A stretch of 64,000 nt of DNA from Pelagerythrobacter rhizovicinus (GTDB taxonomy: Bacteria; Pseudomonadota; Alphaproteobacteria; Sphingomonadales; Sphingomonadaceae). The stretch spans positions 806,001 to 870,000 of the forward strand of contig NZ_SDPV01000002.1 of assembly GCF_004135625.1 (NCBI RefSeq). Direction: 5' to 3'. A program made the translations under genes and the position numbers. The notes under the pieces were generated by a model that saw nothing but the letters and a program-made list of their open reading frames with translations, was not told the DNA's origin and made no database searches. Below, piece by piece: positions 1-64,000 of this stretch. The first letter of the stretch is position 1, and each line of letters begins with the position of its first letter.

Positions 1-896
1 CTCGTCACCGCGATCGCGCCGCGCCACATGACCAGGGTGATTGCGCCGAAGACGACGAGGATGATCGTCGCCGTCATCACCGCGCGCAGCAGGATGCGGC
101 GCTTCGCGGTGGCGAAAGTGCGCTCCACGGCGGCGGCGAAGCGCTCACCTTCACGCCTTTCCTGATTGAACGCCTGGACGATCTTCATCGCCGCGAGCAC
201 TTCCGCAATCATCGCCCCGACGTCGGCAATCCGGTCCTGGCTCGAGCGCGAAACGTTGCGAATGCGGCGGCCGAAGAACACGATCGGCAGGATCACCACC
301 GGAATGCCGATCATCAGTCCCACGGTGAGCTGCGGCGCGAGCCAGAAGAGGTAGGCCGTGCCGCCCGCCGCCATCAGCAGGTTGCGCAACGCGACCGAGA
401 TCGTCGTGCCGACCACCTGCTCGATCAGCGCGGTGTCGGCCGTCATCCGGCTGGCAATCTCCTTCGGGCTGTTCTCCTCGTAGAAGCCGGGCGCGAGGCG
501 CAGCAGGTTGTTCTGTACTTTCAACCGGATGTCCGCCACGACACGCTCGCCGAGCCAGCTCACGAAGTAGAACCGCAGAGCGGTGCCGATCGCGAGTACG
601 CCGACGATCACCAACAGGTACTGGAACCAGCGGCCGATGTCGTCCGCCCCGCCCGCGAAGCCGCGGTCGATGATGAGCTTGAACCCGTTGGGGATCGCCA
701 GCGTCGCCGCCGCGGTAACGAACAGCGCCACCAGCGCCAGGGCCACCCGGCCCGGATAGTTCGCCGCCTCGCGGAAGATCATCGTCAGCGGCCCGAGCGT
801 GCGCGCGGGCTTCGCCTCCCCCTCGATCGCTGTGCTCCGGCGAAAAAAGCCCCGGCGCGCGGGGCGCGCTTCCGGCTGGGAGGTATCCGCGTCCAT
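1..896 (-). CDS. ABC transporter, fused permease/ATP-binding protein, 5' part only
   Basis: The N-terminal part of an MsbA-like half-transporter that would export a lipid or other hydrophobic substrate across the inner membrane. The reading frame starts at an ATG at 894-896 with MDADTSQPEARPARRGFFRR and runs leftwards off the window edge, giving about 298 residues. What is visible is the type-1 exporter membrane domain: hydrophobic segments around residues 45-75, 80-105 and 155-200, and the coupling stretch with ENSPKEIASRMTADT near residue 125. The ATP-binding domain with Walker motifs must lie beyond position 1, so the substrate class cannot be read here. It is divergent from the PHB depolymerase. 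The family assignment is firm; lipid export is inference. Confidence 0.85.
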   Translation of the reverse strand, partial: MDADTSQPEARPARRGFFRRSTAIEGEAKPARTLGPLTMIFREAANYPGRVALALVALFVTAAATLAIPNGFKLIIDRGFAGGADDIGRWFQYLLVIVGVLAIGTALRFYFVSWLGERVVADIRLKVQNNLLRLAPGFYEENSPKEIASRMTADTALIEQVVGTTISVALRNLLMAAGGTAYLFWLAPQLTVGLMIGIPVVILPIVFFGRRIRNVSRSSQDRIADVGAMIAEVLAAMKIVQAFNQERREGERFAAAVERTFATAKRRILLRAVMTATIILVVFGAITLVMWRGAIAVT

Positions 897-970
897 GCCG
901 GGGCAGGTAGCGATGCGGCGCGGCAAAATCCACCATCAGGCAGGTGCCCGCGGCACTAAATCTTGAATGA

Positions 971-1014
971 TGCATTGCACAATGGAACGCGACCCGCCAC
1001 TGTGCACCGCACAA
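971..1014. promoter_or_regulatory. Repeated TGC/GCA motifs upstream of phaZ, candidate operator
   Basis: The gap between the divergent ABC transporter and the depolymerase holds two similar short motifs: TGCATTGCACAATG at 971-984 (arms CATTG/CAATG around a 2-nt spacer) and TGTGCACCGCACAA at 1001-1014. PhaR-type regulators of PHB genes in alphaproteobacteria are known to recognise TGC/GCA-rich sites, so a PhaR-like operator is a reasonable inference. No binding site has been demonstrated and no phaR gene is in the window. Confidence 0.3.
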
Positions 1015-1063
1015 ATGATGACGGGAACGCCCGGGAACCGGCGCTCGGCAAGGGACATGTGAC

Positions 1064-2311
1064 TTGCTCTACCACGCTTACGAACTGCAGCGCGCCTGGC
1101 TCAACGGCGCAAGCGCCCTCGCCTCGATCGGGGCGGAGGCGTTTGCGAACCCCTATCTCCCGACGGGCTACCTGGGTCTGGGGCAAATGGGCGCCAGCGC
1201 GCTGGAGGTCTTCGCCCACGCTACCGCGCCGCGCGACAAACCGGCCTTCGGAATCGAATTCGTCGAGGTCGGGGGCGAACCCCGCGCGGTCGAGGAAGCG
1301 ACCGTCGTCAACCGCCCGTTCGGCGATCTCAAGCGCTTTACCCGCGACGGGTTGCCCGAAGGCGCGCCCAAGCTGCTGATCGTCGCGCCGATGAGCGGAC
1401 ACTATGCCACGTTGCTGCGCGGCACCGTGCGGCGCATGGTCGAGAGCTGCGAGGTCTACGTGACCGATTGGGCCGACGCGAAGACGGTGCCCCTTTCGGA
1501 CGGCCGCTTCGACCTCGACGACTACATCGACTATCTGATCGGATTCCTCGAGCATATCGGGCCCGGGAAGAACGGCAGGGGCGCGAACGTGATGGCGGTG
1601 TGCCAGCCCTCGGTCCCGGCGCTCGCGGCCACCGCGATCATGGGAGCGGACGAGCATCCGTGCCGTCCTGCGACGCTGACCATGATGGGCGGCCCGATCG
1701 ACACGCGCGAGAGCCCGACCACGGTCAACGACATCGCCATGGACCGCCCGATCGAATGGTTCCGCAACACCGTGATCGCGACCGTGCCGATGCAGCACCG
1801 CGGCGCGGGCCGGCGGGTCTATCCGGGCTTCCTCCAGCTCGCCGGGTTCATGAGCATGAACCTCGGCCAGCATATCCTCAGCCACTACGAGATGTTCAAG
1901 CATCTGACCGTCGGCGACGAGGACAGCGCACAGGCGACCAAGGATTTCTACGACGAGTACCGCTCGGTCTGCGACATGACCGCGGAATTCTATCTCCAGA
2001 CGGTGGAGGAGGTGTTCCAGAAGCATTCGCTGGCGAAGGGGACCTTCACGCACCGGGGCGAGCCGGTCGACCTGGGCGCGATCCGCGACACCGCGCTGCT
2101 CGCGATCGAGGGCGAGCGAGACGACATCTCGGGCATCGGGCAGACGAAAGCCGCGCTTACGCTGGCCACCGGCCTGGCGAAGTCGAAGAAGCAGTACCTG
2201 CTCGCCGAAGGCGCGGGGCACTACGGCATCTTCAACGGCAGCCGCTGGCGCACGAAGATCGCACCTGCGGTCGAGGCTTTCATGGCGAAGCACCGCGGAG
2301 CGACGGCCTGA
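1064..2311 (+). CDS. phaZ: Intracellular polyhydroxybutyrate depolymerase
   Basis: Degrades intracellular PHB granules to release 3-hydroxybutyrate units. The 415-residue protein begins MLYHAYELQRAWLNGA, which is characteristic of the intracellular PhaZ family. A nucleophile Cys180 sits in NVMAVCQPSVPAL, replacing the serine of ordinary lipases. It is followed by Asp353 in ERDDISG and His386 in EGAGHYGIFNGSRW, completing a Cys-Asp-His triad like that described for the Ralstonia enzyme. The start is a TTG at 1064 preceded by AGGGA at 1051-1055. The nearest upstream ATG (1058) runs straight into TGA, which rules it out. The gene stands alone on this strand, while a thiolase, MaoC and phaB elsewhere in the window fit the same storage metabolism. 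No PHA synthase is in the window. Confidence 0.92.
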   Translation: MLYHAYELQRAWLNGASALASIGAEAFANPYLPTGYLGLGQMGASALEVFAHATAPRDKPAFGIEFVEVGGEPRAVEEATVVNRPFGDLKRFTRDGLPEGAPKLLIVAPMSGHYATLLRGTVRRMVESCEVYVTDWADAKTVPLSDGRFDLDDYIDYLIGFLEHIGPGKNGRGANVMAVCQPSVPALAATAIMGADEHPCRPATLTMMGGPIDTRESPTTVNDIAMDRPIEWFRNTVIATVPMQHRGAGRRVYPGFLQLAGFMSMNLGQHILSHYEMFKHLTVGDEDSAQATKDFYDEYRSVCDMTAEFYLQTVEEVFQKHSLAKGTFTHRGEPVDLGAIRDTALLAIEGERDDISGIGQTKAALTLATGLAKSKKQYLLAEGAGHYGIFNGSRWRTKIAPAVEAFMAKHRGATA

Positions 2312-2329
2312 GCCGAAAGGATCGGGTAT

Positions 2330-2926
2330 CTAACCCGCCCTGTCTCTCTGCCCGAAGAACCGCCGCACAATCCGGCGCGCCAGCAGCAGTAGCCACACCG
2401 TCAGCGCCAGCAGTGCCAGCGCGATCGCTCCGGCCACATAGGGATACTCGTAGGCCGCCCAGAGGAGGCCCGCGGTCGCGACGTCCTCGACGGTCGACAC
2501 CGCGACGTTGGAGACGGGCTCGGGGCTGGTGTTGACCACGCCGCGCGCGCCGGCCTTGCCAGCATGCGCCGCGAAGGCCGCCCCGCCGCCCAGCAGGAAG
2601 GCGATCACCTGCGTCGCCGGGTCGGAGGGATCGACGATCGCCAGCGCCAGCAGCGCGCCGCCGACGGGCCGCACGAAGGTGTGCACCGCATCCCACACCG
2701 AATCGAGCCACATGACCTTGTCGGCGAAGAACTCGCACAGCGCAGCCACGGCGGCGACCCCCATGACCCACGGGTTCTCGAGCACGGCGAGGCTCGCCAG
2801 GTGCTCGGGCACCGGGATCGCGTCGAGCCGCATGGCGAGCCCGGTCGCGAAGACGCACAGGTAGAGCCGCCATCCGGCAAGCAGACTGACGCTGCCGGCG
2901 ATGCCGATGATCTCCATCACGCCCAT
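2330..2926 (-). CDS. DUF4126 membrane protein
   Basis: A 198-residue integral membrane protein of the DUF4126 type, function unknown. It starts MGVMEIIGIAGSVSLLAGWRL and has about five hydrophobic segments, with the glycine/alanine-rich stretch GGGAAFAAHAGKAGARGVVN near residues 115-135 that is typical of the family. The start at 2926 is supported by an AGGAG purine run just upstream on the minus strand; a longer frame to 3235 lacks hydrophobic or family-like sequence. It converges on phaZ with an 18-nt gap, and its upstream side adjoins a lipoprotein gene on the same strand with a short gap, so the two may be co-transcribed. No catalytic motif is visible. Confidence 0.75.
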   Translation of the reverse strand: MGVMEIIGIAGSVSLLAGWRLYLCVFATGLAMRLDAIPVPEHLASLAVLENPWVMGVAAVAALCEFFADKVMWLDSVWDAVHTFVRPVGGALLALAIVDPSDPATQVIAFLLGGGAAFAAHAGKAGARGVVNTSPEPVSNVAVSTVEDVATAGLLWAAYEYPYVAGAIALALLALTVWLLLLARRIVRRFFGQRDRAG

Positions 2927-2985
2927 CGCGCTCTCCTCCGCGGCGAGAATGCGCCGCAATGGCGTGCGCCGCAAGCGCCAGCGCG

Positions 2986-3630
2986 CTAGCGTGCGTCCCC
3001 GACCACGCGCATCTCGTCTGTGCCGCAGCGGAAGTCGTGCGCCCGCGCGTCGGCGATCTCGCGCGCGACGCGGTTCGCGTCGGGCGTTTCGCCTGCGATC
3101 TGCGCCACGCGGCAGCCCGGCGCGCCCGGTCGCCCGACCTTCTCGACCCCGATCACCGTGCGGCCCGCGCTTTGCGGGGTGACATCGCGGTAGCGGAAGA
3201 TCACCGCGAACGGGTTCCCGTCCTTCATGCGCCATTCCAAGCGCTCGCCGAGCTCGTTGAAGGCGCCGATGGTCGTGAACTCCTCACCGTCGACGCCGGC
3301 GTCGATATCGAGCCGTCCGTCGCCGAGATGGACGAAGAGCGGAATGCCTCCGCGGCCGGGGCAGGCATAGTCGACGCTCGCGCCCTCGCTGGATTCGCCG
3401 GTTACACGACAGGCTTCGAGGTCGAGAGCCGTGTAGGCGGACGAGTAGCCGCCGGCACCGTCGGGTTCTTCGGCCGCAGGATCGGGCGCCGGCTCCGCGG
3501 CCGGAGTTCCGGCGTCCTGCGTGGCGGGCGAAGGCTGCGCCTCCACCGGCTCACGCTCCGGCGCTTCCTGCGAGCACCCGGCAAGCGGCAGCGCAGCGGC
3601 GAGCAATGAGCAAACGAAAGGGCGGCGCAT
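2986..3630 (-). CDS. Lipoprotein of unknown function
   Basis: A 214-residue predicted lipoprotein. The N-terminus MRRPFVCSLLAAALPLAGC is a signal peptide with a lipobox LAGC, so Cys19 would be lipidated and the protein would sit in the inner or outer membrane facing the periplasm. Residues 20-55 are a Pro/Ala/Glu-rich linker, followed by a small globular domain of about 150 residues with two or three cysteines (ACRVTGE, YACPGRG, APGCRVAQ) that might pair. I do not recognise a family. The start at 3630 has an AAGGAGAACCGC ribosome site; a start 39 nt earlier would place charged residues before the signal peptide. Transcribed toward the DUF4126 gene. Confidence 0.7.
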   Translation of the reverse strand: MRRPFVCSLLAAALPLAGCSQEAPEREPVEAQPSPATQDAGTPAAEPAPDPAAEEPDGAGGYSSAYTALDLEACRVTGESSEGASVDYACPGRGGIPLFVHLGDGRLDIDAGVDGEEFTTIGAFNELGERLEWRMKDGNPFAVIFRYRDVTPQSAGRTVIGVEKVGRPGAPGCRVAQIAGETPDANRVAREIADARAHDFRCGTDEMRVVGDAR

Positions 3631-3699
3631 GCGGTTCTCCTTCGGCAAGAGCCACGAAGAAGAACGCACGAGCCGCCCGCCCGTTCAAATGATCACGGA

Positions 3700-4881
3700 T
3701 CAGAGGACTTCGAACATCCCAGCAGCGCCCATTCCGCCGCCGACGCACATCGTCACGACGACGTACTTCGCGCCGCGCCGCTTGCCCTCGATCAGCGCGT
3801 GGCCGACGCAGCGGGCACCGGTCATGCCGTAGGGATGCCCGATCGAGATCGAGCCGCCGTTGACGTTGAGCAGCTCGTTGGGGATGCCGAGCTCGTCGCG
3901 GCAGTGGATCACCTGCACCGCGAAAGCCTCGTTCAGTTCCCACAGGCCGACGTCCTCGAGCTTGATGCCAGTCCGCTCGAGCAGCTTGGGGATCGCGAAG
4001 ATCGGGCCGATGCCCATCTCGTCGGGCTCGGTGCCCGCGACCGCCATGCCGACATAGCGGCCGAGCGGGGTGAGCCCGCGCTTCTCGGCGAGCTTTGCTT
4101 CCATCAGCACGGTGGCCGAGGAGCCGTCGCTGAGCTGGCTCGCATTGCCCGCTGTGATCGTGGTGCCCGGGCCCATGACGGGCTGCAGGGCGGCAAGGCC
4201 TTCCAGCGTCGTCTCGGGCCGGTTGCCCTCGTCCTTGGCGATGGTGACTTCCTTGTCGGAAACCTCGCCCGTTTCCTTGTTCGTCACCTTCATCGTGGTC
4301 GTGACGGGCACGATCTCGTCGTCGAACTTGCCCGCCGCCTGTGCCGCGGCGGTGCGCTGCTGCGATTGCAGGGCGTATTCGTCCTGCGCTTCGCGCGTAA
4401 TGCCATAGCGCTGCGCGACCGTCTCGGCGGTCTGCAGCATCGGCATGTAGATCGCGCCGTGCATGTTGATCAGCTCCGGATCGGGCATCACGCGCATTTC
4501 TTTCGTCTGCACGAGGCTGATCGATTCCTGTCCCCCGGCGGCGACGACGTCCATGTTGTCGATCATGATCTGCTTGGCCGCCGTGGCGATCGACATCAGG
4601 CCCGACGAGCACTGGCGATCGATCGTCATCCCCGAGGTGCCGATCGGGCACCCGGCACGCAGCGCCACCTGCCGCGCCAGGTTGCCCGATTGCGTGCCCT
4701 GCTGCAGCGCCGAGCCCCACAGTACATCGTCGATCTCGCCCGGTTCGACCCCGGCGCGCTCGATGGCGGGCTTCAGAGAGTAGGCACCGAGCGTGGCGCC
4801 TTTGGTGTCGTTGAATCCGCCCTTGTAAGCGCGGCCGATGGCGGTGCGGGCGGTGGATACGATGACTGCGTCGCGTGACAT
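3700..4881 (-). CDS. Acetyl-CoA acetyltransferase family thiolase
   Basis: Condenses or cleaves acyl-CoA with acetyl-CoA, in beta-oxidation or as the first step to PHB. The 393-residue protein is standard thiolase length. It carries the acylated nucleophile Cys91 in DRQCSSGL, His349 in the [10 protein letters not shown] box and the second catalytic Cys379 in [18 protein letters not shown] lies directly upstream of the ATG at 4881. It lies next to a MaoC hydratase gene on the same strand with a 114-nt gap, which suggests fatty-acid degradation or supply of hydroxyacyl-CoA. The sequence alone does not separate a biosynthetic PhaA from a degradative FadA-like enzyme, so I give no symbol. Confidence 0.93.
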
Positions 4882-4995
4882 GGGAAACTCCTTGGAAAAT
4901 CAGGTCCGCCCTTCAGGGGACGGGACGAGAGAGGCCTTGCACCACCGGTAGCGGCACGCGCCTCCGCCTTCCCTCCCCAAATGGGGACTGGCCGG

Positions 4996-5445
4996 TCAGA
5001 CGAAAAGCTGCGTCATCCACTCGGCGACGAGGGCGGGCTTGTCCTCACCTTCAATCTCGATCGTGATCTCGTGCGTCTGCTGCCACTGGCCCGGGCGCTT
5101 CTCGACCATTTCGAGCAGCTTCCAGTGGCCGCGAATGCGCTTGCCCGAGCGGACGGGGTTGATGAAGCGGGTCTTGTTGCCGCCGTAGTTGACGCCCATC
5201 TTCACGCCTTCCGGCCGCGGCAGGTCCGACTTGGCGCTGAGGTAGGGAATCATCGAGAGCGTCAGGAAGCCGTGGGCGATCGTGCCGCCGAAGGGCGTCA
5301 TCTTCGCCTTTTCCTCGTCGACGTGGATGAACTGGTGGTCGCCCGTCGCATCGGCAAACTGGTTGATCCGTTCCTGGCTCATCTCGACCCATTCGCTGGT
5401 GCCGATCTGCTGGCCGACCTTTTCTGCGATTTCCTGCGGGGTCAC
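4996..5445 (-). CDS. MaoC-family (R)-specific enoyl-CoA hydratase
   Basis: Hydrates enoyl-CoA to (R)-3-hydroxyacyl-CoA in the cytoplasm. The 149-residue single hot-dog domain contains the hydratase-2 motif FADATGDHQFIHVDEEKA, with the probable catalytic pair Asp36 and His41, and the following GGTIAHGFLTLSMIP helix that covers the active site. The start is a GTG at 5445, chosen for its AAAGGAGAGG ribosome site. Its position upstream of a thiolase on the same strand suggests the pair works together in acyl-CoA turnover. PhaJ-like feeding of PHB synthesis is possible but is not shown by the sequence. Confidence 0.88.
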   Translation of the reverse strand: MTPQEIAEKVGQQIGTSEWVEMSQERINQFADATGDHQFIHVDEEKAKMTPFGGTIAHGFLTLSMIPYLSAKSDLPRPEGVKMGVNYGGNKTRFINPVRSGKRIRGHWKLLEMVEKRPGQWQQTHEITIEIEGEDKPALVAEWMTQLFV

Positions 5446-5506
5446 TGCGCCTCTCCTTTGCCGCGAGTCTGACTTGAAACCGCGGCTTCATGGCGCATCG
5501 ATTGGG

Positions 5507-6904
5507 CTAGCGCAACGCGCCCGCGCCTGCCGCTACGGCATCGCCGCCGGAGATCGGCGGCGCCTGCGGCCGCCGGACGCGACGGGCGTCCCGCGCCTGC
5601 GAATCGAGTCGGGTGCAGTAGGACCACAGGGCAATCTGGAGCCCGATGAGCATGAGCACGAACGGCTGGTAAGCGATCCCCTGAAACAGCGACCCCACGA
5701 GGTAGATCACCTGCCCGACCTGCAGTGCGCTGGCGAGCGGAGCTTGCCACTGTTCGTCGTGCCCGGTCCGCCCGCGCCACCGTCGCCGGATCCGTTCCAT
5801 TTGCCACAGCCCGAGCGCGTGGAGCCACAGCCACAGACAGAGCCCGGGCCAGCCCTGCTCGCCGAGCACCTCGAAAACGGCCGAGTGGTACGCGCGGCCG
5901 GTATCCACGACCTCTCTGTATTCGATGGATGTCGTGCCGCCTTGCTCGACGAGAACCGGCATCCGGTAGCTGAAGCTGTTCCCGCGATAGGCATCGAACC
6001 CGCCGCCGAAGGGGTTCTCCGCAGCATAGTCGAGCGTCCATTGCCACACCGCGACGCGCGTGGAGGCAGACTGGTCTTGGTCGTGGCTGCCGATCGTCGC
6101 CATCCGCTCGTAATAGCTCTGTGGCAGGAAAGGCAGCGCCATCAGCCCCAGCGCGGCGCCCGCGGCGAGGAAGGCGAAGCGGCGCTTCACGTCGCGCAGG
6201 ACGACGACCGAAAGAACCGCAATGCAGAGCAGGCCGGTGCGCGCCTCGGTTCCCACGGGCACAAGCAGGCAGGCGAAAATCAGCGCATAGCCGAACGTCT
6301 TCACCCGCCAGTCCGGCGGGAACACCGTGCCGTGGCGGGTGAACCACACGATCAGCGGGATGATCGCGATCGCCACCGTCGACAGCGTGGAGCTTTCGTA
6401 CATCCCGGCGTTGTCGTTGACGAAGAAGTAGAGCGAGGCGTAGCCGCCGCCGCCGAGCGCCGTCTTCATCCCGGCGCTGATAATGATTGCGCCGGCGGTA
6501 AGCACCATGATCAGCGCCGTGCCCTCGATCCTCAGGCGCGTAGTGAGGGTGAGGGGAAGGAAAATCGCGAAGACCAGCGCCTTCCACACCCAGTCCCACT
6601 TCTCCAGCGCCTCGACCGGGAAATCCGCGGTTTTCGTGGTCCAGAAGCAGTAGAGCAGGAGCACGGCGAGCAGGAACTGGCGGAACGTGAACCGCACGTC
6701 CTTCTTCCTGTCCGTCAGCAGCCATCCGGCAAAAGCGGCGCAGAACGCGATCAGCGAGATCGGCAGGGCCGAGGTGATCGACCAGCCGATCTTCTGCGGC
6801 GCGAGGATGTCGATATAGCAGTAGGCGAGGACCCACAGGAACGGTCGGCGCAGGCCGATCGCGAAGAACGCCATGACGAAGCCGAACAGGGCGAGATCAA
6901 GCAT
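5507..6904 (-). CDS. O-antigen ligase-like polymerase/ligase, exosortase A-associated type
   Basis: A 465-residue inner-membrane protein with about ten to twelve hydrophobic segments and a large periplasmic loop around residues 260-340 containing STRVAVWQWTLDYAAENP and FGGGFDAYRG, features of Wzy/WaaL-type O-antigen ligases. The N-terminus MLDLALFGFVMAFFAIGLRR and the LAPQKIGWS stretch match the exosortase A-associated ligase family (TIGR03097 as I recall it). It would join lipid-linked sugar to an acceptor in the periplasm. The adjacent divergent glycosyltransferase is of the matching exosortase-associated type, which supports the call. Start at 6904; the upstream small frame ends across this ATG. 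Exact acceptor unknown. Confidence 0.8.
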   Translation of the reverse strand: MLDLALFGFVMAFFAIGLRRPFLWVLAYCYIDILAPQKIGWSITSALPISLIAFCAAFAGWLLTDRKKDVRFTFRQFLLAVLLLYCFWTTKTADFPVEALEKWDWVWKALVFAIFLPLTLTTRLRIEGTALIMVLTAGAIIISAGMKTALGGGGYASLYFFVNDNAGMYESSTLSTVAIAIIPLIVWFTRHGTVFPPDWRVKTFGYALIFACLLVPVGTEARTGLLCIAVLSVVVLRDVKRRFAFLAAGAALGLMALPFLPQSYYERMATIGSHDQDQSASTRVAVWQWTLDYAAENPFGGGFDAYRGNSFSYRMPVLVEQGGTTSIEYREVVDTGRAYHSAVFEVLGEQGWPGLCLWLWLHALGLWQMERIRRRWRGRTGHDEQWQAPLASALQVGQVIYLVGSLFQGIAYQPFVLMLIGLQIALWSYCTRLDSQARDARRVRRPQAPPISGGDAVAAGAGALR

Positions 6905-7085
6905 CGGGCGCCTGTCCGCTGTCGCCGCTACCGCGTGTCTCCTCCAACGCGGGATCGCAGTCGGTCGCCTCGCGCCCCGCAAGCCGAAGCAGCGCGATCA
7001 CGATCAGGGCGTGGATCAGGCCAAGGGCGAAGTAGTCGATCAAAGCGGGTTGCTTTCCAGTGGCGGCCTTGGCGCCGCCTAGCAC
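6897..7085 (-). CDS. Possible small single-span membrane protein
   Basis: A 62-residue frame (GTG at 7085) with one hydrophobic helix, YFALGLIHALIVIALLRLAG, followed by a polar acidic tail. Its stop codon overlaps the ATG of the ligase (ATGCTTGA), an arrangement typical of translational coupling. The GTG has no good ribosome site. A TTG start at TTGATCGACTAC preceded by GGAAAG is an alternative that would shorten the protein by about 14 residues. I do not recognise a family. It could instead be only an upstream extension of no coding value. Confidence 0.4.
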   Translation of the reverse strand: MLGGAKAATGKQPALIDYFALGLIHALIVIALLRLAGREATDCDPALEETRGSGDSGQAPDA

Positions 7086-7131
7086 CCGCGGGTTGACGCG
7101 CCGTTAAGGTTGCCGTGGCACGACACGGCGC

Positions 7132-8361
7132 ATGACCCGGGTGCTGCACGTCCTCGACCATTCGCTGCCGCTGCACAGCGGCTATACCTTCCGCACACGC
7201 GCGATCCTGAAAAGCCAGCAGGCGGCGGGGATCGAGGTGCGCGGCGTAACCGGCCTGCGGCACACCGCCGGCGGCCCGCCGGCCGAGACGGTGGACGGGC
7301 TCCCCTTCCACCGCACGCGCGGCTCCGCGTCGGGCCCGACGGGCCTGCGCGAGTGGCGCGAGATTGCCGGGTTCGCGGAATCGATCGAGCAGGTCGTGCG
7401 CGAGTGGCGGCCCGACGTGCTCCACGCGCACTCGCCGGCGTTGTGCGGTGCCGCCGCGCTGAAAGTCGCGCGCCGCCATGGCATTCCCCTGGTTTACGAG
7501 ATCCGCGCCTTCTGGGAAGACGCGGCGGTCGGCAACGGCAAGGGGCGCGAAGGCTCGCTCAAGTACCGCCTGACGCGCGCGCTGGAGAACCGCGTGGTCG
7601 CGGGCGCAGATGCAGTGTTCACGATCTGCTGGGGCCTGAAGGACGATCTCGTCGTGCGCGGATTCGCGCCGGGCAAGATCGGCCTTTCGCCCAACGGCGT
7701 CGACCTGTCGCTGTTCGGCGAACCCGTGGGCCGCGACGGCGCGCTCGCCCGGCAACTGGGCCTGGGAAGCGGACCGGTGATCGGCTTCATCGGCAGCTTC
7801 TACGACTACGAGGGGCTCGACGATCTGATCGCTGCCATGCCCCTCCTGCGCGCCGAAGCGCCGGCAGCGCAACTTCTGCTGGTCGGCGGCGGACCGGTGG
7901 ACGAAGCCCTGCGGGCGCAGGCCGAGGCGAGTCCGGCACGCGAGGCGATTCGCTTCGCCGGGCGGGTGCCGCACGAGGCGGTCGAACGCTATTACTCGCT
8001 GATCGACGTGCTCGCATATCCGCGAAAGCGCAGTCGGCTGACCGACCTTGTGACGCCGCTCAAGCCGCTGGAAGCGATGGCCCAGCGCCGGCTCGTCGCT
8101 GCCTCCGACGTCGGCGGACACCGCGAACTGATCGCCAATGGCGAAACGGGAACACTCTTCGCTGCGGATAACCCGATTGCCTGCGCGGCAGCGTTGGCGA
8201 GTCTGCTGCGAAGCCGCGAAACCTGGGATGCCATGCGCGATCGGGCATGCGCTCACGTGGCCGAACATCACGACTGGGCGCGCAACGTGCGTCGTTATCA
8301 AGACGTTTACCATCGCCTGCTAGCCCGCATGTCGAATGGGGCAATGCCAGCCGCCGCATAA
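7132..8361 (+). CDS. Glycosyltransferase, exosortase A-associated GT4 type
   Basis: A 409-residue GT-B glycosyltransferase that would transfer a sugar from a nucleotide donor to a lipid-linked glycan at the cytoplasmic face of the membrane. The N-terminus TRVLHVLDHSLPLHSGYTFRT is the signature opening of the exosortase/PEP-CTERM-associated glycosyltransferases (TIGR04063 as I recall it). The C-terminal donor domain has VIGFIGSFYDYEGLDDLIAA near residue 220 and the KPLEAMAQRRLVAASDVGG E-x7-E-like region near residue 320. It is divergent from the ligase gene, with 227 nt between the two starts (46 nt to the small frame). The rest of an exosortase cluster is not in the window. Confidence 0.87.
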   Translation: MTRVLHVLDHSLPLHSGYTFRTRAILKSQQAAGIEVRGVTGLRHTAGGPPAETVDGLPFHRTRGSASGPTGLREWREIAGFAESIEQVVREWRPDVLHAHSPALCGAAALKVARRHGIPLVYEIRAFWEDAAVGNGKGREGSLKYRLTRALENRVVAGADAVFTICWGLKDDLVVRGFAPGKIGLSPNGVDLSLFGEPVGRDGALARQLGLGSGPVIGFIGSFYDYEGLDDLIAAMPLLRAEAPAAQLLLVGGGPVDEALRAQAEASPAREAIRFAGRVPHEAVERYYSLIDVLAYPRKRSRLTDLVTPLKPLEAMAQRRLVAASDVGGHRELIANGETGTLFAADNPIACAAALASLLRSRETWDAMRDRACAHVAEHHDWARNVRRYQDVYHRLLARMSNGAMPAAA

Positions 8362-8395
8362 GGCGCGCAGTGCCCGGAGAACGGGGAAGAACGAC

Positions 8396-9901
8396 ATGGC
8401 AGCCACGTACAATGGTACGACCGCCAGCAAGCCGCCGGTCAGCAGGCATCCGGCGTTTCCGGCCATCGTGGCTCTGTGGTTCGCCGCCCTGCTCGGCGTC
8501 GGCAGCCTCGTTCTGCCCGTGACCTTGTTCGAGAGCCTCGTCGTTGCGACCGGATTGCCTACGGTCCTCCCTGCGGCGGAACCGCCGCTTGGGATCTCTG
8601 CCCGCATCCTGATCGCACTGGTCGGCGGCGGCCTGGGAGCGATCATCGGGCTGTGGCTCGCCCGCAAGGTTGCCACCGCGCAGAACGCCGCACCCGTCCG
8701 CGAGCCGCGCGCACCCGCAAGCCTCCGCCAGGGCAAGCGCCCGATCTCCGCTCGCGAGGAGCTGGGCGCGGAGAGTTTCGACGAGCCGGTCGACGACTTG
8801 CCCTCCGCCACGGCAGTCGGCCGTCGCCGCAGGTTCTCGGCGACCGGCCAAAGCTCGCCCGGCGTGCCCCTCGGTCACGTGTCGTTCCCGGACGCGGGCA
8901 CGGAGATCGTGCTATCTGCCGATATGCGCGAGGAGCCGGTATCGGCCGCGAACGACGCACTCGACCTCGCCGCTTTTGCGGATACCGCGCACGTTGCAGA
9001 ATCGTCCAGCTCCACTGCTCCGACGGACGATTTCGAAGCCGAGCCCGCTCGTACGTTCGACGCGGCGCCCGCCACTCCCCAGGCGGAATTGGCCGCGGAA
9101 CTGGCCGCGAAGGCGGGGATCGTCGCGGAAGCCGACTCTTCGGACGCAGCCGATCACCGGGCCGATCAGGCGCCGCTGCATGACCTCTCCCTCGCGGAAC
9201 TCGTCGATCGGTTCGCGCTCGCGCTCCAGCGTGCGGCCGAACGCACCGAAACCGAATCGCCCGCTGCAGAGATGCCGGCGCGCTACGTGCCCGATCTGGG
9301 CGTCGAAGTGGCCGAAGCCCCGCGCGTCGCGGCCGATCCCGTACCGACGCCGGACAGCGAGGAGGACGCCGGCCCGCGGGCGGTGGCCTCCGCTGTGCCT
9401 GTCCCACCGGAAGCCATACCCGCAGCACTGCGTCCGCTAGAGCTCGACGACGAATCAGTGGACCACGAGGACGACGATCTCGCGCTCACGCTCTCGCTGA
9501 CGGCCGACGCGCGACCGTTCGCGGATCCTGTGGTCGGCCCGCGGCGTCCTTCGACCTACGAGGGCGAAGAGGGTGAGGAAGCGCCGGGCGAAGACGCCTA
9601 CAGTTCGCTGCTGAGCATCGGCAGATCGGAAGGGCGGCGCGAGGTCGCTCATTTCGAGGAAGATCGGAGCGCCGATGAGGAAACAGGCGACGCGATCGAA
9701 TCCGATGCGGCCCTTTCGGAGAGGAACGGAAGCAGTGCGGAGCCCGCAGCGACCCCGCTCCACCTCGCCGGACGCCCTTTCGATGCGCCCGCCGGCGCGA
9801 GTTCCCCTTCCGGGGCGATGCCGTCCGCGGACCCGGCACAGGCCGAACGCGCCTTGCGGGACGCGCTGCACAAGCTCCAGCGCCTGAGCGGCGCGGCCTG
9901 A
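8396..9901 (+). CDS. Unknown protein: two N-terminal membrane helices and a long acidic low-complexity tail
   Basis: A 501-residue protein I do not recognise. Residues 20-50 (AFPAIVALWFAALLGVGSLV) and 68-92 (ISARILIALVGGGLGAIIGLW) are membrane helices, followed by ARKVATAQNA. Everything after about residue 100 is Asp/Glu/Ala/Pro-rich and looks disordered, with a few arginine patches (GRRRRFS near residue 140). The last 20 residues (AERALRDALHKLQRLSGA) form a possible amphipathic helix. The start at 8396 is preceded by GGGGAAGAACGAC; a start 60 nt upstream would add polar residues only. It lies 34 nt after the glycosyltransferase on the same strand and may be in its transcript. Confidence 0.75.
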   Translation: MAATYNGTTASKPPVSRHPAFPAIVALWFAALLGVGSLVLPVTLFESLVVATGLPTVLPAAEPPLGISARILIALVGGGLGAIIGLWLARKVATAQNAAPVREPRAPASLRQGKRPISAREELGAESFDEPVDDLPSATAVGRRRRFSATGQSSPGVPLGHVSFPDAGTEIVLSADMREEPVSAANDALDLAAFADTAHVAESSSSTAPTDDFEAEPARTFDAAPATPQAELAAELAAKAGIVAEADSSDAADHRADQAPLHDLSLAELVDRFALALQRAAERTETESPAAEMPARYVPDLGVEVAEAPRVAADPVPTPDSEEDAGPRAVASAVPVPPEAIPAALRPLELDDESVDHEDDDLALTLSLTADARPFADPVVGPRRPSTYEGEEGEEAPGEDAYSSLLSIGRSEGRREVAHFEEDRSADEETGDAIESDAALSERNGSSAEPAATPLHLAGRPFDAPAGASSPSGAMPSADPAQAERALRDALHKLQRLSGAA

Positions 9902-9985
9902 GCGCCGCCGCGCACTTTTCCGGGCGCAAGAATTACTAATACCTATGCGCTGCCTTCGCAGTTGCAAAAATCCGTTCGTATCGTC

Positions 9986-10043
9986 ATGAAGCGCTTTCGC
10001 GATAATTTTCGTGCGCGATCGCGCGCCACGGAAAGCGCTTCAT
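9986..10043. repeat. 13-bp inverted repeat in the gltB leader
   Basis: ATGAAGCGCTTTC at 9986-9998 and its exact complement GAAAGCGCTTCAT at 10031-10043 enclose 32 nt that contain a second palindrome, GCGCGATCGCGC. The nested hairpin lies 55 nt before the gltB start. It could be an operator or a leader RNA structure; there is no T-run, so it is not a classical terminator. Confidence 0.6.
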
Positions 10044-10098
10044 TGCCGGAGCGTGAGGGAGGCACGCGCTTCGGCACCTGACACGACGAGGTTTCTGG

Positions 10099-13000
10099 AT
10101 GGGATTTCCCACGCCGACAGGTCTGTATGATCCACGCAACGAACACGATTCGTGCGGTGTCGGCTTCGTTGCGCATATCAAGGGCGAGAAAAGCCACGCG
10201 ATCGTCGCGCAGGCGCTCGAAATCCTTGCCAATCTCGACCACCGCGGCGCGGTCGGTGCCGATCCGCTGCTGGGCGACGGCGCGGGTATCCTGCTGCAGG
10301 TTCCCGATCCGCTGTTTCGCGATTGGGCAGACGACGGGGGTCACGACCTGCCGGCCGCCGGCGACTATGCAGTCGCGCAATGCTTCCTGCCTCAGGACGA
10401 AGAGGCGCGCGCTTTCGTCGCCGAACAACTCGAAAAGTTCGTCGCCAAGGAAGGCCAGCGTCTGGTCGGCTGGCGCGACGTGCCGGTCACGCTCGACGGG
10501 CTCGGCAAGGCGGTGGTGGAATCGATGCCGGTCATGCGCCAGTGCGTCGTCGCGCGCGGCGAGAACTGCGCCGATCGCGACGCGTTCGAGCGCAAGCTGA
10601 TCGTGATCCGCAAGCAGACCCTCAATCCGCTCGCGAAGCTGGCCGAGAAGCACGGCCTGCCCGCGCTGACGCAGACGTACATCCCAAGCTTTTCGAGCCG
10701 CACGATCGTCTACAAGGGCCTGCTGCTCGCCAACCAGGTCGGCAGTTTCTACGACGATCTGCGCGATCCGCGCTGCGTCTCCGCCCTCGGCCTCGTGCAC
10801 CAGCGCTTCTCGACCAACACTTTCCCGAGCTGGCGCCTCGCGCACCCGTACCGCTTCATGGCGCACAACGGCGAGATCAACACGGTCCGCGGCAACGTGA
10901 ACTGGATGGAAGCACGCCGGCGGACCATGGAGAGCGAGCTGCTCGGCGCCGATCTCGACAAGATGTGGCCGCTGATCCCGCACGGCCAGTCCGACACCGC
11001 ATGCCTCGACAATGCGCTCGAGCTGCTGCTCGCGGGCGGATACAGCCTCGCCCACGCGATGATGATGCTCATGCCCGAGGCGTGGGCCAAGAACCCGCTG
11101 ATGGAGCCGGCCCGGCGCGCGTTTTACGAATACCATGCCGCACTGATGGAGCCGTGGGACGGGCCGGCCGCGGTCGCCTTCACCGACGGGCGCCAGATCG
11201 GCGCTACGCTCGACCGCAACGGCCTGAGGCCGGCGCGCTACTGCGTGACCAAGGACGATCTCGTCTGCCTCGCCTCGGAAAGCGGCGTGCTGCCGTTCGC
11301 GGAAGCGGACATCGTGCGCAAGTGGCGGCTCCAGCCGGGCAAGATGCTGCTGATCGACCTCGAACAGGGCCGCATCGTCGAGGACGCCGAACTCAAGGCC
11401 GAGCTCGCCGCGGCACACCCCTACGAGAAGTGGCTGGAGCAGACGCAGTACAAGCTGGAGGATCTCGACACGATCGAGCCCGAGCTTGCTGCGATCCCCG
11501 ACCACACGACCGCGCTGCTCGAGCGCCAGCAGGCCTTCGGCTATACACAGGAGGACATCACCCGCTTCCTCGAGCCGATGGCGCTGACCGGCGACGATCC
11601 GATCGGCTCGATGGGCACCGACACGCCGCTTGCCGTGCTCAGTCAGCGCCCGCGGCTGCTGTACGATTACTTCAAGCAGAACTTCGCCCAGGTCACTAAC
11701 CCGCCGATCGACCCGATCCGCGAGGAACTGGTGATGAGCCTGCTGTCGATGGTCGGCCCGCGGCCCAACCTGCTCGGCCGCGAGGCGGGCACGCACAAGC
11801 GGCTCGAAGTCAGCCAGCCGATCCTGACCAACGAGGATCTGGCCAAGATCCGCTCGGTCGAGGCCGCGCTCGACGGAGCCTTCCGCACCCATACGCTCGA
11901 CATCACGTGGGATGCGCACAGCGGCGCAGACGGCCTCGAAATGGCCCTCAAGGAGCTGTGCTGGGCTGCGACCGAGGCGGTGCTGCTCGATCACAACATC
12001 CTGATCCTGTCCGACCGCGCGCAGGGCTCGGACCGCATACCCATCCCGGCGCTGCTCGCCACCGCGGCGGTCCACCACCACCTCGTGCGCCAGGGTCTCA
12101 GGATGCAGACCGGGCTGGTCGTCGAGACCGGGGAGGCGCGGGAGGTGCATCACTACTGCGTGCTCGCCGGCTACGGTGCAGAGGCGATCAACCCCTACGT
12201 CGCATTCGAGACGATCGAGGCGCTGCGGGCCGAGCGCTTCCCCGAGATCGCGCCGGCCGACGCGCGCCGGAACTACATCAAGGCGGTCGGCAAGGGCATG
12301 CTCAAGGTCATGTCCAAGATGGGCATCTCGACCTACCAGTCCTATTGCGGGGCGCAGATCTTCGATGCGGTCGGCCTGTCGAGCGCCTTCATCGACAAGT
12401 ACTTCACCGGCACCGCGACGACGATCGAAGGCGTCGGCCTTGCCGAAGTGGCGGAAGAGGCGGTCCGTCGTCACGCGCTCGCGCATGGCGACAATCCGCT
12501 CTACCGTGGCATGCTCGATGCGGGCGGCATCTACCAGTACCGCCTGCGCGGCGAGGACCATGCCTGGACGCCGGGCAGCGTCGCCAGCCTGCAGCACGCG
12601 GTTCGCGGCAATTCGCGCGAGCGCTACGAGGATTTCGCGCGCGACATCAACGAGCAGTCGGAGCGGCTGCTTACGATCCGCGGGCTGATGGACCTCAAGC
12701 CGGCCGAGACCCCGGTGCCGATCGAGGAGGTCGAGCCGGCGAGCGAGATCGTGAAGCGCTTCAGCACCGGCGCGATGAGCTTCGGCTCGATCAGCCGCGA
12801 GGCGCACACCACGCTCGCGATTGCGATGAACCGCATGGGCGGCCGTTCCAACACCGGCGAAGGCGGCGAGGAGCCCGACCGCTTCACGCCGATGGAGAAT
12901 GGCGATTCGATGCGCAGCCGCATCAAGCAGGTCGCCTCGGGCCGCTTCGGCGTGACGACCGAATATCTCATCAACTCCGACGACATCCAGATCAAGATGG

Positions 13001-14736
13001 CCCAGGGCGCCAAGCCCGGCGAGGGCGGGCAGCTTCCGGGCCACAAGGTCGACAAGGTGATCGGCGCGGTGCGTCACTCGACGCCGGGCGTGGGTCTCAT
13101 CAGCCCGCCGCCGCACCACGACATCTATTCGATCGAGGATCTCGCGCAGCTCATCCACGATCTCAAGAACGTGCAGCCGAGCGCGCGCATCTCGGTCAAA
13201 CTGGTGAGCGAGGTCGGCGTCGGCACGGTCGCCGCGGGCGTGTCCAAGAGCAAGGCCGACCACGTCACCATCTCGGGTTACGAAGGCGGCACCGGCGCTT
13301 CGCCGCTGACCAGCCTGACGCACGCGGGTTCTCCGTGGGAGATCGGCCTGGCGGAGACCCAGCAGACGCTGCTGCTCAACGACTTGCGCAGCCGCATCGC
13401 GGTGCAGGTCGACGGCGGCCTGCGCACCGGGCGCGACGTCGCGATCGGCGCGCTGCTCGGCGCCGACGAGTTCGGCTTCGCCACCGCGCCGCTGATCGCG
13501 GCCGGCTGCATCATGATGCGCAAGTGCCATCTCAACACCTGTTCGGTCGGTGTCGCGACGCAGGACCCGGTGCTTCGCAAGCGCTTCACCGGCACGCCCG
13601 AGCACGTGATCAACTACTTCTTCTTCGTCGCCGAGGAACTGCGGCAGATCATGGCCGAGATGGGCTTCCGCACGGTCGAGGAGATGATCGGCCGGGTGGA
13701 CCGGATCGACATGCGCCGTGTCGAACGCCACTGGAAGGCGCACGGCGTCGACCTTTCGCGCGTGCTGCAGGTGGCGGCGCCCCAGGGCGTGGCACTGCAT
13801 CACACGCAGGAGCAGGACCACGGCCTCGCCACCGCGATGGACAAGGAACTGATCGCCGCCTGCCGCGAGGCGATCGAGAGCGGCGAACCGGTCCAGCTCG
13901 AGCGCGAGATCCGCAATGTCAACCGCACCGCGGGAGCGATGCTCTCCGGCGAGATCGCCCGCCGCTACGGGCACGCCGGGCTGCCGTCCGACACCATCCG
14001 CATCAATCTTACCGGAGTAGCCGGGCAGAGCTTCGGCGCCTGGCTTGCCCACGGCGTCACCCTGGACCTTACGGGCGATGCCAACGACTACGTAGGCAAG
14101 GGGCTTTCGGGCGGCCGGATCGTCGTGCGTCCGCCGGCCGGAATCGGCCGCGACCCGGGCGAGAACATCATCGTCGGCAACACCGTGCTCTACGGCGCGA
14201 TTTCGGGCGAGGCTTTCTTCGAAGGCGTCGCGGGCGAGCGGTTCGCGGTGCGCAATTCCGGCGCCGTCGCGGTGGTTGAGGGCACCGGGGACCACGGCTG
14301 CGAGTACATGACCGGCGGCGTCGTATGCGTGCTCGGCCGCACCGGACGCAACTTCGCGGCGGGAATGAGCGGGGGCGTCGCCTACATCTACGACGAGGAC
14401 GGCGAGTTCGAGCACCTGTGCAACCCGGCGCAGGTCGATCTGCTGCCGGTATCGGCCGCGCCCGACGCCGAGGAAGGCACCGGCCGTCCGCAGCAGCGTG
14501 CGCGCTCCGTCGACGACCTCGGCATGGGCGATATGCTGCGCCACGACGCGGAGCGCCTGCGCATCCTGGTCGAGCGGCACAAGCTGCACACCGGCTCGGC
14601 CAAGGCCGCCGCGCTGCTCGACGATTGGGACGCCGCGCTCACGCGCTTCGTCAAGGTCATGCCGCGCGACTACGCGCGCGCGCTCGAGCAGCTCGAGAGT
14701 GAGCGGATCGAAGCCGAAAGCGTGGCAGCGGAGTGA
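10099..14736 (+). CDS. gltB: Glutamate synthase, large (alpha) subunit
   Basis: Makes two glutamates from glutamine and 2-oxoglutarate, together with GltD. The 1545-residue protein has an N-terminal class II glutamine amidotransferase domain whose nucleophile is Cys19 (EHDSCGVGF), implying removal of an 18-residue propeptide. Next comes a central domain. The FMN/2-oxoglutarate synthase domain from roughly residue 840 contains [24 protein letters not shown] and [13 protein letters not shown], and the 3Fe-4S cysteines lie in [13 protein letters not shown] near residue 1140. The C-terminal beta-helix ([12 protein letters not shown]) completes it. The start ATG follows GACGAGG. gltD follows after 124 nt containing a palindromic repeat. 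Cytoplasmic; nitrogen control is likely but no regulator site is recognised. Confidence 0.98.
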
Positions 14737-14752
14737 CCTTTCATTTTCTTTT

Positions 14753-14837
14753 CGTCATCCCCGCGAAGGCGGGGATCCAGATACCGTCCGTCGATATCGG
14801 CGACGTCAACTGGACCCCTGCCTACGCAGGGGTGACG
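14753..14837. repeat. Palindromic repeat element inside the gltB-gltD spacer
   Basis: Two hairpins bounded by CGTCA at 14753-14757 and TGACG at 14833-14837. The first is CCCCGCGAAGGCGGGG (from 14759), the second CCCCTGCCTACGCAGGGG (from 14815), linked by about 40 nt carrying ATCCAG and its partner CTGGA. This type of mirrored hairpin pair (CGTCATCCCCGCGAAGGCGGGG) is a common dispersed element in sphingomonad-like genomes, from general knowledge. It sits between two genes that should be co-transcribed. Confidence 0.75.
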
Positions 14838-14860
14838 GCCAAATCGGAGATTTGACCGTC

Positions 14861-16297
<1,437 letters not shown>

Positions 16298-16320
16298 AGT
16301 AACACGATTCTAGCGCCATT

Positions 16321-16403
16321 CCCGAGTCCCAGCGAAGGCTGGGACCTCCCTCCATCGGCGGAGCGCCAGCGGCCTGAGGTCCCAGCCTTCGCTGGGACTC
16401 GGG
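16321..16403. repeat. Perfect 28-bp inverted repeat between gltD and ung
   Basis: The left arm 16321-16348 and right arm 16376-16403 are exact reverse complements over 28 nt, with a 27-nt spacer. Each arm is itself a hairpin (TCCCAGC GAAG GCTGGGA). It fills the space between two convergent genes, so it may serve as a bidirectional transcription barrier, although no T-run follows. The sequence differs from the element at 14753-14837 but has the same two-hairpin design. Confidence 0.8.
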
Positions 16404-16409
16404 AGGGGA

Positions 16410-17093
16410 CTAAACTCCCCAGTCGATCGCGCCGCGGCCCTGCGCCTCGAGAAAGGCGTTCGCCTGGCTGAACGGCCGCGAGCCGAAGAAGCCGCGGTGG
16501 GCCGAAAGCGGGCTCGGGTGCGGTGAGCGCAGCACCAGGTGCCGGTTGCTCTGCGCGAGTTCGGGAATGCGCGCCGCCTTGCCCTGCGCATGGCTGCCCC
16601 AGAGAATGAACACGCTCGGCTCGGCCCGCGCCGCGACAGCCGCGACGCAGGCATCGGTGATCGTCTCCCACCCTTTGCCGGCATGGCTGCCCGCGCGCCC
16701 CGCCTCAACCGTCAGCGAGTTGTTGAGCAGAAGCACACCTTGCCGCGCCCAGGCGCTCAGATCGCCGTGCCCCGGCGGCGGCAGGCCGAGGTCGCTTTCC
16801 AACTCCTTGTAGATGTTGACCAGGCTCGGCGGCACGCGGACGCCTTCGGGCACGGCGAAACACAGGCCCATCGCCTGATCCGGCCCGTGGTAGGGATCCT
16901 GCCCCAGGATTACGACTTTCACGTCCTCCAGCGGCGTCAGGTCGAGCGCGGCAAGCCGCGTGCCGCGCGGGGGGTAGATCGTCCGCCCGGCAGCCTCCTC
17001 GGCGCGAAGCCAGCCGCCCAGCCGCCTCGCTTCCGGTGCAGAAAGCACGGGATCGAGCACCGGCCGCCAGCTCTGGGGTAGAGTGTCGCTCAT
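16410..17093 (-). CDS. ung: Uracil-DNA glycosylase, family 1
   Basis: Excises uracil from DNA as the first step of base-excision repair. The 227-residue protein shows the family 1 motifs: the water-activating Asp66 in GQDPYHGP, LLNNSLTVEAG for uracil recognition near residue 130, and the DNA-intercalating HPSPLSAHRGF loop with His192. Length is normal for the family. The start at 17093 gives MSDTLPQSWRPVLDP; further upstream the frame is Arg-rich and unlike the family. It converges on gltD, with a long inverted repeat just beyond its stop. Confidence 0.97.
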   Translation of the reverse strand: MSDTLPQSWRPVLDPVLSAPEARRLGGWLRAEEAAGRTIYPPRGTRLAALDLTPLEDVKVVILGQDPYHGPDQAMGLCFAVPEGVRVPPSLVNIYKELESDLGLPPPGHGDLSAWARQGVLLLNNSLTVEAGRAGSHAGKGWETITDACVAAVAARAEPSVFILWGSHAQGKAARIPELAQSNRHLVLRSPHPSPLSAHRGFFGSRPFSQANAFLEAQGRGAIDWGV

Positions 17094-17175
17094 GGCATGG
17101 CAGGATAGGCGGCGCGCGCGCCGCGTTCCAGCAGCCCTTTCCCTCAATCCCCAATGCGCCTAAGAGCCGCGCCTT

Positions 17176-17793
17176 ATGGCAGTGCATTTTCACGAAGAGG
17201 ACCTGCCCGCCGGCGTGCTCGCCGACGGGCCGATCGCGGTCGACACCGAAACGATGGGCCTCGTCACGCCGCGCGACCGGCTCTGCGTCGTCCAGCTCAG
17301 CGACGGTCACGGCGACGAGCACCTCGTGCGTTTCCGCGTCGGCAGTTCCTACGACGCGCCGAACCTCAAGGCCGCGCTCGCCGATCCCGCGCGGCTCAAG
17401 CTCTACCACTTCGCGCGCTTCGATCTCGCGGCGATCGAACATTATCTCGGCGTCACCGCCGCGCCGGTGTTCTGCACCAAGATCGCGAGCAAGCTAACGC
17501 GGACTTATACCGACCGGCACGGGCTCAAGAACCTGGTCCAGGAACTGCTGGGCGGCGAGATCTCGAAGGCGCAGCAGAGCTCCGACTGGGGCGCGCCCGA
17601 GATCAACGAAGCGCAGCGCGAATACGCGGCGTCCGACGTGCGCTTCCTTCATCGGCTGCACGCCATCTTCGTCGAGCGGCTGGCGCGCGAGGGCCGCACC
17701 GAGATGGCGCAGGCCTGCTTCGATTTCCTGCCCACCCGGGCGCGGCTCGACCTCGCCGGATGGGCCGAGAACGATATTTTCAGCCACGCGTAG
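17176..17793 (+). CDS. Ribonuclease D-like 3'-5' exonuclease
   Basis: A 205-residue DEDDy exonuclease domain that would trim RNA 3' ends. Visible motifs are Asp23 and Glu25 in AVDTETMGL, the second motif HFARFDLAAI near residue 85, and the third motif EYAASDVRFLH near residue 155 with the Tyr of the DEDDy class. It lacks the HRDC domains of full-length RNase D (E. coli Rnd is about 375 residues), as is common for the short alphaproteobacterial form. It lies directly before lptC on the same strand with a 24-nt gap, a pairing often kept in alphaproteobacteria. Confidence 0.9.
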   Translation: MAVHFHEEDLPAGVLADGPIAVDTETMGLVTPRDRLCVVQLSDGHGDEHLVRFRVGSSYDAPNLKAALADPARLKLYHFARFDLAAIEHYLGVTAAPVFCTKIASKLTRTYTDRHGLKNLVQELLGGEISKAQQSSDWGAPEINEAQREYAASDVRFLHRLHAIFVERLAREGRTEMAQACFDFLPTRARLDLAGWAENDIFSHA

Positions 17794-17817
17794 TCCTTCA
17801 CAGGGTAGGCGCAGACC

Positions 17818-18486
17818 ATGGTGACGAAACGGCGGATCGAGACGCAGGAGGCGGCCCGGCTGAGGAGCGAGCGGCAGCACTTCGCCGCGCCCGGAGGATC
17901 GCACGACCGGCTCGTCTCGTTTCTCGCCAAAGTCCTGCCGATGGGTATAGGCGTTGTCGCGGCCTTGATGGTGATCACGCCGCTCAGCCCGCGCGGCGAG
18001 GTCAGCTTCCTGCTCGACCGCAACGAAGTCGCCATGATCGACGAGCGGCTGCGTGTCGACAACGCCATGTACCGCGGGCAGGACGACAAGGGTCGGCCGT
18101 TCTCGCTGACCGCCGGCGAGGCGGTGCAGCGGTCCAGCGTGGAAGGGATCGTGCGGATGAACGATCTCGTCGCCCGGATCGCCTTGCCCGAAGGCCCCGC
18201 CCGTCTCGGCGCGCAGGCCGGCACCTACGACCTCAACGAGGAAGTCGTCTCCGTCTTCGGCCCGGTCCGCCTGACCGCGGCCGACGGCTATCGCATGGTC
18301 GCGCGCGGGGTTTCGGTCGATCTCGCGGCGAAGCGCATGGTCGGGCGCGGCGGGGTCGAAGGCGAGATCCCGGCCGGCACCTTCTCCGCCGACCGCCTGA
18401 TCGCCGACATGGCCGAACGCACGGTCACGCTTGACGGCAACGCCCGCTTGCGCATGATCCCGGGCGAACTGAGGATGCCCTCATGA
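17818..18486 (+). CDS. lptC: LPS export system protein LptC
   Basis: The bitopic inner-membrane component that passes LPS from the LptBFG transporter to LptA. The 222-residue protein has a cytoplasmic N-terminus, one membrane helix at residues 34-55 (FLAKVLPMGIGVVAALMVIT) and a periplasmic beta-jellyroll domain with the conserved stretches FLLDRNEVAM, YRGQDDKGRPFSLTA and AAKRMVGRGGVEGEIPAGTFSA. Its stop overlaps the ATG of lptA by 4 nt (ATGA), so the two are translationally coupled. The usual third partner, lptB, does not follow. Confidence 0.9.
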   Translation: MVTKRRIETQEAARLRSERQHFAAPGGSHDRLVSFLAKVLPMGIGVVAALMVITPLSPRGEVSFLLDRNEVAMIDERLRVDNAMYRGQDDKGRPFSLTAGEAVQRSSVEGIVRMNDLVARIALPEGPARLGAQAGTYDLNEEVVSVFGPVRLTAADGYRMVARGVSVDLAAKRMVGRGGVEGEIPAGTFSADRLIADMAERTVTLDGNARLRMIPGELRMPS

Positions 18487-19016
18487 CATCGCATTTCCCC
18501 ACCGCGTCCCGCTGGGCACTTGCCGGCTTCGTCGGCACTCTCGCTGTGTTCGCAGGCATGCAGCTCAATGCCCAGGCGATCGCCGGGCACAATTCGAACG
18601 CGCCGGTCAACTATGCCGCCGACCGGATCGAGCTGCAGGACCGGCAGAACCGCGTCGTCCTGTCGGGCAACGTCGACATCACGCAGGCCGGCCTGCGGCT
18701 GCGCGCGGCGCGCACGCTGGTCAACTACAGCGACGCCGGTTCGCTGAGCATCCAGCGCATCACCGCGACGGGCGGGGTACGGGTGACGCGTGGCAACGAA
18801 TCGGCGACCGGTGATGTCGCGGTCTACGACTTCAATCGCCGGATCATCACCATGGCCGGGAACGTCCGCCTGCGTCGCGGCACCGACACGCTCAACGGCG
18901 GGCGGCTGGTGATCGACCTCAGGACCGGCGTGTCGAGCGTCGACGGAAGCGCTTCGGGCACCTCGACTACGTCGGAAGGACGCGTGTCGGGTACGTTCCA
19001 GGTTCCCGAGAACTAG
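18483..19016 (+). CDS. lptA: LPS export periplasmic bridge protein LptA/OstA-like
   Basis: Forms the periplasmic filament carrying LPS to the outer membrane. The 177-residue protein has an N-terminal signal segment (WALAGFVGTLAVFAGMQLNAQA) with cleavage likely after the AQA at about residue 32, then an OstA beta-jellyroll: NYAADRIELQDRQNRVVLSGNVDITQ, RAARTLVNYS and VYDFNRRIITMAGNVRLRRG. Short for the family but complete. It is coupled to lptC. The next gene, holA, converges after only 10 nt, so the transcript must end here and lptB is expected elsewhere in the genome. Confidence 0.9.
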   Translation: MTSHFPTASRWALAGFVGTLAVFAGMQLNAQAIAGHNSNAPVNYAADRIELQDRQNRVVLSGNVDITQAGLRLRAARTLVNYSDAGSLSIQRITATGGVRVTRGNESATGDVAVYDFNRRIITMAGNVRLRRGTDTLNGGRLVIDLRTGVSSVDGSASGTSTTSEGRVSGTFQVPEN

Positions 19017-19026
19017 GTACAGCGCA

Positions 19027-20055
19027 TCAGCGTCGCGCAGCGCGGCGGGCGATCTCGGCGAGGCCCTGCGAGAGCAACAGGTCGGCCGACTGGCTGTTGG
19101 CAAGCAGTGCGCGGTGAAGCGCGACGAGCTTTTCCACCAGCCGGTCGAGTTCGCGCCCGCGCCAGTGCCGCAGCTGTGCTGCCAGATCGCGCTCGTCCTT
19201 CCAGAAGATGCGCCGTGCACGCTTCTCCGCCTCCAGCGTCGCCGCAACGTTGCCGCGGGGCCCGATTTTCGCGGCCAACTGCGCGAGCTGGGCCGCGCGC
19301 CGCTCCACCGCCAGCAGCACGCCGACCGGATTGAGCGACAGTTCGCGCAGCCGGTGGAGCTCGGCCGGGATCTTGCGCGTCTCGCCCGCGAGTACGGCGT
19401 TGACCAGGGGCATGAAGCCGTCTTCCTCGGTCGAGGCGCCGATCGCGTCCAGCGCGGCGCCATCGGCGTTCTTCGGTGCGGCGGGCGAGGCGTCGAGGTA
19501 GAGCGCGAGCTTGCCCACTTCCGACTGGGCGAGCCGCACGTCGAGCCCGGCGGCACGCGCAATCCGCTCGGCAATGTCGCCGTTGAGGCGCAGGCCCGCC
19601 GCATCCGCCATCCCGCGGACGCTGGCGGTGACGGAGGCGAGATCGGGCGGCCAGAACATCGCGACCAGCGCGTCGTCGCGCTTCTCCAGCAGCTTCGCGG
19701 TGCGCGACTTGTCGGTGGCGGAGGTGGCGATGATCAAGACCGGGCAGGCATCGCCCGTGCCCAGCAGCAGATTGCCGATCGCATCCAGCGCCTCGTCACC
19801 GCTCGCGCGCACATAGATGTGGCGCGCATCGCCGAACAGGGAGCCCGAGCGGGCCTCGTCACCGAGGAGGACGGGATCCTTGCGCAGAGCCGCGCCCGAC
19901 ATCTCGATGCGTTCGCCCGGATCGTCGAGCAGTTCGACGATCCTGTCAGCCGCAGCCGAGGCGCCGGCTTCGTCCGGCCCGCAGAAGAAGAACACGCGGC
20001 ATTGCTGCGCCGCGCGCCGGGCGGCAGCGGCGAAATCGCGCTGGGTCGCCTTCAC
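19027..20055 (-). CDS. holA: DNA polymerase III delta subunit
   Basis: The clamp-loader subunit that opens the beta sliding clamp. The 342-residue protein starts at a GTG (20055) with [39 protein letters not shown], showing the degenerate P-loop-like GPDEAGA of delta subunits. It continues with VLLGDEARSGSLFGDARHIYV and the C-terminal helical collar domain. The GTG overlaps the stop of lptE (GTGA), so the two are coupled. The lptE-holA order downstream of leuS is also the arrangement in many proteobacteria, which supports both assignments. Confidence 0.93.
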   Translation of the reverse strand: MKATQRDFAAAARRAAQQCRVFFFCGPDEAGASAAADRIVELLDDPGERIEMSGAALRKDPVLLGDEARSGSLFGDARHIYVRASGDEALDAIGNLLLGTGDACPVLIIATSATDKSRTAKLLEKRDDALVAMFWPPDLASVTASVRGMADAAGLRLNGDIAERIARAAGLDVRLAQSEVGKLALYLDASPAAPKNADGAALDAIGASTEEDGFMPLVNAVLAGETRKIPAELHRLRELSLNPVGVLLAVERRAAQLAQLAAKIGPRGNVAATLEAEKRARRIFWKDERDLAAQLRHWRGRELDRLVEKLVALHRALLANSQSADLLLSQGLAEIARRAARR

Positions 20056-20543
20056 CGGTCTTCGCGCAGCGTGAGCGAGAGCTGCGTCACGATCCGTTCG
20101 GCAACCTCGAGCGCTAGATTCTCGAGCGCCGTCTGCTCGGCGGCAATGGTCGCGTATTCGCTTGAGACGACGTCGATCCCCGCGTCCGACCCGGCAGTCG
20201 CATCGAGCAGGATCGAACCGTCGACGGTATCGACGAGCTGATAGCGCGCCCGCAGCGTCCGGCGTTCGCGCCCGATCGTATCGTCGCTCAGCACGCCGAG
20301 CCCCTCGAGCCGGTCGTCGAGCCGCACGTCGAGGCGGTAGCGCGGGCTTTCCTCGCCTGCCGCGCCGAGCCGGTCCTGCAGCGCGTTGCGCACCAGCCAG
20401 CCGGCGCGCCCCTCGATCGGGGGTACTTCGACGGCAGCGAGTCCGCGCGCGACCTCGCCGCTGCTGCCGCCCGCGTACATCGGCTGCAATCCGCAGGCGG
20501 ACAGCGCGACCAGGGCCGCGGCGAGGGCGGCCGCACGGATCAT
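20052..20543 (-). CDS. lptE: LPS assembly lipoprotein LptE
   Basis: The outer-membrane lipoprotein that plugs the LptD barrel during LPS insertion. The 163-residue protein opens [23 protein letters not shown], a signal peptide with lipobox LSAC and lipidated Cys17, followed by the CGLQPMYAG stretch typical of alphaproteobacterial LptE. The rest is an alpha/beta domain with [11 protein letters not shown] and [14 protein letters not shown]. It overlaps leuS upstream by 4 nt (ATGA) and holA downstream by 4 nt, forming a tight leuS-lptE-holA operon. With lptC and lptA on the opposite strand nearby, three Lpt components lie within 3 kb. Confidence 0.9.
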
Positions 20544-23059
20544 GTGACGATGTTCACCAGCCTGTCGGGCACCACGATCACCTTGCGTACCGCCGCTCCA
20601 TCGATCGAACGCTGGACCTTCTCGCTCGCCAAGGCAAGCGCTTCAAGGTCTTCCTTGGGCGCGCCCTTGGGGGCAGTCAGCGTGTCACGCAGCTTGCCCA
20701 TGTGCTGTACCGCGATGGTCACCTCGTCCTCCACCAGCAGTGCCGGATCGGCCACCGGCCACGGGGCACTGGCGACCAGTCCCTCACCGCCGATCGCGGC
20801 CCAGCCCTCTTCGGCCAGATGCGGCATCATCGGACTGGCGAGCAGCAGGATCGTGCGGATCGCCTCGCTGCGCGTGGCCGAAGCCGGCGCCTTCTCAATC
20901 GCGCCGGTCAGCTCGTAGAGCCGCGCCACGGCCTTGTTGAACGAGAGCGCCTCGATATCCTCGGCAACCGCGGCGATCGTCTGGTGCGTCTTGCGCAGCA
21001 GCGCCTGGTCCTCGCCGCTCGCCGCCGCATCGTATTGCCCGAACAGACGCCAGAGGCGCTGGACGAAGCGCCAGCAGCCCTCGATCCCGGCTTCGGACCA
21101 CGGCAGGTCGCGCTCGGGCGGACTGTCGGAGAGCATGAACCAGCGCACCGCGTCGGCGCCGTACTTGGCGACGATCTCGTCCGGGTCGACGGTGTTCTTC
21201 TTCGACTTGGACATCTTGATGACGCGGCCGATCGCGACCTCGCCGCCGTCGTCCTTGAGCAGCGCGCGCTCCGCCTCGCGGCTGACCTCGTTCGGCGCGT
21301 AATAGACGGTGCGCCCGTCGATCTCGCGGGAATAGGTCTCGTGCGTCACCATGCCCTGCGTGAACAGGTTCGCGAAGGGCTCGGCAAAATCGAGCTGGCC
21401 GATGTGCTGCAGCGCGCGGGTCCAGAAACGGGCGTAGAGCAGGTGCAGGATCGCATGCTCGATTCCGCCGATGTACTGTTCCACCGGCAGCCACTTGGCG
21501 ACTTCCTCGCGGTCGAACGGCTTGTCGGCCGGCTGGCTGGCGAAGCGCAGGAAGTACCAGCTCGAATCGACGAACGTGTCGAGCGTGTCGGTCTCCCGCT
21601 CCGCCTTGGCGCCGCAACGGGGGCAATCGACGTGCTTCCAGGTCGGATGGCGCAGCAGCGGGTTGCCGGGGGTCTTGAAATCGACGTCCTCGGGCAGGAC
21701 GACGGGAAGCTGGTCCTTGGGCACCGGCACCACGCCGCACGCGGCGCAGTGGATGAACGGGATCGGCGTGCCCCAGTAGCGCTGGCGCGAGACGCCCCAG
21801 TCGCGCAGACGCCATACGGTCGTGCCCTGGCCCCAGCCGTCCTTCTCGGCGCGCGCGATCACCTCGCGCTTGGCAGCCTCCACCTCCATCCCGTCGAGGA
21901 ACTGCGAGTTGACCAGCACGCCGTCGCCCGACTCGGCCTCACCGGCGAACGGCTTGTCCGCCTCTTCCGCGCTGGACGCGACGACGCGCGGGATCGGCAG
22001 GCCGTACTTGGTCGCGAATTCGAAGTCGCGCTGGTCGTGCCCGGGCACCGCCATGATCGCGCCGGTGCCGTAGTCCATCAGCACAAAATTCGCGATATAG
22101 ACCGGCAGGTACTCGCCGGTGAACGGATGGCGTGCGCCGATGCCGGTGTCGAAGCCGAGCTTCTCCGCCATCTCGAGCTCGGCCGCGGTCGTCCCGCCGC
22201 GCTTGCATCGCTCGATGAACTTAGCCGCATCGCAATTGATCGTCGCGACGCGCTGCGCGACGGGATGGTCGGGCGCAACGGCGACGAAGCTCGCACCGAA
22301 GATCGTGTCGGGGCGCGTGGTATAGACCGCCAGGCTTTCGCCGTCCGACAGCTCGAACGAGAACTGCAGACCGCGGCTCCGGCCGATCCAGTTCTCCTGC
22401 ATCAGGCGGACCTTGTCGGGCCAGTTCTCGAGCTCGCCCAGCCCGTCGAGCAGCTTCCCGGCGAATTGCGTGATCCTGAGGAACCACTGGTTGAGCTTGC
22501 GCTTCTCGACCTCCGCACCCGAGCGCCAGCCCTTGCCGTCGATCACCTGCTCGTTGGCGAGCACGGTCATGTCGACGGGGTCCCAGTTGACCTCGCTCTC
22601 CTTGCGATAGACCAGTCCCGCCTCGTAGAGGTCGAGGAACAGTGCCTGTTCCTGCCCATAGTAATCCGGATCGCAGGTCGCGAGCTCGCGGCTCCAGTCG
22701 AGTGCAAAGCCGATTCGCTTCAACTGCGCCTTCATGTTGGCGATGTTGCCGCGGGTCCAGCCGCCGGGGTGGACCCCCTTTTCCATGGCCGCGTTCTCGG
22801 CCGGCATGCCGAAGGCGTCCCACCCCATCGGGTGCAGCACCTCGTGCCCCGTCATCCGCTTGTAGCGCGCGAGGACGTCGCCCATCGTGTAGTTGCGCAC
22901 ATGCCCGATATGGATGCGCCCCGAAGGATAGGGGAACATCTCGAGCACGTAGCTCTTGGGCTTGGCCGAATTGCTGTCGGCCTCGAAGCAGCGTGCCTCT
23001 TCCCATGCGCGCTGCCAGCGCCCGTCGGCCTGCGACGGATCGAAACGGTTCTCGCTCAT
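20540..23059 (-). CDS. leuS: Leucyl-tRNA synthetase
   Basis: Charges tRNA-Leu. The 839-residue class I synthetase carries HIGH at residues 50-53 ([15 protein letters not shown]) and KMSKS at about residue 590-600 ([16 protein letters not shown]). The editing CP1 domain includes [20 protein letters not shown] near residue 245, and a zinc-like cluster lies at [11 protein letters not shown] and [11 protein letters not shown]. Start at 23059 ([16 protein letters not shown]); the frame continues upstream but that part is Arg/Pro-rich and unlike the family. First gene of the leuS-lptE-holA operon. A tRNA-Leu(UAA) is encoded at 59988-60072. Confidence 0.98.
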
Positions 23060-23087
23060 GCGGCCCCCGATAGGGAAAGTGATGAGG

Positions 23088-23534
23088 CTAGGAAACAGCC
23101 TGGCGGCGCAGGTCGCGCGCCTTGGTGAGGATGATGCTCTCGAGCTTCTGCACGGTCGCGGCCTGAACCGGCGCATCGACCCAGGTACCACCTTGGGAAA
23201 CCTGACGGCTGGCGGCAACGCGGACGGCATCGGCGCGCAGATCCTGGTCGAGGATCGAGACGGTCAGCTTGATGCGCTCGCCGGGATTGTCGGGATTCGC
23301 GTACCAGTCGGTCACGATCACGCCGCCTGCGCTGTCTGCCTGGAGCAGCGGCGCGAAGCTCACGGCCTCCAGCGCTGCACGCCAGAGGTAGGAATTGACG
23401 CCGATCGTGGTCACCTGACTGGCGGCAAGATCCGAGGCGGGACGTCCGCCGCCGCCGCAGGCCGTGAGGCCGGCAAGCGCCAGAGTCACGAGCAGGCCGC
23501 GGGAGACATGGGAAGTAAGGCGGGTCGCGTTCAT
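23088..23534 (-). CDS. DUF3576 lipoprotein
   Basis: A 148-residue predicted lipoprotein: signal peptide [20 protein letters not shown] with lipobox LTAC (Cys26), then a DUF3576 domain with [55 protein letters not shown] and a C-terminal helix. Alphaproteobacteria keep this gene next to leuS, and here it lies 28 nt upstream of leuS on the same strand. This suggests co-transcription with the leuS-lptE-holA group and a role in the envelope, but its function is not established. Confidence 0.88.
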
Positions 23535-23878
23535 GATGATCGGGTCGTATCCTGTCAGTGTGCTCGTCCGCCTCTATAGCCCGCACGGCGCTAGCGGCAA
23601 GCGCAGCGTGGCCTCCGCGGCCTGGACGCCGGGGTTGACCCGTGAGCGCTTGAACCGCGCCTTAATCGCGCCGCGGCCTGTGTGCATGGTGCAACACCCG
23701 CACCTAATCGAGAAGCACCGCTTGTGGAAAACGCTGGTCAATCGACCGGATCGATCCTAACTTTCTTTCCGATTCTTCTGTGCGCGAGTCCCGGTGCGGG
23801 CGGATGGCGGAAAAGTCAGGAAACATTCAGGCCCGATCGGCTTGGATTGCGGGGAAACAAGGGGAAGGAAGCGCTGGA
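23535..23878. other. Intergenic region between divergent DUF3576 and the 23879 gene
   Basis: This 344-nt stretch must contain promoters for both directions. I see no convincing gene in it: open frames across it are out of phase and overlap the DUF3576 gene. The part from about 23690 to 23780 is A/T-richer than its surroundings (CTAACTTTCTTTCCGATTC), which fits a promoter for the rightward gene, but no clear -35/-10 pair stands out. The palindrome-like GATCGATC at 23751-23758 is too short to interpret. Confidence 0.5.
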
Positions 23879-24631
23879 ATGTCTCGGCCGCGGCACATGA
23901 CACGCAAGGGTGGTTTCGCGCCCCTGTTGCTGTCGGCTGCGTGCTTGGCGTTGGCGATTCCTTCGACTGGCCTGGCGCTTGTCGGGTTTGAAGGCGGCGA
24001 GAGTGTCGCCTCGATCTCTGCGCAGTTCGCTCCCTTCACGCCCGCCTCGGTCGATCCGCAACTCGCCCGGCGAGTAGCCCAGCAAGTCGCTGCACGCGGC
24101 CAGGCGCTACGTTTCACGCCCGCCGGGCCGGCCAAGCCGCTCGACCGCACGGTGACGGTCGCCGTCCGCGTCGACGAGGATACCGCGCGCGCGATCTCGT
24201 TCCGCTCGACACTGGCCTCGATGGCCGGGGAGCCGGGCACCGGCGCCACCACGATCGCCGCAACCCGTTACAACCTCGGCGTTGCGCGCGGATACCAGAG
24301 CTTTGCCAAGGCACCCTCGCTTCCGGAGGGCGTGCGCGAGATGGACGTGCCCGATCTCGCCACCTTCAAGCCGGCCGAACGCCGCGAGGAACCAAGCCGC
24401 TTCAAGCCCCGCATTGCGTTCGAGCACGATCGCAGCGTCGGCCGCTCGCCGCGCACGCTGGAAGCGTTGGGCGAACAGTCGGTCGACCTCGGCGGCGCCT
24501 ATCGCGTGACCCGCAATCTCGACGTCACGGCAGGCGTGCGACTGTCGCAGGACCGCGATCGGCTCGCGCCGCTCACCGACATGGAGCAGGACAGCCAGGC
24601 GGTCTACGTCGGCACACAGTTCCGCTTCTGA
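23879..24631 (+). CDS. Exported protein of unknown function
   Basis: A 250-residue protein with a signal segment (GFAPLLLSAACLALAIPSTGLALV). It has no recognised domain. The mature part has a Pro/Ala-rich middle and a C-terminal half (SVDLGGAYRVTRNLDVTAGVRLSQDRDRL ... SQAVYVGTQFRF) with alternating strands and a terminal phenylalanine, the pattern of a short outer-membrane beta-barrel or barrel-associated protein. The start at 23879 is favoured by AAGGAAG upstream; an ATG at 23897 is an alternative. A rho-independent terminator follows its stop, so it is monocistronic. Confidence 0.7.
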   Translation: MSRPRHMTRKGGFAPLLLSAACLALAIPSTGLALVGFEGGESVASISAQFAPFTPASVDPQLARRVAQQVAARGQALRFTPAGPAKPLDRTVTVAVRVDEDTARAISFRSTLASMAGEPGTGATTIAATRYNLGVARGYQSFAKAPSLPEGVREMDVPDLATFKPAERREEPSRFKPRIAFEHDRSVGRSPRTLEALGEQSVDLGGAYRVTRNLDVTAGVRLSQDRDRLAPLTDMEQDSQAVYVGTQFRF

Positions 24632-24657
24632 TCCGGGGACACATTTGAATTCGTCTG

Positions 24658-24692
24658 CAAAGCCCCGCTTCCGGCGGGGTTTCTCTTTTGTG
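24658..24692 (+). terminator. Rho-independent terminator after the 23879 gene
   Basis: The stem AAGCCCCGC / GCGGGGTTT with a 5-nt loop TTCCG is followed by CTCTTTTG. It lies 27 nt after the stop codon of the exported protein and before phaB, so it separates the two transcripts. Confidence 0.85.
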
Positions 24693-24751
24693 TCGCGCAA
24701 GCTTCGCGTAGACCTTCGAGACACACAAAAATCAGGCGGAGAGACAAATCC

Positions 24752-25474
24752 ATGGCTCGCGTTGCAATCGTCACCGGCGGAACCCGCGGTATCGGTGAGG
24801 CGATCAGCCTCGCGCTCAAGGCGCAGGGGCGCACCGTGGTCGCCAACTACGCCGGCAACGACGAGCGGGCGAAACGCTTCTCCGCCGCGCACGGCATTCC
24901 GATCTACAAATGGGACGTGGGCGATCACGAGGCCTGCCAGGACGGCTGCAGGCGCGTAAGCGAGGAGGTCGGCGACGTCGACATCGTCGTCAACAACGCG
25001 GGCATCACCCGCGACGGCACGCTGCACAAGATGACCTTCGACGACTGGAACGAGGTCATGCGCATCAACCTCGGCGGATGCTTCAACATGGCCAAGGCCT
25101 GCTTCCCCGGGATGCGCGAGCGCGGCTGGGGCCGGATCGTCAACATCGGCTCGATCAACGGGCAGGCCGGGCAGTACGGCCAGGTCAACTATGCCGCGGC
25201 CAAGAGCGGGATACACGGCTTCACCAAGGCGCTGGCGCAGGAAGGCGCGCGCGTCGGCGTGACGGTCAATGCGATCGCACCGGGGTACATCGACACCGAC
25301 ATGGTCGCCGCGGTGCCGGAGCCGGTGCTGGAAAAGATCGTTGCTAAGATCCCCGTGGGCCGACTCGGTCAGGCGGAGGAAATCGCCCGCGGCGTGGCAT
25401 TCCTTACCAGCGACGAAGCAGGCTTTGTCACCGGCTCGACCATGAGCATCAATGGCGGCCAGCATATGTACTGA
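24752..25474 (+). CDS. phaB: Acetoacetyl-CoA reductase
   Basis: Reduces acetoacetyl-CoA to (R)-3-hydroxybutyryl-CoA with NADPH, the second step of PHB synthesis. The 240-residue short-chain dehydrogenase has the nucleotide-binding TGGTRGIG at residues 8-15, NNAG at 81-84, and the catalytic Ser134, Tyr147 and Lys151 in NIGSINGQAGQYGQVNYAAAKSG. The SINGQ-GQ-GQ-NY stretch and the final NGGQHMY are specific for PhaB rather than FabG. Ribosome site GGCGGAGAGA. Neither phaA nor phaC is adjacent; a thiolase at 3700-4881 is a possible partner. Confidence 0.93.
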   Translation: MARVAIVTGGTRGIGEAISLALKAQGRTVVANYAGNDERAKRFSAAHGIPIYKWDVGDHEACQDGCRRVSEEVGDVDIVVNNAGITRDGTLHKMTFDDWNEVMRINLGGCFNMAKACFPGMRERGWGRIVNIGSINGQAGQYGQVNYAAAKSGIHGFTKALAQEGARVGVTVNAIAPGYIDTDMVAAVPEPVLEKIVAKIPVGRLGQAEEIARGVAFLTSDEAGFVTGSTMSINGGQHMY

Positions 25475-25483
25475 TGGGATGGC

Positions 25484-25921
25484 TTAGGGCTCGTCGCGGA
25501 AGTTTTCCCCCCAGATGGTGTAGATGAAGGTCGCCGACCAGGTGAGAACCATGAAACCTCCCAGCGAGAGCAGCATCACCAGCAAACGAATCGCGCCCTG
25601 CGCCTCCACCTGGGCGTAACCGAGCGTAACGAAGGAAATTCCGGCGACGTACAGATAGTCGGCCGCCGCTCCCCCGAAGGCTGGACCGAAAGCTCCCGTA
25701 CCGGGCACGGCGGCCAGCAGCCACAACGCCAGTGCGCCGATCGCGATTTCTACAAGGTGCAGAACCGCCAACGCCCAGAACGTGACGAGGACGCGGAGAT
25801 AGGGGTGGCGGCGCCGGGGCTGGCACCAGCCGATCAGCCGCAACCCTCCCAGGTGGAGCACGCCCAGCAGGGCCAGCAGCATCGCGCCGCTGGCGAGAAC
25901 GACGACCTCGCTGCTAGTCAT
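25484..25921 (-). CDS. Two-pore-type ion-channel-like membrane protein with altered filter
   Basis: A 145-residue membrane protein with helices at about 5-27, 44-70 and 112-136 and a re-entrant pore-like stretch, DYLYVAGISFVTLGYAQVEAQG, at residues 89-110. This has the position and shape of a K+ channel pore helix and filter, but the filter reads T99-L-G-Y-A-Q104 instead of TVGYGD, so potassium selectivity is doubtful. The start at 25921 (MTSSEVVVLASG) is preferred because the upstream residues are Pro/Arg-rich and precede a natural N-terminal helix. It converges on phaB with a 9-nt gap. Confidence 0.7.
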   Translation of the reverse strand: MTSSEVVVLASGAMLLALLGVLHLGGLRLIGWCQPRRRHPYLRVLVTFWALAVLHLVEIAIGALALWLLAAVPGTGAFGPAFGGAAADYLYVAGISFVTLGYAQVEAQGAIRLLVMLLSLGGFMVLTWSATFIYTIWGENFRDEP

Positions 25922-25999
25922 CGCCCGCCTCCAGAAAGAGGCCGATCCCGGCCCGGGGGTTGGGGCGTCGGCATGCCGCGCGCGACCGGGGGGCAACCA

Positions 26000-26434
26000 T
26001 CACGGTTCGGCGTACCCGAGCGCGCGGACTTCCAGCCGATGCAGGCGCGGATCGTCCGCGAAGAAGAGTCCGGCGCTCCTCGTCGAGTCTCCGGGCACGT
26101 AATCGACCGTTGCGGTGCTGGTTGCGACGGCGCCGTCGGCCGCGGTCAACTCACCTTCGACCTGGACCGCCGCGGCCGTGGCGGAGGAACGATTGCGCAG
26201 CTCGACTTCGACCACGTACCCGGGTCGTACCGGTACGATCCGACGGATCTCGGCGTCGATCGCCGGTGGATCGTCGCCGGCACTCTCGAGGCCTTCCCAG
26301 CCCAGCGCCCCCAGCACCGCGAGCGTCAGGGTCAGCCCAACCGCCGCGGCGACCCATTCCAGCAGAGGCGGCCTCGACCGTTGCCGGTCGGAGCTTCGCT
26401 TTCCCGATTTCTTGCTGTTTCCGGTCTCCGCCAC
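26000..26434 (-). CDS. TIGR02588-family conserved hypothetical protein
   Basis: A 144-residue protein with a basic N-terminus, one membrane helix (LLEWVAAAVGLTLTLAVLGALGW, residues 24-47) and a periplasmic beta-sandwich-like domain containing GYVVEVELRNRSSATAAAVQVEGEL. It matches my recollection of TIGR02588, which is found next to TIGR02587 membrane proteins, exactly as here. The GTG at 26434 was chosen because CGGAGCAAGGCG precedes it; a GTG at 26476 would overlap the upstream gene by 29 nt. Function unknown. Convergence or operon with the channel-like gene (78-nt gap, same strand) is possible. Confidence 0.7.
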   Translation of the reverse strand: MAETGNSKKSGKRSSDRQRSRPPLLEWVAAAVGLTLTLAVLGALGWEGLESAGDDPPAIDAEIRRIVPVRPGYVVEVELRNRSSATAAAVQVEGELTAADGAVATSTATVDYVPGDSTRSAGLFFADDPRLHRLEVRALGYAEP

Positions 26435-26447
26435 CGCCTTGCTCCGA

Positions 26448-27299
26448 TCAAACCACGAGCCGCGCGATAGCCGCACCGATCGCCGCCGGAAACGCGAGCA
26501 CCGCCGTCATCGATGCGATCTGCCCGAGATCCGCGCCATCCATTCGGCCGAAGGTCCACAGCACATAAAGGCTGACGAGCAGCGCCACGCCGTAGCCCGC
26601 GATCGTGTAGCAGACGAACAGGCGCCAGAAGCCGCTTCCCTCCGGTGGACGCTCCTGCCCGGCAAAGCCAACCGCATAAACGAAAGCGTGAAGCGCAAGG
26701 ACCGAGACGAGCACCAGCGCAACGGCGTGCCAGGGCGACATCTTGAACCCGATCAGGACCATTTCCTCGGTCGGCGCGAGGTTGAAAGCCAGGAACAGCG
26801 CGCCAGCCACCATCAGGAACAGCTGCCACCCATAGCCGCCACGACGTTCCGCGACATCTCGCTCCTCCTCCTGTTCCTCTTCGCTCTTGCCCCTCATTTG
26901 CTGGCGCGCAATAATCGCACCGAAGCTGGCCGGAACGCTCTGCACGGCGATCTTGCCGACAATCTCTCCCATCGACATGCCGGGCAGCAGGATGCCGAAA
27001 ATCGCGAGAGTGGCAGCGGATGCAATCACGCCTACCCCGTACGCCGCCAATGCATCCAGCAAATCCTCCTTCACACTCGCGGTCTCCTCGAAGCCGGAGA
27101 AGCGGGAGAGCCCCATTAGAATCGCAAAATTGACGAGCAGGAAGAGGATCAGGCGCGGGCGATCGAGATAGAAGCCGAGGAACCACATCTCCATCGTCAT
27201 CAGATTCGGCAGACCGAAGATGATCGCGCCCCCGAAGGCCCGCGCCAGCTCGACGGCATATTCCCGATTGGGATGCTGGTTCGCCGCCTGGCTAGCCAT
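26448..27299 (-). CDS. TIGR02587-family integral membrane protein
   Basis: A 283-residue membrane protein with about eight hydrophobic segments. The sequence REYAVELARAFGGAIIFGLPNLMTMEMW at the N-terminus and NLAPTEEMVLIGFKMSPWHAVALV in the second half are features I associate with TIGR02587. A charged central loop (RGKSEEEQEEERDVAERRGG) lies on one side of the membrane. Start ATG at 27299 with GAGGC upstream. Followed after 13 nt by the TIGR02588 partner on the same strand. The pair is known by co-occurrence only; no activity is established. Confidence 0.82.
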   Translation of the reverse strand: MASQAANQHPNREYAVELARAFGGAIIFGLPNLMTMEMWFLGFYLDRPRLILFLLVNFAILMGLSRFSGFEETASVKEDLLDALAAYGVGVIASAATLAIFGILLPGMSMGEIVGKIAVQSVPASFGAIIARQQMRGKSEEEQEEERDVAERRGGYGWQLFLMVAGALFLAFNLAPTEEMVLIGFKMSPWHAVALVLVSVLALHAFVYAVGFAGQERPPEGSGFWRLFVCYTIAGYGVALLVSLYVLWTFGRMDGADLGQIASMTAVLAFPAAIGAAIARLVV

Positions 27300-27385
27300 G
27301 CCTCGTGTCGCGGTTCCGGAGCATCATCGTAGGGGCAGAACGGACCGACGCCGCGAGCAGTTCCTCCCAGTCGCGGCTCACACGG

Positions 27386-27754
27386 CTAGAAGCGGGAAAA
27401 ACCGGCCAGCGGACCCATCACGCACAGCCGTCCGTCGGGGAAGACGCGGACGAGGCCGGCGAGCACCTCTTCGCTCGGCTCGCCATAGACTTCGAACGAT
27501 TCCACCGTGCAATTCCCCCCGACGTTCCGGATGTAGGGATCGGACAGCTCCCAGTGCCGCAGAACGTCCTGCGAGTTCCGATAGAGTTGAAAGCTCACTG
27601 CACGCATCTGCCGCTCGTCGATGTAGGTTCGCACCATGAGCTGGGGAGCGTTCCGTTCGACGAACTCGATGGCTTCTTTCACCGCTTTCCTGAACGGATC
27701 GAGACTGCCTGGAGTGATCCCCATCACGTTGCGGAAGAGCATCTGTTCGGACAC
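27386..27754 (-). CDS. Small hypothetical protein, possible dimeric alpha/beta-barrel (ABM-like)
   Basis: A 122-residue soluble protein without signal or membrane segments. The pattern LFRNVMGITPGSLDPFRKAVKEAIEFVERNAPQLMVRTYID, followed by MRAVSFQLYRNSQDVLRHWEL, resembles the strand-helix-strand layout of antibiotic-biosynthesis-monooxygenase-like dimeric barrels, but I see no cofactor or catalytic residue that would settle it. The start is GTG at 27754 with GGAGA upstream. It lies 86 nt from the TIGR02587 gene on the same strand and may be the first gene of that transcript. Confidence 0.65.
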   Translation of the reverse strand: MSEQMLFRNVMGITPGSLDPFRKAVKEAIEFVERNAPQLMVRTYIDERQMRAVSFQLYRNSQDVLRHWELSDPYIRNVGGNCTVESFEVYGEPSEEVLAGLVRVFPDGRLCVMGPLAGFSRF

Positions 27755-27966
27755 GGACCATTCTCCAGATCACCAATCGGAGCGCGATCCAGGAGCGCTC
27801 ACCGCCGCGAGAATACCGCCTGGCCCCGCTTTGCACACCTGAAGGTTTCATCAGGACGAGGTCGCTCAGATATGCGCGGCGGCAACAATCCCGAGAGCGA
27901 TCGCGCTGACGCCCGGGCGACAGCAACAGCCGCGCCAAATCCGCGCCGACCTGCTAGGCGGACCCC

Positions 27967-28209
27967 ATGGCCACACCCTATCATCCGCCGCTCAAGCGCT
28001 CGATTGAAATTGCGGGGCACAAGACCTCCATCAGCCTCGAGCCGCTGTTCTGGGACATGCTGCGCGCCGCGGCGGAACGCGAGGGCGTACCGCTCAACGC
28101 GCTTGTTGCGCGAATCGATGAAGAGCGAATCCAGGCCGAGCAGCCGCCGGGGCTGGCCGGCGCGATCCGTCTGTGGCTGGTGGCCTCCGCCCTCGAGCTC
28201 AGTAGGTAG
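27967..28209 (+). CDS. Ribbon-helix-helix domain protein
   Basis: An 80-residue protein of the ribbon-helix-helix type found in alphaproteobacteria. It opens PYHPPLKRSIEIAGHKTSISLEPLFWDMLRAAAEREGVPLNALVARIDEER, with the beta-ribbon KRSIEIAGHKTSISLE and two helices, the DNA-binding fold of Arc/MetJ-type repressors. The target is unknown. The gene is alone on its strand, and its last 11 nt overlap the end of the convergent small membrane protein gene. Confidence 0.8.
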   Translation: MATPYHPPLKRSIEIAGHKTSISLEPLFWDMLRAAAEREGVPLNALVARIDEERIQAEQPPGLAGAIRLWLVASALELSR

Positions 28210-28429
28210 CCGGGGGATCGCTGGCGGGGAAGCTCTGGTCGCTCGCCTCGTCGGCCTTGCTCCATGCGCGCTTGGGTTTGTCGCGCATGGCTTCCGGGCC
28301 CGCGTCGCGGACGTTCCCGTCGCCCTGGTTGCCGTCGAAGGCCGCGCGGTCTTCGCCCTTGTGCTTCTCGTAGTACTTGTATCCGACGTAGCCTAGGGCG
28401 CCGAGCGCCGCCATTTTGAGCAATGCCAT
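28199..28429 (-). CDS. Small single-span protein with SFPASDPP tail
   Basis: A 76-residue protein. MALLKMAALGALGYVGYKYYEKH is a short hydrophobic N-terminal helix. The rest is polar and ends ADEASDQSFPASDPPATY. The SFPASDPP motif recurs at the ends of many small proteobacterial proteins of unknown function (general recollection). Starting at 28429 removes eleven charged residues before the helix and leaves an AGGAG site (TCCTTTCCTCTC on the plus strand). It overlaps the ribbon-helix-helix gene by 11 nt, tail to tail. Confidence 0.7.
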   Translation of the reverse strand: MALLKMAALGALGYVGYKYYEKHKGEDRAAFDGNQGDGNVRDAGPEAMRDKPKRAWSKADEASDQSFPASDPPATY

Positions 28430-28489
28430 GATCGAACTCCTTTCCTCTCGCCAACGCGGCATCGGGCGGAAAGGTCCGCAGCGGCGAAG

Positions 28490-29773
28490 CTACTCATCGC
28501 CGATCCGTTCGACTTGCGCGCCGACCAGAGCAAGCTTCTCCTCCAGGCGCTCGTAGCCCCGGTCCAGGTGGTAGAGACGCCGCACCTGCGTCTGTCCCTC
28601 CGCCGCAAGTCCGGCGATGACGAGGCTCATCGAGGCGCGCAGGTCGGTAGCCATGACTTCGGCACCAGTCAGCCGCGTGACGCCGTGCACGATAGCCGTG
28701 CGACCCGAAGTTTCGATGTTTGCGCCCATGCGGTTGAGCTCCGGCACGTGCATGTAGCGGTTCTCGAAGATCGTCTCGGTCAATACGCTTGTGCCCTCGG
28801 CACGGGTGAGGAGCGCCATCAACTGCGCCTGCATGTCCGTGGCGAGGCCGGGATAGGGGGCGGTCGAGAGGTTCGTCGCCCGCAGCCGCCCGTTCGCACC
28901 GATGCGCACGCCCTTCGTTTCGTTCTCGACATGAATGCCGATGTTGCGCAGCGCATGGAGCGTCGCCTGCATCTCCTCGGCCTTTGCGCCTTCTAGCAGG
29001 ACCTCACCTCCCGTGATCGCCGCGGCGCAGGCGTAAGAGCCGGCCTCGATCCGGTCGGCCATCACGCGGTAGGTCGCCCCGTGCAGCCGCCGCACGCCGT
29101 GGATCGTCAGGTCGGAGGTGCCGATGCCCTCGATCTGCGCGCCCATCGCCACCAGCAGGTTGCAGAGATCGACGATCTCGGGTTCGCGCGCGGCGTTGAA
29201 CAGGCGCGAGGTGCCGTTGGCGAGAACCGCCGCCATCAGCGCGTTTTCGGTCGCGCCGACCGAGACCACCGGAAAGTCGAACTCGCCGCCGGGCAGCCCG
29301 CCGTCCGGTGCGCGGGCCCGGACGTAGCCTTGGGCGAGCTCGATCTCCGCCCCGAACGCTTCGATCGCCCTGAGGTGCAAGTCGATCGGGCGGTTTCCGA
29401 TCGCGCAGCCGCCGGGCAGCGAAACGGTCGCCTCGCCCATGCGCGCCAGCATCGGGCCGAGCACGAGGATCGAGGCGCGCATCTTGCGCACCAGTTCGTA
29501 AGGCGCGACGGTCGAGGTGATCCGCGGCGCTTCCAGGGTCATCACGCGACCGAAATCCTCGGGCCGGGTGCCCTGGATCGAGGTCGTGATCCCGAACTGG
29601 TTCATCAGGTGCTGGAACCCGTCGATGTCCGCCAGCCGCGGCAGGTTGCGCAGCGTCAGCGGTTCCTCGGTCAACAGCGCGCAGGGAATGAGAGTAAGCG
29701 CGGCATTCTTCGCGCCTGAGATCGGAATGGATCCCGCCAGCCGCTTGCCGCCTTCGATGATGATCTTGTCCAT
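28490..29773 (-). CDS. murA: UDP-N-acetylglucosamine 1-carboxyvinyltransferase
   Basis: Catalyses the first committed step of peptidoglycan synthesis, adding enolpyruvate from PEP to UDP-GlcNAc. The 427-residue protein has the conserved Lys22-Asn23 in SGAKNAAL, the catalytic Cys123 in [15 protein letters not shown] (the residue attacked by fosfomycin), [19 protein letters not shown] near residue 255 and the closing [17 protein letters not shown]. Length is normal. Start at 29773, [20 protein letters not shown]. Divergent from galU with 78 nt between the two starts. Confidence 0.98.
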
Positions 29774-29851
29774 GGGCGAGCGTTTAGCGTGAATCGATGC
29801 GCCCGCAAGTCGCCGGTTGCGCAGCCCCCCGTCGCTACCTATCCATTTGCC

Positions 29852-30724
29852 ATGAGCGCACGCAAACCGATCCGAAAAGCCGTTTTCCCCGTAGCCGGCC
29901 TCGGCACCCGCTTTCTCCCCGCGACCAAGGCCATTCCGAAGGAACTGCTGCCGATCGTGGACCGGCCGCTGATCCAGTATGCGGTGGACGAGGCGCGCGA
30001 GGCGGGGATCGAGCAAATGATCTTCGTCACCGGGCGCGGCAAGACGGCGATCGTCGAGCATTTCGACATCGCCTTCGAGCTCGAGACGACAATGAGCGAG
30101 CGCGGCAAGGACCTCGGCATTCTCGAGGCGACGCGCTTCACGCCCGGCGACATCATCACCGTGCGCCAGCAGGTACCGCTCGGCCTCGGCCACGCGATCT
30201 GGTGCGCGCGCGCGATCGTCGGCGACGAGCCCTTCGCAATTCTCCTGCCTGACGAACTGATGATCGGCGAGCCGGGCTGCATGAAGCAGATGGTGGTAGC
30301 CTATGAAGAAGTGGGCGGCAATCTCATCAGCGTGCTCGAGGTCCCAAGGGAGGAAGTCTCCAGCTACGGCGTGATCGACCCGGGCGAAGTGCGTGGCGCA
30401 CTGACCGAGGTGCGCGGCCTGGTCGAGAAGCCGCCCGCCAGCGAAGCACCCTCGAACAAGATCGTGTCGGGGCGTTACATCCTCCAGCCCGAGGTCATGC
30501 GCACGCTCGAGGATCAGGAGAAAGGCGCGGGCGGCGAGATCCAGCTCACCGACGCCATGGCACGGATGATCGGCGGGCAGCCGTTCCACGCGGTGACCTT
30601 CGCCGGCCGCCGTTTCGACTGCGGCAGCAAGACCGGTTTCGTCGAGGCAACGCTCGCCCTGGCGCTCGAACGCGATGATATGGGCGAGGAAGTCCGGGCG
30701 ATCGCCAACCGGCTGCTCGGCTAG
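29852..30724 (+). CDS. galU: UTP-glucose-1-phosphate uridylyltransferase
   Basis: Makes UDP-glucose, a precursor for cell-surface sugars. The 290-residue protein starts [43 protein letters not shown], with the nucleotidyltransferase signature [14 protein letters not shown]. It continues with [32 protein letters not shown] and the late [14 protein letters not shown] substrate motif. Length is typical. It could feed the sugar-transfer genes at 5507-8361. Its TAG stop and the TAG stop of the convergent acyl-CoA ligase share the 4-nt palindrome CTAG (30721-30724). Confidence 0.96.
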
Positions 30725-32259
30725 GCGTCCTCGCGCGCCATGGCCGCGTACTCGTCGCGCAGCTCGCGCTTGTAGAGCTTGCCGTTCGCTTCGCGCGGGA
30801 GGTCGGGGCGGAAGTCGAACTGCCGGGGCATCTTGAGCCGCGCAAGCTGCGGCGCGAGGAATTCGCGCAGCTCGGCCTCGAGCCCTGCACCCGCCTCCGC
30901 CATGTCGCGTGGCTGGATCACTGCCACGACTTTCTCCCCCAAGTCGGAATCGGGCGCGCCGATTACCGCAGCGTCCATCACCTTGTCGTGCGTGACGAGC
31001 AGATTTTCGATCTCTTGCGGGTAGATGTTCACCCCGCCGGATATGATCATGTGGCTCTTGCGGTCGGTCAAATAGAGAAAGCCGTCGTCGTCGACGTGTC
31101 CGATATCGCCCAGCGTCATCCAGCCTTCGGGATGCATTGCCTCGGCCGTCTTGTCCGGATCATTGTGGTATGTCGGGATCGTGTCGTTCTCGAAATAGAT
31201 CAATCCATCGGTGCCGGGCGGTAATTCCTCGCCGTCAGGCCCGCAGACATGGATCGTGCCATGGAGCGCCGGGCCAACCGAACCGGGGTGCGAAAGCCAG
31301 GCATCGCTGCGGATCAGCGTCATCCCGATACCCTCCGATCCGGCGTAATACTCGATCAGGATCGGCCCCCACCACGCTATCATCGCCTGCTTGACGGGAA
31401 TCGGACAGGGTGCCGCGGCATGGATGGCGCGCTGGTGGCTTGAAAGGTCGTAGCGCTCGCGCACCGCATCATCGAGTTTGAGCATCCGCACGAAGTGCGT
31501 CGGCACCCACTGGCTGTCGGTCACCTGGTATTTCTCGATCGCGGCCAACGCGGCCTCGGGATCGAACTTCTCCATGATCACTACGGTGCCGCCCAGCCGA
31601 TGAACGGTGCAGCACCAGGCGAGCGGCGCGGCGTGATAGAGCGGGGCAGGTGAGAGGTAGACCATCTCCCCGTCCGCCGGCATCCCCGGCCCCATCACCG
31701 CCAGCATGACCAGCGCATGCGCCGCCTGGACGTCGTCGTCCTGCGGCCGCGGCGGGCGAATGCCTTTGGGCCGCCCGGTCGTGCCCGAGGAATAGAGCAT
31801 GTAGAGCCCGGGGCACTGGTCGGCGATCGGTTCGGCAGGCTGCACCGCAATCGCTGCTTCGAGGGCAGCATCGCCCTCTCCGCCGAGCACGAACACGGGC
31901 AGATCGGGACATTCGCGGCGAACACCCTCGGTGACATCGGCAAACTGCGTAGAGGTGATCAGCAGCTTCGCACCGCTGTCCTTCAGGATGTAGACGATCT
32001 CGGGCGCGGTGAGGCGGGTCGAGACCGGGACCAGCATCGTGCCCGCGCGCTGCGATCCCCACACGAGCTGGAGGTAGAGCGCGTTGTTCTCCATCAGCAG
32101 GCCGAATGCATCGTCGCGCCCGAGGCCGTGCGCGCGGAGGAAGTGCGCGAAGCGATTGGCGGTGCGGTCGAGCTCGGCATAGGTGACCGTCTCGCCGGAT
32201 CCTGCGATCACGATCGCGGGACGGTCGGCACGGGTTTCGGCATGGGTGATGGGATGCAT
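30721..32259 (-). CDS. Acyl-CoA synthetase (AMP-forming)
   Basis: Activates a carboxylic acid to its CoA ester via an acyl-adenylate. The 512-residue protein carries the P-loop-like [16 protein letters not shown] near residue 158, [12 protein letters not shown] near residue 305, [40 protein letters not shown] around residues 385-425, and the C-terminal catalytic Lys in [13 protein letters not shown]. This is the layout of the FadD3/long-chain ligase branch; substrate length or ring type cannot be read. Start at 32259 with GGAGAG upstream. Ends in a shared CTAG with galU. Confidence 0.92.
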
Positions 32260-32338
32260 CGTCGGTTTCTCTCCACTCACGGCGCCCTTCCGGCGTCTCG
32301 TTGTGATTCGAAACCTAGCTCCGCGCGCCTGCACGGCA

Positions 32339-32377
32339 AGAAAAAAGGCGGCGGGATCGCTCCCGCCGCCTTTTTGT
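32339..32377 (-). terminator. Bidirectional-looking terminator after the M23 peptidase gene
   Basis: The perfect stem AAGGCGGCGGGA / TCCCGCCGCCTT, with loop TCGC, is flanked by an A-run on the left (32339-32346) and a T-run on the right, so it can act in both directions. On the minus strand it lies about 50 nt after the stop of the M23 gene and just before the acyl-CoA ligase start, separating the two. Confidence 0.88.
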
Positions 32378-32428
32378 CAGGCATCCTCTCCCATGCCTGC
32401 CTTCCGCCCCTCTCCCGAGGCGTGAAAT

Positions 32429-33130
32429 CTATTCCTCGCCGCCACCCATGCCGCCTCGGCCGGTCGCCAGTGCGAAAGCCTGCTGCGCTTCGGTTTCGAC
32501 CATGTAGGGGATCGGATTGACCGCCTCGCCATCGATGCGGACTTCATAATGAAGATGCGGACCGGTCGAGCGGCCGGTCGAGCCGACATAGCCAATCAGG
32601 TCGCCCTTCTTGACCCGCTGACCATTGGCCACGGCGAGCTTCGACAAGTGCGCAAAACGCGTCTGGAGCTTCGCGCCGTGTTCGATCTGGATATAGAGGC
32701 CGTAGCTGCTGAACCAGTCGGCCCGACCGACGATGCCATCGGCCGTCGCATAGACCGGGGTGCCGGTCGGCGCGGCAAGATCGACCCCCTTGTGCGAACG
32801 GCGGCCGCCGAGCACCGGATGGGTGCGCATGCCGTAGTCGCTGGTGAGCTGCGCGCCATCGAGCGGCATGCGCGAGGGAACCGAGATACCCGTGCTTGCG
32901 ACCGGCTGTGCGGCGCGGTCGCCGTCCAGCGAGCGCCAGCTTGCAAAGAGTTCGCGGAACTGCGCGTCCCCGCCGACCGACTTTTGCGCGTCCTGCACAG
33001 GAGCGGTCATGTCGGCTGCGGCTGCTGCGCTGGAGTTCGCCATTGCCGGACTTGCGGCGATGGCGAGAAACGCGGCGCCTGCCGCTGCCGCGGCTTTGGC
33101 GATTCGCCGATTGCTGAGAATTGCGACCAA
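32429..33130 (-). CDS. M23-family metallopeptidase, exported
   Basis: A predicted periplasmic peptidoglycan endopeptidase of the LytM type. From a TTG start at 33130 the 233-residue protein begins VAILSNRRIAKAAAAAGAAFLAIAASPAMANSS, a signal peptide cleaved after AMA (about residue 31). The C-terminal Zn domain shows HKGVDLAAPTGTPVYATADGIV (H-x3-D), HLSKLAVANGQRVKKGDLIGYVG and the GPHLHYEV H-x-H pair. The TTG is supported by AAGAGGACGGGATC before it; ATG or GTG codons further upstream would put a long charged leader before the signal. A good terminator follows. Confidence 0.88.
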   Translation of the reverse strand: MVAILSNRRIAKAAAAAGAAFLAIAASPAMANSSAAAAADMTAPVQDAQKSVGGDAQFRELFASWRSLDGDRAAQPVASTGISVPSRMPLDGAQLTSDYGMRTHPVLGGRRSHKGVDLAAPTGTPVYATADGIVGRADWFSSYGLYIQIEHGAKLQTRFAHLSKLAVANGQRVKKGDLIGYVGSTGRSTGPHLHYEVRIDGEAVNPIPYMVETEAQQAFALATGRGGMGGGEE

Positions 33131-33268
33131 GATCCCGTCCTCTTGTTTGCGACCCTTGAGCCGCAGCGATCCGTGCACGCCGGGATACCCGTCACCGGCG
33201 CGAAAATTTTCTGCGAGACTGGGAACCCTCCTCCGTCTCAATGATTGGAGGCCTAACCGGGGGTGGGT

Positions 33269-34072
33269 TTAACTGGCAATAGCGGCGTAGAACTCTCGCG
33301 ACAAACCGGCTGCCGAACGCGCCGAGTCGTTGAATGGTGGCTTCAGCGCGCCGCGAAAGTGCCTTTCCACCAGCATTTTCCAACACTTCTCAGGTATTTC
33401 GCCCGCTTCGTCACAACTTGCGATAAAATGCTTTGTGCCGAAGCGGACGTGGCGAATCTCGTCGTCAAGGATTCGCTGAAGGATTCGGGCGCCGTCTTCA
33501 TCGCCCTGCACCCGCACCCGGTCGCGCGTGGCCGGGGTGACGTCGAGCCCGCGCGCCTCCAGCACCATCGGCACGACGGCGAGCCGCGCGCGCGCGTCGT
33601 GCCGCGTGTCGTGCGCCGCCTGCCACAAGCCCCCGTGCGCGGGCAGCGCGCCGTAGTGGCTGCCGAGACGGCGGAGCTTGCGATCAAGCAACGCGAAGTG
33701 CATCGCCTCATCGGCCGCGACCGAGAGGAAGTCGCTCACGAACTCGCGTCCCATCTCGCTTCCGAACCGCCCGGCCATGTCGAGCGCGAGGTCGATTGCG
33801 ACGAATTCGATATGCGCGAGGGCATGCCACAGGGCGATCCGCCCGCGCTCCGACCCCGCCTTGCCGCGTTTGGGCATGCGGTTGGGCGGGAGCAGCTCGG
33901 GCCGTGCCGGCGCGGCGGGACGTTCGGGCATCGCGACATCGAACCGCCAGTCGAGCCGCCCGAGGCGCCAGCGGCGCGCGACATCCCGCGCCGCGAAGAC
34001 CTTGGCCTTCGGCTCGCCGGCCAGCAGCGCGCCGCGGATTGCCGCGGCAACCGATTCACGCGTTTCGCTCAA
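33269..34072 (-). CDS. DUF455 ferritin-like domain protein
   Basis: A 267-residue protein with a four-helix ferritin-like fold. Metal-ligand-type Glu and His pairs are visible in WHALAHIEFVAIDLALDMAGRFG, AADEAMHFALLDRKL and DDEIRHVRFGTKHFI (pattern E-x2-H repeated). It resembles DUF455, related to tRNA hydroxylase-like or rubrerythrin proteins; the substrate is unknown. The start is a TTG at 34072 whose last bases overlap the TGA of bcp (TTGA), giving tight coupling. An ATG further in is not supported by a ribosome site. Confidence 0.82.
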   Translation of the reverse strand: MSETRESVAAAIRGALLAGEPKAKVFAARDVARRWRLGRLDWRFDVAMPERPAAPARPELLPPNRMPKRGKAGSERGRIALWHALAHIEFVAIDLALDMAGRFGSEMGREFVSDFLSVAADEAMHFALLDRKLRRLGSHYGALPAHGGLWQAAHDTRHDARARLAVVPMVLEARGLDVTPATRDRVRVQGDEDGARILQRILDDEIRHVRFGTKHFIASCDEAGEIPEKCWKMLVERHFRGALKPPFNDSARSAAGLSREFYAAIAS

Positions 34073-34542
34073 AGCGCCTTCGCCGCCTCGAGTACCTCCT
34101 CGGCGTGGCCTTTGACCTTCACCTTGCTCCAGATGCGAGCAATCTTCCCGCCCGCATCGACGAGGTAGGTACTGCGGATCATGCCGATGAAAGTCTTTCC
34201 GTACAGCTTCTTCTCGGTCCAGATCCCGAGCGCGTCGGACAGGCCGCCGTCTTCCGCGTCGGTCGCCAGCGGGACCTTCAGATCGTGCTTGGCGATGAAG
34301 TTGCGGTGCTTCTGCGGCGAGTCCTTGCTCACCCCGAGCAGCGCGACACCGGCCTTCTCGAATTCGCCGGCAAGCGCAGTGAAGTCCTTCGCCTCGGTCG
34401 TGCAGCCTGGCGTGTTGTCCTTCGGATAGAAGAACACCACCAGCTTGCGCCCGCGAAAGTCCGAAGGCTTCACCCTGCCGCCATCGGGCGTTTCCATCGC
34501 GATATCGGGCATCGGTTCGCCGGCTTTCGGAAAGTCGCTCAT
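34069..34542 (-). CDS. bcp: Peroxiredoxin, BCP/PrxQ type with a single cysteine
   Basis: A thiol peroxidase that reduces hydroperoxides. The 157-residue protein has the peroxidatic Cys47 in KDNTPGCTTEAKDF, preceded by VVFFYPKDNTPG. The position where two-cysteine BCPs have a resolving Cys, five residues later, holds Lys52, and the protein has no other cysteine, so it must use an external thiol. Start at 34542; its ATG overlaps the TGA of glnE (ATGA). It is followed by the DUF455 gene with an overlapping TTG, so glnE, bcp and DUF455 form a tight set. Confidence 0.92.
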   Translation of the reverse strand: MSDFPKAGEPMPDIAMETPDGGRVKPSDFRGRKLVVFFYPKDNTPGCTTEAKDFTALAGEFEKAGVALLGVSKDSPQKHRNFIAKHDLKVPLATDAEDGGLSDALGIWTEKKLYGKTFIGMIRSTYLVDAGGKIARIWSKVKVKGHAEEVLEAAKAL

Positions 34543-37235
34543 TGCTCGGTCTCCAGTTTTTCTTCGAACACCTCGTGCCAGGTGGCGGCGACGCACTGCC
34601 GCGCCTTCCCCAACTCACGCAAGACCTCATCGAGGCTCTCGCACCGGCAGGCGCGGGCCAGCGCCCGGGCTGCTGCCGGCGTGGGCTGATCGAGTTCGGG
34701 GGCGAGCAGCCGGCCCGCCACGAGCAGACGCGTCATCATCCGCTCGGCCTCCGCCATTTCACCGGGCAGGCTCCCGCGCTCGGTCAGGCCGGGGATGGCC
34801 TGCCCCAGATCCGGCAGGATGCAGGCCTGGTCGCGCAGTTGCAGGTAATGGATCAGGAACTCCAGATCGACCAGCCCGCCGCGTAGCAGCTTGGCATCGA
34901 GCGGTCCGCGCGCGGGCTTGTTGGCGGCCATCTCGCTGCGCATTCTCAGTACGTCCGCGCGCAGCCGTTCGGGATCGCGCGGACGCAGCAGAACGTCGGC
35001 GATGATGCTTTCCAGGGCCGATCGTGCTTTGGGCGAGCCGATCAACGGCCGCGCGCGGGTGAGCGCCATATGCTCCCAGGTCCAGGCATCCTCGCGCTGG
35101 TAGCGGGCAAAGCTGTCGAGGCTGACCGCAAGCGGCCCCTGTGCGCCTTGCGGGCGGAGGCGTGTATCGACCTCGTAGAGTGCGCCTTGCGCCGTCGGCA
35201 CGCTCAGTGCGCCGCCGACTCGCTGCGCGAGACGATTGAAGTAGAGCGTCGCGCCAAGCGGCCGTGTACCGTCGGATTCGGCGCCGTGATCGCCGGTGAA
35301 GAGATAGACGATGTCGAGGTCGGACGCATGCGTCAGCGCGCCGCCGCCGAGCCGCCCGAGGCCGAGCACCAGCAGTTCTCCGCCCGGCACGACGCCGTGC
35401 TTGACCGCGAAATCGTCCTGCGTGGTGCGTGCGGCAATTTCCAGCGCAGCCTCGGCGGTTCGCGACAGTGCGGCCGCGATATCGAGCGGATCGTGCTCGC
35501 CCTGAATAAGCTGCACGCCGAGAGCGAAGCGCGTCTCGCCGGTCACCACCCGAATCCGGTCGAGCGCGCGCTCGTAGTCGTCGCCGGTCTCGCCGCGCGC
35601 CATCCGCTCCGCCAGCGCAGGAACATCGCCGGGCAGGTCGAGCGCACTCTTGTCGATCAGCGCATCGAGCAAGGCCGGACGCCGCGCAAGTTCCTCGGCA
35701 AGTGGCGGTGCAAGCGTCAGCACCCCGATCAACTGGTCTAGCAGCGCGGGGCGCGCGTCGAGCAGGCGGAACAGGTTGATCGCACTCGATGCCTTGGCGA
35801 TCAGTTCCTCCCACAGCAGCAGCGCGCGGCGCGGATCGGGCGCTTCGGCCAGGGCATTGAGCAGGCGGGGGAGCAGCGCGTCCAGCGAGGCGCGCGCCGC
35901 TTCGCTGCGCAACGCGCGGATATGCCCGTCGCTCCAGTTCGCGATCCGTTCGGCGAGCGCCTCCGGCTCCCCGAAACCGAGTCGTTCGAGCCGGGCGGGC
36001 AGGCTCTCGCTCTCGGCCGGCGATCCACCGCCACCGCCTGGCCGGTCGAGCAGCCGGTCGAACCGCGCCGCAACCTCGGCACATAGCGGCGTCAGCTCCG
36101 CCAGCAGCGCGGCGCCGTCTGCCAAACCGTCGAGCCGCGCGACGCGGTCGAGTGCTTCGCCATCGGGCAGGGTATGCGTCTGATGGTCCTCGAGCATCTG
36201 CAGCCGGTGCTCGACGACCCGCAGACGGTCGTAGCTGCGGCCGAGGAGCTCGGCATCCTCGGGCGCGACGAGACCGGCCGCAGCCAGCGCATCGAGCGCG
36301 GCGCGGGTCTGCCGGACACGCAAGGAGCGGTCGCGCCCGCCGTGGATCAACTGATGCGTCTGCGCGAAGAACTCAATCTCGCGGATCCCGCCCCGGCCTT
36401 GCTTGAGGTTGAAGCCGGGCGCGGGCTCCGTCGGCCCCGAATACCGGTCGCGGATGCGCGAGGTCAGCCGGCCGATCTCCTCGATCGCCCCGAAATCGAG
36501 GCTCCGCCTCCAGACGAAGGGGCGGATGGCGGCGAGAAAGTCCTCCCCCTGGTCGATGTCACCCGCCGCAGCGCGCGCACGGATATAGGCCGCGCGCTCC
36601 CACGCCAGCGCCGAGCTCTCGTAATGGCTGAGCGCGCCATCAAACGAGATCGCCAGCGGGCTCACCTCGGACGCCGGGCGCAGCCGCAGGTCGACCCGGA
36701 AGACGTAGCCTTCCGCGCTGTTGGCCGAGAGCATCTGCACGATCTCGCGGGCATAGCGCTGCGCCGCTTCCCCCGGCTCGTCGCGAGCGCGGCGGGGCAG
36801 CGTGGCCGGATCATAGAGCAGGATCGGATCGATGTCGGAACTGTAGTTGAGCTCGCCCGCGCCATGCTTGCCGAGCGCAAGGGCGCTGAACCCCGCCGGC
36901 GCAGCGCCCTCGACACGGCGCGCGATCGCCTCCGCTATCGCCCGGTCAAGCGCACGGTCGGCCAAGTCCGACAGTTCGGCCATGACTCGCGCGAGCGGGA
37001 AGGCTCCGGCGAGGTCGCCCACCGCCAGCGCCGCCGCCAACCCCAGCCGCTCGCGCCGCAGGGCGATCTCGCAAGTCGCCGCGCCCGCACTCGCCTCGCG
37101 GGCCCAGGCGAGTGCCACCTCGCCGTCCCCATCCCGCAGCAGCGCTTCGAGTTCCGGCTGCCGGTCGAGCGCGCGCGCAAGGAAGGGTGCGTTGGCACGA
37201 GCCCGCGCGATCGCATCTTGCCAGTCGCCCGTCAT
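34539..37235 (-). CDS. glnE: Bifunctional glutamine synthetase adenylyltransferase/deadenylyltransferase
   Basis: Controls glutamine synthetase by attaching or removing AMP in response to nitrogen status. The 898-residue protein has two nucleotidyltransferase domains. The N-terminal deadenylylase domain carries GKHGAGELNYSSDIDPILLYD near residue 160, and the C-terminal adenylylase domain carries LGRLGGGALTHASDLDIVYLF near residue 650 (G-x-S-D-x-D in each). They are separated by helical linkers such as FNLKQGRGGIREIEFFAQTHQLIHGG. Slightly shorter than the E. coli protein. Start at 37235, divergent from the M28 peptidase; bcp is coupled to its stop. Confidence 0.96.
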   Translation of the reverse strand: MTGDWQDAIARARANAPFLARALDRQPELEALLRDGDGEVALAWAREASAGAATCEIALRRERLGLAAALAVGDLAGAFPLARVMAELSDLADRALDRAIAEAIARRVEGAAPAGFSALALGKHGAGELNYSSDIDPILLYDPATLPRRARDEPGEAAQRYAREIVQMLSANSAEGYVFRVDLRLRPASEVSPLAISFDGALSHYESSALAWERAAYIRARAAAGDIDQGEDFLAAIRPFVWRRSLDFGAIEEIGRLTSRIRDRYSGPTEPAPGFNLKQGRGGIREIEFFAQTHQLIHGGRDRSLRVRQTRAALDALAAAGLVAPEDAELLGRSYDRLRVVEHRLQMLEDHQTHTLPDGEALDRVARLDGLADGAALLAELTPLCAEVAARFDRLLDRPGGGGGSPAESESLPARLERLGFGEPEALAERIANWSDGHIRALRSEAARASLDALLPRLLNALAEAPDPRRALLLWEELIAKASSAINLFRLLDARPALLDQLIGVLTLAPPLAEELARRPALLDALIDKSALDLPGDVPALAERMARGETGDDYERALDRIRVVTGETRFALGVQLIQGEHDPLDIAAALSRTAEAALEIAARTTQDDFAVKHGVVPGGELLVLGLGRLGGGALTHASDLDIVYLFTGDHGAESDGTRPLGATLYFNRLAQRVGGALSVPTAQGALYEVDTRLRPQGAQGPLAVSLDSFARYQREDAWTWEHMALTRARPLIGSPKARSALESIIADVLLRPRDPERLRADVLRMRSEMAANKPARGPLDAKLLRGGLVDLEFLIHYLQLRDQACILPDLGQAIPGLTERGSLPGEMAEAERMMTRLLVAGRLLAPELDQPTPAAARALARACRCESLDEVLRELGKARQCVAATWHEVFEEKLETEQ

Positions 37236-37275
37236 GTCCGCTCCCTGCCCGGAGTGCACACCATGCACAAGGACG

Positions 37276-37317
37276 GGTTGCCGCGACGCGCGCGACCTGC
37301 CAAGTTTTGCGGCAACC
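37276..37317. promoter_or_regulatory. 9-bp inverted repeat between divergent glnE and M28 peptidase genes
   Basis: GGTTGCCGC at 37276-37284 and GCGGCAACC at 37309-37317 are exact complements separated by 24 nt in the 107-nt space between the two starts. It could be an operator for either direction; no regulator is suggested by the sequence. Confidence 0.3.
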
Positions 37318-37342
37318 GCAGTCTTGAGAGAGAGTTTCGCAA

Positions 37343-39028
37343 ATGATCCGCCGAATCCTAGCCGCCACCGCCGTGCTGGCGCTCGCCGCGTGCAATGTTG
37401 CCGTGGGCGATCCCGAGGGCGACACGGCACTCGACATCCCTGAGGTCGAAGTGCCGGAAATCTCCATCGAAACGATGAAGGAGGCGACACGCACGCTCTC
37501 GTCCGACGAATTCGAGGGCCGCCTGCCAGGCACCGCGGGCGAGGAGAAGACCGTCGCCTATATCGCCGAGCAGTTCGAGAAGGCCGGGCTCGAGCCGGGC
37601 AACAATGGTAGCTGGTTCCAGGACGTGCCGCTGGTCGAGATCACCGGACGCGATTTCGCGCCGCTGACCGTGAAGGCCGACGGCGAGACGATGAACTTCG
37701 ATTTCGGCGACGACTGGGTCGGCGTCTCCTACCGCGAAACGCCGACGACCAAGATCGAGAACAGCGAACTCGTCTTCGTCGGGTACGGCATCAATGCGCC
37801 GGAGAAGAACTGGAACGACTACGCCGGGATCGACATGACCGGAAAGACCGCGGTCATCCTGGTCAATGATCCCGACTATGAAGCGACAGCGCTGGAAGGC
37901 ACGTTCAACGGCAAGGCGATGACCTACTACGGCCGCTGGACCTACAAGTACGAGGAAGCCGCTCGCCAGGGCGCGACCGGCGCGATCATCGTGCACGATA
38001 CTTACCCGGCGTCGTACCCCTGGACGACGGTGAGGAACAGCTGGTCGGGCCCGCAGGCCTATGCCCAGCGCGAAGGCGGGGGGGCCGACCAGACCGTGAT
38101 GAACGGCTGGGTGCAGAAAGCGGTCGCCGAGCAGATCCTCGAGGCGACCGGACGCGACCTGGCCGAGCTTTCGGCCGCCGCGAAGAAAGAAGGCTTCAAG
38201 CCCGTGCCGCTCGGTGCGACGATTTCGACCGCGTTCGAGAATGACACGCGCACCTTCACTTCGAAGAACGTGATCGGCGTTCTGCCAGGGGCGAAGCGCC
38301 CCGAGGAATATGTGCTCCACACCGCGCACTGGGACCATCTCGGCCGCTGCGCCCCCGGCGAGGAGGACGAGATCTGCAACGGCGCAATCGACAACGCGAC
38401 CGGCACCGCGGCGCTGATTGCGCTGGCCGAGGCGCACGCCAAAGTCGGTCCGGCCGATCGGAGCCTGGTGTTCCTCGCCGTCACCGCGGAAGAGCAGGGT
38501 CTGCTCGGTTCCGAGTACTACGGCGCCAACCCGGTTTTCCCGCTCGAACAGACGGTCGGCGGCGTGAACATGGACGCGCTTTCGCTCGCGGGCCCGGCAA
38601 ACGACGTGACCGTCGTAGGGCCGGACAAGTCGCAGCTCGACGATTTCCTGACCGCGGCGCTGACCGCCGAAGGACGTGTAGGTACCCCCAACCCATCGCC
38701 CGAGGCCGGCTACTATTATCGCTCCGACCACTTCAGCATGGCCAAACGCGGATTGCCGATGCTCTACGTCGACGGCGGGCAGGATCTGGTCGAAGGCGGC
38801 ACCGAAGCGGGTGAGGCCTACGAGGCGCGCTACCGCGATACGGCCTATCACGCCGCGGGCGACGAGTACGACGAGAACTGGGACTGGTCCGGCGTCGAAC
38901 AGGACCTGCGCCTGTTCTATCGCCTCGGCCGGATGATGGCGATGTCGACCGCATGGCCCAATTGGCGCGAGGGCGACGAATTCCGCCGCATCCGCGACGA
39001 AGCCTGCGCCGCGGACGGCGGCTGCTGA
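37343..39028 (+). CDS. M28-family metallopeptidase lipoprotein with PA domain
   Basis: An exported Zn-aminopeptidase anchored by lipid. The 561-residue protein begins MIRRILAATAVLALAACN, lipobox LAAC (Cys17). An inserted protease-associated domain occupies about residues 110-260. The M28 catalytic domain follows, with Zn ligands in HTAHWDHLG, GAIDNATGTAA, the Glu pair AEEQGLLGSEYYG, NMDALSLAG and the late YHAAGDEYDENW. It probably trims peptides in the periplasm or at the surface. The agmatine deiminase-like gene follows after 29 nt on the same strand. Confidence 0.92.
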   Translation: MIRRILAATAVLALAACNVAVGDPEGDTALDIPEVEVPEISIETMKEATRTLSSDEFEGRLPGTAGEEKTVAYIAEQFEKAGLEPGNNGSWFQDVPLVEITGRDFAPLTVKADGETMNFDFGDDWVGVSYRETPTTKIENSELVFVGYGINAPEKNWNDYAGIDMTGKTAVILVNDPDYEATALEGTFNGKAMTYYGRWTYKYEEAARQGATGAIIVHDTYPASYPWTTVRNSWSGPQAYAQREGGGADQTVMNGWVQKAVAEQILEATGRDLAELSAAAKKEGFKPVPLGATISTAFENDTRTFTSKNVIGVLPGAKRPEEYVLHTAHWDHLGRCAPGEEDEICNGAIDNATGTAALIALAEAHAKVGPADRSLVFLAVTAEEQGLLGSEYYGANPVFPLEQTVGGVNMDALSLAGPANDVTVVGPDKSQLDDFLTAALTAEGRVGTPNPSPEAGYYYRSDHFSMAKRGLPMLYVDGGQDLVEGGTEAGEAYEARYRDTAYHAAGDEYDENWDWSGVEQDLRLFYRLGRMMAMSTAWPNWREGDEFRRIRDEACAADGGC

Positions 39029-39057
39029 CCGCCACCGCCCATTCGGAGCGACTTTCG

Positions 39058-40026
39058 ATGGCTATCTCGATGCCCCCCGAATGGGCGCCGCAGGCGTGGC
39101 TGTGGATCGGCTTCCCGCACGATGCCGACGAGTGGCCCGGCTATCTCGGCCGTGCACAGGAGCAGATCGCGGCTTTCGCCAACGCGGTCGCCGAAAGCGG
39201 CCAGGAGGTGCGCCTGCTGGTGCGTGACGCGGCAAACGAGGCGCGCGCACGCTCGCTCGTCTCGGGCGCGGTCAAGCTCGAGCGGCGCAGCTTCGGGGAC
39301 GTGTGGCTGCGCGACACCGGACCGCTCGTCCGCACGGACGGTTCGGCGCTGCGCTGTCTGTTCAACGGCTGGGGCGGCAAGTACCTGATGGAAGGCGACC
39401 AGACGATCGGTGCGGAGCTTGCGCAGGAGGCGGGGCTGCCCGTCGCCGGAGCGGACTGGATTCTCGAAGGCGGGGCAATCGACGGTGACGGAACCGGGCT
39501 CGTCGTCACGACCGAACAGTGCCTGCTCAACCCGAACCGCAACCCGGAACTCTTGCGCGAGGAGATCGAGGCGCGGCTCGCACGCGATCTCGGTTTCGAT
39601 CGCGTGCTATGGCTCGGCGAGGGACTGATCAACGACCATACCGACGGGCATGTCGACAACCTCGCCCGATTCGTTGCGCCGGGGCGTCTTGCGCTGCCGC
39701 GCGCCACGGGCAGAGACGATCCGAACGCGGCGATCTACGCCGATGCGAGGGACCGCGCGGAAGCGTTTGGTGTCGAGGTGGCCGAGATCCCCTCGCCCGG
39801 GCTCATCACGCGGGGCGATCTCGTGGAGCCGGCCAGCTACGCCAACTTCGCAATCACCACGAACCTCGTCGTCGTGCCGACGTTCGGCTCGATCCACGAT
39901 GCGGACGGCGTCGCCGCCATCGCCGCGCTGTTTCCCGACCGAGCGACCATCGGCCTTCCCGCCGATGCGGTGCTCGCGGGCGGCGGCGGCTTTCACTGCG
40001 CCAGCCAGCAGATGCCGGCGCTTTGA
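39058..40026 (+). CDS. Agmatine/peptidylarginine deiminase family protein
   Basis: Hydrolyses a guanidino group, probably agmatine to N-carbamoylputrescine. The 322-residue protein shows EWAPQAWLWIGFPHDADEWPG at the N-terminus, FGDVWLRDTGPLV near residue 80, the catalytic acids and His in INDHTDGHVDNLARF near residue 195, and the nucleophile Cys314 in GGGGFHCASQQMPAL at the end. Start at 39058 with CGGAGCG upstream. Lies 29 nt after the M28 peptidase. Porphyromonas-type peptidylarginine deiminases share the fold, so the exact substrate remains uncertain. Confidence 0.9.
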   Translation: MAISMPPEWAPQAWLWIGFPHDADEWPGYLGRAQEQIAAFANAVAESGQEVRLLVRDAANEARARSLVSGAVKLERRSFGDVWLRDTGPLVRTDGSALRCLFNGWGGKYLMEGDQTIGAELAQEAGLPVAGADWILEGGAIDGDGTGLVVTTEQCLLNPNRNPELLREEIEARLARDLGFDRVLWLGEGLINDHTDGHVDNLARFVAPGRLALPRATGRDDPNAAIYADARDRAEAFGVEVAEIPSPGLITRGDLVEPASYANFAITTNLVVVPTFGSIHDADGVAAIAALFPDRATIGLPADAVLAGGGGFHCASQQMPAL

Positions 40027-40074
40027 TCCGGTCTTTAACGCTTCCTTAGCGGCCGGCGGCGCAGGTTTGGCTGC

Positions 40075-40206
40075 ATGGCATGTGCGATCGCTCTCGCCCG
40101 CAGGAACGGACATCGCGCGATCGACGCGCTGCGCATGGCCGTAGTGGCAGGATGCGCGCTGGCGCTGATCGCGGCGGACGCCGCGTTGCCGGGCTTGTCC
40201 CTATAG
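40075..40206 (+). CDS. Possible 43-residue membrane peptide
   Basis: A small open frame in the 174-nt gap between the deiminase and the convergent TauE gene. It encodes ACAIALARRNGHRAIDALRM followed by a hydrophobic stretch, AVVAGCALALIAADAALPGL, that could span the membrane. CAGG lies 9 nt before the ATG. Its stop TAG and the TAG of TauE abut in the palindrome CTATAG (40201-40206). I do not recognise a family, and chance is possible in GC-rich DNA. Confidence 0.3.
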   Translation: MACAIALARRNGHRAIDALRMAVVAGCALALIAADAALPGLSL

Positions 40207-40941
40207 CAGCTTGATCAGCGCGGCGATCGCCGCTGCTGCCAGCACCACGGCCACGAAGATCCGCCATGTGGCGTCGGCGATCCGGCCGAACGCAAGGCTC
40301 CCCAACCAGTTGCCGAGCAGCACAATAGGCAGAAGCGCCGCGCCCAGCGCAAGCTGACGCCAGTGCAGCTCTCCCAGGAGGGCGCCCGAAGCAAGTCCGG
40401 CTCCCGAAGCGAAGGTGAAGATCAGGATCATCGACGCCTTCGCCATTGCCCGCGGTATCGCCCGCCCGACGTAGTACGGGACCACGGGTGGGCCTGGCAT
40501 TCCGGCGAAGCCGGTCAGGAACCCGCTTGAAAGCCCAGTCAGCGCGGTCGTCGCCTTGCCCGGAAGATCGGCCGGGCGAGACGGGAGCAGGATGGCTGCA
40601 AATGCGGAGAGCGCGACCAGCGCGATCAGGAGCCGCGCGAGCGGCGCGGGGGTGGCAGAGAGCACGGCCAGCCCGGGAAGCGTCGCGAGGAGGACCAGGC
40701 CGGCAATGACCCAGGCGGAGCGCTCGGCATGCTGACGCAGACGTCTGAACTCGCTGAGCCCGAGCAGCAGCGAGACGGTATTGGTCACCAGCACCGCCTC
40801 CACCGGCGTGAGCGCCAGCGCGAGCACCGGCACCAGCAGGATCGCCATGCCGAACCCCGTAAGCCCGCGCACGAACGCCGCGCCGAATCCGCTCGCCAGC
40901 GCCACCGCGATCTGAAGCAGGGTGAAATCGGCGATCAGCAT
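40201..40941 (-). CDS. TauE/SafE-family sulfite or anion exporter
   Basis: A 246-residue inner-membrane protein with about eight hydrophobic helices. It shows the family's paired motif: FGAAFVRGLTGFGMAILLVP in the first half and TALTGLSSGFLTGFAGMPGPPVVPYY in the second, an inverted internal repeat. Substrates of this family are sulfite, taurine-derived or other organic anions; the actual one is not readable. The start at 40941 overlaps the preceding GNAT gene by 7 nt, and that gene overlaps thrS, so the three are co-transcribed. Confidence 0.9.
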   Translation of the reverse strand: MLIADFTLLQIAVALASGFGAAFVRGLTGFGMAILLVPVLALALTPVEAVLVTNTVSLLLGLSEFRRLRQHAERSAWVIAGLVLLATLPGLAVLSATPAPLARLLIALVALSAFAAILLPSRPADLPGKATTALTGLSSGFLTGFAGMPGPPVVPYYVGRAIPRAMAKASMILIFTFASGAGLASGALLGELHWRQLALGAALLPIVLLGNWLGSLAFGRIADATWRIFVAVVLAAAAIAALIKLL

Positions 40942-41402
40942 TCCTCGCTCGACCGGTTGCCCATGCCTCCCGCGTAGCGCAACCGGACGAGCGGATAAGG
41001 GCGCCCTTGCGGATCGGTTTCCGATCGCCCGATCCGCACGAAGCCGCGTGCCTCGTAGAACGGCAGCGCATTGCTGGCCTGCTCGCTTGCCTCGACCGTC
41101 GCATGCGGCGACAGAGTGAGCGCGTGCTCGACCAGGGCCGTGCCATAGCCCTTCCCGTGCACCGCGGGATCGACGAACAGCGCGTCGATCTCCTCACCCT
41201 CCATCACGAGGAATCCGCGAACGTGTCCGTCGCCATCCTCGGCGAGCCACAGCTCGGCCCGAGGCAGGAACTGCTCCGCCACCATGCGGTCGATCTCGAG
41301 GCGATCCTCGGGCGTCAGGAAGCCATGCGTCGCATCGACCGCCGCACGCCATATTTCGAGCGCGCGCGGAACGTCCGCCGGCGATCCTCGGCGGATCTTC
41401 AC
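40935..41402 (-). CDS. GNAT-family N-acetyltransferase
   Basis: A 155-residue acetyl-CoA-dependent acetyltransferase. The acetyl-CoA-binding motif A is visible as [25 protein letters not shown] (V-x5-G-x-G-x-G/A form), and motif B as [31 protein letters not shown]. This resembles the YafP/PhnO-like group, whose substrate is unknown. The start is GTG at 41402, overlapping the thrS stop (GTGA). Part of a thrS-GNAT-TauE transcript. Confidence 0.9.
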
Positions 41403-43396
41403 CGCAGGTCGGGCGGGGTCGCGGCCTCGCGAAGCATCGCGATCGCCTCCTCGAGCGGCATGACCTTCTGCTGCTGCTCGCCGAGCGTGCGGACCGCGAC
41501 GGTGCCCTCATCCGCCTCGCGCTTGCCGACGACCAGCAGGTGGGGGACCTTGGCCAGGCTGTGCTCGCGCACCTTGTAGTTGATCTTCTCGTTGCGAAGA
41601 TCGCTCTCGACCCGGATACCCGCCGCTTCGAGCTTGCGAACGGCGTCTCGCGCATAATCGTCCGCATCGGAAACGATCGTCGCCACGACCGCCTGTGTGG
41701 GGGCGAGCCATGCCGGCAGGCGGCCCGCGAAATGTTCGATCAGGATGCCGATGAAACGCTCGTAGGAGCCGAAGATGGCGCGGTGGAGCATGATCGGGCG
41801 GTGCTTCTCCCCGTCCTCCCCGATATAGCTCGCGTCGAGCCGCTCGGGCAGGACGCGGTCGGACTGGATCGTGCCGACCTGCCAGGTGCGGCCGATTGCG
41901 TCGGTCAGGTGCCATTCGAGCTTGGGTGCGTAGAACGCGCCTTCCCCCGGGAGCTCCTCCCAGCCGTACTCGTCCGTGGCGAGCCCCGCCTCGATCACCG
42001 CGCTGCGCAGTTCCGCCTCGGCGAGATCCCAGTCGGCATCCGATCCGAAGCGCTTTTCCGGCCGCAGCGCGAGCTTGATCTCGTAGGTGAAGCCGAAGTC
42101 CCTGTAGACCCGGTCCGCCAGCTCGCAAAACTTGCGCACTTCCTCGACGATCTGGTCCTCGCGGCAGAAGATGTGCGCATCATCCTGCGTGAACTGGCGC
42201 ACGCGCATCAGCCCGTGAAGCGCGCCGTGCGGCTCGTTGCGGTGGCAGCAGCCGTTCTCGTAGAGGCGCAACGGAAGGTCGCGGTAGGACTTGATGCCCT
42301 GCTTGAACACCAGCACGTGCGCCGGGCAGTTCATCGGCTTGAGGGCCATCCACTCGGCCGCGTCGGAGACCAGCGGACCCTCGTCCTCGACGTTCGGCAC
42401 CTCGTCGGGGATGACGAACATGTTCTCGCGGTATTTGCCCCAGTGGCCCGACTGTTCCCACTGGCGCGCGTCCAGCACCTGCGGCGTCTTGATCTCGCGG
42501 TAGCCGGCGCCGTCGATCGCGCGGCGCATATAGGCCTCGAGCTCGCGCCACACGCGGTAGCCCTGCGGATGCCAGAAGACGCTGCCGTGCGCCTCCTCCT
42601 GCAAGTGGAACAGGTCCATCTCGCGGCCGAGCTTGCGATGGTCGCGCTTGGCGGCCTCCTCCAGCTTGTGGAGATGCGCATCGAGCTGCTTCTTGTTGAG
42701 CCAGCCGGTGCCGTAGATGCGCGTGAGCTGCGCGTTGCGCTGGTCGCCGCGCCAGTAGGCGCCGGCCACACGCATCAGCTTGAATGCCTGCGGGTCGAGC
42801 TTGCCGGTGCTGGCGAGGTGCGGACCGCGGCACATGTCGAGCCAGTCCTCACCCGACCAGTAGACCGTCAGCTCCTCGTCCTCGGGCAGTTCCTTCGCCC
42901 ATTCGGCCTTGAAGGTCTCACCTTCGGCTTCCCACTTCTCGATCAGCCGTTCCCGCGTCCAGACCTCGCGCCGCAGCGGTTTGTCGGCGCGGATGATCTC
43001 ACGCATCTTCTCCTCGATCGCGGGCAGGTCGTCCATCGAGAAGGGCTCGCGCGTGTCGGGCGCCTTCACATCGTAGTAGAAGCCGTCGTCTGTCGCCGGA
43101 CCGAAGGTGATCTGCGTGCCCGGCCAGAGCGCCTGGACCGCTTCGGCCAGCACATGGGCGTAGTCGTGGCGGACGAGTTCGAGCGCCTCTTCCTCGTCAC
43201 GGGCGGTGATCAGCGCGAGGTCCGCATCGCGCTCCAACGGCCGCATGATGTCGCGGACCTCCCCGTTCACGCGCGCGGCGAGCGCGGCCTTGGCGAGCCC
43301 GGGCCCGATCGCGGCGGCGACGTCAGCCGGCGTCGTTCCGGGCTCGACCTCGCGCACCGAACCGTCGGGCAGGCTGATCTTGAGCAGTTCCGTCAT
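41399..43396 (-). CDS. thrS: Threonyl-tRNA synthetase
   Basis: Charges tRNA-Thr. The 665-residue class II synthetase has an N-terminal TGS domain ([27 protein letters not shown]), the editing domain with [12 protein letters not shown] and later HLASTGKL, and the catalytic core with [28 protein letters not shown] (motif 2 and zinc ligand Cys) and the histidine in [14 protein letters not shown]. The C-terminal anticodon-binding domain contains [12 protein letters not shown]. Start ATG at 43396. Followed directly by the GNAT gene. Confidence 0.98.
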
Positions 43397-43790
43397 CGTT
43401 TCGTACCGTCCTTTGGCGCGGCGCTGTGAGCGCCCCCTTTGCGGTCGCCCATGGCACAGCGCAGCGCGCCCTTGAAGAGCGGCGTTGAGGTTGATCGCAA
43501 TTTCGGGAGGAACGCCGCACCGCCCGAAACCGGGCGGCGGCGGATCGCGTCAGACCGCGACCGACCGCCCCCGGGGAGCCCGGGTGGTGGTAGTCGTGGC
43601 AGTGATCCGCAGCGCGTTCATGACAGGCGAGATAACCGCGAAGGATTAACGGTTCAAGTCACTGATCCCTTGCAAAAGCCCGGCGCAGACCCGGGTTGTT
43701 GACAAGCTCACGCGCCATCCTGTCATGGTCGCTTGACAGACGCACGTCCGGTGTCTAATCTGCTTTACATTCTTGCAATGGAGCTTGACC
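43397..43790. other. Intergenic region between thrS and the divergent membrane-protein cassette
   Basis: This 394-nt stretch holds the thrS leader on the left and a promoter for the rightward cassette on the right. GC-rich inverted repeats occur near 43535-43600 (CCGCCCGAAACCGGGCGGCGG, CCGGGGAGCCCGGG), which could form a leader structure for thrS on the minus strand. I found no ORF with a ribosome site; the open frame at 43439-43702 is Arg/Pro-rich and has no family features. A TTGACA at 43699 lacks a usable -10. Confidence 0.5.
43733..43761 (+). promoter_or_regulatory. Sigma-70-type promoter for the 43791 cassette
   Basis: A perfect TTGACA at 43733-43738 is followed after 17 nt by TAATCT at 43756-43761 as the -10, about 30 nt before the first start codon. 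The -10 is weak but the spacing is ideal. Inference from pattern only. Confidence 0.5.
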
Positions 43791-43961
43791 ATGAGTGCTG
43801 CACGACCATTCTTCTGGGCCCTTGCCGTGATCACCGTCGCGGTGCTCAACATCGTCGGAGTCCTGCCCGACTGGACCACCATCGCAGCCATTTTGACGCT
43901 CCCCTTCTTCGCCGCCGTGACGCGCAGCCGGTGCGGCAGCGCATGCGGAGAGGCCCGGTGA
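43791..43961 (+). CDS. Small two-helix membrane protein
   Basis: A 56-residue protein with two hydrophobic segments, FFWALAVITVAVLNIVGVLP and TTIAAILTLPFFAAVT, and a short basic tail. GGAG is 7 nt before the ATG. Its stop overlaps the GTG of the next gene (GTGA), so translation is coupled. No family recognised. It is the first gene of a three-gene set ending in an XRE-type regulator. Confidence 0.65.
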   Translation: MSAARPFFWALAVITVAVLNIVGVLPDWTTIAAILTLPFFAAVTRSRCGSACGEAR

Positions 43962-44566
43962 CTGCCGAAGTCACAGGGCGTGGCGGCCGCTCGCGCTGGT
44001 TCTGGGCGGGAATGATGTTCGCGTCGTTCGGGGCGATCGCCGCGCTCAGGATCACCGATGCGATCGGGGAGCCGACCGGATTCATCCTGCTGGCCTGCGC
44101 CATGCTGCTGATTATTCCGCTTACCCGCGCCGGCCTTGCGCATCAGCGGACTACCGGTCACCTCAGCCCGGCGGTGGTGCGCTACACGCGGCGGTTCACG
44201 GTCGCGTCGCTCGGCTACATGCTCGGCCTCGGCATCGCGATCACGCTCAACGAACGAATGGAAGTGTCCGGCGCCGGCGCGTTCGCGATCGCCCTGCTGC
44301 CGGTGCTGCCGATCTTCGCCATGATCTGGGCCATGGCGCGCTACCTGATCGAGGAGGACGACGAGTTCCTGCGCCACCGTGCCACGATGGCCTCGCTGTT
44401 TGGGCTGGGCTTGGTGCTGGCGGTGGGCAGCTTCTGGGGCTTCCTCGAAACCTTCGGTGTGGTGCCGCACGTCTGGGCCTGGTGGACCTTCCCGGCCTGG
44501 GCGATCGGCATGGGGATCGCGCAATGCTGGATGAGCTGGCGCGATCGGGCCGGGGCCGAATCATGA
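43958..44566 (+). CDS. Membrane protein of unknown function, linked to an XRE regulator
   Basis: A 202-residue protein with about six membrane helices, from FWAGMMFASFGAIAALRI to WWTFPAWAIGMGIAQCWM. Charged segments lie between helices 2 and 3 (HQRTTGHLSPAVVRYTRRF) and 4 and 5 (YLIEEDDEFLRHRAT). The start is GTG at 43958 with GGAGAGG upstream. Its stop overlaps the ATG of the XRE regulator (ATGA). Comparable arrangements of a membrane protein followed by a tiny XRE protein occur in other bacteria, where the function is mostly unexplored. I do not recognise the family. Confidence 0.72.
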   Translation: MTAEVTGRGGRSRWFWAGMMFASFGAIAALRITDAIGEPTGFILLACAMLLIIPLTRAGLAHQRTTGHLSPAVVRYTRRFTVASLGYMLGLGIAITLNERMEVSGAGAFAIALLPVLPIFAMIWAMARYLIEEDDEFLRHRATMASLFGLGLVLAVGSFWGFLETFGVVPHVWAWWTFPAWAIGMGIAQCWMSWRDRAGAES

Positions 44567-44754
44567 AGAATCGGCTCAAGGTCCTGCGCGCCGAACGCAA
44601 CTGGAGTCAGCAGGACCTCGCGCAGCGGCTCGAAGTCTCCCGCCAGAGCGTGAACGCGATCGAGACCGGCCGCTACGACCCGTCGCTGCCGCTCGCGTTC
44701 CGTATCGCGGCATTGTTCGAAATGCCGATCGAAGCTATATTCGCGCCCGATTGA
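44563..44754 (+). CDS. XRE-family transcriptional regulator, minimal form
   Basis: A 63-residue protein consisting of a single helix-turn-helix domain: KNRLKVLRAERNWSQQDLAQRLEVSRQSVNAIETGRYDPSLPLAFRIAALFEMPIEAIFAPD. The recognition helix is VSRQSVNAIE. This matches the compact YgzD/YozG-like group. Coupled by ATGA to the membrane protein before it, so it is probably made at a fixed ratio to it. It may control its own operon; no operator is identified. Confidence 0.93.
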   Translation: MKNRLKVLRAERNWSQQDLAQRLEVSRQSVNAIETGRYDPSLPLAFRIAALFEMPIEAIFAPD

Positions 44755-44763
44755 GAGAGAGCC

Positions 44764-44868
44764 ATGACGCACATCGCCACATTGCTGCTTGCTTGTCTCG
44801 CGCTTTCCGCTTGCGGCGACCGTGCCGAGGAGCCGCCGCCGCCGTTCGACGTGCCCGACGTCTATTGA
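44764..44868 (+). CDS. Very small lipoprotein
   Basis: A 34-residue lipoprotein: THIATLLLACLALSACGDRAEEPPPPFDVPDVY. It has a signal peptide with lipobox LSAC (Cys16), leaving a mature peptide of only 19 residues with a proline run. AGAGAGCC precedes the ATG, and it lies 9 nt after the XRE gene, so it probably shares its transcript. Recognised by its lipobox only; no family known to me. Confidence 0.6.
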   Translation: MTHIATLLLACLALSACGDRAEEPPPPFDVPDVY

Positions 44869-44911
44869 CCCCGGTTGCCATGCTCCACACGTTGGGGGCA
44901 TGGCTTTGGGC

Positions 44912-45649
44912 ATGACCGACATCCAGCATCACACAATGCCCGATGGGCGCCGCGTCGCGTTTCGCCTGCATCCAGGCCCCGGGCCGGCGATCGTGTTCCT
45001 GCCGGGCTATATGTCCGACATGGCCGGCGGCAAGGCGACGGCAGTGCTCGACTGGGCGCAACGCAACGCCCGCGCCTGTCTGCTCCTCGACTACTCCGGC
45101 TGCGGCGAGAGCGAGGGGGACTTCGCGGACGGTACGCTTTCGCGCTGGCGCGAGGAAGTGCTCGAGCTGATCCACGCAAAAGTTCCGGGGCCGGTGATCC
45201 TCGTCGGCTCGTCGATGGGCGGGTGGCTGATGCTCCTTGTCGGCGAAGCGCTCGGCAGCCGGCTCGCCGGAATGGTCGGCATTGCTGCAGCACCGGACTT
45301 CTCCGACTGGGGTTTCGACGAGGCGCAGAAGGCCGACCTGCGCGACGGGCGCACGATCTACGAAGAGAACCCTTACGGCCCCGAACCGACGCCGACGCAT
45401 GCGAAATTCTGGCAAGATGCCGAGAGGCTGCGCCTGCTCGGTCGCACGCTTGCGATCGATTGTCCCGTGCGTCTGCTCCACGGCCAGCGCGATGCCGACG
45501 TGCCCTGGGAAGTGAGCCTTCGCACCGCCGGCGCGCTGCGTTCGGACGATGTACAGGTGACACTGGTCAAGGACGGGGACCACCGTCTCTCGCGCGAACA
45601 AGACATCGCCTTGCTGTTGCGGACGGTGGCCTCGCTCCCCAACCAGTGA
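44912..45649 (+). CDS. Alpha/beta hydrolase
   Basis: A 245-residue serine hydrolase. The nucleophile Ser101 is in VGSSMGGW (G-x-S-x-G); the acid is in LHGQRDADVPW and the histidine in VKDGDHRLS. The oxyanion strand reads IVFLPGYMSDMAGGKA, and LLLDYSGCGESEGDF follows, the pattern of the ABHD10/palmitoyl-thioesterase-like group. No signal peptide, so it is cytoplasmic. An ATG at 44900 (MALG extension) is an equally possible start, since the spacing of the upstream GGGGG suits neither perfectly. The TPR gene follows after 16 nt. Confidence 0.85.
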   Translation: MTDIQHHTMPDGRRVAFRLHPGPGPAIVFLPGYMSDMAGGKATAVLDWAQRNARACLLLDYSGCGESEGDFADGTLSRWREEVLELIHAKVPGPVILVGSSMGGWLMLLVGEALGSRLAGMVGIAAAPDFSDWGFDEAQKADLRDGRTIYEENPYGPEPTPTHAKFWQDAERLRLLGRTLAIDCPVRLLHGQRDADVPWEVSLRTAGALRSDDVQVTLVKDGDHRLSREQDIALLLRTVASLPNQ

Positions 45650-45665
45650 ACGGACCCTGCTTCTC

Positions 45666-46502
45666 ATGACCGTCCTTCTCGCTCTTCTGCTTCAGGTCGG
45701 CCCGGCGCCGGCGATCGAACCGATCTCGCCAATTCCCGAGGAACTTCAGGAACAGCGCGAACGCACGCGGGCGCGCCGGAACGCTTATGTCGAGGTTCTT
45801 CCCGAGACGAGCCGGCTGGCGCAGTGCCTGACGCGCACGCGGGAGGACCCCGGCGCCGCCGCGAACGAGGCCCACGAATGGCTCACCGCCGCCGGCGGCC
45901 CCGACCGCGGCGATGCGGCGCAATGCCTCGGCGTGGCGCAGGCGCGGCTCGGCCAGCAGAGTCAGGCAGCCGGCACCTTCCTGCAGGCCCGCGACGCTAC
46001 ACCGCCTGGCGATCATCGTGCGCGGGCGCTGCGCGGAGGGCTGGCGGGCGGCGCCCTGCTGGCACAGGGGAACCCGGCGGGCGCGCTTGAACTGCTCGAT
46101 GTGGCACGAGTAGATGCGCAGGCGGCGGGCGAGGAGGCAATTCTCGGCCAGATCGCGATCGACCGCGCAATCGCGCTCGTTGCGCTCGAACGGCTCGAAG
46201 AGGCTGAAACCGCGCTGGAGACCGCACGCGCAGCGCTGCCGGACAACGTCGACGCCTGGCTGCTTTCGGCGACGCTGTCGCGGCGGCACGGGAAACTTGA
46301 CGAGGCGCAGGCGCGGATCGAGCGCGCGGCCGTGCTCGACCCTCTCGACCCCGGTGTCGGACTCGAAGCCGGAGTCATCGCCGCGATGGCAGGCCGCGAC
46401 GACGCGGCGCGCAAGAACTGGCGCTCCGTGATCGAGGCCGCGCCCGGCAGCGACGCCGCTGCAACCGCACAAGCTTATCTCGAGCAGCTGGACGCCCCAT
46501 GA
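45666..46502 (+). CDS. TPR-repeat protein, probably exported
   Basis: A 278-residue helical-repeat protein. A short hydrophobic N-terminus (MTVLLALLLQVGPAPAIEP) looks like a signal sequence. From about residue 75 there are TPR-like helix pairs such as DAAQCLGVAQARLGQQSQAAGTFLQARD, ALVALERLEEAETALETARAALPDN and ATLSRRHGKLDEAQARIERAAVLDP. TPR proteins assemble complexes; partners are unknown. Its stop overlaps the ATG of the LLM oxidoreductase gene (ATGA), so the two are coupled. Confidence 0.85.
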   Translation: MTVLLALLLQVGPAPAIEPISPIPEELQEQRERTRARRNAYVEVLPETSRLAQCLTRTREDPGAAANEAHEWLTAAGGPDRGDAAQCLGVAQARLGQQSQAAGTFLQARDATPPGDHRARALRGGLAGGALLAQGNPAGALELLDVARVDAQAAGEEAILGQIAIDRAIALVALERLEEAETALETARAALPDNVDAWLLSATLSRRHGKLDEAQARIERAAVLDPLDPGVGLEAGVIAAMAGRDDAARKNWRSVIEAAPGSDAAATAQAYLEQLDAP

Positions 46503-47479
46503 CCGAATTTTCCGTTCTTGACCTCGTCCCGGTGCGCGAAGGCGGCACGCTGGAGGAGGCGTATGCCGCCACTGCCGAGCTCGCACGAGTGGCCGAGGCC
46601 ACCGGATGCACGCGCTTCTGGATCGCCGAGCATCACGCGATGGAGGGCATCGCCGGCGGAGCCACGTCTGTCGTGATCGCGCATGTCGGGCATGCGACGT
46701 CGAGCATTCGCATCGGCGCCGGCGGCATCATGCTGCCCAATCACAACCCGTTCGTGATTGCCGAGCAGTTCGGCACGCTCGCGGCTCTGTTCCCCGGACG
46801 AATCGATCTCGGGCTCGGACGCGCACCGGGCGCCGGACCGGAACTGCAACGCGCGCTGCGCAAGGACCTGCATCGCGCTGCCGAGCTCTTTCCGCAGGAC
46901 GTGGTCGAGCTGCGCGCCCTCCTGGCCGGCGATCCGGAGGTGCCCATCAGGGCTACACCGGGATTCGGCGCCGAGGTGGAGCTGTGGATGCTCGGATCGA
47001 GCCTGTTCGGTGCACAGCTCGCCGCGCGGCTCGGCCTCCCCTACGCCTTCGCAAGCCACTTCGCGCCGACGCACCTCGATGCGGCGCTGGAGGTCTACCG
47101 CCGCGACTTCCAGCCGTCGGAAGCCCTCGATCGGCCCCATGTCATGGCGGCAATGACCGTGTTCGTGGCCGAGAGCGAGGAGGAAGCCGAGCTGATCGCT
47201 TCGTCGCAGGCGCAGAGTTTCGTGCGGCTGCGCACAGGCAATCCGGGCAAACTGCCGCCGCCCGTGCCGGGATACCGCGACAGCCTGCCGCCGCAGGCGC
47301 GTGCGATTCTCGATCACATCGGGCAGGCCTCGGCCATCGGCGCACCCGAGCAGGTCAAGGCGAAGATCGACGCCTTCGTGGGGCGAACCGGCGCCGACGA
47401 GATCATGTTGTCGGGGGCAACGTACGATCCGGCGGCGCGCGTGCGATCGCTCGAGCTCCTCCAGAACGCCGTGCGTTAG
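46499..47479 (+). CDS. LLM-class flavin-dependent oxidoreductase
   Basis: A 326-residue luciferase-like monooxygenase or reductase using FMN or F420-type flavin. The sequence begins TEFSVLDLVPVREGGTLEEAYAATAELARVAEATGCTRFWIAEHHAMEG, the standard opening of the bacterial-luciferase-like MsnO8/YajO group. RIGAGGIMLPNHNPFVIAEQFGTLAALFPGRIDLGLGRAPG follows, which is the diagnostic stretch for this group. Substrate unknown. It is translationally coupled to the TPR gene. Confidence 0.92.
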   Translation: MTEFSVLDLVPVREGGTLEEAYAATAELARVAEATGCTRFWIAEHHAMEGIAGGATSVVIAHVGHATSSIRIGAGGIMLPNHNPFVIAEQFGTLAALFPGRIDLGLGRAPGAGPELQRALRKDLHRAAELFPQDVVELRALLAGDPEVPIRATPGFGAEVELWMLGSSLFGAQLAARLGLPYAFASHFAPTHLDAALEVYRRDFQPSEALDRPHVMAAMTVFVAESEEEAELIASSQAQSFVRLRTGNPGKLPPPVPGYRDSLPPQARAILDHIGQASAIGAPEQVKAKIDAFVGRTGADEIMLSGATYDPAARVRSLELLQNAVR

Positions 47480-47615
47480 GAAGCGCGTACGCCGTATGGT
47501 AAAGCGCGGCCGAGCCGGCTTGCGGGGCGAATGATTTGGGCGTAGGCGCGCAACATTATTACCGCGCCGTCGTGGCGCATGTGGCCGGGCGGAGATGCCC
47601 GATGGAGCGATTTCG

Positions 47616-50600
47616 ATGGGTTCCAAAGCAGCCGCGTCTTCGGACAAGCCGCGCCGCCGGCTGGCCGGTAGTTCCTCCCTGACCGAAGCGTTGACCGCGC
47701 GAATCTGCGAGTCGCTGCTGCCAGGCGACACTCCGTTCGCAACCGACAAGGTACGAGAGGCCGCCGCCTTCATGCTCGATACTGCGAGCCGGCGGGATCC
47801 GGGAGAAGCCGCAATCTCGCTCGCCTCGGCGACGGACGGGCGACGCTTCATGCGCATCGCGCTAATCAACGACGACATGCCCTTCCTGGTCGATTCGGTG
47901 GCCGCGACCATCGCGGCGCAGGGCCTCGCGATCGACCGGCTGGTCCACCCGGTGGTCCACATCCGCCGCGACGACGAGGGCGCGCTGAAGGCAATCGCCG
48001 CCGAGCGGGGCGAGGACACCCGCCGCGAGTCGATGATCTATGTCGAAACGGTACGTATCGATGCGCGCCAGCGCCGAGAGCTGGAGCGTGCGCTGCGCGT
48101 GACGCTGGCCGACGTCCGCGCCGCGGTCGCCGACTGGCCGAAGATGCGCGAGGCGATGCGCGACGATGCCGCGCGGATCGAAGACGCCGAAGGCGCCGAT
48201 CTCCTGCGCTGGCTCGAGAGCGGAATGCTGACGCAGCTCGGCCACGTCACCCGTTATCGCGACGGCAGCCATTCGAACCTGCTTGGCATCTGCCGCAAGA
48301 GCGCCCGTCAGATCCTGGCCGATGCGTCCTACGAACGGGCGTTCGACTGGTTCGGCGCGGCAGACGACGGGCGCGAGCTGCTCATCATCAAGGCGAACCG
48401 GGTTTCCAACGTCCACCGACGCGTGCCGCTCGACCTGTTTATCGTGCCGGTGCGCGAGAGCGGCAGGATCGTGGCTCTCTCGATTCATGCCGGCGTCTGG
48501 ACGAGTGCCGCGCTCGCCGCTGCGCCGACGCAGGTCCCGCGCCTGCGCGAGCGGCTGTCCAGCCTGATGGCGAAGTTCGACTTCGACGTCGGCGGCCATG
48601 CCGGCAAGGCACTGGTCCACGCGCTGACCGCGCTGCCGCACGATCTCGTGATCGGCTTTTCCGACGAGGATATCGAACGCGTCACAACCGCGATGATGAG
48701 CCTCGTCGACCGCCCGCGCCCCCGCCTCGCCCTAGTCGAGGCGCCGCTTGCACGCCATCTCTTCGCCTTCGTCTGGATGCCGCGCGACATGCTCGCGACC
48801 CAGGTGCGCCACCGCATCCAGGAACTGCTCGAAGAGGGCGCCGGCGCAACGCTGCTCGACTGGAGCCTGCAGGTCGAAGGGGGCAACCTGGCCATGCTGC
48901 GCTTCGTCCTCGACCTGCGCGGTGGAGAGCTCGCGACGCCCGAACTCGAGCTCGAGGCGCAGTTGCAGGCGATGCTGCGCGGTTGGGCCGAAGCGGTGGA
49001 AAGCGAACTGGCCCTCCAGATGGACGCCGGTCGCGCGGCGGCCGTGGCGACGCGTTTTGCCGAGGCCTTCCCCGCCGGGTACCGCACCGACTACGGCCCG
49101 GCCGAAGCCGCCCGCGACATCGCCCGCATGCGTCACCTTTCGGTCGCCGAAGCGGGCACACCGGACGGAGGCACGGCCCAGCGCGACGCGCGTCTCTATA
49201 CGCTCGACGGCGACCCCGAGGCGCGCCTGCGCCTCAAGATCTACGAGCACGAGGGTGCGCTGCCGCTGTCGGACGCCGTTCCCGCACTGGAAAACTTCGG
49301 TTTCCGGGTGCTTGCCGAAATTCCCACCGCGCTCGACGAAGGGCGGCTCGGCACGATCCACGATTTCACTCTTGCGCTGGCCGAGGGCGAGACGGCGGCA
49401 GGGCTGCTCGAACGTGCCGAGGCGATCGAGGAGGCGATCGCCGCCGTGCTCAACGGCCGGGCGGAGGACGACCCGTTCAATCGGCTGGTGATCGGCGCCG
49501 GCCTCAACGCGGGCGAAGCGAACTGGCTGCGCGCCTTCTATCGCTATCTGCGCCAGGCCGGTGTGACGTTCACCATCTACACGGTGGTCGACGCGCTCGA
49601 CCGCGCGCCCACTGTCACCCGCGCGATCGTCGGGCTCTTCGCGGCACGCCACGACCCGGCCTTCTCCGGCGACCGCGAAGCCGCAGAGAAGGACGCGGCG
49701 AACGCCATCCGGCAGGGTCTTGCGAAAGTGGTCGCGATCAACGACGATCGCCTGCTGCGGCTCTACGAAGCGCTCGTGCGCGCGATCCTGCGTACCAACG
49801 CCTTCGCCCCGGCGAGCCAGGAGGCGCTCGCGTTCAAGATCGATTCGGCGCTTGTGCCGGGGCTGCCCCGACCCGTCCCGTGGCGCGAGATCTTCGTCTA
49901 TTCGCGGCGCGTCGAAGGCATCCACCTGCGCGCGGGGCCGGTCGCGCGCGGCGGCCTCAGATGGTCGGATCGTCGCGACGACTTCCGCACTGAGATCCTC
50001 GGCCTGATGAAGGCGCAGCGCGTCAAGAATGCGGTCATTGTCCCGACCGGTGCAAAGGGCGGGTTCTATCCCAAGCAGTTGCCCGCTCCGGACCGGGATC
50101 GCGCGGCCTGGGCCGCCGAAGGGCAAGCGAGCTACGAGATCTTCATCCGCACCCTGCTGTCGGTGACCGACAACATCGCGGGCGACAAGGTGGTTCATCC
50201 GGAATCCGTGGTCATCCGGGACGGCGACGATCCCTACTTCGTGGTCGCCGCTGACAAGGGCACCGCGCGCTTCTCCGACGTCGCCAACGCAATCGCGCAG
50301 AAGCAGGACTTCTGGCTGGACGACGCTTTCGCCAGCGGCGGGTCGAATGGCTACGATCACAAGGCGATGGGGATCACCGCGCGCGGAGGCTGGGTCTCGG
50401 TCCAGCGCCACTTCCTCGAAATGGGCGTCGACGTGCAGACCGATCCGGTGCGGGTCGCAGGCTGCGGCGATATGTCGGGCGACGTGTTCGGCAACGGCAT
50501 GTTGTTGTCGAAGGCGATTCTGCTGGTGGCCGCTTTCGACCACCGCCACATCTTCATCGATCCCGATCCCGATCCGACGGTGAGCTGGAAGGAACGCAAG

Positions 50601-52340
50601 CGCCTGTTCGATCTGCCGTCCTCGAGCTGGGACGATTACGACAAGGCGCTGATCTCCAGGGGCGGCGGCGTCTGGCCGCGGACGATGAAGCGCATTCCGC
50701 TGTCCGCCGCAGTGCGCAAGATGCTCGACATCGAGGCCAAGGAGATCGAGCCCGAGGCGCTGATCTCCGCAATCCTCAAGGCCCCGGTCGACCTGATCTG
50801 GTTCGGCGGCATCGGCACTTATGTGAAGAGTTCGCTCGAGAACAACGTCCAGGTGGGCGACCCGTCGAACGACGCGCTGCGGGTCGATGCGGCGGAGATG
50901 CGCGCCCGGGTGATCGGCGAGGGCGCCAATCTCGGCGTGACGCAGGCGGGGCGCATCGATTTTGCGCTCGGCGGCGGGCGCATCAACACCGACTTCATCG
51001 ACAACTCGGCCGGCGTCGACTGTTCGGACAACGAGGTCAACATCAAGATCGCGCTTGCCGCCGCGACCCGCGCGGGTCGCCTGTCCGCGGCGAGGCGCAA
51101 CAAGCTGCTGGTCGAGATGACGGACGAGGTCGCCGAGCTGGTGCTTGAGGACAATCGGCTCCAGACGCTTGCGCTGTCGGTGGCTGAGCTCGGCGGCGCG
51201 AAGGCGACCGCCTCGCAGGTCCGGCTGATCGAGACGCTGGAAGACCGTGGTTACCTCGACCGGCGCACCGAGGGTCTTGCCGAGGGCGAGGCGCTGACGC
51301 GGCGCGCGAGCGACGGCACCGGGCTCACCAGGCCTGAGCTGGCCGTGCTTCTCTCCTCGACCAAGCTCGTGCTGCAGGACGCGATCGAGCAGAGCGGACT
51401 GCCCGACGATCCGGTGCTCGAGCCCGATCTGATCGAGTATTTCCCGGCCCCTATGCGGAGCAAGTTCAAGGCGCAGATCCTCGACCACAGGTTGCGCCGA
51501 CAGATCATCGCCACCAGCCTCGCCAACCGAATCGTCAATCGACTCGGTCTCGTCAATCCGTTCGAGCTGGCGGAAGAGGAAGGTGCCGATCTGGCCCAGG
51601 TCGCTGCGGCATTCGTCGCGGCGGAAAAGCTGTTCGCGCTGGAAGCGCTGTGGGACAGGCTCGACTATGCGGCGATGCCGGAAACGGCGCGGATCACGCT
51701 GTTCGACCGCGTGGCCGCGGCGATGCGCAGCCAGATGGCCGACCTTCTGCGCGCGGGCGTGGGCCGTGCAGGGCCGTCCCGGGTCATTGCAGAGCTGGCC
51801 AAGGGCGTTGGCGAACTCGCGGCGGGAACCGAGGGCCTGCTGGCCCCAGAATCGCGCCAGCAGTCGGCGAAGATACGAGCCGCTTTCGCAGAGATGGGCG
51901 CGCCCGAGGAGATCGCGTCGCAGGTCGCGCACCTGTTCGACATGGACGGCGCGGTCGGGCTCGCGAGCCTCGCGCGCGACGCGGATATCGGCGCGCGCGC
52001 GCTGACCGGCGCCTTCACCGACCTCGGCGCACGGCTGGGGCTCGACTGGGCGCAGGGCACCGCCGCCTTGATGGATCCCTCTGACGTCTGGGAACGTCTG
52101 CTCGTGGCCGGTCTCGCGCGCGACTTCCAGCAGATGCGGCTGGACTTCCTGCGCCGGCTCGCGCGCCGCAAGGATGCGAAGAAGGATCCCGTCGGTGCCG
52201 TGGGGGCGTGGGCCGAGGAGAACGCGGCGGCGATCCGCCAGTTTCGCGCGATGATCGGGCGAGCGCAGGCGCATTCGCCGGTCGCTCCCGCGATGCTCGC
52301 GCAGATCGCCAGTCAGGCGCGCAATCTGCTCGGGCGCTAG
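47616..52340 (+). CDS. NAD-specific glutamate dehydrogenase, large (about 180 kDa) type
   Basis: Deaminates glutamate to 2-oxoglutarate and ammonia with NAD+. The 1574-residue protein belongs to the very large bacterial GDH class. A long N-terminal region carries ACT-like and helical parts; the catalytic core from about residue 740 has VARGGLRWSDRRDDFRTEILGLMKAQRVKNAVIVPTGAKGGFYPKQ, with the substrate lysine in PTGAKGG. The NAD-binding part contains AGCGDMSGDVFGNGMLLS and GEGANLGVTQAGRIDFALGGGRINTDFIDNSAGVDCSDNEVNIK, and the C-terminus is helical. The start at 47616 (MGSKAAASS) has GGAG at 8 nt; an ATG at 47595 overlaps its own ribosome site. It opposes GltBD in direction of flux. Confidence 0.96.
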   Translation: MGSKAAASSDKPRRRLAGSSSLTEALTARICESLLPGDTPFATDKVREAAAFMLDTASRRDPGEAAISLASATDGRRFMRIALINDDMPFLVDSVAATIAAQGLAIDRLVHPVVHIRRDDEGALKAIAAERGEDTRRESMIYVETVRIDARQRRELERALRVTLADVRAAVADWPKMREAMRDDAARIEDAEGADLLRWLESGMLTQLGHVTRYRDGSHSNLLGICRKSARQILADASYERAFDWFGAADDGRELLIIKANRVSNVHRRVPLDLFIVPVRESGRIVALSIHAGVWTSAALAAAPTQVPRLRERLSSLMAKFDFDVGGHAGKALVHALTALPHDLVIGFSDEDIERVTTAMMSLVDRPRPRLALVEAPLARHLFAFVWMPRDMLATQVRHRIQELLEEGAGATLLDWSLQVEGGNLAMLRFVLDLRGGELATPELELEAQLQAMLRGWAEAVESELALQMDAGRAAAVATRFAEAFPAGYRTDYGPAEAARDIARMRHLSVAEAGTPDGGTAQRDARLYTLDGDPEARLRLKIYEHEGALPLSDAVPALENFGFRVLAEIPTALDEGRLGTIHDFTLALAEGETAAGLLERAEAIEEAIAAVLNGRAEDDPFNRLVIGAGLNAGEANWLRAFYRYLRQAGVTFTIYTVVDALDRAPTVTRAIVGLFAARHDPAFSGDREAAEKDAANAIRQGLAKVVAINDDRLLRLYEALVRAILRTNAFAPASQEALAFKIDSALVPGLPRPVPWREIFVYSRRVEGIHLRAGPVARGGLRWSDRRDDFRTEILGLMKAQRVKNAVIVPTGAKGGFYPKQLPAPDRDRAAWAAEGQASYEIFIRTLLSVTDNIAGDKVVHPESVVIRDGDDPYFVVAADKGTARFSDVANAIAQKQDFWLDDAFASGGSNGYDHKAMGITARGGWVSVQRHFLEMGVDVQTDPVRVAGCGDMSGDVFGNGMLLSKAILLVAAFDHRHIFIDPDPDPTVSWKERKRLFDLPSSSWDDYDKALISRGGGVWPRTMKRIPLSAAVRKMLDIEAKEIEPEALISAILKAPVDLIWFGGIGTYVKSSLENNVQVGDPSNDALRVDAAEMRARVIGEGANLGVTQAGRIDFALGGGRINTDFIDNSAGVDCSDNEVNIKIALAAATRAGRLSAARRNKLLVEMTDEVAELVLEDNRLQTLALSVAELGGAKATASQVRLIETLEDRGYLDRRTEGLAEGEALTRRASDGTGLTRPELAVLLSSTKLVLQDAIEQSGLPDDPVLEPDLIEYFPAPMRSKFKAQILDHRLRRQIIATSLANRIVNRLGLVNPFELAEEEGADLAQVAAAFVAAEKLFALEALWDRLDYAAMPETARITLFDRVAAAMRSQMADLLRAGVGRAGPSRVIAELAKGVGELAAGTEGLLAPESRQQSAKIRAAFAEMGAPEEIASQVAHLFDMDGAVGLASLARDADIGARALTGAFTDLGARLGLDWAQGTAALMDPSDVWERLLVAGLARDFQQMRLDFLRRLARRKDAKKDPVGAVGAWAEENAAAIRQFRAMIGRAQAHSPVAPAMLAQIASQARNLLGR

Positions 52341-52398
52341 CTGCCTACCCCCACGCGAGGGTTGACCCGGGAGGCAATTTCCCCAAACCCCGCAGGGC

Positions 52399-53625
52399 AT
52401 GGAACGCGCTGACATCGTCATCGTCGGCACCGGGCATGGCGGCGCGCAGGCCGCTATCGCCTTGCGCCAGAACGGATTTGCCGGCTCGATCGCTATGATC
52501 GGGCGGGACAGCGAGCCGCCGTACGAGCGGCCGCCGCTGTCGAAGGAATATCTCGCCGGCGAGAAGCCGTTCGAACGGATCTGCATCCGGCCGCCGCAGT
52601 TCTGGGCCGACAAGGGCATCGCACTGCGGCTACGCACCTCGGTGGTCGAAGTCGACCCGGCGGCGCGCGAGATCGTCCTCTCCGATGAAAGCCGCATGGG
52701 TTACGGGCAGCTCATCTGGGCGGCGGGTGGCGAGCCGCGGAGACTCTCCTGCTCGGGGGCGGACCTCGCCGGCGTCCACTCGGTACGCACCCGCGCCGAC
52801 GTCGACCGGATGATCGCCGAACTCCAGGCGGGTGCACGCCGCGCGGTTGTGATCGGCGGCGGCTATATCGGGCTCGAGGCAGCGGCCGTGCTGCGCAAGC
52901 TCGGTTGCGAGGTGACCCTTGTGGAAGCCCTTCCGCGCGTGCTCGCGCGCGTCGCGGGGGAGGAGCTCTCGCGCTTTTACGAAGAGCAACACCGCGCGCA
53001 GGGAGTTGACGTCCGCCTCGAGGCGACGGTTGAGTGCATAGAGGGCGACGGCGACCGCGTGACCGGCGTGGCACTCGGCAACGGAGAGGTCATACCCGCG
53101 GATCTGGTGGTGGTCGGCATCGGGATCGTGCCGTCGGTCGGGCCTCTCATCGCGGCAGGTGCTGCGGGTGCGAACGGCGTGGACGTGGACGAGTTCTGCC
53201 GCACTTCGCTCGACGACATCTATGCGATCGGCGACTGCGCCGCGCACGCCAATCCCTATGCCGACGGCGCCGTGATCCGGCTCGAATCGGTCCAGAACGC
53301 CAACGACATGGCGACCACGGCGGCGAAGGCGATCTGCGGCGATCCGCAGCCCTTCAACGCCGTCCCCTGGTTTTGGTCCAACCAGTACGACCTGCGCCTG
53401 CAGACCGTCGGTCTCTCGATGGACCACGACGAGACCGTGCTGCGCGGTGATCCCGCAACGCGCAAGTTCTCGATCGTCTATCTCAAGGAAGGCCGCGTGA
53501 CCGCGCTCGACTGCGTGAACGCGACCAGGGACTACGCGCAAGGGCGCAAGCTGGTCGAGGCCGGCGCGAAGCCGGAGCGCGAGGCCCTGGCCGATCCGGA
53601 GATCTCGCTCAAGGCGCTGGTCTGA
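52399..53625 (+). CDS. FAD/NADH-dependent ferredoxin reductase, P450-partner type
   Basis: Passes electrons from NADH to a 2Fe-2S ferredoxin. The 408-residue protein has the FAD-binding [26 protein letters not shown] at the N-terminus, [15 protein letters not shown] near residue 45, the NADH-binding [29 protein letters not shown] near residue 155, and [18 protein letters not shown] near residue 275. It is like putidaredoxin/rhodocoxin reductases and the ArR reductase of Novosphingobium. A CYP153 gene lies 4.3 kb downstream, but no ferredoxin is in the window. Its last 17 nt overlap the end of the convergent queG. Confidence 0.93.
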
Positions 53626-54670
53626 GTTCGGCGAGCGCCCATTCGGCCGCTTCGGCAACCACCGGATCGCGATCGCCGGTCAGTTCCGCGACCTGATCGA
53701 TCAGCCCGGCATCCCCGCTGTTGCCTGCGGCGATCAGGCAGTTGCGCACGAACCGGTTGCGCCCGATGCGCTTGATCGGCGAACCCGAGAAGAGCTGGCG
53801 GAACCCTGCATCGTCGAGCGCAAGCAACTCGGCAAGCCGCGGCGCGGCAAGTTCGGCGCGCGGAAGAAAGGCGAGATTGCGCGCCGCCGCGTCGGCGAAC
53901 TTGTTCCACGGACACACCGCAAGGCAGTCGTCGCACCCATAAATGCGATTGCCCATTGCCTTGCGGAACTCGTGAGGGATCGGCCCCTTGTGCTCGATGG
54001 TGAGGTAGGAAATGCAGCGGCGGGCGTCGAGGCGGTAGGGTTCGGGGAAGGCGTCAGTCGGACAGGCGTCCTGGCAAGAGCGGCAGGAGCCGCAGCGGTC
54101 GGAATGTAGCGCGTCGGGGGCGAGTTCCACCGTGGTGTAGATCGCGGCGAGGAACAGCCAGTTGCCATGCTCGCGGCTGACGAGATTGGTGTGCTTACCC
54201 TGCCAGCCAAGGCCCGCCATCTGGCCGAGCGGCTTTTCCATCACCGGCGCGGTGTCGACGAAGACCTTGAGCTCCGTCCCCGGCGCCCGCGCCACCAGCC
54301 AGCGCGCGAGCGCCTTGGCCGCCTTCTTCACCGTGTCGTGATAGTCGCGCCCCTGCGCATAGACCGAGATCCGCGCGCGGTCATGCGCCTCCGCCAGCTC
54401 CAGCGGATCGACAGCAGGCGCGTAGCTCATGCCGAGCGCGATCACGCTCTTTGCCTCGGGCCACATCGACTGCGGCCCCTGCCGCACTTCGGCACGATCC
54501 TCCATCCAGCCCATCGAGCCGTGATGCCCGGCCGCAATCCATTCGGAGAGCCGCCGTGCGCGCAGCGGATCGTCCACGGCCGGCGCAATGCCCACCGCGA
54601 CGAACCCCAGCCGCCGGGCCTCGGCGATCAGGTCCTTGCGCAACGGGTCGTTTTCTCGCGCGTCGGCCAC
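53609..54670 (-). CDS. queG: Epoxyqueuosine reductase
   Basis: Performs the last step of queuosine synthesis in tRNA, reducing epoxyqueuosine with a cobalamin and two 4Fe-4S clusters. The 353-residue protein has the catalytic Asp139 in [30 protein letters not shown] and cysteines at 193, 196, 199, 203 ([16 protein letters not shown]) and 219, 246, 249, 253 ([19 protein letters not shown]). The C-terminal HEAT-like repeats contain [17 protein letters not shown] and [18 protein letters not shown]. The start is GTG at 54670 with AGGAG upstream. Divergent from the ABC exporter genes. Confidence 0.96.
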
Positions 54671-54741
54671 GCTTGGACTTGCTCCTGCATAGGCACGGGC
54701 GCTACGGCCCGCACATGGACACCGCGCTAGGCGATCCGCTC

Positions 54742-55710
54742 ATGGCGAGCAACGATACCGCAAGCGCGGGCCGGGCCCCGGCGATCGAGGCCCGCGGCTT
54801 GGTCAAGCAATTCGAGGGTACCACCGCGGTCGATGGGATTGACCTGACCGTACCCGAAGGCGCGATCTACGGCATTCTGGGCCCCAATGGCGCAGGCAAG
54901 ACGACGACGCTGCGCATGCTGCTGGGGATCATCGACCCGGACGAGGGCGTGCGCCGCGTGCTCGGCCGCGACGATCCGCACGATATCGCACGACTGATCG
55001 GCTACCTGCCGGAGGAGCGCGGGCTCTATCCGGCGATGAAGGCAGTCGAGGCGATCGCCTTCATGGGCGCGCTGCGCGGCGTGCCGCTCGCCGAAGGGCG
55101 CCGCCGCGGACGCGAGCTGCTCGAGGGTCACGGCCTCGGTCATGCCGCCGACAAGCAGATCCGCCAGCTCTCCAAGGGCATGGCCCAGACCGTCCAACTC
55201 CTCGGCACGCTGGTCCACCGCCCGCGGCTGGTGGTCCTCGACGAGCCGTTCTCCGGCCTCGACGCGATCAACCAGGGCAAGCTCGAGGGGCTGATCCGCA
55301 ACCTCGCCGCAGACGGGACAACCGTGATCTTCTCGACCCACGTGATCGCCCATGCCGAGCGCCTGTGCGAGCAAGTCGCAATCATCGCCGGGGGCAAAGT
55401 TCCCTACGCCGGATCGGTCGACGCGGCGCGCGACCGCATCCCGGCGCAAGTCCGCCTGGAAACCCGCGCGCGGGAGGGCCGCTGGCGCGACGCGCTGCCC
55501 GCCGATGCCCGGCGCGAGGGCGACTACTGGTACTTCCCCCTGCCCGAAACGGGCATCGAGCCGCTGCTGCGCGCGCTGATCGAAGGCGAGGCGGGCATCC
55601 TGTCGCTCTCGATCGAGCGCGCCGGACTGCACGACGCCTTTGTCGATATCGCCGGCGAGGCCGCGGCGCGCGCGCTCGATGAGCAGAGCCCGGCGGAGGC
55701 CGTGCAATGA
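54742..55710 (+). CDS. ABC transporter ATP-binding protein, NatA-like
   Basis: The ATPase of a two-component ABC-2 exporter. The 322-residue protein has Walker A GPNGAGKTTT near residue 56, the signature LSKGMAQ near residue 143, Walker B RLVVLDEPFSGLDAINQ near residue 163 and the switch His in IFSTHVIAHAERLCEQ. A C-terminal extension of about 100 residues follows, as in NatA. An upstream ATG at 54715 would add 9 residues and cannot be excluded; 54742 has the better purine stretch (AGGCGA). It is coupled to the permease gene by ATGA. Confidence 0.93.
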   Translation: MASNDTASAGRAPAIEARGLVKQFEGTTAVDGIDLTVPEGAIYGILGPNGAGKTTTLRMLLGIIDPDEGVRRVLGRDDPHDIARLIGYLPEERGLYPAMKAVEAIAFMGALRGVPLAEGRRRGRELLEGHGLGHAADKQIRQLSKGMAQTVQLLGTLVHRPRLVVLDEPFSGLDAINQGKLEGLIRNLAADGTTVIFSTHVIAHAERLCEQVAIIAGGKVPYAGSVDAARDRIPAQVRLETRAREGRWRDALPADARREGDYWYFPLPETGIEPLLRALIEGEAGILSLSIERAGLHDAFVDIAGEAAARALDEQSPAEAVQ

Positions 55711-56954
55711 CCCCGGCCAATTCGCGAGCAAAGGCCCGCCTCCCCCTGGCCCGCGCGGCCTTCGTGATTGCGCGGCGCGATTTCACCGCGATCCTGTTCA
55801 GCAAGTCGTTCCTGTTCTTCCTGCTCGGCCCGCTGTTCTTCCTCGCGATCGGCGGCGTCGCCGGCCTGCTGAGCTCGCAGGCGGCCCGCAGCGCCGACAA
55901 CCCGCGGCTGGCGGTGGCGATGGCACCCGCCGACTCGGCCGCCTTCGCCGCGGCGCACGCGCGCCTCGCCGATCTCGTCGACCTGCCCGACATCGAGACG
56001 GTCGAGGCCGGCATGGCAGACGACGTCGGTGCACTGCTCGGCGATACCGACCAGAACTTCGGCGCGGTCCTGAGCGGTTCGCTGGCCGCCCCGCGCCTGA
56101 GCGGAACACAAGACCGTATCGAGCGATGGCGAGGCCCGGTCGCACTGGTGGCCGCCGAAGCCGGATCCGCAGGCCCAGCCGACTACCCGCAAGTCTCGCT
56201 CGTGCCGACGGCGACGAGCGTAGCGCAGGAACGCAGCGCCAATGCGGCAACCGCTACGGCCGCGGTGACGCTGCTGTTCCTTCTCTCGATGCTGCTGGCG
56301 GGCATGGTCATGTCCAACCTCGTCGAGGAGAAGGCCAACAAGATCATCGAGATCCTCGCTGCCGCCGTGCCGATGGACGCGGTCTTCTTCGGCAAGCTGT
56401 TCGCGATGCTCGCGCTCAGCTTCGTCGGCATCGCGGTGTGGGGCGGCGTCGGCGGCGCAATCGCGCTCGCCGGCAACCTGCTGGAGCAGATGCCGGCGCC
56501 GGCGATCGGCTGGCCGGCCTTCGCCGTGCTGTTCCTCGTCTATTTCGCGATGGCCTATCTGCTGATCGGCTCGATCTTCCTTGCGATCGGATCGATGGCG
56601 CCGACCGTGCGCGATGTGCAGACCCTGTCGATGCCGGCGACGATCCTCCAGCTCCTGGTCTTCTTCCTCGCCAGCTACGCGATGACCGATCCGGGATCGC
56701 CGGTCGAGCTGTTCGCGATCGTGTTCCCGCTCAGCTCGCCCTACGCGATGATCGCGCGCGCCGCGCAGGAACCGGCGCTATGGCCCCATGCGCTCGCGAT
56801 CTTCTGGCAGATCGCCGCGGTGGCGCTGTTCGTGCGCCTGGGCGCGCGGCTGTTCCGCAAGCGCGTGATGAAGTCGGGCCCGGCGCAGGCGAGCAAGCGG
56901 CGCTTCTGGAACCGCGGAGGCGCGGCGCGAGCCAACGAGGTCGTAGACTCATGA
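55707..56954 (+). CDS. ABC-2 type permease, NatB-like
   Basis: A 415-residue membrane subunit. One helix near the N-terminus (SFLFFLLGPLFFLAIGGVAGLL) is followed by a large periplasmic domain of about 170 residues (IETVEAGMADDVGALLGDTDQNFGAVL). The C-terminal membrane domain of five to six helices begins at ATAAVTLLFLLSMLLAGMVMSN and contains NLVEEKANKIIEILAAAVPMDAVFFGKLFAM, the motif typical of NatB/YhaP permeases. Exports Na+ in the Bacillus prototype; the substrate here is not determined. Starts within the ATP-binding gene (ATGA). Confidence 0.93.
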   Translation: MTPANSRAKARLPLARAAFVIARRDFTAILFSKSFLFFLLGPLFFLAIGGVAGLLSSQAARSADNPRLAVAMAPADSAAFAAAHARLADLVDLPDIETVEAGMADDVGALLGDTDQNFGAVLSGSLAAPRLSGTQDRIERWRGPVALVAAEAGSAGPADYPQVSLVPTATSVAQERSANAATATAAVTLLFLLSMLLAGMVMSNLVEEKANKIIEILAAAVPMDAVFFGKLFAMLALSFVGIAVWGGVGGAIALAGNLLEQMPAPAIGWPAFAVLFLVYFAMAYLLIGSIFLAIGSMAPTVRDVQTLSMPATILQLLVFFLASYAMTDPGSPVELFAIVFPLSSPYAMIARAAQEPALWPHALAIFWQIAAVALFVRLGARLFRKRVMKSGPAQASKRRFWNRGGAARANEVVDS

Positions 56955-57041
56955 AGTGGTCGGTCGGCTAACGACCCTTTTGCAACCGTTGCCGTCTCAT
57001 TCGGGACTTTCCGAAAGCGGACAGGCTTCTGACCCACGTTG

Positions 57042-57108
57042 TGACGCTCCGTAGCCCGCTGAAAAGCTGGGACGGGCTACTGGCGTCAGAACCGATCGGT
57101 TTTGACGC
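57042..57108. promoter_or_regulatory. Nested inverted repeats with competing pairings upstream of the 57191 gene
   Basis: TGACGC at 57042-57047 and GCGTCA at 57083-57088 enclose a second pair, GTAGCCCG (57051-57058) and CGGGCTAC (57073-57080). The same GCGTCA can instead pair with TGACGC at 57103-57108, forming a 26-nt palindrome (57083-57108) whose core AACCGATCGGTT is perfect. The two foldings exclude each other, like an RNA switch or an overlapping operator. Confidence 0.55.
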
Positions 57109-57190
57109 ACTCACGTCTCGTCAGCTTTGGAGCGGAATCAACTATTTTTCCTCCGTTGGCCGTGCCATGTTGCCGCCGGGGAGGGTCATC

Positions 57191-57649
57191 ATGTCTGCCG
57201 CATCCGCGTCGTTTCAAAAGTCGCTGGTCGTTGCCGGGGCGATTTTGTTTCTGTTGGGGCTGCTCCAAGGTGCGGCGGTCCAGTCGTTTGCCAATCCTAG
57301 GATGGCGCTGTCGGCGCATTTGACGGCCGTGCAAAGCGGCCTGGCGCTAATGATTGTCGGGGTAATCTGGCCTGCTGTTGGGTTGAATGCCACGCTTCTG
57401 AAGGTTGCCTGCTGGGCAGTCATTCTCGGGATGTATGGCCTCTGGCTGGGATTAACACTGTCGGCGGCGACAGGTGCCAGCGACGCACTGCCCATCGCTG
57501 GCGCAGGCTATAAGGCAGATTGGCTCTCCGAAGCGAGCGTATCGGCGATCGTTCTGGTCTCCAGCGGACTAATGACCCTGGGTTGGCTGCTGTTCGTAGT
57601 GGGCCTGATCCGTCGTCGTTCGGACGGTGTCACAACCGAACGGTTTTGA
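57191..57649 (+). CDS. Hydroxylaminobenzene mutase-like membrane protein
   Basis: A 152-residue membrane protein with four hydrophobic helices. The segment GAILFLLGLLQGAAVQSFANPRMALSAHLTAVQSGLALMIVGVIWP resembles HabA/HabB hydroxylaminobenzene mutases, including the ANPRM-LS-HL stretch. The known enzymes rearrange hydroxylaminobenzene to 2-aminophenol; activity here is untested. ATG at 57191 with GGGGAGG upstream. The gene and its flanks are visibly poorer in G+C than neighbours and contain more T-runs, hinting at transfer. Palindromes of the same design lie at 57083-57108 and over its stop codon (57626-57653). Confidence 0.7.
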   Translation: MSAASASFQKSLVVAGAILFLLGLLQGAAVQSFANPRMALSAHLTAVQSGLALMIVGVIWPAVGLNATLLKVACWAVILGMYGLWLGLTLSAATGASDALPIAGAGYKADWLSEASVSAIVLVSSGLMTLGWLLFVVGLIRRRSDGVTTERF

Positions 57650-57653
57650 CACC
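57626..57653. repeat. 28-nt palindrome overlapping the stop codon of the 57191 gene
   Basis: The outer arms GGTGTCA (57626-57632) and TGACACC (57647-57653) and the inner arms AACCG (57634-57638) and CGGTT (57641-57645) form one long near-perfect palindrome. It is a second copy of the element at 57083-57108, with the arms changed on both sides so that pairing is kept (GCGTCA/TGACGC there, GTGTCA/TGACAC here). Confidence 0.7.
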
Positions 57654-57802
57654 GCGCAACGGCGGCTTCTTTGGTGCCTTCCAAAAGCAGACTGTCACAA
57701 AATCACCCAGTTCCGGCACTCCCCTTTATGAGTTCACGACCTAGAGCCGGGGCTCATCACCATCGTCCGCCGCGCAGATAAGTCGCAAATCGCAACGCAC
57801 TA

Positions 57803-57830
57803 TTGACATCCCGGTAAGCAAGGGCAGGAT
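57803..57830 (+). promoter_or_regulatory. Possible promoter for CYP153
   Basis: A perfect TTGACA at 57803-57808 with a weak -10, CAGGAT (57825-57830), after 16 nt lies 54 nt before the CYP153 start codon. The -35 is convincing, the -10 is not. Confidence 0.3.
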
Positions 57831-57883
57831 GGCCGACACGCCACGCGCTGCGAGAAGACGTGCGGGCGGAGGAGAGAGAGCCC

Positions 57884-59221
57884 ATGGCAACGCAGATCGC
57901 CCAATCGCCTGCAACCTATCGCACTTCCCCCGTCGCCGTCGACGCACTGCGCGCGCACTTGGCCGAGCATCCCGAGGAGAAGTGGAGCCATACCCACCCC
58001 TACGACGTCAGCCGCAGCGACATCTACTACGAGGACCGGTGGCAGCCGATCTTCGCCGAGATGCGCGCCAAGGGGCCGCTGCACTGGGTCGACGAGAGCC
58101 CGGTGGGACCATACTGGAACGTCGTCAGCCACAAGGCGATCAGTCATGTCGAGGCGCTGCCCGAGCTGTTCTCCTCGAGCTGGGAACACGGCGGGATCAC
58201 GATCCTCAACAAGCTGGACGAGGAACAGCTCGCCGCGCAGGGCAAGGAGCGGTTCGAGCTGCCGATGTTCATCGCGATGGACCGGCCCAAGCATACCGGC
58301 CAGCGCCGCACCGTTGCCCCCGCCTTCACGCCGGCCGAGATGAAGCGGCTGGATGACGACATCCGCCGTCGCACCGGCGAGCTGCTCGATTCGCTGCCGC
58401 GCGGTGAAGTGTTCGACTGGGTGGACAAGGTCTCGATCGAACTCACCACCGGCATGCTGGCGATCCTGTTCGATTTCCCGTGGGAGGACCGCCGCCTGCT
58501 GACCTTCTGGTCCGACTGGGCGGGCGATACCGAGATCGCCATGGTGCGCGATCTCGACGAGATGCGGCACGAGATCCTGCGCGAGATGGCCGCCTACTTC
58601 CAGCAGCTCTGGGCCGAGCGCGCGAACAAGGAGCCCGGGCCCGACCTGATCTCCATGATGATCCACTCGCCGGCGATGAACCAGATGAGCCCGCAGGAAT
58701 TCATGGGCAACCTGGTGCTGCTGATCGTCGGCGGCAACGACACCACGCGCAACACGATGAGCGGGATCATCCACGGGTTCGACAAGTTCCCCGACCAGCG
58801 CAAGCTGTTCGAGGAGAACCCCGACCTGATCCCCAACGCGGTTCAGGAATGCATCCGCTACCAGACGCCCCTGGCGCATATGCGCCGCACCTGCACCGAG
58901 GATACCGAGCTGTTCGGGGAGCAGGTGAAAGCGGGCGACAAGCTGGTGCTGTGGTATCTATCGGGCAACCGCGACGAGGAAGTGTTCGAGAACCCCGACA
59001 AGCTCGACATCACGCGCGAGAACGCGCGACGGCACCTGGCGTTCGGCTACGGCATCCACCGCTGCGTCGGCGCGCGTCTGGCCGAGCTGCAATTGCGCGT
59101 GCTGCTGGAGGAGATGCACAAGCGGCGGCTGCGGGTGCATGTCGCCGGCGATGTCGAGCGGGTGCGCGCGAACTTCGTCCACGGCTTCCGCAAGCTCGAG
59201 GTGGAAGTGACGAGCTTCTAG
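57884..59221 (+). CDS. Cytochrome P450, CYP153-like
   Basis: A 445-residue soluble P450. The heme-binding loop is FGYGIHRCVGARLAELQLR with axial Cys394; the I-helix is GNLVLLIVGGNDTTRNTMSG; the ExxR is NAVQECIRYQTPLAHMRRT. The combined sequence FGYGIHRCVG-RLAELQLR and VRANFVHGFRKLEVEV at the C-terminus is the CYP153 pattern, known for terminal hydroxylation of medium-chain alkanes, terpenoids or fatty acids. Start at 57884 with GGAGGAGAGAG upstream. It needs a ferredoxin and reductase; a suitable reductase is at 52399-53625 but no ferredoxin gene is near. Converges on the PilZ gene. Confidence 0.93.
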   Translation: MATQIAQSPATYRTSPVAVDALRAHLAEHPEEKWSHTHPYDVSRSDIYYEDRWQPIFAEMRAKGPLHWVDESPVGPYWNVVSHKAISHVEALPELFSSSWEHGGITILNKLDEEQLAAQGKERFELPMFIAMDRPKHTGQRRTVAPAFTPAEMKRLDDDIRRRTGELLDSLPRGEVFDWVDKVSIELTTGMLAILFDFPWEDRRLLTFWSDWAGDTEIAMVRDLDEMRHEILREMAAYFQQLWAERANKEPGPDLISMMIHSPAMNQMSPQEFMGNLVLLIVGGNDTTRNTMSGIIHGFDKFPDQRKLFEENPDLIPNAVQECIRYQTPLAHMRRTCTEDTELFGEQVKAGDKLVLWYLSGNRDEEVFENPDKLDITRENARRHLAFGYGIHRCVGARLAELQLRVLLEEMHKRRLRVHVAGDVERVRANFVHGFRKLEVEVTSF

Positions 59222-59241
59222 CCTGCGCCGCGAGGTCCGGC

Positions 59242-59868
59242 TTATACGGGCGCGGAGAGCAGGCGCGGGCATTGCAGCCGCGCCGCCAGCAGCGCGAAAT
59301 CGCGCAAGTTGAACGTCGTGTCGAAAGTGAGACCGTAGCGGCTGCCGTCGCGCCAGCGGACCCTCGCCTCGATTTCCGGCAATCGGTCCGACATGATCCA
59401 CAGCGGTTGGCCGAGGGCGAGAAAGTGCGCGCATTCGATCCGTGCGCCATGCTGCGACAGGTTGACGAGGTCCGCCTCGATCCGCTCCCCGCCGCAGCGC
59501 AGATCGAGCGGCAGGTCGATGTCCAGCCGCAGGGGGCGCTTGGGATATTCGCCGGTTTCGGCGATCAGATTGCCAACTTCGACCGGCGCCGCGAAGCGAA
59601 AGCCGGCTTCGTTCCCGCGGCTCCACACGCGCTCGATCGCATGGCGGTCGCCGGTCTGAAGCTCCAGGAGCAGCGGCTCGCCGTCGGGAAGCGGATGGAA
59701 GCCGCGCAGACTGATGCCGGTCGCGGAAACGTCGCGGATCACGCACAGGAACTGGCCCTGCGGCGCGATGAGCTTTGCGGATCGGATGAGCAACGTGAAA
59801 CGCGGGGCCGCACGTTCCTCGCCCGTCGCGCCGTGGTTGATCGCGGTCTCGCCTGCCGGCTGTTCCAT
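59242..59868 (-). CDS. PilZ-domain protein, tandem domains
   Basis: A 208-residue cytoplasmic protein with two PilZ-like domains. The first has the complete c-di-GMP motif: Arg19-x3-Arg23 (ERAAPRF) and Asp46-x-Ser-x-x-Gly51 (DVSATG). The second (RPLRLDIDLPLDLRC, then LVNLSQHGARIE) keeps N-x-S-x-x-G but has a shortened RxxR, so it may bind weakly or not at all. It would sense c-di-GMP and change motility or surface behaviour; no partner is visible. It converges on CYP153 with 20 nt between them. Confidence 0.88.
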   Translation of the reverse strand: MEQPAGETAINHGATGEERAAPRFTLLIRSAKLIAPQGQFLCVIRDVSATGISLRGFHPLPDGEPLLLELQTGDRHAIERVWSRGNEAGFRFAAPVEVGNLIAETGEYPKRPLRLDIDLPLDLRCGGERIEADLVNLSQHGARIECAHFLALGQPLWIMSDRLPEIEARVRWRDGSRYGLTFDTTFNLRDFALLAARLQCPRLLSAPV

Positions 59869-59987
59869 TGGTTGCCTTTCGAAGGCGGGACATGCGAACC
59901 GCCGCCTCCGCCCGAGTGACAGGCCTTTACCGGAAATTGGTTACTATCGGCCTAAGGGGCAACGACGGATCCTGCGGATGCGGGCGC

Positions 59988-60072
59988 TGGTGCGGGCGGC
60001 GGGACTCGAACCCGCACGAGCAAAGCTCAGGGGATTTTAAGTCCCCGGCGTCTACCATTCCGCCACGCCCGC
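59988..60072 (-). tRNA. tRNA-Leu (anticodon UAA)
   Basis: An 85-nt cloverleaf on the minus strand with the acceptor arm GCGGGCG pairing to CGCCCGC, followed by discriminator A and an encoded CCA. The anticodon arm GGGGA-CTTAAAA-TCCCC gives anticodon UAA, the extra arm TGAGCTTTGCTCGT is long as in leucine tRNAs, and the T arm is GCGGGTTCGAGTCCCGC. Upstream of ihfB on the plus-strand map, with no adjoining integrase. Confidence 0.95.
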
Positions 60073-60126
60073 ACACCGCGGCTCGCCGGCCGCCGTTCCA
60101 TGAAATCGGCCCTGGCACGCGGGCCG

Positions 60127-60408
60127 TCAATCGGTGTTGAGACGCTCGCGCATTTCCTTGCCGGGCTTGAAGTAGGGCACGCGCTTGGCGGGCACATCGA
60201 CCGGCTCTCCGGTTCGCGGGTTGCGCCCGGTCCGGGCCTGCCGCTCGCGCGTGGAGAAAGCGCCGAAACCGCGCAGTTCGACCCGCCCACCCTCGGCCAG
60301 GCGCGCGGCGATCTCGTCGAAGAAGATGTCGACCACCTGTTCGACCTCCTCGGCGCGTAGCTCGGGATTGTCCTTGGCCAGAGCCTGCAGCAGTTCGGAT
60401 CGTATCAT
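60127..60408 (-). CDS. ihfB: Integration host factor, beta subunit
   Basis: A 93-residue histone-like DNA-bending protein. [91 protein letters not shown] shows the HU/IHF fold with the intercalating proline in NPRTGEPV and the long beta-arms. The AVEL-type residues and slightly longer arms favour IHF-beta over HU. Start at 60408, GGAGGGTAGGA directly upstream; the longer frame is Arg-rich and without family character. Cofactor for many regulatory and replication events. Confidence 0.93.
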
Positions 60409-60578
60409 TCCTACCCTCCCGGCACATGGCCCGGCTAACCCAAGGGGCGTGCAAGGCCCTGATTTGCAACGCCGCCGTCGCGGCAGCCTAGTGCGACCCT
60501 GGGAAATTTCCAATGCCAGATGTGCGGTGATCGTGCAATCGCGGTGCGAAATGGCGCGCCGCATCGGGACGCGTCGCA

Positions 60579-60920
60579 TCAGCTATGCGCAAGCAGGTCC
60601 GCCGCGTCGATGTCGAGCCGCTTCATCCGGAGCCGGAGCTCGGGCCATTCCTCGGCCAGGAACTGCTCACGCTCGCTGCGCCGCAGCTTTTCCGCCGCGC
60701 CGGCGACGACATACATGCCGACGCCGCGCTGCACCTCGACCAGGCCGTCCGCCTGGAACTGCTGGTAGGCCTTGGCGACCGTCAGTGGATTGGCACCCTG
60801 CTCCGCCGCGAACGCCCGGACCGACGGCAGCATTTCCCCTTCGGCATAGACCCCCTCGATGATCGCCGCGGCGATCTGATCGCGCAGCTTGAGATAGACG
60901 GGGCGGCTCTGCTGGGTCAT
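60579..60920 (-). CDS. GntR-family regulator, YtrA-like
   Basis: A 113-residue DNA-binding repressor. The winged helix spans residues 7-78: [65 protein letters not shown], with LPSVRAFA-x-x-G-x-NP-x-TV as the recognition element. The short C-terminus with [16 protein letters not shown] helices is the small dimerisation tail of the YtrA subgroup. Start at 60920 with AGGA upstream. YtrA regulators usually sit with ABC exporters; here the divergent neighbour is a POT transporter. Confidence 0.92.
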
Positions 60921-60973
60921 CGGCAATCGGTCCTCGCGCGCGGCGGCGCTGCTGGTCAAGGTGCATCAGTGCC

Positions 60974-61002
60974 ATAATACAGCGCGGCGCGCAAGGTTCC
61001 AA
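60974..61002 (-). promoter_or_regulatory. Promoter of the GntR regulator
   Basis: On the minus strand TTGGAA (61002-60997) and TATTAT (60979-60974) are spaced by exactly 17 nt, about 54 nt before the start codon. The fit to a sigma-70 promoter is good. Confidence 0.6.
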
Positions 61003-61042
61003 GCCGCGGCAAATGAGGCCCGGTTTCGTCGGTAACTAATGC

Positions 61043-61070
61043 TTCACATGGCGGATTCTCGCGCTAGGGT
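61043..61070 (+). promoter_or_regulatory. Possible promoter for the POT transporter
   Basis: TTCACA at 61043-61048 and TAGGGT at 61065-61070, spaced 16 nt, lie about 50 nt before the POT start. Weak at both hexamers. The divergent GntR promoter starts only 40 nt away, so the regulator could control both. Confidence 0.35.
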
Positions 61071-61118
61071 GCGCCCATTCGGCGGCAGGCCGCACAAGAT
61101 TTCGGGGAAGGGTTTCGC

Positions 61119-62756
61119 ATGAAAGACATGGCTTTGTGGAGCGAGGGCGACTGGATTGCCGCTATCGCCAGCTGCATTCTGGCGCTGTTCCTGATCGCGG
61201 GGGCCTACGCCGTGACCCGCAAGCAGCCTGAAGTGGGCGGCCACCCAAAGGGGCTCTACATCCTGTTCTTCGCCGAAATGTGGGAGCGCTTCTCCTACTA
61301 CGGCATGCGAGCGCTGCTGATCTTCTATCTGACGCAGCACTGGCTGTTTAACGACAGCGCCTCGAATATCGTCTACGGGGCCTACGTCAGCCTGGTCTAC
61401 ATCACCCCGGTGCTCGGAGGCTGGCTGGCCGACCGCTATCTCGGCCAGCGCAAGGCGGTGGCGTTCGGTGCGGTGCTGCTCACCTTCGGCCACTTCCTGA
61501 TGGCGTTCGAAGGTACGGGCGGGCAGAACGATCCGACGATCAACGTGTTCTGGCTTGCGCTGAGCTTCATCATCGTCGGTTCGGGCTTCCTCAAGGCGAA
61601 CATCTCGGTGATCGTCGGGCAGCTCTATCCGCGCACCGACGTGCGCCGCGACGGCGCCTATACGATTTTCTACATGGGCATCAACGTCGGCGCGGCGATC
61701 GGCACGATCATCGCCGGCTATCTGGGCATCACCCTCGGCTGGGCCTATGGCTTCGGTGCCGCCGGCATCGGCATGTTGCTCGGCCTCATCGTGTTCATCC
61801 TCGGCAGACCGCTGCTGCTCGGCCAGGGCGAGCCTCCCAAGCTGCTCAAAAAGCGCCGCGAGTACCTGCTCTACGGCGTCGGCATCGTCGCGGTGGCCGT
61901 GATGTGGGTGTTGATCCAGTACCAGTCAGTCGTCGGCGGGCTTATGCTCCTTTCGGGCCTCGCGTTGCTGGGTTACGTGCTGTTCGAGGCATTCAAGCTC
62001 GAGAAGGAACCGCGCGAGCGCATGTTTGCGATCCTGTTCCTGATCGCGCTCCAGCCGCTGTTCTGGGGTCTGTTCGAGCAGGCGGGCGGTTCTCTCAACC
62101 TGTTCACGGACCGCTACATCGATCTCGGCGGCGTCCCGGCGCCCATTTTCCAATCGATCAACCCGATCTACATCATCCTCCTGGCCCCGATCTTCGCATG
62201 GCTGTGGACCTTCCTCGGCAGGCGGGGGCTCGAGCCTTCGACGCCGGCCAAGTTCGGTCTCGGCCTCGTGCAGCTCGGGTTCGGCTTCCTCGTCCTTGTG
62301 TGGGGCGCAGCGAGCGTCGGGCCGGAAGCGCTGGTGCCTGTCATCTTCCTGTTCGGCATCTACTTCTTCCACACCACCGGCGAGCTGTGCCTCTCGCCCG
62401 TCGGCCTCTCCGCGATGAATCGGCTGGCTCCGCGCCATCTCGCGAGCCTGATCATGGGCGCATGGTTCTTCGCCACCGCAGGCGGCAACTACGTCGCCGG
62501 CATGATCGGCGCCGCGACTGGCGGTGAGAGCGGTGAGATGACCCGCGCCGCGACGATGGACATCTATTGGAAGATCGGCCTTGTCGCGATCGGTGTCGGG
62601 ATCGTCGTCATCGTCGTCTCCGGCCTGATCAAGCGGCTGATGCACCTCGACACTTTGCGCGACGACAATGTCGGCGATGATCTCGAGGGCCAGGCGGAAG
62701 CCGGGATCGAGGCGCAGGAAGCCGGCATTCACCCGACGACCCGTCCGAGGGGCTGA
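61119..62756 (+). CDS. Proton-dependent oligopeptide transporter (POT/PTR family)
   Basis: Takes up di- and tripeptides with protons. The 545-residue protein has the ExxERFxYYG signature in FAEMWERFSYYGMRALLIFYL near residue 55, followed by GGWLADRYLGQRKAVAFG, NINVGAAIG-type helix 5 (FYMGINVGAAIGTIIAGYLG), and helix 10-12 segments with FFHTTGELCLSPVGLSAMNRLAP, the second family signature. Two extra N-terminal and central helices give about fourteen membrane spans, as in bacterial PepT. GGGGAAGGG precedes the ATG. A strong terminator follows. Confidence 0.95.
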   Translation: MKDMALWSEGDWIAAIASCILALFLIAGAYAVTRKQPEVGGHPKGLYILFFAEMWERFSYYGMRALLIFYLTQHWLFNDSASNIVYGAYVSLVYITPVLGGWLADRYLGQRKAVAFGAVLLTFGHFLMAFEGTGGQNDPTINVFWLALSFIIVGSGFLKANISVIVGQLYPRTDVRRDGAYTIFYMGINVGAAIGTIIAGYLGITLGWAYGFGAAGIGMLLGLIVFILGRPLLLGQGEPPKLLKKRREYLLYGVGIVAVAVMWVLIQYQSVVGGLMLLSGLALLGYVLFEAFKLEKEPRERMFAILFLIALQPLFWGLFEQAGGSLNLFTDRYIDLGGVPAPIFQSINPIYIILLAPIFAWLWTFLGRRGLEPSTPAKFGLGLVQLGFGFLVLVWGAASVGPEALVPVIFLFGIYFFHTTGELCLSPVGLSAMNRLAPRHLASLIMGAWFFATAGGNYVAGMIGAATGGESGEMTRAATMDIYWKIGLVAIGVGIVVIVVSGLIKRLMHLDTLRDDNVGDDLEGQAEAGIEAQEAGIHPTTRPRG

Positions 62757-62771
62757 GCTTTCGAAAAAACC

Positions 62772-62800
62772 GGGGCGCGGAGCGATCCGCGCCCCTTATT
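62772..62800 (+). terminator. Rho-independent terminator after the POT transporter gene
   Basis: The perfect 10-bp stem GGGGCGCGGA (62772-62781) / TCCGCGCCCC (62786-62795), with a GCGA loop, is followed by TTATT. It separates the POT gene from the amidohydrolase gene. Confidence 0.88.
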
Positions 62801-62823
62801 CATCCAGTTCTGGGGGCATCCGA

Positions 62824-64000
62824 ATGAGAGCAGCCATCCGCGTTCTTCTCGCAGCAACCGCCACGGCCGCGCTGGCCGCGTGCGCGACCGCCGAAGGATC
62901 GGGCGATTCCGCGAGGTCGGCGAGCGCCTACGATTATCCCGACACGCCCTATCCCTCGACCTATCAGCCCTATCCGGGCGTGCCGACCGCGCTGGTGGGC
63001 GCCACGGTCTATGACGGGGCCGGCGGGCGGATCGACAACGGGACGGTGCTGTTCGCCGACGGCAAGCTCGTCGGCGTGGGCGGCGCGGATCTCGCGATCC
63101 CGACGGGCTACACGCGGATCGACGGCACCGGCAAGTTCGTCACCCCCGGCGTGATCGACATCCACAGCCACCTGGGCGACTATCCGACCCCGTCGGTCGA
63201 TGCCCACTCGGACGGCAACGAGGCGACCGATCCGACCACCCCCGAGGTCTGGGCCGAGCATTCGGTCTGGCCGCAGGACCCGGGCTTCACCCGCGCGCTC
63301 ACCAACGGCGGCGTCACCGCGCTGCAGATCCTGCCCGGCTCGGCCAACCTGATGGGCGGCCGCTCGGTCACGCTCAAGAACGTGCCGAGCCGCACCGTCC
63401 AGGGGATGAAGTTTCCCGGCGCGCCCTACGGGCTGAAAATGGCCTGCGGCGAGAACCCCAAGCGCGTCTATGGCGGCAAGGGTCGTACGCCCTCGACCCG
63501 CATGGGCAACTTCGCGGTCAACCGCCAGACCTGGATCGACGCGCGTGAATATGCGGCCGGCGATCGCGACGACCGCGACCTCGCCAAGGAAACGCTCGCC
63601 GGCGTGCTCGACGGCGAGATCCTGGTCCACAATCACTGCTATCGCGCCGACGAAATGGCGCTGGTCATGGATATGGGCAAGGAGATGGGCTACCGCGTCA
63701 CCGCGTTCCATCACGCGGTCGAAGCCTACAAGATCGGCGACCTGCTGCGCGAGAACGACGTGTGCAGCGCGATCTGGTCCGACTGGTACGGCTTCAAGAT
63801 GGAAGCCTACGACGGCATCCCGGAAAACGCGGCGCTGCTCTACCAGGCGGGCGCCTGCGTGGTGATCCACTCCGACAGCGAGAACGGCATCCAGCGCCTC
63901 AACCAGGACGCGGCCAAGGCCCAGGCCGCCGGTGCGCGTATGGGGATTGAGGTCCCCGACGCCGACGTCGTCGGCTGGTTCACGCTCAACGCGGCCAAGG
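62824..64000 (+). CDS. Exported amidohydrolase lipoprotein, 5' part only
   Basis: The first about 392 residues of a metal-dependent amidohydrolase that continues beyond the window. It starts MRAAIRVLLAATATAALAACA, a signal peptide with lipobox LAAC (Cys20). After a Tyr/Pro/Ser-rich linker comes TALVGATVYDGAGGRIDNGTVLFADGKLVGVGG and the metal-binding GVIDIHSHLGDYPTP (H-x-H), then LTNGGVTALQILPGSANLMGGRSVTLK. Resembles imidazolonepropionase-like exported amidohydrolases; substrate unknown. Preceded by a terminator, so it has its own promoter in the short gap. Confidence 0.88.
   Translation, partial: MRAAIRVLLAATATAALAACATAEGSGDSARSASAYDYPDTPYPSTYQPYPGVPTALVGATVYDGAGGRIDNGTVLFADGKLVGVGGADLAIPTGYTRIDGTGKFVTPGVIDIHSHLGDYPTPSVDAHSDGNEATDPTTPEVWAEHSVWPQDPGFTRALTNGGVTALQILPGSANLMGGRSVTLKNVPSRTVQGMKFPGAPYGLKMACGENPKRVYGGKGRTPSTRMGNFAVNRQTWIDAREYAAGDRDDRDLAKETLAGVLDGEILVHNHCYRADEMALVMDMGKEMGYRVTAFHHAVEAYKIGDLLRENDVCSAIWSDWYGFKMEAYDGIPENAALLYQAGACVVIHSDSENGIQRLNQDAAKAQAAGARMGIEVPDADVVGWFTLNAAK

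Follow-up and report, generated by a model that had tools for sequence, protein, structure and literature searches.

Two palindromes of the same design flank one small gene in a 64,000-nucleotide window of the Pelagerythrobacter rhizovicinus genome (the window being the whole stretch of DNA analysed, on contig NZ_SDPV01000002.1), and the locus raises the question of what these palindromes are and how they came to border this gene. A preliminary description made from the letters alone had reported them around a membrane-protein gene, and both are there and exact (GCGTCAGAACCGATCGGTTTTGACGC at 57083-57108 on the left and GTGTCACAACCGAACGGTTTTGACAC at 57627-57652 on the right); dimeric protein-binding sites, RNA hairpins and the ends of a small mobile unit had been offered as explanations. 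Our results indicate that the palindromes are probably crossover sites (site I) of a small serine resolvase of Sphingomonadaceae plasmids, the left one belonging to a complete, slightly decayed Sin-type res and the right one being a lone site I, and that all of these are passengers of an 805-bp non-autonomous element of the IS5 family. The features of the locus under this reading are as follows, in window coordinates.

55707..56954, forward strand: upstream neighbour, ABC-2 type transporter permease gene (context); similarity to three congeners ends at 56909-56917.
56938..56959, forward strand: left terminal inverted repeat AGGTCGTAGACTCATGAAGTGG, 82% complementary to 57721-57742.
57027..57047, forward strand: putative accessory site II, with half-sites TTCTGACCC (57027-57035) and TTGTGACGC (57039-57047).
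57048..57081, forward strand: spacer from site II to site I, with an A-rich middle, as delimited in the alignment of 27 res sites.
57082..57109, forward strand: putative site I of a complete res, centre AT, GGCGTCAGAACCG-AT-CGGTTTTGACGCA.
57191..57649, forward strand: passenger gene for a small protein of 152 aa, by eye a membrane protein with several hydrophobic stretches.
57626..57653, forward strand: putative lone site I lacking a flanking site II, centre AA, GGTGTCACAACCG-AA-CGGTTTTGACACC.
57721..57742, reverse strand: right terminal inverted repeat, AGGTCGTGAACTCATAAAGGGG read inward, an IS5-type end.
57884..59221, forward strand: downstream neighbour, cytochrome P450 gene (context); similarity to these three congeners resumes at 57767-57769.

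A degenerate pattern with up to three mismatches recovered only these two sites in the 64-kb window and none in 100 dinucleotide shuffles, and a slightly shorter pattern recovered the same two sites only in the whole 3.0-Mb genome. Many copies flanking different genes would have spoken for a mobile palindromic unit, and a genome-wide palindromic repeat of that kind is ruled out by the two copies found. The full core is 28 bp long (57082-57109 on the left and 57626-57653 on the right). Across related genomes and plasmids, 48 of the 49 loci scanned contained a core with up to three mismatches to 18 fixed positions (64 sites), and the 60 non-redundant cores, obtained by setting aside the redundant loci L117, L120, L121 and L129, gave the consensus GGTGTCANAACCG-NN-CGGTTNTGACACC in a 13+2+13 layout, in which the inner arms are nearly invariant and the central 2 bp are free. 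Two inverted half-sites with fixed inner arms around a free centre match the expectation for a serine recombinase site that is cut at its 2-bp centre. The patterns used to collect cores required CG to the left and right of the centre, and one with the six central bases free, applied to three genomes only, revealed no further core form. One lone core (L070, 6842) lies within a longer palindrome, GATTAGGACAT-core-ATGTCCTAATC, of about 50 bp in total.

The core is linked to a clade of serine recombinases, defined here as those with at least 66% identity to the L073 protein, which are about 190 aa long and mostly plasmid-borne. In 10 of the 13 clade members (L083 on pSY3 of Sphingobium chungbukense, L084, L117, L118, L127, L133, L135, L134 and genomes G055 and G086), a core with 0-5 mismatches at 24 fixed positions precedes the recombinase start by 62-64 bp; the count includes both L084 and L117, which represent one plasmid segment. 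The more distant Caulobacter member (L134, 66% identity) has a core with five mismatches that is still palindromic. Among the remaining three members, L101 has a degenerate core, L132 has a half core whose distal half has been replaced, as might be left by cleavage and strand exchange at the centre, and L131 is coreless but shows site II by eye. The modules of recombinase and res are 73-91% alike between plasmids, and in pairs other than nearly identical plasmids this similarity does not continue past the distal edge of the core, 9.5-16.5 bp from the core centre. Recombinases at 58-61% identity had a core within 1.5 kb on either side in none of ten cases, and the related-but-different cores suspected by eye upstream of two of them (L103, L108) were given up, as no palindrome with at least 10 of 13 pairs was found there. 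In G286, a relative at 58% identity shares a contig with five cores that lie 7-18 kb away from it, indicating that the specificity may exceed the clade.

The genome of the window departs from this linkage. The only serine recombinase found in it, L098, shares 34% identity with the clade, to which it does not belong, and no core lies near its gene. Binding of the cores, and recombination of the res with a matching res, would thus depend on a resolvase brought in by a plasmid. A serine recombinase was near the core in 10 of the first 29 loci and belonged to the cognate clade in only two of these; most res copies and lone cores have no adjoining cognate recombinase, so that another protein could use them. 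A Tn402-like 'res hunter' insertion (L085, L120 and L121 versus L128) was considered as proof of the res and was dropped, because the sequences diverge gradually and the recombinase and transposase genes begin beyond the res.

Between core and recombinase there is a second conserved site, TTCTGACACNGGGTTNTGACACC, composed of two head-to-tail core half-sites 13 bp apart, each repeating the half-site of the core (GGGTTNTGACACC compared with CGGTTNTGACACC); it is followed by a spacer of about 33 bp, and the whole res measures about 85 bp. In 17 of 27 type-A sites the best two half-site matches show this 13-bp spacing, compared with 2.7% of random 66-mers. A 60-bp profile divided the 64 sites into 31 with site II (type A, complete res) and 33 without it (lone cores), L067, whose distal part has been replaced, falling just under the threshold; the profile was trained on 17 sites of other loci, and the own row of a training site was left out at zero shift only. 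The left flank in the window, which was outside the training set, scored best of all 127,880 60-mers of the window on both strands, while the best accessory score of the right copy was -16.8 against a threshold of -2.4. The half-sites of site II in the window are 12 bp apart instead of the usual 13 and carry four mismatches each, suggesting that the left res may be decayed.

In a PDB search, DNA invertases (presumably Gin) and gamma-delta resolvase outscored Sin as matches to the clade recombinase, so that 'Sin-like site' is a more fitting label than 'Sin family'. The likeness therefore concerns the site, with its head-to-tail site II at a fixed distance from site I. The res of Sin has an inverted site I, a head-to-tail site II and a bent spacer within 86 bp, and its recombination needs both site II and a bending protein (PMC2428073). 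The res considered here has the same palindromic site I, head-to-tail site II and spacer, in about 85 bp, and by analogy its spacer would be bent by a host protein of the HU/IHF kind. It differs from that of Sin in its core sequence, in the better match of its recombinase to invertases and gamma-delta resolvase, in its many copies without an adjoining recombinase, and in its lone form of site I, which does not appear in the part of the Sin description drawn on here (PMC2428073).

Some recombinase-less res copies contain an extra motif just outside site II, similar to AATGTCCGCTTT (L068 8130, L069 8499, L070 10404, L128 8004 and others); with up to three mismatches it occurs in 10 of 20 copies, in nine at a constant distance of 53-56 bp to the core, and in 2.4% of random 75-mers, and a similar motif lies 4-7 bp from some lone cores. 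A genome-wide abundance of this outer motif was not upheld (11 matches versus 6 in the control). Two res copies stand back to back in L064 (7866 and 8002), 136 bp apart, with more lone cores on both sides. Related short proteins that by eye look like tyrosine recombinases are encoded beside cores in two genomes (L057 6287-6919; L070 882-1763 and 10654-11361).

The preliminary description had read a change in one arm, matched by a change in the opposite arm, as a compensating change and a sign of selection, which fails when the wider set of cores is considered. Of the 60 cores, 15 deviate from the T at position 3 in the left arm, 14 in the right arm and two in both, with 3.5 expected if the arms vary independently, and only one of those two, the left copy of the window, has the same change on both sides. 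Its matching C/G is a coincidence, one in 60. That the core stays symmetrical would follow from one recombinase monomer reading each half-site. The same data bear on the proposal that RNA hairpins or terminators flank the gene. Near-perfect inverted repeats and the overlap of the right copy with the stop codon of the gene are what such hairpins would predict, but the arms are independent in the 60 cores, RNAalifold on 27 res sites gave no two-sided change in any of the eight consensus base pairs, and the sole Rfam match is a chance one (E 3.2, below its cut-off), so that the hairpin option stands unsupported and we regard it as scarcely credible.

That the palindromes could be operators through which a transcription regulator acts on the membrane gene, with AACCGNNCGGTT as what we take to be a TetR-like operator motif, is prompted by the palindromic core and by the left copy ending 81 bp upstream of the gene start, and it has to be judged on the gene itself. 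The passenger protein matched no family above cut-off in Pfam, NCBIfam or PHROGs, and homologues of its gene occur in 22 of 397 family genomes, its own included. Relatives that keep the gene and lack the palindromes, or that show uncompensated changes in them, had been named beforehand as the observation that would count against selected flanking sites, and this is what was seen: 20 of the 21 homologue loci examined keep the gene without a core at its end, and arm changes are generally uncompensated. That count leaves out the weak or fragmentary L025, L026 and L027 and the own copy L005, and L003 and L011 within it are apparently one species; the only locus with a core is L006, from the same genome as L075. 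Lone cores, moreover, favour the 3′ ends of genes, and among the first 29 loci serine recombinases are the family most often encoded near a core, with no regulator family as widespread, all of which makes an operator very improbable, if slightly less so than hairpins. The idea of dimeric protein-binding sites was right in kind, as two recombinase monomers would sit on each core by analogy with related resolvases, but these are not operators of this gene.

The reading of the palindromes as resolvase sites leaves to be explained how the right core relates to the gene, for which it supplies the last codons and the stop. The last eight residues, DGVTTERF, are encoded in or beside the core, and of nine aligned homologues only that of L075 has such a tail (GVETERL). 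L075 is a 3.5-kb contig of G090, another genus, in which the same gene, with 72% DNA identity, ends in a core at the same codons; its surroundings are different, without such insertion sequence (IS) ends, and the similarity spans the gene, the core and about 15 bp beyond. Since gene and core meet at the same codons there without IS5 ends, the right core apparently predates the IS5 frame that now holds it.

This frame is an 805-bp insert (56938-57742) that holds both cores and the gene and has 22-bp inverted ends of the IS5-family type. The best 22-mer inverted match in the region was 19/22, equalled by one of 200 Markov resamples. The left end has diverged: it has 4/22 mismatches to the right-end sequence, and over 18 positions it has 3/18 mismatches both to the right-end sequence and to the IS5-family left-end sequence AGGCCGTAGACTCATAAG, which is the opposite end of these IS, is exact in L072 and has GTAGACTCAT in common with the left end in the window. 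The right-end 22-mer with up to two mismatches occurs in 12 of 387 family genomes, and the backwards control in none. IS5-family transposase sequence lies just inside the end at 8 of 19 loci examined (L155; L157, with a 19-residue fragment only; L162; L164; and L163, L166, L168 and L170 in one genome), and the two pieces of the L072 transposase both exceed the NCBIfam cut-off for IS5. Both ends without a transposase match were found at L159, L160/L165 (190 bp), L169/L171 (269 bp) and L161 (1,502 bp); the other loci are the window itself (L156), L167 with a weak second end 51 bp off, and L153, L154 and L158 with one end only. Between the right end and the transposase of L155, L162 and L163 there is apparently an extra 330-430 bp of DNA, perhaps with small ORFs. 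A second element with these IS5-type ends and no transposase, L161 (21-1522), has two ORFs that by eye encode a SnoaL-type protein and a TetR-type regulator.

Close relatives place the insert between two conserved neighbours. The gene is missing from all six congeners and the P450 gene is kept in all six; in L088, L089 and L090 the permease gene is kept as well, and 67-164 bp separate the aligned blocks versus 851-857 bp in the window, while the remaining three have another upstream neighbour. The left end of the insert contains the stop codon of the permease, whose last residues differ from those in L088, L089 and L090. No target-site duplication was recognisable at the insert, where an old insertion is possible. 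Inverted ends resembling those of a known IS, a passenger gene in place of a transposase and empty loci in L088, L089 and L090 together argue for a transposase-less IS5-type cassette, of the mobile insertion cassette kind. The mobile unit envisaged in the preliminary description thus does carry the gene, but its ends are the 22-bp IS5-type repeats and not the palindromes. The same IS5 ends were found within 3.5 kb on both sides of no other core-bearing locus, so that the combination of core and cassette is a single case, and around other pairs of type-A and lone cores (the L053, L056, L064, L075 and L076 stretches) no inverted repeats beyond the cores were judged clear, by inspection rather than against shuffled sequence.

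Comparable elements have been described. The mobile insertion cassette with qnrS2 on pAC3 also holds its passenger between IS-like repeats, 22-bp ones in pAC3, and has no transposase, while the passenger here differs in including a resolvase res and a lone core (PMC5444012, as far as its account of these cassettes is drawn on here). TIME-RES, a Tn3-derived miniature element, is likewise non-autonomous and carries a res; according to the portion of the source used, it has Tn3-type ends and its own resolvase gene (PMC4133298), in contrast to the IS5-type ends and the lack of a resolvase here. Membership of the Tn3-derived TIME group was rejected, as the ends are of the IS5 type and not Tn3-type inverted repeats.

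A further alternative is that genes bounded by cores are exchanged between replicons by plasmid resolvases, much as pdif modules are by Xer, and that the window gene with its right core was such a module added beside the res. In pdif modules of Acinetobacter plasmids, genes on plasmids and chromosomes are likewise flanked by site-specific recombination sites, as the consulted part of the account describes, but these are sites of Xer, a tyrosine recombinase, whereas the sites here are serine-resolvase cores and any exchange is putative (PMC6449649). With a crude gene caller, a gene 3′ end is close to the lone core in 20 of 32 cases, compared with 34% of random intergenic positions, and to 7 of 26 type-A sites; L117, L120, L121, L129, L130 and one site with three mismatches are left out of these counts, and the bias of 3′ ends to the front over the back of lone cores is weak (13 versus 5). 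The recurrence of this gene in another genus (L075), with a core at an identical codon position, fits a module, as does the cargo of a TDT transporter, a Mo-oxidoreductase and a cytochrome c, which is followed by a different res 44-50 bp past the last stop in L133 and L139; this cargo is present in 22 plasmid records, of which five were examined, and it is followed by a half core in L132, but by no core in L137 and L138. Ten loci have both type-A and lone cores, and in seven of these all lone cores are on the non-accessory side; each side of L064, with its two back-to-back type-A sites, fits one of them, L068 and L069 do not fit, and the sidedness counts for little because the regions were chosen around the sites. 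A strain-specific gene in the genus of the window (L060 8308-8865, G209; present in one of seven genus genomes) ends 1 bp before a lone core.

The centres argue in the other direction. The centre is AC in 15 of 27 type-A sites and AT, as in the window, in an unusual one of 27, and it is AA in 17 of 33 lone cores; exchange needs matching centres, and those of type-A and lone cores agree in one of 10 loci. In the window the two sites bounding the gene are AT and AA and hence do not form a mutually recombinable pair, which speaks against simple excision between them. No filled and empty pair was found to break at the core centre; the breaks lie at the outer edge of the core. Wild-type resolvases normally require a full res on both sides. 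Exchange of core-bounded modules is therefore an unlikely origin for the window gene, one that we would give perhaps a minor chance. As cores elsewhere border other genes, a serine-recombinase analogue of pdif modules is possible, if unproven. Its widest form would be a serine-resolvase cassette economy shared by sphingomonad plasmids and chromosomes, in which complete res copies are docking points and lone cores fused to gene 3′ ends are the portable ends of single-gene modules, integron- or pdif-like and also riding on IS5-type cassettes, and this we hold to be a shade more doubtful still.

The sequence GTCANAACCGNNCGGTTNTGAC with up to one mismatch was found in 24 of 397 family genomes, and the backwards control in none. 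A 30-base core query retrieved 60 plasmid records at E up to 10, of which 32 cover at least 80% of the query; all 32 are alphaproteobacterial (18 Sphingomonas, 8 Sphingobium, 3 Paracoccus and 3 others), and 19 of them were examined at the match locus. There were also 20 weaker Staphylococcus matches (E 5); one of them, in Staphylococcus aureus pAVX (L130, 2001-2022), is a core-like 22-bp inverted repeat about 310 bp from a recombinase gene, which at E 5 may be unrelated. Viral contigs gave no exact core match, and a viral source was rejected on that ground. Among the papers listed by searches of an open-access library, none dealt with this core or with gene modules of serine resolvases in sphingomonads.

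Taken as passengers of an IS5-family element, the res, the gene and the right core would form one block, probably of plasmid origin, that was inserted between the ABC permease and P450 genes. The 805-bp element would move only if an IS5-type transposase, behaving as its relatives do, acted on its ends in trans. With unequal centres (AT and AA) and no cognate recombinase found, the pair in the window should not recombine now, and the res would most likely be a plasmid-derived multimer-resolution site that is carried by the IS5-type cassette and is inert in this genome. The cognate resolvase of an incoming plasmid, judging from what related enzymes do, could attach to both cores and, where the centres match, recombine the res with that of the plasmid.

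These results tie an anonymous palindrome to its likely enzyme and provide a searchable signature, the core together with site II, for plasmid resolvase sites in the Sphingomonadaceae, an environmentally important family. Res copies and lone cores border passenger genes even on a chromosome in which no cognate enzyme was found, suggesting how plasmid sorting sites come to bound movable genes. If lone cores are recombinogenic, they would be the serine-recombinase counterpart of pdif modules and integron cassettes, and could provide a route for single genes between plasmids and chromosomes.
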